The notes under the pieces: model-generated
Seen by the model: the letters and a program-made list of their open reading frames with translations, nothing else
What the model was told of the DNA's origin: nothing
Database searches by the model: none
Part shown: positions 1 to 35,244 of the stretch, in pieces
Position numbering within the stretch: position 1 is the first letter of the stretch
Layout: every line of letters begins with the position of its first letter
DNA from: Solobacterium sp.
GTDB taxonomy: Bacteria > Bacillota_I > Bacilli_A > Erysipelotrichales > Erysipelotrichaceae
NCBI GenBank assembly: GCA_017430925.1
Contig: JAFRMA010000004.1
Location: 1-35,244, forward strand
Length of the DNA stretch: 35,244 bases
Direction: 5' to 3'
Position numbers and translations under genes: made by a program

Positions 1-117
1 AGATTTCCCTTCGTTTTAAACGAATAAGATCCCTTGAAGACGACGAGGTTGATAGGTCAGGGATGTAAGCATGGTGACATGTTCAGTTGACTGATACTAA
101 TAGATCGAAGGTTTAAT
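1..117 (+). rRNA. 23S ribosomal RNA, 3' end (partial)
   Basis: The window opens inside the last part of a 23S rRNA gene. The sequence has the typical conserved 3' end: an AAGACGACGAGGTTGATAGG block, then GACTGATACTAATAGATCGA and a short run ending in GGTTTAATCAC. The 5' part lies outside the window. The exact mature 3' end is estimated; it lies between about 112 and 120. A spacer of about 80 bases without a tRNA separates it from the 5S gene. Confidence 0.93.
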
Positions 118-196
118 CACACGAGAACGCCACAACTTTATAGAAGACTAAGTCTTCCAAGTGTTATTCAGTTTTGAAGGAACAATCCTTCACAGA

Positions 197-311
197 TCTG
201 GTGACGATACCGGAGTGGTCACACCTGTTCCCATCCCGAACACAGAAGTTAAGCACTCCAGGGCCAAAAATAGCTATGCCCGCCATAGTGAATCGAGGAT
301 GTTGCCGGGTT
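197..311 (+). rRNA. 5S ribosomal RNA
   Basis: A complete 5S rRNA gene of about 115 bases. The conserved core CCCATCCCGAACACAGAAGT (around 233-252) is present, and the terminal helix can be drawn between TCTGG at the 5' end and CCGGG at the 3' end. It follows the 23S gene in the usual 23S-5S order and is followed immediately by a strong hairpin terminator. Ends are estimated to within a few bases. Confidence 0.93.
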
Positions 312-314
312 AAG

Positions 315-342
315 AAAAAGTCATCTCAGGATGACTTTTTTT
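315..342. terminator. Bidirectional terminator after the rRNA operon
   Basis: An 11-bp perfect stem (315-325 with 330-340) with a TCAG loop has A-runs on one flank and T-runs on the other. It can therefore end the rRNA transcript on the plus strand and the small minus-strand operon coming from 930 to 366. Confidence 0.9.
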
Positions 343-365
343 GTGTTTTGTATTATCTTTGATTG

Positions 366-542
366 TTAATCTGCCGGTTCTTCTTTTACAGCGTTGATTC
401 CGGCAACTCTGAAGCAGTTGGGAATATTGCCTACATCATCTCTGTGGTGTGCTACACAGTCGCAGCATCTTCCGTGGCGCGGGCAGTTTGTGTTTGGACA
501 TGTACATGGATGATCGTTGGAACATGGTCTGTTTTCACTCAT
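366..542 (-). CDS. Small cysteine-rich protein (58 aa), probable zinc binder
   Basis: A 58-residue minus-strand frame that starts at ATG 542, with AAGGAG nine bases upstream, and stops at TAA 366-368. It contains eight cysteines (residues 7, 13, 15, 20, 26, 27, 29, 43) and four histidines in the first 45 residues. Recognisable pieces are HPCTCPNTNCPRHGRCCDC and VAHHRDDVGNIPNC. I recognise the general type: small Cys-rich proteins of anaerobic Firmicutes with a CPRHG...CCxC...HH core, probably binding zinc or another metal. No function is known to me. It lies 28 bases after the PH-like gene on the same strand, so the two are probably one transcript ending at the shared rRNA terminator. The opposite-strand frame over the same bases has no ribosome binding site and looks like a shadow. 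Confidence 0.8.
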   Translation of the reverse strand: MSENRPCSNDHPCTCPNTNCPRHGRCCDCVAHHRDDVGNIPNCFRVAGINAVKEEPAD

Positions 543-570
543 GATCTCATTCTCCTTTTGGTAATTACCT

Positions 571-930
571 TTATTGTGCTCTGATCACAGCTCTGCTTAA
601 TTGATTATAGAAAGATCTGGCATCTGTATTCTTGGTAAAGGTGATATTGATGATCCCTCCCAGAGTCTTGATCTTTATCTCATCTTTTGTTCCTGCCTGT
701 ATACAGGTCATGGTAACGCTGGTTAAAGGTATACAATAAATATCCGGACGGTTGTCGATCAAACCTCTGGTAGAAAGATAAATCAGACGTTTATCTGTCA
801 GAGTCGCATGATTCTTTGCCAGCTGATGATAACTTCTTATTTCCTTTTCTCCTGCAGCCAGAAGACTTTTGATTTCCCCGTTGATCGTACCGGAATCACC
901 GAAAGACCAGTTTAATTCATAATCTGCCAT
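571..930 (-). CDS. PH-like domain protein (119 aa), function unknown
   Basis: The start is taken at ATG 930 because GGAGGT lies six bases before it; the open frame extends further upstream but without translation signals. The 119-residue soluble protein has the pattern of a bacterial pleckstrin-homology-like domain: a short N-terminal part, then repeated beta strands such as HATLTDKRLIYLST, IYCIPLTSVTMTCIQAG and INITFTKNTDARSFYNQL, ending in a helix. Similar small PH-like proteins in Firmicutes have no assigned enzymatic activity. The gene is divergent from tsaE and is followed by the Cys-rich gene on the same strand. Family assignment rests on pattern recognition only. Confidence 0.7.
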   Translation of the reverse strand: MADYELNWSFGDSGTINGEIKSLLAAGEKEIRSYHQLAKNHATLTDKRLIYLSTRGLIDNRPDIYCIPLTSVTMTCIQAGTKDEIKIKTLGGIINITFTKNTDARSFYNQLSRAVIRAQ

Positions 931-971
931 GGTAATACCTCCGTATAAGTGTATTGTATACGATAATGCAG

Positions 972-1000
972 TTTTTGGGATTCCTTTTTTGTTATATAAT
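972..1000 (+). promoter_or_regulatory. Promoter of the tsaE operon
   Basis: A perfect TATAAT lies at 995-1000 in the 87-base divergent gap. A T-rich, weak -35 (TTTTTG, 972-977) sits 17 bases upstream. The expected transcript start near 1007 leaves only about 11 bases before the tsaE ATG. Confidence 0.5.
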
Positions 1001-1017
1001 ACCGTGGGTGAATCAAG

Positions 1018-1470
1018 ATGAATAAACGAATCGTATATACAGACAGTACGGAAAAAACACATGAACTTGGGGAATGCCTGGGCAGGAATGTATCAGCGAA
1101 CATGGTTTTCCTGATGGAGGGGGATCTCGGAGCCGGCAAGACTACATTAACGCAGGGAATTGCGCGCGGTCTTGGGATTAAACGGAATCTCACAAGTCCT
1201 ACATTTACAATACTGAAGATCTACCATGGCAGATTAACCCTTTATCATATCGACGGATATCGTCTGGAAGGTGTTCATCAGGATCTGGGCTTTGAAGAAT
1301 TACTCGAAGATGACGGATTGACTGTTATTGAGTGGGCACAGTATCTCGAAGAACTGATTCCTGAAGAATATCTGAAGATCTGTATACGTCTGCTTGAGAA
1401 TGATATCAGAGAATTTACGTTTGAGGCTGTCGGAAGCCGTTATGAAGAATTACTGGAGGTACTTCCATGA
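1018..1470 (+). CDS. tsaE: tRNA t6A37 biosynthesis ATPase TsaE (YdiB)
   Basis: TsaE is the ATPase of the TsaB-TsaD-TsaE complex that transfers threonylcarbamoyl to A37 of tRNAs reading ANN codons; it drives turnover of the TsaBD core in the cytoplasm. The 150-residue length matches the family. A P-loop GDLGAGKTTL is at residues 35-44, TSPTFT at 59-64, HIDGYRL at 77-83 and the typical LTVIEWAQYL at 101-110. The leader is short and has only a weak ribosome binding site. It is the first gene of tsaE-tsaB-rimI-tsaD, and its stop overlaps the tsaB start (ATGA), which indicates coupled translation. This order matches the ydiB-ydiC-ydiD-gcp cluster of Bacillus subtilis. Confidence 0.95.
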   Translation: MNKRIVYTDSTEKTHELGECLGRNVSANMVFLMEGDLGAGKTTLTQGIARGLGIKRNLTSPTFTILKIYHGRLTLYHIDGYRLEGVHQDLGFEELLEDDGLTVIEWAQYLEELIPEEYLKICIRLLENDIREFTFEAVGSRYEELLEVLP

Positions 1471-2063
1471 TCTATCTATGTATGGACACTAGTCATACGT
1501 GGCTGGCTGTATCATTGATCGTTGATGATCACGTGGCAGCGTCTTTTCAGCAGGAATGCTGGAAACGTCAGTCAGAGGAGATTTTTCCGGCAATACAGTC
1601 GGTGATGAATCAGGCGGGAATCACACCGAAGGATGTACAAGGAATTGTCATTTCCAAAGGCCCGGGAAGTTATACCGGTGTGCGTATTGCGATGACGATA
1701 GCCAAAGTTTATGCGTCATCCCTGCAGATTCCGCTGTATACAGTCGGAAGCCTGGATCTGTATGCCGGAGGGGAAGACTGTACGGTAGTGACCGATGCCC
1801 GCAGCAAGCGTGTTTATCATGCGCAGTATCGCAACGGTGAAAGAGTTACGGAGGTGTCCGCGATACCTTGTGAAGAACTGGCAGGCAGTATTCCGGAAGA
1901 CGAAATAGTGATCGGTGACGGAAATCTTATCGGCAGAGAGAAGAAAGAACCGGAAATTGCGCAGAATTTCCTGAAACTGATGCCGAAATGGGAAAAACAG
2001 GAGAATATTCATCTGGTGGAACCGGAGTATCTGAAATCCCGGGAGGCATATTTAGTGAAATGA
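1467..2063 (+). CDS. tsaB: tRNA t6A37 biosynthesis protein TsaB (YdiC)
   Basis: TsaB is the non-catalytic ASKHA-fold partner that forms a heterodimer with TsaD and bridges to TsaE. The 198-residue frame starts MIYLCMDTSH, the usual N-terminal strand with Asp, and contains the family motif SKGPGSYTGVRIAM at about residues 63-76. The C-terminal part ends in the common PEYLKSREAY sequence. It is slightly shorter than many homologues. It overlaps tsaE by four bases at its start and rimI by four bases at its end, so the four genes are almost certainly one operon. No oddities were seen. Confidence 0.94.
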   Translation: MIYLCMDTSHTWLAVSLIVDDHVAASFQQECWKRQSEEIFPAIQSVMNQAGITPKDVQGIVISKGPGSYTGVRIAMTIAKVYASSLQIPLYTVGSLDLYAGGEDCTVVTDARSKRVYHAQYRNGERVTEVSAIPCEELAGSIPEDEIVIGDGNLIGREKKEPEIAQNFLKLMPKWEKQENIHLVEPEYLKSREAYLVK

Positions 2064-2536
2064 TACGGGAGATGACACTTGCGGATGTGGAAGCCATCGC
2101 CAAACTGGAGGAACAGATCTTTTCCTCTCCCTGGCCGGCAAAAGAATTCCGCTATGAACTGACCGAAAATCCGTATTCCTGCTGCCTCGTGCTGGAAGAA
2201 GACGGTAAGATCGTGGCGTATTGTGACTACTGGATCATCTTTGACCGTGCAGAGCTGGCGAATATTGCGGTAGTGAAAGAATACCGCAGACAGGGATATG
2301 CGCAGGAAATGCTCGACCGGGTCATCCATGATGCAGAAGAACAGCACTGTGAATACCTGACTCTTGAGGTACGGGTATCCAATGATCCTGCTATCCGCTT
2401 CTATGAAAAGAATGGATTTATCAAGGCGAATATAAGGGAGAATTACTATACAGATAATCATGAGGATGCCTGGCTGATGGTCAGACCCTTGAATATAACA
2501 GGAGGTGATCCGGATGACAATGATCCTGGCGATTGA
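2060..2536 (+). CDS. rimI: Ribosomal protein S18-alanine N-acetyltransferase RimI (YdiD)
   Basis: A GNAT-fold acetyltransferase of 158 residues. The start is set at ATG 2060, overlapping the tsaB stop as ATGA; this gives MIREMTLADVEAIAKLEE, the normal RimI start, whereas an upstream in-frame extension would be antigenic only to tsaB sequence in another frame. The acetyl-CoA loop is visible as VVKEYRRQGYAQEML, followed by LEVRVSNDPAIRFYEKNGF, a RimI hallmark. RimI acetylates the N-terminal alanine of S18 in E. coli; in Firmicutes its substrate is less well established. The 3' end overlaps the tsaD start by 23 bases. Confidence 0.92.
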   Translation: MIREMTLADVEAIAKLEEQIFSSPWPAKEFRYELTENPYSCCLVLEEDGKIVAYCDYWIIFDRAELANIAVVKEYRRQGYAQEMLDRVIHDAEEQHCEYLTLEVRVSNDPAIRFYEKNGFIKANIRENYYTDNHEDAWLMVRPLNITGGDPDDNDPGD

Positions 2537-3527
2537 AACAAGTTGTGATGAAACTGCCTGTGCCGTAGTAAAAGACGGGAAGGAGATCCTTTCCAATATT
2601 GTCTCCAGTCAGATCAATGTACATACCATGTACGGTGGTGTTGTGCCGGAGGTGGCCAGCCGTATCCATGTGGAAAATATCTCGGCAGTGATCGAAGAAG
2701 CTGTGCGGGAATCCGGTGTACGAATGGAAGACATCGACGCTATTGCGTATACACAAGGTCCCGGACTGATCGGAAGTCTCCATGTCGGTGTGCAGGCTGC
2801 CAAGACCCTGGCACTGCTGTATGACAAGCCGCTATTACCGGTAAACCATATGTGCGGGCATATCTACGCGAATTCCTTTGTGTCAGAACTGAAATTCCCG
2901 TTAATGGCACTGGTTGTGTCCGGAGGACATTCCGAACTGGTCTGGATGGAAGATGAATGGCATTTTGAAGTCATCGGTACAACCTTCGATGACGCGATCG
3001 GAGAAGCGTATGACAAGGTTGCGCGTGTTTTGGGCTTGGGATATCCCGGAGGACCGATCATCGATAAGATGGCAAGAAATGGTAAGCCTCATTACAAACT
3101 ACCGGTACCGAAAACCGCAGGACGTTATGATTTCAGTTTCAGCGGTCTGAAATCCGCGGTATTACAGTTGATTGAACGTGAGAAGAAACAGGGGAATGTG
3201 ATCGTTACTGAAGATGTGGCATATGCGTTCCAGGAAACCGCGTTGTACAGCATGGTATCCAAGACGGTCGATGCGGTGAAGACATATCAGCCGAAGATGA
3301 TCGTTCTGGCCGGCGGTGTTGCGGCAAATTCCCGCCTGCGGGAGATGATGCGCCAGGAAATGGAACAGATTCCGGAGACAGAACTGGTGATTCCGCCGAT
3401 GTATTGCTGCACAGATAATGCCGCAATGATCGGTGCTGTGGGGTATATTGCCTGGAAACATCAAGAATTCGGCAGTTTCCGTGATTCCGCAGATCCTGGA
3501 TTAACTATGCCTGGTGAAATAAACTGA
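2514..3527 (+). CDS. tsaD: tRNA N6-adenosine threonylcarbamoyltransferase TsaD (Gcp)
   Basis: TsaD catalyses transfer of threonylcarbamoyl from TC-AMP to A37 of tRNA. The chosen start, ATG 2514, has GGAGGT seven bases upstream (2501-2506); the upstream GTG is inside that site. The 337-residue protein shows ILAIETSCDETACAVV at the start, the metal-binding HMCGH in VNHMCGHIYA, ALVVSGGHSELV, GYPGGPIIDKMA, FSFSGLKSAV and GGVAANSRLR, followed by the C-terminal CTDNAAMIG with its metal-binding Asp. All catalytic and metal residues that I can check are present. It is the last gene of the t6A operon; rex follows with its own promoter. Confidence 0.96.
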   Translation: MTMILAIETSCDETACAVVKDGKEILSNIVSSQINVHTMYGGVVPEVASRIHVENISAVIEEAVRESGVRMEDIDAIAYTQGPGLIGSLHVGVQAAKTLALLYDKPLLPVNHMCGHIYANSFVSELKFPLMALVVSGGHSELVWMEDEWHFEVIGTTFDDAIGEAYDKVARVLGLGYPGGPIIDKMARNGKPHYKLPVPKTAGRYDFSFSGLKSAVLQLIEREKKQGNVIVTEDVAYAFQETALYSMVSKTVDAVKTYQPKMIVLAGGVAANSRLREMMRQEMEQIPETELVIPPMYCCTDNAAMIGAVGYIAWKHQEFGSFRDSADPGLTMPGEIN

Positions 3528-3531
3528 TATT

Positions 3532-3566
3532 TTCACAATCTGAAAAATGTGTTAAAATATTCACAA
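3532..3566 (+). promoter_or_regulatory. rex promoter overlapped by a probable Rex operator
   Basis: A -35-like TTCACA (3532-3537) and a -10-like TAAAAT (3553-3558) precede rex with a short 15-base spacer. The half-sites GTGTTAA (3549-3555) and TTCACAA (3560-3566), four bases apart, fit the known Rex pattern TTGTGAA-N4-TTCACAA with two mismatches, both in the left half. The site covers the -10 box, which would give NADH-sensitive autoregulation. Confidence 0.55.
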
Positions 3567-3578
3567 CAGGTGGTGAGT

Positions 3579-4202
3579 ATGATAAACAACAAACATGTTC
3601 CTAAAGCGACACTGCAGCGATATCCGGTATATCTGAAAGCACTGCGCAAACTTAAAAATGATGGTAAAGATCGTATTATGTCCAAGGAACTGGCGGAGTA
3701 TGTGTCAATAGAGTCTACGACCATCCGCAGGGATTTCAGCTTTCTCGGCAATCTCGGAAAACAGGGATATGGATATGATGTGGATCGTCTGATTGATATT
3801 TTCAGTGAGGAACTGGGGGTCAATTTTGATGAAAAGATCATCCTGGTAGGCTGCGGTAATCTCGGCAAAGCGTTATTAAACTACAATAAATGGAATCATG
3901 TGGTCGGAGAGATCGTCTGTGCGTATGATCTATATCCGGAAACCGTAAAGGATGCCAATATTCCTGTATATAATATCCGTGATCTGAAGGAAACCATGCC
4001 GGAAGGGTGCCGGATCGCGATCCTGTGCATCTCCGCGGATATTCAGGAAACCGTAGATCTTTTGATTGAGAACGGTATCTGCGGTCTGGTGAGTTTTGCG
4101 TCAGAGCACTTTCAGGTTCCGGAAGGAATCCATGTGCGTTCGGTAGATGTAGTATCCAGTATCCAGGAACTGGTATTTGAAACAAATGCGATGAAAAGAT
4201 AA
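3579..4202 (+). CDS. rex: Redox-sensing transcriptional repressor Rex
   Basis: Rex binds DNA when NADH/NAD+ is low and represses fermentation and respiration genes; NADH releases it. The 207-residue protein begins at ATG 3579 with AGGTGG five bases upstream. The N-terminal winged helix (about 1-80) includes VPKATLQRYPVYLKAL and the recognition region ESTTIRRDFSFLG, followed by KQGYGYDV. The C-terminal Rossmann domain has the NADH motif ILVGCGNLGKALLNY and the conserved AILCIS strand. It sits between tsaD and asnS; in B. subtilis rex (ydiH) is also near the tsa genes and ydiF. A candidate Rex site overlaps its own promoter. Confidence 0.95.
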   Translation: MINNKHVPKATLQRYPVYLKALRKLKNDGKDRIMSKELAEYVSIESTTIRRDFSFLGNLGKQGYGYDVDRLIDIFSEELGVNFDEKIILVGCGNLGKALLNYNKWNHVVGEIVCAYDLYPETVKDANIPVYNIRDLKETMPEGCRIAILCISADIQETVDLLIENGICGLVSFASEHFQVPEGIHVRSVDVVSSIQELVFETNAMKR

Positions 4203-4217
4203 GGGGAGAATAATCGT

Positions 4218-5603
4218 ATGTTAAGTGAAATGACAGTAAGAGAGTTATATGAACTGACTCTGGAAGGAACACCGATGGAGAAGGACCAGGTAGAGTATGT
4301 GACTCTGCAGGGATGGATCCGTACCAATCGTTCCGGAAAGAATGTCAGCTTTATGGCGCTGAATGACGGGACATATTTCCGCAATGCGCAGCTGGTCTAT
4401 GATACAAGTCTGAATAATTACGAGGAAGCTTCCAGATATCTGACCGGAACCGCTGTCAGTGTGACAGGCAAGTATGTACAGACACCGGATGCCCAGCAGC
4501 CGTTTGAGATCCAGATCACGGAGATCGTTCTGGAGGGAGCCTGCGACAATTCCTATCCGCTGCAGAAGAAACGTCATAGTTTTGAATATCTGCGTGAGAT
4601 CGGGCATCTGCGTCCCCGTACGAATACGTTCTCTGCGGTATTCCGTGTACGTTCGGTTCTGGCTATGGCAATCCATGAATTCTACCAGAACCAGGGATTT
4701 GTGTATGTGCATACACCGATCATTACCGGCGCGGATGCGGAAGGAGCAGGAGAAACCTTTACCGTCACAACACGCTCCGACGCAAAGTACGAAGATGATT
4801 TCTTCGGTAAACATGCCAGTCTGACTGTGTCCGGACAGCTGCAGGGTGAAGCCTATGCCCTGGCTTTCCGGGACATCTATACCTTCGGACCGACATTCCG
4901 GGCAGAGAATTCCAATACGACGACACACGCGGCAGAATTCTGGATGATTGAACCGGAGATTGCATTTGCGGATCTGGAAGATGACATGGCTCTGATTGAA
5001 GATATGGTTCGTTTCTGTATCCAGTATGTACAGGAGAACTGTCCGGAAGAGCTGAAATTCTTTAATGATTTTGTAGATAAGACACTGCTGGAACGTCTTG
5101 AACACGTGAAGAATTCAGAATTCCGCAGAATGGATTATACCGAAGCGATTGAACTTCTGAAGAATGCGGATGTGGAATTTGAGAACAAGAATATCTACTG
5201 GGGTATGGATCTGAATACCGAACATGAGCGCTATATTACAGAGAAAGTGGTTAAGGGACCGGTATTCCTGATCAATTATCCGAAGGATATCAAGGCTTTC
5301 TACATGCGTCTGAACGATGACAACAAGACCGTGGCAGCCTGCGATCTGCTGGTTCCGGGAATCGGCGAATTAGTCGGCGGAAGCCAGAGAGAAGAACGTC
5401 TGGATGTCCTTGAACAGAGAATGAAAGAACTGGGTATGAATCTGGAGAACTACTGGTGGTATCTGGATCTGCGTCGTTACGGCGGCTGTAAACATGCGGG
5501 ATTCGGACTTGGCTTTGAGCGCTTTGTCATGTATATTACCGGCATGCAGAATATCCGGGACGTCATTCCGTTTGCCCGGACACCGAGAAATCTTGAGTTT
5601 TAA
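4218..5603 (+). CDS. asnS: Asparaginyl-tRNA synthetase
   Basis: A class IIb aminoacyl-tRNA synthetase that charges tRNA-Asn. The 461-residue length is typical. An N-terminal OB-fold anticodon-binding domain ([18 protein letters not shown], about residues 28-45) is followed by the catalytic domain with motif 1 around [19 protein letters not shown], motif 2 [21 protein letters not shown] and motif 3 [15 protein letters not shown], ending [16 protein letters not shown]. Motif 2 and the THAAEFW signature separate it from AspRS. AAGGGGAG precedes the start by nine bases. It lies 15 bases after rex, so it is probably co-transcribed with rex and terminates at the hairpin 5606-5632. Confidence 0.96.
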
Positions 5604-5605
5604 CC

Positions 5606-5632
5606 GAAAACAGCGAAAGCTGTTTTCTTTTC
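5606..5632 (+). terminator. Terminator after asnS
   Basis: A 9-bp perfect stem GAAAACAGC/GCTGTTTTC (5606-5614 and 5619-5627) is closed by a GAAA tetraloop and followed by TTTT. The -35 of the next gene overlaps its tail. Confidence 0.85.
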
Positions 5633-5656
5633 ACATATTTATGTTTGAAGTATAAT
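5628..5656 (+). promoter_or_regulatory. Promoter of the ABC-F gene, predicted leaderless
   Basis: TTTTCA (5628-5633), a 17-base spacer and a perfect TATAAT (5651-5656). The expected start of transcription, near 5663, is at most two or three bases before the ATG at 5665, so the mRNA would have almost no 5' leader. Confidence 0.6.
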
Positions 5657-5664
5657 AAACAGGT

Positions 5665-7521
5665 ATGCTTTACCAGGTAAGTCAAGGTTCAAAATCTTTT
5701 GGTGCAGATACCGTCTTTGAAGATGTCAGGTTCATGATCAAGGGAACAGAGAAGATCACGATCATCGGACGCAACGGCAGCGGGAAGACGACTTTTCTGC
5801 GTTGTCTGTGCGGAGAATACGAGTTTGATAAAGGTACCGTATCCATCCAGAACGGTGTACGTATCGGATATCTTGCACAGAATGTCCTGGAACATGACGA
5901 CTGGACCGTTGAACAAGAACTGCGTACGGTATTTGAACCGGTCTTCGTCATGCAGAAAGAGATGAACGAACTGGAAGAGAAGATGAAGACGGATCACAGT
6001 GAAAAGATCCTGAATAAGTATGCGGAAGTCCAGGAACGTTTTGAGGCAGTCAACGGATATGGATGGGAAGCAGAGATGAAGACGGTATTTACCCGTTTCG
6101 GGTTTACCCCGGAAGATCTGCAGAGAAGGGTAAGTCAGTTCTCCGGAGGGCAGAGGACCAGGATTGCGTTTGTCAAACTGTTGTTGTCCAAACCGGATAT
6201 CTTATTACTGGATGAACCGACCAATCATCTGGATCTGGAAACGATTGAATGGCTGGAAGGTTATGTGAAGAATTATCCGAAGGCAATTGTCATGGTATCC
6301 CATGACCGGATGTTCCTGGATCATACTACAGATGTAGTCTACGAACTGGAATATGGACACATGACAAGATATGTGGGAAATTACAGTTCCTACGTAGCCC
6401 AGAAAAATAACAATATGGAGCGGCAGGCAATCGCTTACCGTCAGCAGCAGGCTGAAATCAAACGACTGGAAGAATTGATTGAGAAGTTCCGGTATAAGAA
6501 AAACAAGGCTGCGTTTGCGCAGTCCAAGATCAAATATCTGGAACGTATGGACCGTGTGGAAGAAGTAAAGCCCGGGGATACCAAAACCTTCCATGCGCAT
6601 TTTACCCCGAGACTGAAGGGCGGACAGAAAGTACTGGAGACCGAGGAACTTGGAATCGGTTATGATCATGTGCTGACTACGGTGACGATGTTATTGGAGA
6701 GAGGACAGAGAATCGGTATTCTGGGTCCTAACGGTACCGGGAAATCCACGTTTGTAAAGACCTTGATGGGTCTAATCCCTCCGCTATCCGGCAGTTATCT
6801 ATACGGATATCAGATTGAACCGGGATACTTTGATCAGCAGTTAGCCCAGTTTACGAGCGGGAAAACCGTACTGGAAGAACTCTGGGATGAATATCCGGAT
6901 CTGGACAGAACGACTGTACGCAGTGTCCTGGGACAGTTCCTGTTTACCGCGGATGATGTATTCAAGATGACTGATGTCCTTTCCGGAGGAGAGAAAGTAC
7001 GTTTATCTCTGGCGAAATTACTGCTCAGACACTCAAATCTCCTGATCCTGGATGAACCGACCAACCACCTGGATATCCTTAGTAAGGAAGCCCTGGAAGA
7101 TTCTCTCAGTGATTACACAGGGTCGGTGCTGTTTGTGTCCCATGACAGGTATTTTATCCGCAGACTGGCGAATGCCCTGATTGTCTTTGAGAACGGCAAG
7201 GCTGTCTTCTATCCGATGACTTACGATGAGTATGAGGAGATGAAGAAAGGTACCCAGACAGATCTCCGTCTTCAGGAGAGTAAGAAGCCTAAGGAAGAGA
7301 AACCCAGAGAATTATCTCCGGAAGCCAGAAGAAGGGAAATAAACAAGACAGAAGAAGAGATTACACAAAAAGAGAATGAACTGGAAGAGAAGCGGGCATT
7401 ACGCTTTGAACCGGAGTATTATCAGGATTATCAGAAGATGGCTGTACTAGATGAAGAAATTGATGATCTTCATAACGAACTTGCACATCTGTATGAAAAG
7501 TGGGAAAAACTATCGTCTTAG
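5665..7521 (+). CDS. ABC-F family ATPase (YdiF/Uup-like)
   Basis: A soluble protein of 618 residues with two ABC ATPase cassettes and no membrane domain. ABC-F proteins bind the ribosome and relieve stalling or confer antibiotic protection. Cassette 1 has Walker A GRNGSGKT (35-42), signature SGGQRTR and LLLDEPTNHLDL. The inter-domain linker is charged and helical. Cassette 2 has GPNGTGKST, LSGGEKVRLS and LILDEPTNHLD. A basic, coiled-coil C-terminal tail of about 80 residues (KPKEEKPRELSPEARRREIN onward) resembles that of YdiF/Uup. YdiF is encoded next to the tsa genes in B. subtilis, which supports that subgroup. There is no Shine-Dalgarno sequence beyond AGG next to the start, in keeping with a near-leaderless message. 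Resistance function cannot be judged from sequence. Confidence 0.93.
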   Translation: MLYQVSQGSKSFGADTVFEDVRFMIKGTEKITIIGRNGSGKTTFLRCLCGEYEFDKGTVSIQNGVRIGYLAQNVLEHDDWTVEQELRTVFEPVFVMQKEMNELEEKMKTDHSEKILNKYAEVQERFEAVNGYGWEAEMKTVFTRFGFTPEDLQRRVSQFSGGQRTRIAFVKLLLSKPDILLLDEPTNHLDLETIEWLEGYVKNYPKAIVMVSHDRMFLDHTTDVVYELEYGHMTRYVGNYSSYVAQKNNNMERQAIAYRQQQAEIKRLEELIEKFRYKKNKAAFAQSKIKYLERMDRVEEVKPGDTKTFHAHFTPRLKGGQKVLETEELGIGYDHVLTTVTMLLERGQRIGILGPNGTGKSTFVKTLMGLIPPLSGSYLYGYQIEPGYFDQQLAQFTSGKTVLEELWDEYPDLDRTTVRSVLGQFLFTADDVFKMTDVLSGGEKVRLSLAKLLLRHSNLLILDEPTNHLDILSKEALEDSLSDYTGSVLFVSHDRYFIRRLANALIVFENGKAVFYPMTYDEYEEMKKGTQTDLRLQESKKPKEEKPRELSPEARRREINKTEEEITQKENELEEKRALRFEPEYYQDYQKMAVLDEEIDDLHNELAHLYEKWEKLSS

Positions 7522-7535
7522 CCGGGAAGAATTCG

Positions 7536-7541
7536 TATAAT
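7536..7541 (+). promoter_or_regulatory. -10 element of the phosphofructokinase gene
   Basis: A perfect TATAAT sits 23 bases before the start codon. No good -35 hexamer was seen at the right distance, and no terminator hairpin separates it from the ABC-F gene, so read-through may also contribute. Confidence 0.45.
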
Positions 7542-7564
7542 TTGGTTAGAAAGAGGAAATAAAG

Positions 7565-8770
7565 ATGTCTAATTGTTTGATAGCACAATCCGGCGGACCA
7601 ACCTCCGTGATCAATGCGACCATTGCCGGTCTGATCAAGGCAAATCAGCAGAATCCTGTCTATGAACATGTGTATGGCGCGCTGAACGGAATCGAAGGCA
7701 TACTCATGGAGAAATTTGTGGATCTGACGAATCTGCCTGAAGAAGAAATCCGGATATTGATGCAGACACCTTCCAGTGTTCTGGGTTCCTGCCGGTATAA
7801 ACTGCAGAGAGATAATCTTGAAGATCATAAGAAACTGATCAAGATCATGACGGATTATGATATTGAAACTTTATTCTATATCGGTGGTACAGATGGTATG
7901 GATACAGTCGCAGCCATGGCAGAATATGCCCGTGAACAGGAAATCACCGACCGGCGGTTTGTGGGATGTCCCAAGACGATAGATAATAATCTGGTGTTGA
8001 CAGATCATTCTCCGGGATATGGTTCTGCGGCAAAGTATATCTCTGCGGCAGCTCTGCAGTCCTGGCTGGATCTGAATGTATATACAAGACCGGAAGTCTT
8101 TATCCTGGAAACCATGGGTAAGGATTCGGGATGGCTTGCAGCTTCCGCGTGTCTTTCCGGTATTGTGGATATTCTGATCGTGCCGGAAGTCCCGTTTGAC
8201 CAGGAAGCGGTCCTGGCAAGAGTACGGGAGTGCATCAAGGAGAAGAACAAGTGTTATATCGTGGTCAGTGAGGGTGCGCAGTATGCGGATGGCACGTATC
8301 TGTCTTCGGATAAAGCGAAGATGGCTGCGTTTGGATATACATTCTCCGGCGGTGCTTCAGCGATGCTGCAGAATCTGATCCTCACCACGAATACCGCCAG
8401 CCGTGTGCGTGTACAGGATCTTTCCGTATCACAGAGATGCAATATTCTCGGGCGTTCTCTGACCGATGTGACAGAAGCTTTCCGGGTCGGTGAGATTGCG
8501 CATAAATACTCCAGGGATAAATCTTTTACCGGGAAGATGATCACTCTGAAACGCAAAGACACAAAGAAATATGCGGTGGACTATGCGTCAGAAAATGCGT
8601 CTGAGATTGCCGGACAAGTACATACGATTCCGGAAGAATGGCTGCTTGCAGGTAATTGCGGTATTACTGAAGAAGCCAAGGAATATCTGCGTCCTTTGAT
8701 CGAAGGATCTCCGGAACGTGTCATGAAAGATGGTCTTCCGGCATTTGTGAAACCATATTATCTGCGTTAG
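7565..8770 (+). CDS. 6-phosphofructokinase, probably diphosphate-dependent
   Basis: Phosphorylates fructose 6-phosphate to the 1,6-bisphosphate in glycolysis. The 401-residue length and the motifs fit the PPi-dependent/long PFK group rather than the ~320-residue ATP enzyme. QSGGPTSVINA is at residues 8-18; GGTDGMDTVA replaces the ATP-type GGDGS; the catalytic PKTIDNNL has Lys where ATP enzymes have Gly, which is the classical PPi marker; ETMGKDSGWLA follows and VPEVPFD is near residue 205. AGAGGA precedes the ATG. It stands alone between the ABC-F gene and a hairpin terminator. Donor specificity is inferred from motif residues only; an ATP-using member of the same clade remains possible. Confidence 0.88.
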   Translation: MSNCLIAQSGGPTSVINATIAGLIKANQQNPVYEHVYGALNGIEGILMEKFVDLTNLPEEEIRILMQTPSSVLGSCRYKLQRDNLEDHKKLIKIMTDYDIETLFYIGGTDGMDTVAAMAEYAREQEITDRRFVGCPKTIDNNLVLTDHSPGYGSAAKYISAAALQSWLDLNVYTRPEVFILETMGKDSGWLAASACLSGIVDILIVPEVPFDQEAVLARVRECIKEKNKCYIVVSEGAQYADGTYLSSDKAKMAAFGYTFSGGASAMLQNLILTTNTASRVRVQDLSVSQRCNILGRSLTDVTEAFRVGEIAHKYSRDKSFTGKMITLKRKDTKKYAVDYASENASEIAGQVHTIPEEWLLAGNCGITEEAKEYLRPLIEGSPERVMKDGLPAFVKPYYLR

Positions 8771-8777
8771 TATACAG

Positions 8778-8806
8778 AAGTACAGTGATGAACTGTACTT
8801 TTCTTT
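8778..8806 (+). terminator. Terminator after phosphofructokinase gene
   Basis: An 8-bp stem AAGTACAG/CTGTACTT (8778-8785 and 8793-8800) with a 7-base loop, followed by TTCTTT. Confidence 0.8.
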
Positions 8807-8858
8807 CAGGGTAAGATCTCTGTTACACTATTCTTAACAACAATAAAGGAGGTTCATG

Positions 8859-10427
8859 ATGAACATTCTGGTACTCAACGGCTCACCGGCAGGAAAAAAC
8901 AGTATTACCCTGCAGACAGTGGAATATCTGCAGGCATGCGGGTTGATGGAAACCTGTCAGATACTGGATGTCGGGCAAAAAATCAAGGGAATCGAGAAAG
9001 ACTTCCGTGAAGCAGAAGAATTACTGGACCAGGCGGATCTGATTTTGTTTGTCTATCCCGTCTATACCTTCCTGGTACCTTCACAGCTGCATCGTTTTGT
9101 TGAACTGATCAAGGAGAAGCACATCGATCTCTCCGGGAAGTATGCGGCCCAGATCACGACATCCAAGCACTTCTATGATATGACTGCGCATCGTTTCATT
9201 GAGGATAACTGCCACGATCTGGGATTAAGATACATTGGCGGATTATCGGCTGACATGGATGATCTTCTGCACGAGAAGGGACAGAAGGAAGCCCGGGAGT
9301 TCTTCTCTTTTGTGCTGTGGAACATGGACCATGGGACATATAAACAGCATTGGCTACAGGAGAGTACGAAAGAAAGGCAGATGGCGTCTGTTCAAGGTGT
9401 CAATACGATGATCAGGAAAGGTACAGCCGCAATTGTCTATGACGATGATCCGGAGTCTCCGGACCCATATCTGCAGGCAATGCTGGAGAGATTCCGGAAC
9501 CGGATCTCCCTGAACTGCCGGAGGATCAATCTTCGTGAATTTCCTTTTGCGGGAGGGTGTCTGGGATGTTTCCACTGCGCTGTAGACGGGACGTGCATAT
9601 ACAAAGATGGCTTTGACAGTTATCTGCGGGAGAAGATCAACAGTGCGGACGCGGTGATCTACGCTTTCCGGATCCGGGATCATTCCATGGGAAGTCTCTT
9701 CAAGATGTATGATGACAGACAGTTCTGTAACGGTCACAGGACCGTGACCATGGGTAAGCCTGTGGGTTATATCATAGATGGTATCTTGTCAGAAGAAGAG
9801 AATCTGCGGACTGTGATTGAAGCAAGGGCAGAAGTAGGCGGGAATTTCCTTGCAGGGATTGCCTGTGATGAAAATGATCCGGATCGTGCTGTCGATCAGC
9901 TCGCGGATACGATAGAGTACGCAGTGTACCACAATTACCAACAGCCGAAAAACTTCTACGGAGTAGGAGGACTGAAGATCTTCCGTGATCTGATCTGGCA
10001 GATGCAGGGGCTGATGAAGGAGGATCATCGTTTCTACAAGGAACATGGCTTTTATGACTTCCCGCAGAAGAAAAAGGGGATGATCGCCGCAATGTACCTG
10101 GTATCCTCCCTGATGAATAATAAAACACTGAGAAAGAAGATCCCGGTGAATATGACCGAAGGGATGTTGATGCCGTACAAGGCTGTCATTGAGAAGACAA
10201 GAAAAACAAAGGATAAGAAAATGACCGGTATAACCGGTCATTATTTATCAAGTACAGGTACCTGTGCAGGCGCAGCCTTTTCACTCATCAACAGGCAGTC
10301 TTCCTCACTCAGGTCAATATCGAAGCACTTCACGGTATCCCGCATCGTTTCCGCACGGCGGAAGCCGATCAGCAGGTTCAGATCGGGATATTGTTTCAGT
10401 GTCCAGGCTTCAATCAGATTCGCGTAG
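8859..10427 (+). CDS. Tandem flavodoxin-like NAD(P)H oxidoreductase with aberrant C-terminal extension
   Basis: A two-domain protein. The start at ATG 8859 is six bases from GGAGG; an ATG three bases earlier is too close. Domain 1 (about 1-170) starts MNILVLNGSPAGKNSITLQT and has FVYPVYTFLVPSQLHRFVEL, the FMN-binding pattern of NAD(P)H-dependent FMN reductases. Domain 2 (about 185-370) contains FPFAGGCLGCFHCAVDGTC, the CxxCxxxxxxC pattern of iron-sulfur flavoprotein-like reductases, but the expected SGS loop is not obvious in it. After residue ~454 the frame runs through a hairpin and 187 bases antisense to the next gene, adding 68 Ser/Arg-rich residues that look non-native. A TGA at 10222 lies in another frame, which suggests a frameshift in the preceding A-rich run. 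Substrate unknown. Confidence 0.82.
   Translation: MNILVLNGSPAGKNSITLQTVEYLQACGLMETCQILDVGQKIKGIEKDFREAEELLDQADLILFVYPVYTFLVPSQLHRFVELIKEKHIDLSGKYAAQITTSKHFYDMTAHRFIEDNCHDLGLRYIGGLSADMDDLLHEKGQKEAREFFSFVLWNMDHGTYKQHWLQESTKERQMASVQGVNTMIRKGTAAIVYDDDPESPDPYLQAMLERFRNRISLNCRRINLREFPFAGGCLGCFHCAVDGTCIYKDGFDSYLREKINSADAVIYAFRIRDHSMGSLFKMYDDRQFCNGHRTVTMGKPVGYIIDGILSEEENLRTVIEARAEVGGNFLAGIACDENDPDRAVDQLADTIEYAVYHNYQQPKNFYGVGGLKIFRDLIWQMQGLMKEDHRFYKEHGFYDFPQKKKGMIAAMYLVSSLMNNKTLRKKIPVNMTEGMLMPYKAVIEKTRKTKDKKMTGITGHYLSSTGTCAGAAFSLINRQSSSLRSISKHFTVSRIVSARRKPISRFRSGYCFSVQASIRFA
10221..10241. terminator. Bidirectional terminator between convergent genes
   Basis: A 9-bp perfect stem ATGACCGGT/ACCGGTCAT around an ATA loop. 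On the minus strand it is followed by TTTTCTT and directly abuts the aldo/keto reductase stop codon. On the plus strand the T-tract is weaker. Confidence 0.75.
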
Positions 10428-11239
10428 GAACACTGATATTTCTCACATAACGGAGTCAAGGTTTCCTTAAACAGGGTATGGATAGCGCCTTTGATCGGTT
10501 CATGGATCCAGGGCAGTTTGCCGCGTACATCTCCGGCAGGGAATTCCTTGTCCACAAACGCCGGATCGGTCAGGAAACCTTCCTCCAATGCGCCGTATAC
10601 CTGGAATGTTGTACCGTATCTCCGGCAATTCTCGAAGTAGTCATAGCCATGGAAAGGAGATAACAAACTGAAGAATTCCTGCACCGCTGCCACATGTCCG
10701 TATTTCTCGTATTCCGCCAGGTCTTCCGGCTGGGAATTGGACAGAGCGACTGCCCGGATCTTTCCTTCTTTGATCAGTTCCTGCAGGGCACCCATGGTTT
10801 CCTCTACAGGCCAGGATTTACATACATAGTGGACGACTACGGAATCGATATAATCGGTCTGCAAGCGTAACAGGGAATCTTCCACATCTTGTTTTACCGC
10901 TCTTGCGCTGGTATCGTTATTTACCGTTACACCATCTCTGGAATAGTGATAATTCCCGCCGTCACCGCGCCAGTTCAGGGAACACTTGGTTTGCAGGACA
11001 AAGTCTTCTCTCTGGCCTTTCAGGGCTTCACCAAGCAGTTTTTCCGACATGGATGTACCATAGACAGGAGCAGTGTCAATATAGTTGATGCCAAGATCTT
11101 TCGCTTCTTTCAGCAAAGCACGCACATGTCCGGCATCCAATGCCATGTCCGGCCAGACGATTCCGCCGCCGATTCCCCACGTGCCAAACGCGATCTGTGA
11201 TACTTCGATACCGGTATTCCCGAGATTCATATATTTCAT
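10241..11239 (-). CDS. Aldo/keto reductase
   Basis: An NADPH-dependent carbonyl reductase of the AKR superfamily (TIM barrel), 332 residues. The start at ATG 11239 has AAGGAG nine bases upstream; an extended frame would lack this signal. It begins MKYMNLGNTGIEVSQIAFGT. The catalytic tetrad is visible: Asp in YIDTAPVYG with Tyr of the same motif, Lys in LQTKCSLNW and His in VVVHYV. The C-terminal cofactor loop NLLIGFRRAETMRD is recognisable. It is convergent with the flavodoxin-like gene and divergent from the CPBP gene. Its redox partner may be the neighbouring flavoprotein, but that is inference. The physiological substrate cannot be read from the sequence. Confidence 0.92.
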   Translation of the reverse strand: MKYMNLGNTGIEVSQIAFGTWGIGGGIVWPDMALDAGHVRALLKEAKDLGINYIDTAPVYGTSMSEKLLGEALKGQREDFVLQTKCSLNWRGDGGNYHYSRDGVTVNNDTSARAVKQDVEDSLLRLQTDYIDSVVVHYVCKSWPVEETMGALQELIKEGKIRAVALSNSQPEDLAEYEKYGHVAAVQEFFSLLSPFHGYDYFENCRRYGTTFQVYGALEEGFLTDPAFVDKEFPAGDVRGKLPWIHEPIKGAIHTLFKETLTPLCEKYQCSYANLIEAWTLKQYPDLNLLIGFRRAETMRDTVKCFDIDLSEEDCLLMSEKAAPAQVPVLDK

Positions 11240-11329
11240 ACAGGTTAACTCCTTTTTCTGTATCATCATAACATAGTTAAATCCTTGTCTGACAGAGTAT
11301 AATAAACTGTAAAGAAAAGAGATTATAGT

Positions 11330-12280
11330 ATGATGGATAAATATTTACGTGCCTGCAGAAAATGGACAGACATTTTTCTGATTGCAGGATTTCTATCTGT
11401 TGTGGTGACGATTCTGGCTGCTCTCGTTGGTGCGGTCATCCTGAAGATACCGGTCGTCAGTCATCTGATTGTCAGTATCACACAGAGTGAAACTCTCACC
11501 GTATTCATGAGAGATTATCTGTTATTTATCGGAATCTGGGTTGTGGTATTACTGATCATCCTGGTCTTCCCTGGGAACCGGCCGATGTTGAAAGCATTCG
11601 GTTTCAACGGTAAGAAGAATACGCTGCCGGGGTTAGGCATTGGTTTGCTGCTGGGATTCTGCGCAAACGGATTCTGTGTGCTGATGTCATGCCTGATGAA
11701 GGATATCAAGTTGTCGTATTTCGGGTTCGAACCGCTGATCCTCATCGCTTTCCTGATTTCGGTATTCATTCAGTCCGGTGCGGAAGAACTGGCTGACCGC
11801 CTGTATCTGTATCAGAAGCTGAGAAGAAGGTATAAGAACCCGTGGGTGGCGATCCTGGTCAATGCGCTGGTCTTCATGTCCCTGCATCTGCTCAATCCGG
11901 GATTTACGGCATTGGCAGGAGCGCAGATCTTCATTGTCGGTGTTGTGTGTTCGCTGTTTGTCTACTATTATGATGGCCTGTGGATTGCGATCGGCTTCCA
12001 TACCGCGTGGAATTATACACAGAATCTGATCTTCGGTCTTCCCAACAGCGGAATCGTTTCGGAATACTCGATCTTTACACTTGAAGCTGCGTCTGTGCGC
12101 AACGGTCTGTTCTACAACGTGAATTTCGGTGTGGAGGGTAGTATCGGCGCATCGGTCGTCATTGCCTTGATCGGTGTATATATGATCGTCAGGAATAAGG
12201 GAAGAAAAGAGAATACAGATTACTGGGCTGACATGGAAGCCGAAAAACTGTCATCCGTGAAAGACGACACGAATTCCTGA
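11330..12280 (+). CDS. CPBP family intramembrane metalloprotease
   Basis: A membrane protein of 316 residues with about eight hydrophobic segments. It carries the CPBP/Rce1 glutamyl-protease signature: EELADR (EExxxR, near residue 152) at the start of one helix, FMSLH (FxxxH) in the next, and GFHTAWNYTQN (HxxxN) in a later one. Such proteins process bacteriocins, pheromones or membrane proteins, and many have unknown targets. A perfect TATAAT at 11298-11303 lies 26 bases upstream. The ribosome binding site is weak, and ATG 11330 and 11333 are both possible. No bacteriocin gene is visible nearby, so the substrate is unknown. Confidence 0.88.
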   Translation: MMDKYLRACRKWTDIFLIAGFLSVVVTILAALVGAVILKIPVVSHLIVSITQSETLTVFMRDYLLFIGIWVVVLLIILVFPGNRPMLKAFGFNGKKNTLPGLGIGLLLGFCANGFCVLMSCLMKDIKLSYFGFEPLILIAFLISVFIQSGAEELADRLYLYQKLRRRYKNPWVAILVNALVFMSLHLLNPGFTALAGAQIFIVGVVCSLFVYYYDGLWIAIGFHTAWNYTQNLIFGLPNSGIVSEYSIFTLEAASVRNGLFYNVNFGVEGSIGASVVIALIGVYMIVRNKGRKENTDYWADMEAEKLSSVKDDTNS

Positions 12281-12332
12281 ATCTTTATACGAGAGTATAC
12301 TTGTTTAAATAATCCTGAGGAGGAGAAAAGAC

Positions 12333-13280
12333 ATGCGTGATTATCCGGTCATCGATCTCTGCCTCGATATGCCCATGCAGGCAGAAGAGTATATCCAGAC
12401 ATTGACCAATATGTGTCTGGACCCAAACTTCCGCGGATACAAATCAGCCTATGCGCCGGGAATTGCCGGTCAGATTGGACTAAACATCGAAGAACTGGAC
12501 AAGGTTCTTGAGACGGAAGGGGAAGAAGCCTGGAAGAAAGTTGTTGAAGATGCCGCAAGGAAAAATGCGATGACTCCGGATAAATTCGTTGAATATCTGG
12601 ATTCCATCAACGTTACCTGGGGAATCACCTGTGACAGTCGTCATGACAATTTGAAGACAGCAGAGATCGTGCACGCGTATCCGGACAGATTCAAGGGGGT
12701 TATCTTTGTGGATCCCAACAAGGGAATGGAAGCGGTACGTGAACTGGAAAAGTGTGTAAAGGACTATGGTCTGCATGCGTTATATCTGACCGCTTTCCGC
12801 ACACATCTGCCGGCAAATGACAAGAAGAATTATCCTCTTTATGCCAAAGCTTGTGAACTTGGTATACCTGTACATATCTACAGCAGCCTGAATCTATCCA
12901 AGGCAGTACCTTATGATATCGGTCATCCCCGGTATATTGATGAAGTCGCCAGGGATTTTCCTGAACTGAGGATCATGGCAGGGGTATCCGGCTGGCCGTG
13001 GGTACTGGACTTTATCTCTCTGGCATACAGACACCAGAATGTCTATCTCAATTTTGAAACACACGAGCCGAGAAAGATGAACATGCGGGGATCCGGCTAT
13101 GAACCGTATCTGTTCTATGCGGAAACCAGTTTAAAAGACAGAATCTGTTTCGCGTCGAACTGGACAACACAATCCATCTCCGTAGATGATCTTGTGAAAC
13201 AGGTGGAGGATCTGCCTCTGCAGAAAGATACGATTCAACGTATTCTGTATACCAACGCTGCAGAGTTTTACAATAAATAA
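12333..13280 (+). CDS. Amidohydrolase-fold protein with altered metal site
   Basis: A soluble 315-residue TIM-barrel protein of the amidohydrolase-2 (ACMSD-like) type by overall pattern: VIDLCLDMP at the first strand, RFKGVIFVDPN, a YLTAFRTHLP strand, GIPVHIYSS, ELRIMAGVSGWPWV, VYLNFE and RICFASNWTTQS near the end, then YTNAAEFYN. In active family members these positions read HxH, H(T/S)G, HxGG and GSDxP. Here they are CxD, YSS, VSGW and ASNW, so none of the canonical metal ligands is conserved except possible Cys10/Asp12 substitutes. GAGGAGG precedes the ATG. It lies 14 bases before the SMI1/KNR4 gene. It may be a binding protein or use another metal arrangement; the substrate is unknown. 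Confidence 0.75.
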   Translation: MRDYPVIDLCLDMPMQAEEYIQTLTNMCLDPNFRGYKSAYAPGIAGQIGLNIEELDKVLETEGEEAWKKVVEDAARKNAMTPDKFVEYLDSINVTWGITCDSRHDNLKTAEIVHAYPDRFKGVIFVDPNKGMEAVRELEKCVKDYGLHALYLTAFRTHLPANDKKNYPLYAKACELGIPVHIYSSLNLSKAVPYDIGHPRYIDEVARDFPELRIMAGVSGWPWVLDFISLAYRHQNVYLNFETHEPRKMNMRGSGYEPYLFYAETSLKDRICFASNWTTQSISVDDLVKQVEDLPLQKDTIQRILYTNAAEFYNK

Positions 13281-13294
13281 CGGAGGAATACGTC

Positions 13295-13876
13295 ATGGGT
13301 GTGTTTGACAAGATTGACCTGGATAAACTTTTTGATAATGAAAGTGATTATGGAAAAAAACACCGTTTTCCCGAAGTGACAGATGCGTTGATCCAGAGGG
13401 CTGAAGAAACGATGGGATATAAGCTTCCTGCCTCCTACAGAGAACTGCTGGAGTATCAGAACGGCGGTGTGATCAGTGACGCGCTGGATGAAGCCTGGAT
13501 CACGGTAATCTACGGTATTTCTCCGGATCCGGATAATTTTGACGGATTAGAAGCCATGTTTGATAACTGGAAGAACGAATGGGAGTATCCGGATATCGGT
13601 ATCCCGTTCGGAGAAACTGCGTCTGCCGGTCATGATATGTATTATATGGACTTCCGGTACAAGGATGCGGACGGTGAACCACGGATCATCCGGATCGATA
13701 ACGAAATGGATAACGAAGTATACTACGTCGCGGCGAATCTTGCGGAGTTTATCCGGTTGGTTCTGCGGAATGAACCTCCGGAAGAAACACCTACGGGAGA
13801 GGGAGGACCACAGAAACATATACCGCCGGAAAAACCGGAGAAGAAATCATTCTTTGAGAAATTATTCCGGAAATAA
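13295..13876 (+). CDS. SMI1/KNR4 (SUKH) family protein
   Basis: A 193-residue soluble protein. The SUKH core is seen as IQRAEETMGYKLPASYRELL followed by LEYQNGGVI, then DIGIPFGETASAGHDMYYMDF and a late VYYVAANLAEFIRLVL. After residue ~165 comes a low-complexity Pro/Glu/Lys linker and a short basic FFEKLFRK tail. SUKH proteins often serve as immunity proteins to toxins or as unspecific interaction modules; no toxin gene is seen next to this one. It follows the amidohydrolase-fold gene by 14 bases with GGAGG, and the M19 dipeptidase starts 21 bases after it, so all three are likely one operon ending at 14860-14888. Confidence 0.88.
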   Translation: MGVFDKIDLDKLFDNESDYGKKHRFPEVTDALIQRAEETMGYKLPASYRELLEYQNGGVISDALDEAWITVIYGISPDPDNFDGLEAMFDNWKNEWEYPDIGIPFGETASAGHDMYYMDFRYKDADGEPRIIRIDNEMDNEVYYVAANLAEFIRLVLRNEPPEETPTGEGGPQKHIPPEKPEKKSFFEKLFRK

Positions 13877-13897
13877 TAAAAGAAAGAGGTGACAGAG

Positions 13898-14854
13898 ATG
13901 AAAAAACTAAGTGTTATCGACATGCATTGCGACACCATGACCGGGCTTTGCCGCTCCGGCGCAGACTTCCGTGACAACGACAAACATATCTCTCTGAAGA
14001 AGATGGCAGAGGGTAACTACCTGATGCAGTGCTTCGCGATGTTCATCTATCTCGGGGCAACAGACCATCCGTATGACCAGTGCAACACCTACATCGATTA
14101 CTTTGATAAGATGATGGCGGAGAACAGTGATGTTATCCGTCCGGTAACGACAGTGGAAGAAATCCTGGAAAACCGTGAAAAGGGACTGATGAGCGCTCTG
14201 CTGACTCTTGAGGAGGGCGGTGTCATAGAAGGTTCCATAGAAAAGCTTGAGCATTTCTATAACAGAGGTGCCAGAATGATGACTCTGACCTGGAATTTTG
14301 ATAACGAACTTGCGCATCCCAACTATGTGAAAGAGGGCAAGCCTGATACAGAGAGAGGTTTGACAGAGAAGGGAATTGAAGTCATCAACAGAATGTGGGA
14401 TCTGGGGATGATCGTGGATATTTCCCACCTCAATGACGCAGGTATCTATGATGTGTTCAAATATGCAAGAAAGCCGATCGTTGCGTCTCATTCCAATGCC
14501 AGAGCAGTCTGCAATGTACCGCGTAACCTTACGGATGATATGATTCTCAAACTTAAGGAAAACGGTGGTATCATGGGTATCAACTACTGCCCGGAATTCA
14601 TTTCGGAGAATACAGAACAGAATCAGATTCCGGATATCATCCGTCATATCAAGCATATCGTAGAGGTTGGCGGAATTGAAACGGTTGCCCTGGGAAGTGA
14701 CTTTGACGGTATTAAGACTCCTGTGGGAATGTCTGATGCGACAAAGACCAATGATCTGTATGACGCTTTGATTGAGGCGGGATTCAGTGAAGAGGATATC
14801 GATCAGATCTTCTACAAGAACTTCCTGAGAGTACTGAAAGCGAACCAGAACTGA
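13898..14854 (+). CDS. Membrane dipeptidase-type (M19) metallopeptidase
   Basis: A zinc dipeptidase of the renal dipeptidase family, 318 residues, without signal peptide and so probably cytoplasmic. The start at ATG 13898 has AAAGAGGT seven bases upstream; an upstream GTG overlaps that site. Metal-binding and active-site features are in order: VIDMHCDT (HxD, residues 7-13), ALLTLEEGG with the bridging Glu, VDISHLND, ASHSNARAV and LGSDFDGI. It hydrolyses dipeptides, including some with a C-terminal D-residue. It ends the amidohydrolase-SMI1-M19 operon and fits the peptide-breakdown theme of the following 17 kb. Confidence 0.93.
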   Translation: MKKLSVIDMHCDTMTGLCRSGADFRDNDKHISLKKMAEGNYLMQCFAMFIYLGATDHPYDQCNTYIDYFDKMMAENSDVIRPVTTVEEILENREKGLMSALLTLEEGGVIEGSIEKLEHFYNRGARMMTLTWNFDNELAHPNYVKEGKPDTERGLTEKGIEVINRMWDLGMIVDISHLNDAGIYDVFKYARKPIVASHSNARAVCNVPRNLTDDMILKLKENGGIMGINYCPEFISENTEQNQIPDIIRHIKHIVEVGGIETVALGSDFDGIKTPVGMSDATKTNDLYDALIEAGFSEEDIDQIFYKNFLRVLKANQN

Positions 14855-14859
14855 GTATG

Positions 14860-14888
14860 AAAAACTTCACCATCGGTGAAGTTTTTCT
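14860..14888. terminator. Bidirectional terminator between M19 and M20 genes
   Basis: A 12-bp perfect stem AAAAACTTCACC/GGTGAAGTTTTT (14860-14871 and 14875-14886) with an ATC loop. It serves the plus-strand operon and the minus-strand M20 operon. Confidence 0.88.
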
Positions 14889-14919
14889 TATCTCTATCCA
14901 GAATATCCGGGAATAAGAC

Positions 14920-16362
14920 TTATTTGTTCTTTCGTATCAGGGTCTTGTAATAGTCGACAGCGCCGGGCAGACTGGTCGTTTCCAGACATTCGTTCAGTCC
15001 ATGCATCCCTTTCATCTGTTCCGGTCCGTAGACGACAGGGGAGAATCGTATGCAGGCATCACAGATCTTCTGGTAATGTCTGGCATCTGTTCCTCCGGTC
15101 ATAACATAGGGAATCACCGGCAATCCCGGGAATACTTCACCGATGACTTCACGGATCAGGTCAAAGGCTTCACTGTGAGAATTCACAGGTGTACAGGAAG
15201 GGTAAGCATCCAGTTCTTTGACTTCCAGATCATATTTCGCAGCCAGTGTCCTGATCAGATCATTGCTTTCACGCATATCCTGATGGGGTATATAACGTAA
15301 GTTCAGGGTCAGGGTAGCTTCCTGCGGCAGGACGTTTGCGCCTTCGGATCCTGACTGCATGGTCGGTGCGATCGTGGTACGAAGTAAAGCAGCCGCCTGC
15401 GGTGAAATCGTAGGCATAAGTCGTGTCAGCAGCGGTTTGAACAACCACATGTTTTCAAATAATAATCTCATGTAGAAAGGACCGTACGGTGCCATCTGTG
15501 AGAACATCTCTTTTGCCTGAGTATTAAATTCAGATTTCATCGGGTTATGCTGATCAAGGTCACTGACAAACTTTCCCAGCCGGACAATCGGTGAATTCTT
15601 CGGCGGATAACTGGAGTGTCCGCCTGTGGATTTTGCAGAGATCAGCAGGTTTCCCTGACCTTTCTCCAGTACACCGATCATGGCATAGTTACCCTTGATT
15701 CCGGCCATTGGCTCAGTGACGATCGAACCGCCCTCATCATTGACGATAAACGGTTTTACGCCGCGTTTCTCGAGTTCTTCCACGGTCCATACGGCACCGG
15801 GACCGGCTACTTCTTCCGTATTCGCTGAGGCCAGATATACGTCCTGTTCGGGGACATATCCTTCTGCCAGCAGTTCTTCTACCGCCTGCATGAACGACAT
15901 CACGGAACACTTTGTGTCAGCACTTCCGCGGCCCCAGACCTTACCTTCCGCGATATCACCGGAGTAGGGGTCATGTTTCCATTCCCCCTCCGCAGGGACA
16001 ACATCCTGGTGTCCCATCAGTACCAGGGGTTTATCATGTTTGCGGCCTTCCCAGCGGTAGAGCAGGCTTCCTTCAATCTCTGTCTTCTCCAGGTTCTGAT
16101 GAAGCAGGGGGAAGAGTTCTTCCAGGAGTTTATGGAAACCCAGGAATTTCTCTCTCTGGATCTCTCCCTTACGTGATTCTGTCTCGTACCGGACCATGGC
16201 GGAGAGTTTCTCCGCGTAAGCTTTCTCTCTGTCCGGCTCGCTCTTCGGTAGCCACGGTGAAGTCTTCACCGGTGTAAGCAATGTTTTGATCAAGGCGATG
16301 AGCACCAGCAGCAGGATGACGGCAATCACTGCCAGAAAAATATACAATATGGTCTTAAGCAT
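14920..16362 (-). CDS. M20 family metallopeptidase, membrane-anchored (PM20D1-like)
   Basis: A 480-residue di-zinc peptidase. The first ~30 residues are one hydrophobic helix, so it is anchored in the membrane. Catalytic motifs follow: LMGHQDVVPA (metal His), GRGSADTKCS (bridging Asp), ANTEEVAGPGA (general-base Glu pair) and TGGTDARHYQ near the C-terminus (metal His). A dimerisation domain lies between, with STGGHSSYPPKNSP. The long form and DVVP/GRGS patterns fit the Gly-X carboxypeptidase/PM20D1 branch, which acts on short peptides or N-acyl amino acids. GGAGGG is eight bases before the ATG, and the start overlaps the stop of the upstream membrane-protein gene by eight bases. It is the last gene of a three-gene minus-strand operon. 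Confidence 0.92.
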   Translation of the reverse strand: MLKTILYIFLAVIAVILLLVLIALIKTLLTPVKTSPWLPKSEPDREKAYAEKLSAMVRYETESRKGEIQREKFLGFHKLLEELFPLLHQNLEKTEIEGSLLYRWEGRKHDKPLVLMGHQDVVPAEGEWKHDPYSGDIAEGKVWGRGSADTKCSVMSFMQAVEELLAEGYVPEQDVYLASANTEEVAGPGAVWTVEELEKRGVKPFIVNDEGGSIVTEPMAGIKGNYAMIGVLEKGQGNLLISAKSTGGHSSYPPKNSPIVRLGKFVSDLDQHNPMKSEFNTQAKEMFSQMAPYGPFYMRLLFENMWLFKPLLTRLMPTISPQAAALLRTTIAPTMQSGSEGANVLPQEATLTLNLRYIPHQDMRESNDLIRTLAAKYDLEVKELDAYPSCTPVNSHSEAFDLIREVIGEVFPGLPVIPYVMTGGTDARHYQKICDACIRFSPVVYGPEQMKGMHGLNECLETTSLPGAVDYYKTLIRKNK

Positions 16363-17056
16363 TTGTCTTTCCCTCCTTTTTTCTGAAACTCAGATACGAC
16401 AATACGATTGCCAGCGCTCCGCTGGGGATGATCATCATACTGACAGAACCGAGAAGTGAAGGTACCAGGATATACAACAAGATCATGAATGTCAGTACGA
16501 TCAGTGCGACCTTCCGGTTTGTACGATAATACTTGCAGGCCATCGCCCCGAACAATGCCGGAACGACATTCTCAAACGCCGGCTGAAGGGCTTCCGACTG
16601 CAGAAAGGGCTGAAGCGGGATCATCAGCACAACACCAAGTGCCAGTACCAGGATCGTCACCAGGGACGATGTGGCGATGGACAACGTGGAGACGATCTCA
16701 TTCTCCGGTGTACCGCTCTTGACGCCGACAATATCACGCGCATTCATCGCGCAGGGAATCTTCATGTTGATCAGGTTACCGGTGATAAACGCCAGGTAAC
16801 TGCCTCCCGCCCCAAGCATGGGCAGGTAGATCAGGTATTCCACGATACAACTGATCAGGTAGACAATACCGACACCGAGGAATGCCCTGGCTGCCGCGGA
16901 TAAGTTTGGCATGGCGCCGAGATAAGCTCCCATCAGGAAAGGAGCGCCGATCAGCAGAATCAGTACAGCGGAGGTAAAGATACGCCCCAGACGGTGGGTA
17001 TTCTCCAGATACTGATCATAGGATTCAATCTGTTTTCTTTCTTTTTCCGTACTCAT
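16355..17056 (-). CDS. Multi-pass membrane protein partnered with DUF5058 protein
   Basis: A hydrophobic protein of 233 residues with about six membrane segments after a polar N-terminal stretch of ~27 residues. The start is set at ATG 17056, eight bases after GGAG; GTG codons slightly upstream overlap the site. A conserved-looking loop reads NLINMKIPCAMNARDIVGVK, followed by GTPENEIVSTLSIATSSLVT. I do not recognise a named family. It lies 12 bases after the DUF5058 gene and overlaps the M20 peptidase gene, so the three proteins probably work together. A two-subunit transporter for peptides or acylated amino acids feeding or serving the M20 enzyme is an attractive guess, but it is inference from operon structure only. 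Confidence 0.75.
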   Translation of the reverse strand: MSTEKERKQIESYDQYLENTHRLGRIFTSAVLILLIGAPFLMGAYLGAMPNLSAAARAFLGVGIVYLISCIVEYLIYLPMLGAGGSYLAFITGNLINMKIPCAMNARDIVGVKSGTPENEIVSTLSIATSSLVTILVLALGVVLMIPLQPFLQSEALQPAFENVVPALFGAMACKYYRTNRKVALIVLTFMILLYILVPSLLGSVSMMIIPSGALAIVLSYLSFRKKEGKTNA

Positions 17057-17068
17057 CTTACACACTCC

Positions 17069-17845
17069 TTACAGGATCTTTCCGAAGAAGATCGCCGAGA
17101 TCATCGCTATGAGCATACTTCCGGCAACAGAGAAGCTGTCCAGCCATTCTGCGCCTTTCGTCTCGCGGATACGTATGAATACCCACATCGCTGCGGCAGA
17201 TACGGCAGCGACAGCGAGAGGAAGGGGACTTCCGGTGAAAGTAAACGAGCCGTCTCCGGAGATGATCGATGCCGCGTAACTGGCAATATACGCAGATACC
17301 AGACCGATAAACATCGCAGTCATGGCGGTATCTCCGAAACCAGAAAGATCGATCTTTCCTTTCTTTTTCTTCTTGTCTGCAGTCTTCGGCGCAACCAGCT
17401 TGTTGGAGTATGCCTTACCGTTGATCGTGACAAATACCATACCCCACATGATTCCTATACTCATCAGAAGAGCAATCGTAACAAACGCTTCCGGTGTCAT
17501 CCCGGCAATGGATAAACCGCCGATACCGGCAGCTTCTGCCGCAGCCTCCGCAACCTGTGTTTCGTAATGCAGAGCCCCGATGACCGATAGTCTCAACCAC
17601 GGCCAGGGGGTTCCCAGACTTCCTGACAGCGCGATGACTCCCAGCAGAATACCTACACTTGGGAGAACCGCGAATGTCGCACTCGCCGTGATCACCCGCT
17701 TCATCTTGCTTTCATCTATGCCCATTGCCTTGCCTGCCTTGTACGCCCTGACCGCAAAGATCACGCAGATCACCGCCACAAAAACGATGATACTTCCGCA
17801 GATCAGGTACATGACAGGGCTGTTGAGTCTGCCCAGCAATTCCAT
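17069..17845 (-). CDS. DUF5058 family membrane protein
   Basis: A 258-residue membrane protein with about seven hydrophobic segments. The start at ATG 17845 has AGGAGGT eight bases upstream; a longer frame to 17914 lacks such a signal. The first segment MYLICGSIIVFVAVICVIFA is followed by a conserved small-residue loop around VLPSVGILLGVIALSGSLGT and HYETQVAEAAAEAAGIGG, which I associate with the DUF5058 family. Its function is not established. A Lys-rich cytoplasmic loop (DKKKKKGK) precedes the last membrane helices. It heads the operon with the second membrane protein and the M20 peptidase and is divergent from the M28 peptidase gene. Confidence 0.78.
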   Translation of the reverse strand: MELLGRLNSPVMYLICGSIIVFVAVICVIFAVRAYKAGKAMGIDESKMKRVITASATFAVLPSVGILLGVIALSGSLGTPWPWLRLSVIGALHYETQVAEAAAEAAGIGGLSIAGMTPEAFVTIALLMSIGIMWGMVFVTINGKAYSNKLVAPKTADKKKKKGKIDLSGFGDTAMTAMFIGLVSAYIASYAASIISGDGSFTFTGSPLPLAVAAVSAAAMWVFIRIRETKGAEWLDSFSVAGSMLIAMISAIFFGKIL

Positions 17846-17994
17846 AAGGATCGACCTCCTCTTCTTCTGTAAAAGTCCTGAATTATGAACAATTGAATTC
17901 ACATCATCAAACATAATAATAACACTATTTCATCTGCTTTAAGTGTGCTTCGTACAGCTTGAACAATACAGGAGAACTAACTGTGTAAACAAAT

Positions 17995-18010
17995 ATACAG
18001 AATTCTGTAT
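17995..18010. promoter_or_regulatory. Perfect 16-bp palindrome, possible operator
   Basis: ATACAGAATTCTGTAT is a perfect palindrome directly upstream of the M28 peptidase promoter, in the divergent gap to the DUF5058 operon. Its core half-site ACAGAA/TTCTGT recurs inside the oppA promoter. It is a candidate operator for a dimeric regulator; the regulator is unknown. Confidence 0.45.
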
Positions 18011-18011
18011 T

Positions 18012-18046
18012 TCACAATTGTGATTACTGTGAAAACGATGTAAAAT
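18012..18046 (+). promoter_or_regulatory. M28 peptidase promoter with palindrome over the -35
   Basis: TTGTGA (18018-18023) and TAAAAT (18041-18046) with a 17-base spacer. A perfect 12-bp palindrome TCACAATTGTGA (18012-18023) includes the -35. It begins one base after the end of the 16-bp palindrome. Confidence 0.6.
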
Positions 18047-18080
18047 AATTACATTCTATGAAAAAAGGAGTCAAAGAATC

Positions 18081-19316
18081 ATGAAAACTGCTTACGAATT
18101 ACTCAAGGAAATCGGTTTTGTCCGTGTCAGTACGACTCCGGAAGAACTGAAAGCCGCCGAGATCATCAAAGCCTCGGTTGAAGCTCTGGGCCTGAAAGCG
18201 AAGATTGAAACCTTCCCGACCCAGTGGGCGGAGATCCAGGAAGTCAGCTTTGAGGTCACCAAACCATATCAGAAAAAATACAACGCTACTGCTTATCAGT
18301 GCGGTGCTGACTGTGACGGATTAGTCGCTCCTCTGCTGTACTTCGAAGACGATACGGATGTAATGAAGAAACAGGCAAAGGGTAAATTCCTGCTGGTCAA
18401 CGGAACCGCCGGACATGCCGGATACAAGAAGTTTGCCAAGACCGGCTGTGTAGGTTTCATTACTTTCAACGGCAATATTGATTACACTGAAAAAGTTGAT
18501 CTGGATCAGAAGGAATTCCGTCCGCCCCTGCATGAATACGGAGATATGCCTGGTATCAACCTGAAAGTAGAAGATGCCATGGAGATGATCAATCTGCAGG
18601 CTTCCGAAGTAAAAGTAACGATCAAGCAGGAGCGCAGTACAGCAGATTCCTACAATGTCATCTGTGAGATCCCGGGCTGGGAAGATGATGAGGCAGTGGT
18701 CTGTTCCGCGCACTTTGATACAGTTCCTCATTCCAAGGGTTATTGGGACAACGGTACAGGTTCAGTCTGCCTCTACGGAATGGCGCAGTACTTCGCTGAA
18801 CATCAGCCGAGACATACTGTCCGTCTTGTATGGTGCGGTTCGGAAGAGAGAGGATGCTTTGGCTCAGAAGCTTACTGTAAGATGCACCCGGATGAAGTGG
18901 AAAAAACCCGTCTCAACGTCAATATCGATATGATCGGCTCCGTTCTGGGCAGACGTTTCGCAATGGTTACCGGTCCTGAGAGCCTGGTTAACTACATTGA
19001 TTACTATGGAAAGGAAATCGGATTCCCGATCAGATGCGGACAGAGAGTCGCTTCTTCTGATTCTACTTCTTTCGCGGATGTCGGTATTCCGGCAGTTTCC
19101 ATCGGCAGAGGCGGCAATATGCAGGGTGGTACGATCCATTCCTGTCTGGATGTTCTCGAACATGTCAATGAACGTCTGATGAATGAAGATATCGAATTCA
19201 TTACCTCGTTCACCGCGAAGATGGCGAATGCCTATATCATCCCGGTACCGAGAGAGATTCCGAAGAACATGAAAGAGGATATCGACAAGTTCTACTGCAG
19301 AGAACCGAAAAAATAA
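18081..19316 (+). CDS. M28 family zinc aminopeptidase
   Basis: A 411-residue cytoplasmic (no signal peptide) di-zinc peptidase. A PA-like insert occupies about 75-180. The metal ligands are all visible: His211 and Asp in SAHFDTVP, Asp223 in GYWDNGTGS, the Glu pair 255-256 in GSEERGCFGS, Asp283 in VNIDMIGS and a C-terminal His in GGTIHSCLD. Family members remove N-terminal residues from peptides. AAAAGGAG precedes the start. It has its own promoter with two adjacent palindromes and its own terminator, and is divergent from the DUF5058-M20 operon. It probably degrades peptides imported by the Opp system encoded 4 kb downstream. Confidence 0.93.
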   Translation: MKTAYELLKEIGFVRVSTTPEELKAAEIIKASVEALGLKAKIETFPTQWAEIQEVSFEVTKPYQKKYNATAYQCGADCDGLVAPLLYFEDDTDVMKKQAKGKFLLVNGTAGHAGYKKFAKTGCVGFITFNGNIDYTEKVDLDQKEFRPPLHEYGDMPGINLKVEDAMEMINLQASEVKVTIKQERSTADSYNVICEIPGWEDDEAVVCSAHFDTVPHSKGYWDNGTGSVCLYGMAQYFAEHQPRHTVRLVWCGSEERGCFGSEAYCKMHPDEVEKTRLNVNIDMIGSVLGRRFAMVTGPESLVNYIDYYGKEIGFPIRCGQRVASSDSTSFADVGIPAVSIGRGGNMQGGTIHSCLDVLEHVNERLMNEDIEFITSFTAKMANAYIIPVPREIPKNMKEDIDKFYCREPKK

Positions 19317-19330
19317 ATCTTACTGCATAC

Positions 19331-19366
19331 AAAAAAGTCTCCCTGCCTGAGGCAGAGAGATTTTTT
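19331..19366. terminator. Bidirectional terminator between convergent peptidase genes
   Basis: AAAAAAGTCTCCCTGCC and GGCAGAGAGATTTTTT form a long stem with one mismatch, one bulge and a TGA loop. It is T-rich on both strands and separates the M28 and S10-type genes. Confidence 0.85.
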
Positions 19367-19397
19367 CGTGCCGGAGATTTTCCGCATTCCGCAGAGC

Positions 19398-20846
19398 TTA
19401 CTTCGTGGGGTCTCCGCCAAGCAGGAAGGTACGGATATCAGTGCAGAGTTCATGTACATTGTCTTCACCGATATAGATCATATGCCCGGAGTTGTACTCT
19501 TTCAGGAATACTCTATCCTTGGGCAGATGGGAATGATCCAGCATGTGGTAAAGATATCCGGATTCGGTGCAGAGGTCAAACCAGCCGTTGGCGAAGAATG
19601 TGCGCATACCGAATCTTCTTGTCATTGCGTTGCGCAGCTGTACGCTTGTGGTGCCGAGGGATTCATCTCTATCCCAGTCCATGTAGTAACGGGCACTGGA
19701 AACATACGCACGGTCCAGTTTTACATTCAGGTAGGGCAGGATATCCCCGGTCACAGCCGCATGGAAGAACGGATCGTATCTGTCCGCTGTTGCGTCATCA
19801 CGCATGCCTTTTTCTGCCTCAATGACTTCCGGCTCAAGCAGCGGTCTTGTGACACGTCCGTCATAACGTGACACGGCTTTCCCTTTCTTCTTCAGTACTT
19901 CGCTTCTGTAGGTGCTGTCCTGGATCTCAAGGTCATTTCTTTCAAGATATTCCGGAGATACACCGGTGTAGTAACAGACTTTTTCTATAATATACGCTCT
20001 TTCCTCATCACTGAGTGCTTCACCCTTGTACAGGGCAGGGAAGTATTCGGTATCCGCGAATTTCTTGGCTTCCATCACGAATTCTCTTACGGTCTGGTTT
20101 GACGGATGATTATGGTACCAGTGAACACCCGCATATGTCGGGAAACCCAGTACCGAATCATTGACCGGCAGGTTCTCGCCGAAGTATTTGCCGGCAGTCA
20201 CGGTATTGCCGATCATGACGATTCCGTCAAACGCAAAGCCGTAGGAACGGTTCTTAGTGCCTGTGGCAGCCATGCCGGCAGCGATGGCGTTTCTTGTGCA
20301 TCCGTAGCTTTCTCCAATCAGATATTTCGGGGATTTACCGCGGTTATATTTTCTCAGCCACCGGTCGATAAAGACAAGCAGTGCTTCCGCGTCCTGCTGT
20401 ATACCAAGGAAGTTCTTGCCTTCTTCCGGGTCAAGCAACAGTCCGTAACCGGTTCCTACAGGATCCACCAGGACCAGATCTGCGATATCGATCAGACAGT
20501 CCGGATTGTCAATGACTTCATACGGAGCGATGGAAGTGATACGGTCTGTCTCTTCGTACTTCAGTCTGCGGGTGCCCAGGAAACCGGCGTGGACATACAT
20601 ACATGCGCTGCCGGGACCGCCGTTATACGCAAAGACAACGGGTCGATCTGTCGGATCTTCCACATCACTGCGGAAGTAGGAATACGAGAAGATTGAAGCG
20701 ATGGCTTTTCCCTGATCGTTGTAGAAAACGGTGTCTTCACTCACGGTATGATAGGGAATCTCCTGACCATTCAGGATGATTGTGTGATTGGATTCGAAGT
20801 GTGCCGGTTTAAAATCATCCGGTTTAAAACATTCTGTTCTGTACAT
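19398..20846 (-). CDS. S10-type serine carboxypeptidase-like hydrolase
   Basis: A 482-residue alpha/beta hydrolase. The start at ATG 20846 has AAGGAG five bases upstream; the longer frame is unsupported. Family S10 features are visible: oxyanion motif YNGGPGSACM (74-83), DPVGTGYG, nucleophile Ser180 in IGESYG, catalytic Asp near 424 in FANGWFDLCT and His near 455 in NSGHMIY. No signal peptide is present, unlike eukaryotic S10 enzymes, so it acts in the cytoplasm, probably on imported peptides. The N-terminal ~65 residues form an extra beta-rich region common to bacterial S10-like proteins. An inverted repeat overlaps its predicted -35. Specificity is not readable from sequence. Confidence 0.9.
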   Translation of the reverse strand: MYRTECFKPDDFKPAHFESNHTIILNGQEIPYHTVSEDTVFYNDQGKAIASIFSYSYFRSDVEDPTDRPVVFAYNGGPGSACMYVHAGFLGTRRLKYEETDRITSIAPYEVIDNPDCLIDIADLVLVDPVGTGYGLLLDPEEGKNFLGIQQDAEALLVFIDRWLRKYNRGKSPKYLIGESYGCTRNAIAAGMAATGTKNRSYGFAFDGIVMIGNTVTAGKYFGENLPVNDSVLGFPTYAGVHWYHNHPSNQTVREFVMEAKKFADTEYFPALYKGEALSDEERAYIIEKVCYYTGVSPEYLERNDLEIQDSTYRSEVLKKKGKAVSRYDGRVTRPLLEPEVIEAEKGMRDDATADRYDPFFHAAVTGDILPYLNVKLDRAYVSSARYYMDWDRDESLGTTSVQLRNAMTRRFGMRTFFANGWFDLCTESGYLYHMLDHSHLPKDRVFLKEYNSGHMIYIGEDNVHELCTDIRTFLLGGDPTK

Positions 20847-20877
20847 AGAAACTCCTTTCAGGATATACTTCTTTTTT

Positions 20878-20906
20878 ATCATAACCTGTGTGTATTTACT
20901 ATTGAA
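20878..20906 (-). promoter_or_regulatory. Predicted promoter of the S10-type gene
   Basis: On the minus strand TATGAT (20883-20878) is preceded, 17 bases earlier, by TTCAAT (20906-20901). The -35 is weak and lies in one arm of an inverted repeat. Confidence 0.4.
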
Positions 20907-20933
20907 ATTCATACTAGAAGTATTTGTTTCAAT
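20901..20933. repeat. 33-base interrupted inverted repeat upstream of the S10-type gene
   Basis: Arms ATTGAAA...TTTCAAT (7 bp) enclose a second pair ATACT...AGTAT (5 bp) around AGA, with three-base spacers on each side. The symmetry suggests an operator or hairpin. It covers the predicted -35 of the S10-type gene. Confidence 0.45.
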
Positions 20934-21011
20934 ATATACAGGCACAGTTTCCAACGATCATTTGTACTGAAATTCACTGGCTGTGCCAGGGAATACAGAT
21001 CCGGGTCATTG

Positions 21012-21041
21012 TTGTGTAATATCACGACTTAGAGATAAAAT
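21012..21041 (+). promoter_or_regulatory. Possible promoter for the small membrane protein gene
   Basis: TTGTGT (21012-21017), an 18-base spacer and TAAAAT (21036-21041), followed by GGAGG and a start codon at 21076. Just upstream, GGCACAG (20941-20947) and CTGTGCC (20981-20987) form a distant inverted repeat of unknown meaning. Confidence 0.4.
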
Positions 21042-21075
21042 GATTTTGTAATCCGGAGGCTGCAGAGAAAGAATA

Positions 21076-21537
21076 ATGAAAAAATTATTGATTTTACTGA
21101 CTTTTGTGCCAATCGCTGCCGGCTGGTTGATTAACCTGACAATCGGTATACCTTTGATCGGATTATTTATGTTTTATTTACTGCCTTTTGCGGTACTGTT
21201 TTTCTGGTTTTGGCTGGGGGAACAATTCGCGCAAACGGATTGGGGATTCTTACCGTCGGTGATCATCGGCAGTGCTACAGGAGTAATTTCACTGGTTTTA
21301 TATATCTGGCAGTTCTTGTTTAAGACAGAGGAAACCCGGAATCTGTTTATCGCCGGATTGTCGCAGATGTACAGCGCATCTATTCCGGGTTATTTGTTTG
21401 GCTGGCTGGCAAGAATGTTTGAATCTCAGCCGCACTATATTGGAAGAACTTCGTTTCTTGCCTTACTGGTAATCGCTGTAATAGTCATGATGGTCATTTT
21501 CGTCTGCGGATACATCAACGGGAAGAAAGCGAGATAA
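21076..21537 (+). CDS. Small hypothetical membrane protein (153 aa)
   Basis: A 153-residue protein with four predicted membrane helices, beginning at residues 2-20, 24-50, 57-78 and 125-147. The second half carries a polar loop with YLFGWLARMFESQPHY. I do not recognise a family. The start ATG 21076 has GGAGG 16 bases upstream and a closer purine stretch GAGAAAG. It is flanked by the S10-type gene (divergent) and a lipoprotein gene about 210 bases downstream in the same direction. That 210-base gap holds no convincing gene. No functional inference is made beyond membrane location. Confidence 0.7.
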   Translation: MKKLLILLTFVPIAAGWLINLTIGIPLIGLFMFYLLPFAVLFFWFWLGEQFAQTDWGFLPSVIIGSATGVISLVLYIWQFLFKTEETRNLFIAGLSQMYSASIPGYLFGWLARMFESQPHYIGRTSFLALLVIAVIVMMVIFVCGYINGKKAR

Positions 21538-21748
21538 TTAACCATTTGTCAGGATCTTTATGACATACCTCTTTATCCGGGATAACTGCCCTGATGAAGA
21601 GGATATTTTTATGTCCGATACGGAATTCACTGCCTGGCCACAGGAAAGAGATGTTTTTTGCGTATACCTGCGGATGTTCAGAAAAACCTGTTTGTTTCTA
21701 TGTGCGGGGAATATAATGAGATTGTTGATTGGAAAGAGGTTATTCATC

Positions 21749-22426
21749 ATGAAGAAGGCAATGAATGCTTTGCTGTCTGTATTTCTGACAGTGACACTTG
21801 CCGGATGCGGTTCATCATCTGATTCCACTCCGGCTCCGACAACAAATACAAGCGAGAAAGAAACTGCCGTACCGGAAACACCTTCGCCTGTTCCTACACA
21901 AAACTCTTCAACATACGATACATATAAAGTCGGGGATACGATCTACACCTACAGTGATATCACTTTTACTTTGTCTGAAGTCGGTATTTCAGAAACAATA
22001 TCCCGTGAGCCCGATGATACATTCCTGCTTCCGGCAGAGGATGGCTTCAAATCCGGTGAAGCATACCGGTTCCTATACTACAAGATTGATTTCACGTATA
22101 CCGGGAAAGAACCAAAGAAACAGTATGGTCTGTTCTATATGCAGGGATATGCCCAGCAAATCCAGTTAAAAACGGAATTCTTTTCGGCATCTGTCTTCAG
22201 ACCTGTCGGTGCAGAAGAATGGATGACAGGCGGTTATTCCAGCGGTGCGGGACAGATAATCAGACCTCTCATTGAATTGCCTTATGGCGATAACTATGAA
22301 TTTACGCCTTCTGATCAGATGTATGAGGCACGGGGAATGGTTGTTTTCCCGACAGAAGAACTGGAAAAAGGACCAGTCAAACTTAATCTGAATAACTATG
22401 TGTTTGAAATAGATCCGCAAAGCTGA
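21749..22426 (+). CDS. Secreted lipoprotein, DUF4352/DUF5067-like
   Basis: A 225-residue lipoprotein. The start at ATG 21749 follows AAAGAGG; the longer upstream frame has no translation signal. A signal peptide ends in a lipobox LAGC with the lipidated Cys at residue 20. A Ser/Thr/Pro-rich linker (about 21-55) is followed by a beta-sandwich-like domain with TYKVGDTIYTYSDITFTLSE and a late GMVVFPTEELEKGPVKLNL. The pattern of beta strands with a final 'value/VFEI' strand resembles immunoglobulin-like DUF4352/DUF5067 lipoproteins of Firmicutes. Its role is unknown. It is followed by its own terminator and a tRNA gene on the other strand. Confidence 0.78.
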   Translation: MKKAMNALLSVFLTVTLAGCGSSSDSTPAPTTNTSEKETAVPETPSPVPTQNSSTYDTYKVGDTIYTYSDITFTLSEVGISETISREPDDTFLLPAEDGFKSGEAYRFLYYKIDFTYTGKEPKKQYGLFYMQGYAQQIQLKTEFFSASVFRPVGAEEWMTGGYSSGAGQIIRPLIELPYGDNYEFTPSDQMYEARGMVVFPTEELEKGPVKLNLNNYVFEIDPQS

Positions 22427-22472
22427 TCTGTAGTCTTTCAGACAGAAAGAAGTAATTCCTGGATAATAAAAT

Positions 22473-22500
22473 GCCGGAGGTGTTTCACTTCCGGCTTTTT
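22473..22500 (+). terminator. Terminator after the lipoprotein gene
   Basis: A 10-bp stem GCCGGAGGTG/CACTTCCGGC (one G-T pair) with a TTT loop and a TTTTT tail. Confidence 0.85.
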
Positions 22501-22511
22501 GTGCACAATGA

Positions 22512-22600
22512 TGGCGGAGAAGGGGGGATTCGAACCCCCGCACGCTCTCACGTCTGCTGGTTTTCGAAACCAGTCCCTTCAGCCGCTTGGGTACTTCTCC
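22512..22600 (-). tRNA. tRNA-Ser (anticodon CGA)
   Basis: A complete class II tRNA on the minus strand with an encoded CCA. The acceptor stem is GGAGAAG/CTTCTCC with discriminator G. The anticodon stem CTGGT/ACCAG encloses the loop TTCGAAA, so the anticodon is CGA (plus-strand 22564-22566) and it reads UCG. The T-arm contains GGTTCGAATCC, and a long variable arm is present, as expected for serine. It stands alone between the lipoprotein gene and oppA. Confidence 0.95.
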
Positions 22601-22660
22601 GTAGCCTATGAATTATAGCATAGATGAAAATAACATTGCATCATTATATTGTGATAAATG

Positions 22661-22689
22661 TTGAAGTTCTGTCACAGAATCGGTATAAT
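22661..22689 (+). promoter_or_regulatory. oppA promoter with palindrome in the spacer
   Basis: TTGAAG (22661-22666) and TATAAT (22684-22689) are separated by exactly 17 bases. The spacer contains the perfect interrupted palindrome TTCTGT-C-ACAGAA (22667-22679), starting right after the -35. A protein bound there would block RNA polymerase. Confidence 0.75.
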
Positions 22690-22739
22690 ATATCGTGCTT
22701 ACACGAAAAGTGTATGTTATTTCATATGGGAGGAAAGAA

Positions 22740-24827
22740 ATGAAAAACATGTTTTCCAAGTATCTGAAGACTGGTTTCTCTCTCGTTCTGGCCGCTTCTT
22801 TAGCCGCTTGTTCAAACGGCGCTCCGGCAGGACCTGCAGAAGTAAACTATGTCCGTGCAGATGACGACGACGTCTATGAAGCTTCCCTGGGAGACTATGA
22901 AGGTCTTGCATCAGAAGCAAAGACTGCTGCAAACAACGATGAACGTTTCGTTAAGTATGCGCAGGCTGAGGCAGCTTTATTAGAGTCCGCGGTTATGATC
23001 CCGACAACCACACAGGGTGGTGCTTACACGATCAGCCGCATTGCTCCGAGAACAGTTCCGTATGTTCAGTGGGGTAACGATGATGACCGTCTGAAGGGTC
23101 TGGTAATTTCCGATGAATTCCTGACACCTGCAGAAAGAGATGACCTGTTCGCTGAATGGAACAAGGCAGTTGCCGGTGAAGGTACATATGATCCTGCAGC
23201 TTACCTGACAAGCAAAGGTCATACACTCCAGACCGATTACACAACGACATTTGCTACAGCTCCGGTTACTCTGGACTGGCTGAACACAAGTTCCCAGAGT
23301 GATACTGAACTGACAGTAAATACAGTTGATGGTCTTGTTGAGTACAACAACCTGAACCAGATGACTCCTGCACTGGCAGAGAGCTGGGAAGTTTCCGAAG
23401 ATGGCACAGTTTATACATTCCACATTCGTCCGGGTGTTTACTGGTATACATCTGAAGGTACACAGTATGCGGAAGTTACAGCTAACGACTTCGTTGCTGG
23501 TCTGCGTCATATGCTGGACTGCCAGGCTGGTCTGGAATGGCTGCTTGACGGTGTTGTTGTCGGCGCTACAGATTACTATGCAAACGGCGGCAGCTTCGAC
23601 AATGTCGGATATAAGGCTGTTGACGACTACACACTGGAAGTAACACTGGAAAAGGATATTCCTTATTTCATGACCATGCTGACATACAGCTGCTTCCTGC
23701 CGATCTGTGACAGCTTCTATCAGAGCCGCGGCGGTGTCTATGGTGTTGATGAATATGCAAAGGCATTCGAAGATACCAACGCTTATACATTCGGTAAAGC
23801 CGGTGATGTTGCTTCTCAGGTTTACTGCGGACCGTTCCTGATCCAGAAGTTCCAGGGCGACTCCGAAATCTCTGTTGTACGTAACCCTGGTTACTACAAG
23901 GCTGATGAAGTTACTCTTGATTCCATCAAGTGGGTCTATGACAATGGTGAAAACCCGGATGCTTCCTATAACGATACTCTGAACGGAACATATGCAGCTA
24001 TCACACTGAATCCTTCCACAGGTCTGCTGCAGAAGGCTAAGGATGACGGAAACTTTGATAAGTATGCTTACGTTTCCGAAACTACTTCTACAACATTCTT
24101 CGGCGGTCTGAACCTGAACCGTGGTACATTCGCTCTTGAGTCCGGTGCAGCTGCTTCTCCGAAGTCTGAACAGGAAAAGATCGATACGAATACTGCTCTG
24201 AACAACAAGAACTTCCGTAAGGCTATGCTCCATGCATTCGATAAGGAAACTTGGAATGCGGTTACCCGTGGTGAAGAACTTGCTCTGACCAATGTCCGTA
24301 ACATGTATACACACCCTGAATTCGTTTCTCTGTCCGGGGATACAACAGTTGATGGTCATACATTTGCTGCCGGTACATTCTACGGTGAAATGGTTCAGTA
24401 CTATCTCGATGAGATGGATGCTCATATCCAGGTCGCTGATGGTGTCAACGGATGGTTCGATCTGGACTATGCGAAGGAATGCCTCGATGCTGCGAAAGAA
24501 GAACTTGGTGATACAGTAACATGGCCGATCAAGATCGACGTTGTTTACTACTCCGCAAGTGATTCCAATGCTGCACAGGCTAACGCATACAAGGAAATCA
24601 TGGAAACCAACCTTGGTGCTGACAATGTTGTTGTCAACCTGGTTGAAACAACTACAGCGGATGACTTCTATGCTTGTGGCTATCGTGCATCCAATGGTGA
24701 AGCAGGCAACTTCGATATGTTCTATGGTTCCGGTTGGGGTCCTGACTATGGTGACCCGTCCACTTACCTGGATACATTCCTGGGCGGCGGTGCCGGCTAT
24801 ATGACAAAGGTTGTTGGTTTGTACTAA
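22740..24827 (+). CDS. oppA: Oligopeptide-binding lipoprotein OppA, apparently circularly permuted
   Basis: A family-5 (SBP_bac_5) extracellular solute receptor, 695 residues, that delivers peptides to OppBCDF. The start at ATG 22740 follows GGGAGGAAAG. The signal peptide ends in lipobox LAAC (Cys24). Residues ~52-143 (DYEGLASEAKTAANNDERF, AEAALLESAVMIPT, ISRIAPRTVPYV, LTPAERDDLFAEWNKA) match what normally closes these proteins. Canonical N-terminal sequence begins only after a linker at ~162 (PVTLDWLNTSSQSDTE, TPALAESWEVSEDGTVYTF, DFVAGLRHMLD). The protein ends at GWGPDYGDPSTYLDTF...MTKVVGLY, where the missing C-terminal module would be expected. Order is thus C-module, N-module, middle. Codon use is strongly biased, as for an abundant protein. 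A hairpin separates it from oppB. Confidence 0.9.
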   Translation: MKNMFSKYLKTGFSLVLAASLAACSNGAPAGPAEVNYVRADDDDVYEASLGDYEGLASEAKTAANNDERFVKYAQAEAALLESAVMIPTTTQGGAYTISRIAPRTVPYVQWGNDDDRLKGLVISDEFLTPAERDDLFAEWNKAVAGEGTYDPAAYLTSKGHTLQTDYTTTFATAPVTLDWLNTSSQSDTELTVNTVDGLVEYNNLNQMTPALAESWEVSEDGTVYTFHIRPGVYWYTSEGTQYAEVTANDFVAGLRHMLDCQAGLEWLLDGVVVGATDYYANGGSFDNVGYKAVDDYTLEVTLEKDIPYFMTMLTYSCFLPICDSFYQSRGGVYGVDEYAKAFEDTNAYTFGKAGDVASQVYCGPFLIQKFQGDSEISVVRNPGYYKADEVTLDSIKWVYDNGENPDASYNDTLNGTYAAITLNPSTGLLQKAKDDGNFDKYAYVSETTSTTFFGGLNLNRGTFALESGAAASPKSEQEKIDTNTALNNKNFRKAMLHAFDKETWNAVTRGEELALTNVRNMYTHPEFVSLSGDTTVDGHTFAAGTFYGEMVQYYLDEMDAHIQVADGVNGWFDLDYAKECLDAAKEELGDTVTWPIKIDVVYYSASDSNAAQANAYKEIMETNLGADNVVVNLVETTTADDFYACGYRASNGEAGNFDMFYGSGWGPDYGDPSTYLDTFLGGGAGYMTKVVGLY

Positions 24828-24845
24828 TTCATTGTTAAGCTGAGA

Positions 24846-24880
24846 ACACACATAAGAGGGAAACCTCTTATGTGTGTTTC
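24846..24880 (+). terminator. Hairpin between oppA and oppB (terminator or attenuator)
   Basis: A 14-bp perfect stem (24846-24859 with 24864-24877) with a GAAA loop, followed by only TTTC. It may partially terminate transcription so that the receptor is made in excess over the membrane subunits, or stabilise the oppA 3' end. Confidence 0.75.
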
Positions 24881-24896
24881 TTACAATTCATTTTGT

Positions 24897-24950
24897 ATGA
24901 AACGCTAAACTGATTTTTTACAAACGTAAAAGATGAGTTTAGCATTTCAT
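24897..24950. repeat. 54-base inverted repeat upstream of oppB
   Basis: Arms of 15 bases (24897-24911 and 24936-24950, one mismatch) flank a second smaller stem TTTTAC/GTAAAA around AAAC. It lies 17 bases after the oppA terminator-like hairpin and ends 40 bases before the oppB start. It has no T-tail, so it is more likely an RNA stability, processing or operator element than a terminator. Confidence 0.5.
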
Positions 24951-24990
24951 CTTATCGGGATACGGAAAAGGAGGGGAAGAATAGAAAATC

Positions 24991-26577
24991 ATGAGGAAAT
25001 ATCTGCGAAGAAGAATACTATTCTCGATTTTCTCACTTCTTGTTGTTGTCATGGTGGTTATGCTTCTGGTCTATACAATGATCGAGAGAAGCGTTATATT
25101 TCAGCAGGATGATGTGTGGAATAAAAAGAGTAATAATGACCGTATAACGTATGAGTATGCGCAGTACCAGAAATACGGGTATTTAACTTATGTAGATTAC
25201 ACGAGTTTTTTACGTGATAAGTACATTGAAAAGTATGATGCGAATACCTATACGGAAAAACAGGATTACCTGGATGACAAGGCTGTAATTCAGGATGCCA
25301 AGGCATATCTGAAGAACGCTTCGGTACAGGAATTTATCTCCATGTATGAGGGTAAAGGATATACGATCCGTTATCTTGAACCATTAAAATATCGTAACGG
25401 CGGCACAAAACCGGGCGGCAACGGCTCACTTCTTGCGATTACGGAGAAGAGTGTAGTTAACCGTCTGTGGAATTATATCAAAGGGTTTATCACCGTAGAA
25501 ACAACTAAGGATATTAAGGATCCGGAACTGACAGAACGGTATATCCGGGTGGAAAAAGATCCGTATTCCGGCTTGTTTGCGGTTGTGGGTTCCGGTACAC
25601 AGCACAAGTATCTGCTGTATTTTGACGGTCGTTTCCCGTTCATTCATCAGAACTGGATCCATCTCAATCTGGGAACTTCCTATACACGTTTCCGCGGACA
25701 GGAAATCACAGATGTCATCAACAGTCCTACAGGTGATTTGAAGCCGAAAAGACAGCAGTATCCCGCCATGCTGGGAACCGATGAGTATGTCAATATAGCA
25801 GTTGATTTCCACACGTTAACGTATAACTCCGGTATTGTCAGTGATGTGGAGAAGAGACAGTTCAATGACAAATACACGGTATATTCCTACAGACGTTCGG
25901 GATTATCCATGCTGGAGAATTCCTTCGTGATTGGTATTATCGCGACATTGATCGCGTATGCTCTGGGTCTCCCGCTTGGTATGACCATGGCCAGACATAA
26001 GGATGGTCTGGGTGATAAACTCGGCAATGCGTATATCATCTTTATTATCGCGGTTCCGAGACTCGCGTATATCTTCATGCTTGCGGCTTTAGGTACGACA
26101 CTGTTCCATCTGCCGTATAAGTTTGCGAACGCAGAGGTGCGGATCCTGGCGTATGTTTTACCTACGATCTCTATGGCGCTTCCTGCCATCGGAGGTCTGA
26201 TGAAGTGGATGCGCAGATACATGATCGACCAGATGAATTCGGACTACGTCAAGTTTGCGAGGGCCGAAGGCCTCTCCGAAAAAGAGATCTTCAATATCCA
26301 TATTTCCAAGAACGCGATGATCTATCTGGTTCACGGAATCCCGGCAGAGATTCTGGGATGTCTGGTCGGTGCGATCATTACGGAACGTGTGTATTCTGTG
26401 CCTGGTGTAGGTAACCTGCTTACCCTGGCAATCAACTCGCATGACAACGGAATTATCGTAGCCTGTACGGTATTCTATACATCCTTGTCAATTATTGCCC
26501 TGATCCTGGGTGATTTACTGCTGACGAAGTATGATCCTCGTATTTCGCTGTCTGAAGATTCAGGAGGTGGCCGATAA
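24991..26577 (+). CDS. oppB: Oligopeptide ABC transporter permease OppB with large external domain
   Basis: A binding-protein-dependent transport permease of 528 residues, well above the ~310 of classic OppB and near the ~500 of streptococcal AmiC. TM1 is at about residues 9-31. It is followed by an extracytoplasmic region of about 270 residues (30-300) with Tyr-rich, mixed charge sequence, and then the usual five-helix core from ~305 onward. The EAA loop reads SDYVKFARAEGLSEKEIFNI, then VYSVPGVGNLLTLAI and a final TKYDPRI, all typical. AAGGAGGGG is 14 bases before the ATG. The stop overlaps the oppC start (TAATG), indicating coupling. The external domain could dock the unusual OppA; this is inference. 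Confidence 0.92.
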   Translation: MRKYLRRRILFSIFSLLVVVMVVMLLVYTMIERSVIFQQDDVWNKKSNNDRITYEYAQYQKYGYLTYVDYTSFLRDKYIEKYDANTYTEKQDYLDDKAVIQDAKAYLKNASVQEFISMYEGKGYTIRYLEPLKYRNGGTKPGGNGSLLAITEKSVVNRLWNYIKGFITVETTKDIKDPELTERYIRVEKDPYSGLFAVVGSGTQHKYLLYFDGRFPFIHQNWIHLNLGTSYTRFRGQEITDVINSPTGDLKPKRQQYPAMLGTDEYVNIAVDFHTLTYNSGIVSDVEKRQFNDKYTVYSYRRSGLSMLENSFVIGIIATLIAYALGLPLGMTMARHKDGLGDKLGNAYIIFIIAVPRLAYIFMLAALGTTLFHLPYKFANAEVRILAYVLPTISMALPAIGGLMKWMRRYMIDQMNSDYVKFARAEGLSEKEIFNIHISKNAMIYLVHGIPAEILGCLVGAIITERVYSVPGVGNLLTLAINSHDNGIIVACTVFYTSLSIIALILGDLLLTKYDPRISLSEDSGGGR

Positions 26578-27548
26578 TGTCTGAACTGAAAAATATGACA
26601 CCTGAAGAGCGTAAGGCATTATTCACTTTCGTGGATAACGATGCGATTTCTTCGGAGAAGATCGTAGCTCCGCGGTATTCCTACTGGCGCAGTGTATTCC
26701 GTGTGTTCTTCCGCAAGAAGATCAACATTTTCTGTCTGGTCGTTCTTACGCTGATCCTGCTGATCTCCTTTATCATGCCGTATTTCTGGCCGTATAACCT
26801 GATGGAGAACGTATCCCGGGCAACTTCCTATAACCTGTCGCCAAAGGCTGCACAGGCATATTTCGGGGGATTCTCAATAAAGTGGCTTCTGGGTACAGGT
26901 TCCTATGGGAATTCCATCCTGTACGGTATCGTTTCTTCCGCACGTACAAGTCTTCTGCTGGCGATTATCTGTGCTGCCATCAATATGACACTTGGTATTA
27001 TCATCGGTGCTATCTGGGGTTATTCCAAGCGTTTTGACTCCGTCATGCTGGTAATATACAACATTATCGCCAATGTTCCTTATATCCTGCTGATTTCAGT
27101 TCTGGTATATATTATTGGTTCCGGTTTCTGGAGTTTTATCTTTGCGCTGACGGTTACCGGCTGGCTGGGTATCGCGTACTTCTTCCGTACCCAGGTCATG
27201 ATCATCCGTGACCGTGAGTATTCCCTGGCTTCGAGATGTCTCGGTACTCCGGTGACACGCGTGATCTCCAAGAATATCCTGCCTTTCCTGACATCCGTCA
27301 TCGTTACGTTACTGGCAACGGAATTACCTTCCTATATCTCCATGGAAGTATTCCTTTCCTATATCGGTGTCGGTTTAAGTGCTACGATTCCTTCTCTGGG
27401 AAGAATGATCCAGCAGGCACAGACAGCCTTCCTGACCTATCCTTGGGAATTCTGGCCGCCTGTATTCATCGCTTCGGCAATCACGATCATTCTGTACGTT
27501 CTTGGACAGAATCTTGCGGACGCATCCGATCCGCGTACACATATGTAA
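26577..27548 (+). CDS. oppC: Oligopeptide ABC transporter permease OppC
   Basis: The second permease subunit, 323 residues. A ~47-residue cytoplasmic N-terminus (with FRKKINIFCLVVLTLILL leading into TM1) is usual for OppC. An external loop with LLGTGSYGNSILYGIVSSAR marks the OppC family (GTDxxGRD-type in classic members, here GTGSYGNS). The cytoplasmic EAA motif is REYSLASRCLGTPVTRVI. Six membrane helices in total. The start overlaps the last base of oppB. oppD follows after 15 bases with AGGAGGTG. It forms the membrane channel with OppB. Confidence 0.93.
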   Translation: MSELKNMTPEERKALFTFVDNDAISSEKIVAPRYSYWRSVFRVFFRKKINIFCLVVLTLILLISFIMPYFWPYNLMENVSRATSYNLSPKAAQAYFGGFSIKWLLGTGSYGNSILYGIVSSARTSLLLAIICAAINMTLGIIIGAIWGYSKRFDSVMLVIYNIIANVPYILLISVLVYIIGSGFWSFIFALTVTGWLGIAYFFRTQVMIIRDREYSLASRCLGTPVTRVISKNILPFLTSVIVTLLATELPSYISMEVFLSYIGVGLSATIPSLGRMIQQAQTAFLTYPWEFWPPVFIASAITIILYVLGQNLADASDPRTHM

Positions 27549-27563
27549 CAGGAGGTGCGTACA

Positions 27564-29360
27564 ATGAGTGAAAATAACGAAAAGAAAGTCCTTCTGTCAC
27601 TGAAAAATGTAGAAGTTAAATTCAATGTCCGCGGCCGTATCCTGACAGCGATCCGGAATGTATCCCTGGATATCTATGAGAATGAATCTCTGGCGATCGT
27701 TGGTGAATCCGGTTCCGGTAAGTCTGTATTGACCAAAACATTTGCGGGTATGCTGGATTCCAACGGATTTATTCCGCAGGGAAGTATCATCTTCTCTGAT
27801 GATGAAATTTCCAAAACAGAGATCAAATTAGATGGCAAGAATAAACAACTCTTTGACTGGGCGCTGGATATGCTGAACAAGCATTCTGTTCTGGAAAGAG
27901 GTTCTCAGGAATTCCGCAGGATCTCCGAGATCAACAATGAGATCAAATATGCCAAGACTCTGACACCGGATGAAGAAATCGAATTCAATGCACGTGCGAA
28001 GAAAGCTTCCGATGATGTTGTCGATAAGCGTAACTATCTGCAGACACTGGATAAGAAGATCGATGCGGAAGAAATCAAGACTGTAGAAGTACAGATCAAG
28101 GAACTGGAAAAGATCCGTGACAGTATTGAAGAAGAGAAGAAAGCACTGCTGAAACAGCGTGTGGAAATCTATAACAACAACCACGAGAAACTGCAGCAGA
28201 ACGAAGCTTTGCTGGCTGAATTAAAGAAGACCCGTGAAGAAAAGATCAAAGCAGAAGAAGTTCCGGGGAATACCAACGGCCTGCCGGAAGAAATCCTGGA
28301 AAGAAACAAGCGTATTGCGTATGAGATCGTCCTGTCCATCGGCAGGTATCCGTTACGTCAACAGTTCACCTTTAAACGTAAACTGGATAAAGCTTTTGAA
28401 CTTGCGATGAGTCTGGGAGAAGATCTCAGTAATCCAGATGTTCTGAACAAGATCTTTGAAGTTTGTACATTCCGTGTAGAATACCGCTCGTTTGACGAAA
28501 GTACGCAGACAATTCATGGCTATGCCATTATCGACTGCGCGAAGATCAAGCTGGCGGAAGACTGGCAGAAGATCCGCGGCCGCCGTATCGCAACGGTATT
28601 CCAGGATCCGATGACCTCCCTGAACCCGGTCATCACGATCGGTAACCAGATCAAGACGGTTATTCTCAAGCATCAGAAGTGCTCGGACGCAGAAGCTCGT
28701 GAGCGCACGATTGATATCATGCGTAAGGTAGGTATTCCTGATCCGGAAACACGTTTTGATGACTATCCGTTTGAATATTCCGGCGGTATGCGTCAGAGAA
28801 TCGTTATCGCGATTGCCTTGTCCTGTCAGCCGAAGATCCTGATCTGTGATGAACCGACAACCGCTTTGGACGTTACCATCCAGGCGCAGATCATCCGTCT
28901 GATCAAGGACCTGCAGAAAGAACTGGGCTTTACCACTGTATATATCACGCATGACCTCGGCGTTGTCGCAAACGTGGCAGAGCGTGTCGCTGTATTATAT
29001 GCCGGCCAAATCGTGGAAATCGGTACGGTAGAAGAAATCTTCTATGATCCTCGTCATCCGTATACCTGGGCATTGTTAAGCTCACTGCCGCAGTTATCCA
29101 CGAAGGGATCCGACCTGTTCTCCATCCCGGGAACACCGCCGTCCCTCTACAACAAGATCGTCGGTGACGCATTTGCGCCGAGAAACCAGTACGCGATGGC
29201 TATCGATCTGGTAGAAGAACCGCCGATGTTCCAGGTCAGTGAAACACACTTCGCCAAGACCTGGCTGCTGGATCCGGACGCACCGAAAGTAGAAGCACCG
29301 GAGAATATCCGTAACCTTCATGAGAAGATCAAGAAGACCCATATTGACTTTGAAGCCTAG
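27564..29360 (+). CDS. oppD: Oligopeptide ABC transporter ATPase OppD with ~230-aa insertion
   Basis: The first ATPase subunit, 598 residues against ~330-360 for typical OppD. The start at ATG 27564 has AGGAGGTG six bases upstream. Walker A GESGSGKS is at 47-54; the Q-loop [12 protein letters not shown] only at ~344-355; signature YSGGMRQR at 405-412; Walker B ILICDEP at 425-431; the switch His in YITHDLGVV at ~463. The ~290 residues between Walker A and the Q-loop should be about 55. The extra part (about 90-325) is charged, with a probable coiled coil at ~160-235. All catalytic motifs are intact. The C-terminal OppD extension ([17 protein letters not shown]) lacks the iron-sulfur cysteines seen in some OppD proteins. 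Confidence 0.92.
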
Positions 29361-29374
29361 AAAGGAGACCGAGA

Positions 29375-30322
29375 ATGTCAGAAAGTGAAAAGAAAGTACT
29401 GCTTTCCATACAAAATCTGGATGTTGTTTTCGGCCGTGGAAAGAAGGCATTCAAAGCGGTAGATAATGTCAGCTTTGACATCTACAAGGGTGAGACACTG
29501 TCCCTGGTCGGAGAATCCGGTTCCGGTAAGACAACCATCGGACGTGCTATTGTCAGGATCAATCCCTGTTCCGCCGGTGCTATTTACTATGACGGAAAGA
29601 AGATCTCCGGCAAGCTCTCTGCCAAGGAAGACAGGGAAGTGATTCGTAAGATCCAGATGATCTTCCAGGATCCTGCCGCATCCCTGAATGAAAGAGCGAC
29701 GATTGAATACATTATCTCGGAAGGCTTATATAACTTCCATCTATACAAGGATGAGAAAGACCGTATCGCCAAGATTGAAAAGATCGTGGAAGATGTCGGT
29801 TTACTTCCGGAACATCTAACCCGTTATCCCCATGAGTTCTCCGGCGGACAGAGACAGCGTGTAGGTCTGGCAAGATCCATCGTCATGGAGCCGGAATTCA
29901 TTGTTGCGGATGAACCGATTTCCGCATTGGATGTATCAATCCGAGCCCAGGTATTGAACCTGTTGAAGAAGTTCCAGGTGGAACGCGGACTGACGTATCT
30001 GTTCATTGCGCATGATCTTTCCATCGTACGTTTCATCAGCGATCGTATTGTCGTTATCTACAAGGGTAAGATCATGGAGATTGCGGAGAGCGAAGAATTA
30101 TTCGCATATCCGTTACATCCTTATACCAAGTCTCTGATTTCCGCGATTCCGGTACCGGATCCGATCATTGAAAAGAGTAAGAAACTCTTTATCTATGATC
30201 CGCAGAATATGCATGACTATTCTGTAGAGAAACCGGAACTGGTTGACCTCGGCAACGGACATTTCGTATCCGGCAATTCCGCTGAGATCGAGAAATATAA
30301 GAAGATTCGTTTTGGTGAATGA
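29375..30322 (+). CDS. oppF: Oligopeptide ABC transporter ATPase OppF
   Basis: The second ATPase subunit, 315 residues, of normal size and without the insertion found in OppD. Walker A GESGSGKT is at ~47-54, Q-loop [16 protein letters not shown], signature [15 protein letters not shown], Walker [13 protein letters not shown] and switch [10 protein letters not shown], then the C-terminal [12 protein letters not shown] of the family. It energises peptide import together with OppD. AAAGGAG precedes the start; its stop overlaps the ATG of the ApbE-like gene (ATGA), so translation is probably coupled and the ApbE-like protein belongs to the opp operon. Confidence 0.94.
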
Positions 30323-31494
30323 TCCCTGGTATGGAAAGGGAAGAAATAGTCATCAGTACAAAGAATAAAAAGCTGAGAACGGTACTTTTCGTTCTTGCTT
30401 TTTTCGTTGCGGTTTCCGCGTTTGCGTACGGCATTACTTCGCTGGGTCATAAAGATCCCGGATATCATGAAGTAGAAGTCAGCGAGTATAAGAAGGTTGA
30501 ATTGTTCGACACCGGCATTCATCTGTATTATTCTTTTGAAGGGAACAGCAACCAGATCAAACGGCAGATCAATGAGTTGAAAGAAATCTATACCACAGCC
30601 CTTGATCATGCCTGGAAGATGATGGACAAGTGCACAGAACACGAAGGATATCACAACCTGGCATATCTGAATCATCACTTGAATGAAGACGTGGAAGTTG
30701 ATGAAGAACTTGTCAGGATTCTGCAGGATGCCTGGCAGAAGTCCGATACACGGAAATATTCTGTGTTTGCAGGACCGTTGTTTGACCAGTGGAAGGAGAT
30801 CCTGAACGCGGATGATCCGCAGACTTTTGATCCGCTGAACAACGAGGTTGAAAGACAACGTCTGGAAGAACTCTGCGCCTGTCTTCAGGATCCGCAGAAC
30901 TACGATCTCCGCTTTCAGGGGAATACCGTACACGTGTATGTCAGTGATACTTTCCTGACAGTACTCAAAGACAGTGAATATCCGGAAGAAATCCTGGATC
31001 TGAATCTTCTGCGTGACGCATATCTGCTGGAGAATATCCGGGATCAGTTAGCCGGACAAGGCTGGCGGAAAGGGTATCTCGAAAGCGAAAAGGGAATGAT
31101 TCTCGGACTTGGAGAGATGCCGGTACAGGAGTGTGTTCTCTACACATACGATGAGGATGTTGTGCAGGCGGGAAGTTTTCCGGTGCAGGAAAAGACCGCG
31201 GTCTGCCGGCTCAAGACATTCTCTGCCGGCGAAACAGGATATTACGTTCTGGAAGAGGATTCCCCGGTATTCCGTCATCCGTATCTGGAACTTACCGGTT
31301 ATCCAAGAAACGATATACGCAGCCTGTACGTGGTGGATGATACAGGAGATCTGATTGAAACCTCCTATCAGGCAGCTGTGAGCGATCCGGAGGCGATTCA
31401 CGTACCGTGGAAGTGTATCTATACCTTGTCCGAGGATCCTGTGCACTGGATCACTGATACACCGGAATTCTTTACCCTGAACCAGCAGAATTAA
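30319..31494 (+). CDS. Membrane-anchored ApbE-like protein, catalytic residues apparently lost
   Basis: A 391-residue protein with one N-terminal membrane helix (~20-38) and an external domain. I read the domain as ApbE fold (FAD:protein FMN transferase): [21 protein letters not shown] matches the family's 'LSxLN...V...L..LL' region, [12 protein letters not shown] matches FDITVGPLxxLW, DLNLLRDAY (227-235) sits where DLGGIAKGYA belongs, and [11 protein letters not shown] (319-329) where HIIDPxTGxP belongs. The KGYA lysine and the late Asp...Thr Mg2+ ligands (here around DLIETSYQA) are not conserved, so transferase activity is doubtful. The start is either ATG 30319 (overlapping oppF) or 30331. 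A role as an accessory or binding protein of the Opp system is inferred from coupling only. Confidence 0.68.
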
Positions 31495-31551
31495 ACAGGC
31501 TTGCCAGGCTGGGGATTTCCTCAAGAATCCCATAGTTTTGGTACACCTGCG

Positions 31552-31580
31552 TTGAATAACAAAGTGGTCAATGCTATAAT
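31552..31580 (+). promoter_or_regulatory. Promoter of the sepF-ylmH-divIVA operon
   Basis: TTGAAT (31552-31557), a 17-base spacer and a perfect TATAAT (31575-31580). A weak stem GGGATT/AATCCC (31514-31533) without T-tail lies between it and the ApbE-like gene. Confidence 0.75.
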
Positions 31581-31607
31581 GACATCAAATATCGGAGGTA
31601 TTTAACG

Positions 31608-32030
31608 ATGGGCTTAATGGATAAAATGAAGAACTTTATTGCACCGGCAGACGATGAATACGAAGACGATGAAGTCACGGAAGAAATCGAATATCGTCCC
31701 AGTGAAACAAAACCGCTCAGCAAGTATGAAGAAACAAATAACGCCAAGGTCCGCAATACAGTAAATGCGGATACCAAGATGGTATTGTTTGAGCCGCGTA
31801 CTCTGGAAGAAGCAGAAGAAATCGCTGCGCATCTCAAGCAGAGACAGGCTGTTGTAGTCAACCTGCACAGACTGCAGAGAGAATATGCACAGAGAACGAT
31901 GGACTTCCTGACCGGTGCGGTATTCGCATTGGACGGCAAGATCCAGAAGATCGGACACAATGTGATTCTTTGTTCACCAAAGTCTATCGGTGTTGACGGA
32001 GAAATCTCGCTTGACAACGGCGACGAATAA
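31608..32030 (+). CDS. sepF: Cell division protein SepF
   Basis: SepF links FtsZ polymers to the membrane and helps arrange the division ring. The 140-residue protein begins with the amphipathic membrane-binding helix MGLMDKMKNFI, followed by an acidic linker (about 14-55) and the SepF domain: KMVLFEPRTLEEAEEIAAHL, AVVVNLHRL, RTMDFLTGAVFALDGKI and NVILCSPKSI. GGAGG is nine bases before the ATG. It is first in the conserved sepF-ylmH-divIVA order; ylmG (yggT), often between sepF and ylmH, is absent. Its last 20 bases overlap the predicted ylmH start. Confidence 0.95.
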   Translation: MGLMDKMKNFIAPADDEYEDDEVTEEIEYRPSETKPLSKYEETNNAKVRNTVNADTKMVLFEPRTLEEAEEIAAHLKQRQAVVVNLHRLQREYAQRTMDFLTGAVFALDGKIQKIGHNVILCSPKSIGVDGEISLDNGDE

Positions 32031-32763
32031 TCATCCGGATTATATACAGTTATTAGTACATCTGCGGGATCTGCAGAGACAATCGGAAATTCAGTACAGA
32101 CATACCGAATCGGGTTTTCTTAGTGAAGAAGAACAGGCATATGTCATGCGTGAATTCCCGGAAGGAGACCGGATACGCTATGACGGCGGATATCCCGGAG
32201 CCAGAAAAAAGAAAGTCATTTTTCTCAGAGATGAGGAAGATGACTTTTCTGATATTGTATGCATACAGGCAGAAGTAGATGACCGATTCCGTAAGATCGG
32301 ACACCGGGATATACTTGGTTCCCTGATGAGCCTTCAGATTGATCGTAAGAGCTTTGGAGATCTCTGGATCCGTGACGGGAAGATCAACATCTATACTACG
32401 GAAGCGATGGCCAGATTCCTGATTGATCATCTGATCCGGATTGCCAATCTGAATGTGTCCTTTGCGGTTACGGATGAACACCCTGTACAGGAGTTTCAAT
32501 ACGAACGTCTGGAACTGGTGATCGCGGGTCTGCGCGCAGATGCGGTAACAGCCGCGTTAGCCCATGTAAGCCGCAGTGAAGCGCAGGAAATGATCCGCAG
32601 GGGACTTGTACAATTCAACCATGTGACGCTTGTCGATGTGGATGAAGTGTGCAATAATAACTGTACGATTTCTATCCGAGGAACCGGGCGTTTTACCTAT
32701 GTGCGGGTGCTCCGGGAGACCAGAAAAGGAAGAATCGTAGCGGAATTTCTGAAATCAGTATAG
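32011..32763 (+). CDS. ylmH: YlmH family RNA-binding (S4 domain) protein
   Basis: A 250-residue S4-domain protein of the division-gene cluster; YlmH homologues bind RNA/ribosomes and have been linked to rescue of stalled ribosomal subunits. I place the start at TTG 32011 because GGAG lies nine bases upstream and the following sequence aligns with the family; a GTG at 31990 is the other option. The N-terminal domain includes the conserved FLSEEEQAYVMREFP and RKKKVIFLR; the middle LGSLMSLQIDRKSFGDL is a family hallmark; the S4 motif is at the C-terminus: SRSEAQEMIRRGLVQFNH followed by TISIRGTGRFTY. Rare TTG initiation and overlap with sepF suggest coupled, moderate expression. Confidence 0.9.
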   Translation: MTTATNNHPDYIQLLVHLRDLQRQSEIQYRHTESGFLSEEEQAYVMREFPEGDRIRYDGGYPGARKKKVIFLRDEEDDFSDIVCIQAEVDDRFRKIGHRDILGSLMSLQIDRKSFGDLWIRDGKINIYTTEAMARFLIDHLIRIANLNVSFAVTDEHPVQEFQYERLELVIAGLRADAVTAALAHVSRSEAQEMIRRGLVQFNHVTLVDVDEVCNNNCTISIRGTGRFTYVRVLRETRKGRIVAEFLKSV

Positions 32764-32776
32764 GAGGGAGCAGCTT

Positions 32777-33259
32777 ATGACGTCATCCAAACCGACATTT
32801 CGAGTCATGAAAAACGGTTATGATCGGTTCGCTGTAGATGATGCCATAGAGAAGTATGCGGCTCAGACAGAGGAACTGGAACGAAGAGTTCTTTTGTATC
32901 AGAATCAGCTGGCTGAGGCAGAGAAGAGGCTTCAGGAACTGCAGGTCCAGTACAGATCGCTGGAAAGCACTTCAGATGCGGAGAGGCAGGCGGCGGAGAA
33001 TATCGCCAGGCTGTCACTCAGGGAGGCCAATGAGATCATCTCTACCGCCCAGCAGAATGCGGATCTGATCGTACACCAGGCACTGGTTACGGCAAGAGAG
33101 ATACTGACAGAACTTTCGAGATTATATAACGATGCGGATTCGGTGAAGGGAATCACCAGGGAGAAATTACTGGCGCTGATCCGGGAACTGGATGAATTCC
33201 AGCTTCCGAAAATGCCGGATCTGTCATGGCTGATTGAAGCCGAAAAGAGAATGCGTTGA
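32777..33259 (+). CDS. divIVA: DivIVA-domain cell division/polarity protein
   Basis: A 160-residue coiled-coil protein. The DivIVA N-terminal domain is recognisable as FRVMKNGYDRFAVDDAIEKY (residues 8-27), the family's 'F.....GYD...VD.F' pattern; the membrane-inserting loop is diverged. Residues ~30-100 form a coiled coil, with a second helical part to ~140. Such proteins mark negatively curved membrane at septa and poles. AGGAGGG precedes the ATG. It is co-transcribed with sepF and ylmH; the ileS T-box leader begins within a few bases of its stop. The protein is shorter than B. subtilis DivIVA/GpsB-type proteins with long tails, but within the family's range. Confidence 0.9.
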   Translation: MTSSKPTFRVMKNGYDRFAVDDAIEKYAAQTEELERRVLLYQNQLAEAEKRLQELQVQYRSLESTSDAERQAAENIARLSLREANEIISTAQQNADLIVHQALVTAREILTELSRLYNDADSVKGITREKLLALIRELDEFQLPKMPDLSWLIEAEKRMR

Positions 33260-33264
33260 TCAGG

Positions 33265-33445
33265 ACACGTCTTAACGGGGAAAGCATAGAGAGCCTGTGG
33301 GTGGTGCAAACAGGACCGGAACCGTGAAAGAATATCACCTGTGAGCAATCGTAGTTACTGCGTTAAAGTATATTGAGGGCATGGGGTTATCCCGTGAACT
33401 AAGGTGGTACCGCGTGTAAAGCGTCCTTAGAGGGACGCTTTTTCC
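33265..33445 (+). promoter_or_regulatory. T-box riboswitch (isoleucine) controlling ileS
   Basis: A tRNA-sensing leader. Stem I elements are seen as AGAGAGCC followed by GGGTGGTGCAAACAGG. The specifier codon is ATC (33334-33336), followed by ACC as is usual, so it reads tRNA-Ile. The T-box bulge sequence AAGGTGGTACCGCG is at 33401-33414. A terminator stem GCGTCC/GGACGC with T-run is at 33418-33443. Uncharged tRNA-Ile binding would favour the antiterminator and allow ileS transcription. Confidence 0.94.
33418..33443 (+). terminator. Conditional terminator of the T-box leader
   Basis: A 9-bp stem AAAGCGTCC/GGACGCTTT with a 6-base loop and a TTTTT tail, competing with the T-box antiterminator. 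Confidence 0.9.
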
Positions 33446-33462
33446 ATGAAGGAGGAAAGAAT

Positions 33463-35244
33463 ATGGACTATAAGAATACGCTGGAAATGCCGAGAACTGA
33501 CTTTGAGATGAGAGGTAATCTGGCAAAGAAAGAACCGGGAATTCTTGAACAGTGGGAGAAGAATGATTACTACCACCAGTTCCTGGCAAGACATGAGGGA
33601 GAGAAAGCCTATACGCTTCATGACGGCCCTCCGTACGCAAACGGAGATCTTCATGCGGGTACGGCAATGAACCGTATTATCAAGGACTTTATCATCCGTA
33701 CACATGCGATGAGCGGTTACTATACACCATTCTTTCCGGGATGGGATACCCACGGTTTACCGATTGAGAACGCGATCCAGAAACTCGGTGTAGACCGCAA
33801 GAAGTTATCACCAGCAGACTTCCGTTCCCAGTGTGAAGCCTACGCGAAGAAACAGATTGCCCAGCAGATGGCTACCGAGAAACGTCTGGGACAGATTGCG
33901 GACTATGAACATCCGTATGTGACACTGGATAAGCATTTTGAGGCCAGACAGATTCGTGCGTTTGAGAAGATGGCTCTGGATGGATTTATCTTCCAGGGAT
34001 TAAAACCGATCTACTGGTCACCTTACAATGAAACAGCGATCGCAGACTCTGAAATCATCTATAAAGATGTCAAGGATGCGACGATCTATCTGAAGTTTAA
34101 GGTTATCGACGGTAAAGGTATCCTGGATACCGATGATTACTTCATCATCTGGACCACAACACCGTGGACGATTCCCGCAAACCAGGCTGTGGCACTGAAT
34201 AAGGATCTTACCTATGCGGAAGTACAGACAGAGAAGGGTAAACTGATCATGGTAGATTCTCTGATAGATTCCCTGCTGGCAAAATTCCAGCTGGAGAACC
34301 AGGGTGTACTCCGTACCTTCAAGGGCAGTGAACTGGAGTATGTGACATATCATCACGTTGTCCTGGACAAAGAGTGTGTCGTTATCAATGCGGACTATGT
34401 TTCGGATGTGGATGGTACAGGTTGTGTACATATCGCCGGCGGTCATGGTCTGGACGACTACTATGCGCTGATGGAATACGGTATCGGTCCGGTATGTACC
34501 GTAGACGAACGCGGATTCATGAATGAAGCCGCAGGACATTACCAGGGACTGACTTTTGAGGATTGTTCAAAGAAGATCATTACGGATACGAACGCAAACG
34601 GAAGTCTGCTGGCTGTAGAAACCGTAGTTCACAGCTATCCGCACGATGACCGTCTGAAGAAGAAAGTTATCTTCCGTGCCGCCAAACAGTGGTTCTGTTC
34701 CATTGAGAAGATCCGTGCTGAATTACTGGACCAGATCTCCAATCATGTCACATGGCATAACGAATGGGGTCAGGTACGTATGTACAACATGATCAAGGAT
34801 CGTGGTGACTGGTGTATCTCCAGACAGAGATTATGGGGTGTTCCGATTCCGATCTTCTATTGTGAAGATGGTACGCCGATCATGGAGAAAGAAGTTTTTG
34901 ACCATGTCGCAGATCTCTTTGACGAATATGGATCCAACGTATGGTTTGAACGTGAAGCGAGAGATCTTCTTCCGGAGGGTTATACCAATGAGAAGTCTCC
35001 GAATGGTATCTTTACCAAGGAATCCGATATTATGGATGTCTGGTTTGATTCCGGTTCTTCCTGGAATGAACTGATTGCGCGTGGTGACAATTATCCGTGT
35101 GATCTCTATTTTGAGGGTTCTGACCAGTACCGCGGATGGTTTAACTCATCCATGATCGTAGCGACGGCAGTTACCGGTACAGCGCCGTACAAGGAAGTAC
35201 TGTCCCATGGTTATGTCTGTGACTCCAACGGTGAAAAGATGTCC
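33463..35244 (+). CDS. ileS: Isoleucyl-tRNA synthetase (5' part; runs off the window)
   Basis: A class Ia synthetase. 594 codons are present and the gene continues beyond the window. The start at ATG 33463 has GGAGG 8 bases upstream. The N-terminus MDYKNTLEMPRTDFEMRGNL is typical of the bacterial (type 1) enzyme. The class I HIGH region reads GPPYANGDLHAGTAMNRIIK, so the signature (residues 64-67) is HAGT instead of HxGH. The editing domain is present (WTTTPWTIPANQAVALN, then GTGCVHIAGGHG, with G-HG-D equivalents), as is DVWFDSGSSW. The sequence ends in EKMS, the start of KMSKS. It is controlled by the T-box leader. Confidence 0.95.
   Translation, partial: MDYKNTLEMPRTDFEMRGNLAKKEPGILEQWEKNDYYHQFLARHEGEKAYTLHDGPPYANGDLHAGTAMNRIIKDFIIRTHAMSGYYTPFFPGWDTHGLPIENAIQKLGVDRKKLSPADFRSQCEAYAKKQIAQQMATEKRLGQIADYEHPYVTLDKHFEARQIRAFEKMALDGFIFQGLKPIYWSPYNETAIADSEIIYKDVKDATIYLKFKVIDGKGILDTDDYFIIWTTTPWTIPANQAVALNKDLTYAEVQTEKGKLIMVDSLIDSLLAKFQLENQGVLRTFKGSELEYVTYHHVVLDKECVVINADYVSDVDGTGCVHIAGGHGLDDYYALMEYGIGPVCTVDERGFMNEAAGHYQGLTFEDCSKKIITDTNANGSLLAVETVVHSYPHDDRLKKKVIFRAAKQWFCSIEKIRAELLDQISNHVTWHNEWGQVRMYNMIKDRGDWCISRQRLWGVPIPIFYCEDGTPIMEKEVFDHVADLFDEYGSNVWFEREARDLLPEGYTNEKSPNGIFTKESDIMDVWFDSGSSWNELIARGDNYPCDLYFEGSDQYRGWFNSSMIVATAVTGTAPYKEVLSHGYVCDSNGEKMS

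Follow-up and report, generated by a model that had tools for sequence, protein, structure and literature searches.

The question raised by positions 22740..24827 (forward strand) of the window, the whole 35,244-nucleotide stretch of Solobacterium sp. DNA analysed here, is whether a family-5 oligopeptide-binding lipoprotein (OppA/AmiA-like, 695 residues) can carry its closing C-terminal module at the front of the chain, that is, as a circular permutation, as a preliminary description of the sequence had claimed. The open reading frame begins at an ATG preceded by an AGGAAAG Shine-Dalgarno sequence and, as read from the sequence, specifies a lipoprotein signal peptide (22740..22808) that ends one residue before Cys24 of the lipobox LAAC, a residue predicted to be lipidated. 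Cys24 and an acidic linker with invariant Y37, R39 and D41 (residues 24-41; 22809..22862) lead to the new mature N-terminus, which is followed by the C-module (residues 42-145; 22863..23174), by a junction linker that runs from the old C-end to the old N-start (residues 146-165; 23175..23234), by the old N-terminal part comprising domains I/II and the first part of domain III (residues 166-680; 23235..24779) and by a new C-terminus ending in LGGGAGYMTKVVGLY and the stop codon (24780..24827), all on the forward strand; a GWGPD motif (W666, D669; 24732..24746) was placed by alignment to AliB. A phmmer comparison with the PDB divided the protein into two matches in inverted order, residues 167-680 corresponding to residues 16-497 of AmiA (8a42; 278 bits) and residues 42-145 to AmiA 516-623 (i-E 6e-5); the same front module matched AliC (8qlh) 511-616 with 43 bits and an i-E of 1.3e-10, and AliB was likewise matched in inverted order. 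The Mycoplasma OppA HMM NF043077 is also met out of order, with profile positions 784-881, 40-135, 262-454 and 674-737 succeeding one another along the gene, while hhalign aligned the front module with the C-terminus of the canonical relative L114 (probability 99.3, E 2.5e-20, 43% identity over 76 residues). The claim of a permuted chain is thus borne out, albeit with shifted boundaries: the closing module, first placed at residues ~52-143, occupies 42-145, and the ordinary N-terminal part, first placed after ~162, starts near 166, behind a new linker at ~146-166. The moved part is indeed a closing module, but it is not taken from lobe 1 alone, as it consists of the end of domain III and the C-terminal piece of domain I.

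Residues 208-685 correspond to positions 2-365 of the Pfam profile PF00496, whose gathering score is exceeded (165.5 bits versus 32.4), and homology to family 5 is not in doubt; it is only the canonical N-to-C order of the segments that the 695-residue protein lacks. As PF00496 covers the core in one stretch, the module order is invisible to it, which affects annotation. The front module lies outside this Pfam match and could in principle be an unrelated domain with a chance likeness to a C-module, but the AliC and hhalign E-values given above, together with the lack of an ordinary C-module elsewhere in the protein, leave this idea with next to no credibility.

The permuted order is shared by a set of proteins referred to here as type T1. 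Close relatives, sought in one genome per species, were found at 14 separately deposited MAG loci with the same order, junction linker and new C-terminus, the matches running across the junction at 62-97% identity in the best segment; these MAGs come from rumen and gut and bear labels such as Solobacterium, Oscillospiraceae and Lachnospiraceae, among them a Solobacterium MAG from sheep duodenum (L043) at 97% identity. More distant T1 members, at 39-45% identity, retain the same order, linker and C-terminus, the permuted form occurs in 10 of 295 genomes of the order of G378 (G378 included), and the T1 form is also present, with a complete oppBCDF operon, in two genomes from a different family within the window's class. 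Nearly all genomes compared are MAGs. Across 28 aligned proteins the junction linker, homologous in all T1 members, has the approximate pattern Y-[DE]-x-x-x-YL-x-x-x-G-[YH]-T, that of the new C-terminus being G-[YDG]-M-x-K-x-x-G-[LI], and because both are homologous in these 28 proteins T1 likely goes back to one ancient permutation. Several T1 origins were considered, as a quick tree does not resolve two T1 groups, but the shared linker argues for one. Cys24 is invariant in 15 relatives, and a lipobox is found in the T1 lipoproteins but is missing in four large or N-terminally incomplete paralogues. The window is part of a draft MAG of 115 contigs, where a canonical gene could have been mis-joined, frameshifted or reduced to a truncated pseudogene with its true C-module lost downstream. 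Such an artefact is effectively excluded, because order, linker and C-terminus are conserved in 28 proteins that come from separately deposited genomes, from different studies and from two or more bacterial orders; moreover, no coding remnant follows 24827, six-frame translation of 24828-24990 revealed no second C-module, and the operon is intact. Neither outcome that would have overturned the preliminary description was therefore encountered, the front segment matching the family's C-terminus and not its N-terminus, and the sequence checks which that description proposed all turned out as it had predicted.

The gene is adjoined on its 3' side by oppB (24991..26577), which encodes an AmiC-like permease of 528 residues with a long region before the permease domain, oppC (26577..27548), also a permease gene, and the ATPase genes oppD (27555..29360; 601 residues) and oppF (29375..30322), all on the forward strand, thereby giving the OppABCDF gene neighbourhood. 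Two strong RNA hairpins (24842..24882 and ~24897-24950, forward strand; z -6.1 and -7.8) lie between oppA and oppB and probably limit downstream expression or protect the oppA message. A tRNA-Ser gene is located 5' of oppA on the opposite strand, and M28 and S10-like peptidases adjoin the locus, which is consistent with a role in peptide scavenging. OppD carries an insertion of ~200 residues inside its ATPase domain that is common to T1 operons and missing from canonical AmiA-like operons of the same genus, and the Mycoplasma OppD model aligns with this OppD end to end. The gene after oppF (30319-31494) shows a weak likeness to ApbE, below the Pfam cut-off, and is kept beside oppF in T1 operons.

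An AlphaFold model obtained from 15 sequences (pLDDT 74, pTM 0.76) predicts the two-lobed fold with an extra domain II that characterizes cluster C. Its core (163-690) superimposes on AmiA 8a42 with a Z of 25.8 and an rmsd of 2.5 over 487 aligned residues, the structural alignments listed spanning just residues 150-692 and barely covering the front module. Parts of the front module reached a pLDDT of 86-93 in the whole protein and mostly stayed below 80 when modelled alone, as expected if the module packs on the core; the model of the isolated module was poor and matched nothing in the PDB. W666 and D669 align with W500/D503 of AliB and W498/D501 of AliD, and this Trp-x-x-Asp is kept in 28 of 28 T1 proteins; in AliB and AliD the Trp and Asp, on strand beta-20, hold the N-terminus of the peptide (PMC11192437). 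The preliminary description had further held that both termini of the canonical family-5 fold lie in one lobe, in agreement with the structure of AliD, where domain I comprises residues 29-63, 191-296 and 583-617 and domain III residues 297-582 (PMC11192437). In the mechanism we propose, the chain would fold as an ordinary two-lobed peptide trap, its former ends joined in domain I by the linker of ~20 residues and its new ends lying in domain III next to the peptide pocket, so that the lipid anchor would hold lobe 2 instead of lobe 1, while peptides would be bound as by AmiA and AliB and then passed to OppBC. AliC, whose sequence is the closest PDB match of the front module, formed a domain-swapped dimer in the crystal (PMC11192437), and a permuted chain might similarly exchange its front module between neighbouring molecules to give an intertwined dimer and not a closed monomer. 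We consider this improbable, as in AliC it is entire lobes that are swapped, at a hinge (290-294) located elsewhere, and as the 20-residue linker bridges ends that lie within one domain of canonical structures, which makes self-closure easier. An ordinary peptide trap that feeds OppBCDF and is held at the membrane by lobe 2 is the best reading that we infer for the protein. Since sequence, fold, motif, anchor and operon all agree with the family, the 695-residue protein is classed with the Ami/Opp-type family-5 binding proteins as a variant in topology, departing from them only in chain order, and its chain is very probably a genuine circular permutation of an Ami/Opp-type oligopeptide-binding lipoprotein that serves an OppABCDF importer.

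The new N-terminus has also been extended in T1 paralogues. In L107:5704-9840(-), of 1379 residues, BspA-type LRR and SLH repeats precede the permuted OppA, and in L108:4851-7325(-) it is preceded by SLH repeats, these two apparently being wall-attached peptide receptors. L109:5321-8977(-), of 1219 residues, is composed of a TIR domain, a low-complexity stretch, an apparent membrane span and a permuted OppA, and has the appearance of a receptor that senses peptides and carries its TIR domain in the cytoplasm. A separate protein of 1729 residues, L162:2663-7849(-), has RCC1-like repeats and fn3 domains and ends in a canonical family-5 binding domain.

To establish how common such permutations are, relatives were scanned with an HMM of the canonical family (552 columns) and topology was read from the order of the matches. 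Both topologies were present in related genomes, and five further permuted OppA groups, T2 to T6, were found in the same bacterial family. T2 occurs in five genomes (L048-L052; G031, G086, G077, G070 and G004; for example L030:637-2343), with its break near column 310, between ...LNVNQ and NFRLALSYAIDR (L052 is cut by a contig end), and sister species have canonical orthologues, ~70-75% identical to it, in the corresponding operon. T3 (L053, the same as L084; L084:2854-4590, G001) and T4 (L078:4075-5781, G003) are each known from one genome, the former broken near column 390 and the latter, at the end of a different operon, near columns 285-310, close to where T2 is broken although it belongs to a different clade. 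T5, found in seven genomes of the window's genus (L143-L149), derives from the short OppA branch and is broken near columns 467-478, the breakpoint of T1 and thus of the window protein; its front module was sub-threshold in three of the seven and was assigned there by sequence. T6, with the same break as T2, is present in three genomes of another genus of the family (L156:3748-5340, L157:4025-5656 and L158:3767-5413(-)), in which canonical orthologues (L160, L161) also occur. The signal peptide, Cys and linker stay in front in all types, save for genes truncated at the edge of a contig, and in every permuted type the old linker is lost and a short new linker joins the old C- and N-ends. A maximum-likelihood tree of the OppA-like half requires five topology changes, each supported: T2 (bootstrap 99-100), T3 (100) and T4 (98) are nested among canonical proteins, T5 forms one clade (100) and T6 groups with the canonical members of its own genus (99). 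As T1 belongs to the other, AmiA-like half of the OppA tree, at least six independent permutations have occurred in this bacterial family, with T2-T5 inside the window's genus. A canonical query against 196 Clostridia genomes gave 128 collinear matches (over at least 400 residues) among the 150 listed, and against this background the erysipelotrichaceous clade looks enriched in permutations.

The origin of the permuted order can be followed in the DNA for T3, which was compared with its canonical orthologue L070 at ~80% nucleotide identity. The upstream gene, the gene start with its signal peptide and the downstream oppB are collinear between the two, while the inner blocks are exchanged in place, L070 1509-2534 corresponding to L084 3552-4577 and L070 2550-3029 to L084 3063-3542; T2 shows the same pattern of block exchange with respect to L086 and L087. 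The permuted order may have arisen when the gene was duplicated in tandem and then trimmed at either end, with the signal peptide kept in place, or alternatively by some other local exchange of two blocks. No intermediate of duplication and trimming was found, and at the window locus neither long direct repeats in 21500-25500, as residual tandem copies, nor a second AmiA-like copy in the genome was detected. The old break of T3 and its new linker have a short GGCGGAGA string in common, which is too short to build on. In G959 a DDE transposase ORF interrupts an OppA gene (L159:2872-6342) close to the boundary at which T2 is broken.

Projected onto mature residues of E. coli OppA, the breaks fall at ~278-282 (T2, T4, T6), 357 (T3) and 433-445 (T1, T5). 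Domain III of OppA reportedly spans residues 271-486 (Tame et al. 1994), and all six breakpoints fall in this domain, which belongs to lobe 2; since the canonical ends lie in domain I, each permutation would shift the lipid anchor out of lobe 1 and into lobe 2. For breakpoints distributed uniformly over the chain, the chance that all six fall in domain III would be 0.005-0.013, a figure that takes no account of structural constraints or of the poor visibility of breaks close to the ends and is only suggestive. The recurrence of the permutations is probably explained by the proximity of the two canonical termini, and possibly also by an advantage of tethering through lobe 2. There is, in our estimate, an even chance that they are neutral, the closeness of the canonical ends allowing duplication and trimming to give working proteins at random and the position of the anchor having no consequence; this concerns the adaptive part of the argument and leaves the permutation itself untouched. 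Short linkers suffice in all six types, T3 represents a local event at an otherwise unchanged locus, and canonical and permuted orthologues occupy the same operon of sister species, all of which a neutral origin would accommodate. Less easily accommodated are the location of all six breakpoints in lobe 2, the apparent enrichment of the clade relative to Clostridia and the retention of T1 over a long evolutionary distance. We advance with reservation, as the somewhat less probable view, that rotation behind a fixed signal is a recurrent, selected route from a lobe-1 to a lobe-2 tether, possibly aided by repeated local duplication or block exchange at opp loci.

The closest solved relatives over the core, in both sequence and fold, are pneumococcal AmiA, AliB, AliC and AliD (8a42, 8qlj, 8qlh and 8qlc), which, like the window protein, are lipoproteins of an oligopeptide importer with a GWGPD motif, but which have the canonical order and the anchor at domain I (lobe 1). 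The NCBIfam models for Mycoplasma OppABCDF (MMSYN1_0165 to 0169) score best for OppA, OppB, OppC, OppD and OppF here, all below their cut-offs (128.9 bits versus 650 for NF043077); the OppA model, of 896 positions, is in canonical order. Canonical AmiA-like OppA proteins of the same genus (L007-L018, L089-L093), 32-36% identical over the core, have the same operon role with their own oppBCDF, but carry the C-module at the C-terminus, alongside an OppD without the insertion and an OppB that is 37-38% identical. A naturally permuted anchored binding protein, TpMglB-2 (Tp0684) of Treponema pallidum, has been described as 'Cluster Bc', with relatives in gut Gram-positives, and its authors proposed a link of permutation to tethering (PMC4990184). 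TpMglB-2 has a Type I / cluster B sugar-binding fold in which strands of the N-lobe have moved to the C-terminus, and was described as one family and not as repeated events, whereas the window protein matches cluster C OppA and is broken in domain III, and so falls outside Cluster Bc. In the open-access full text covered, TpMglB-2 was the only permuted substrate-binding protein encountered, and no permuted family-5 protein or repeated permutation in one receptor family was found. The earlier statement that no permuted OppA had been described holds for the literature so covered, although the protein proved to be one of at least six permutations and no single oddity.

Chain order is normally among the most stable traits of a protein family, and yet in this bacterial family receptors of one kind have been rotated on six or more occasions. 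The breaks lie at three sites within a single domain, and some of the permuted proteins have canonical orthologues of 70-80% identity in the same operon of sister species. These natural pairs allow the origin of permutations to be tested, T3 and L070 providing a recent case with unchanged flanks, and they likewise allow the effect of the position of the lipid anchor on transport to be tested.
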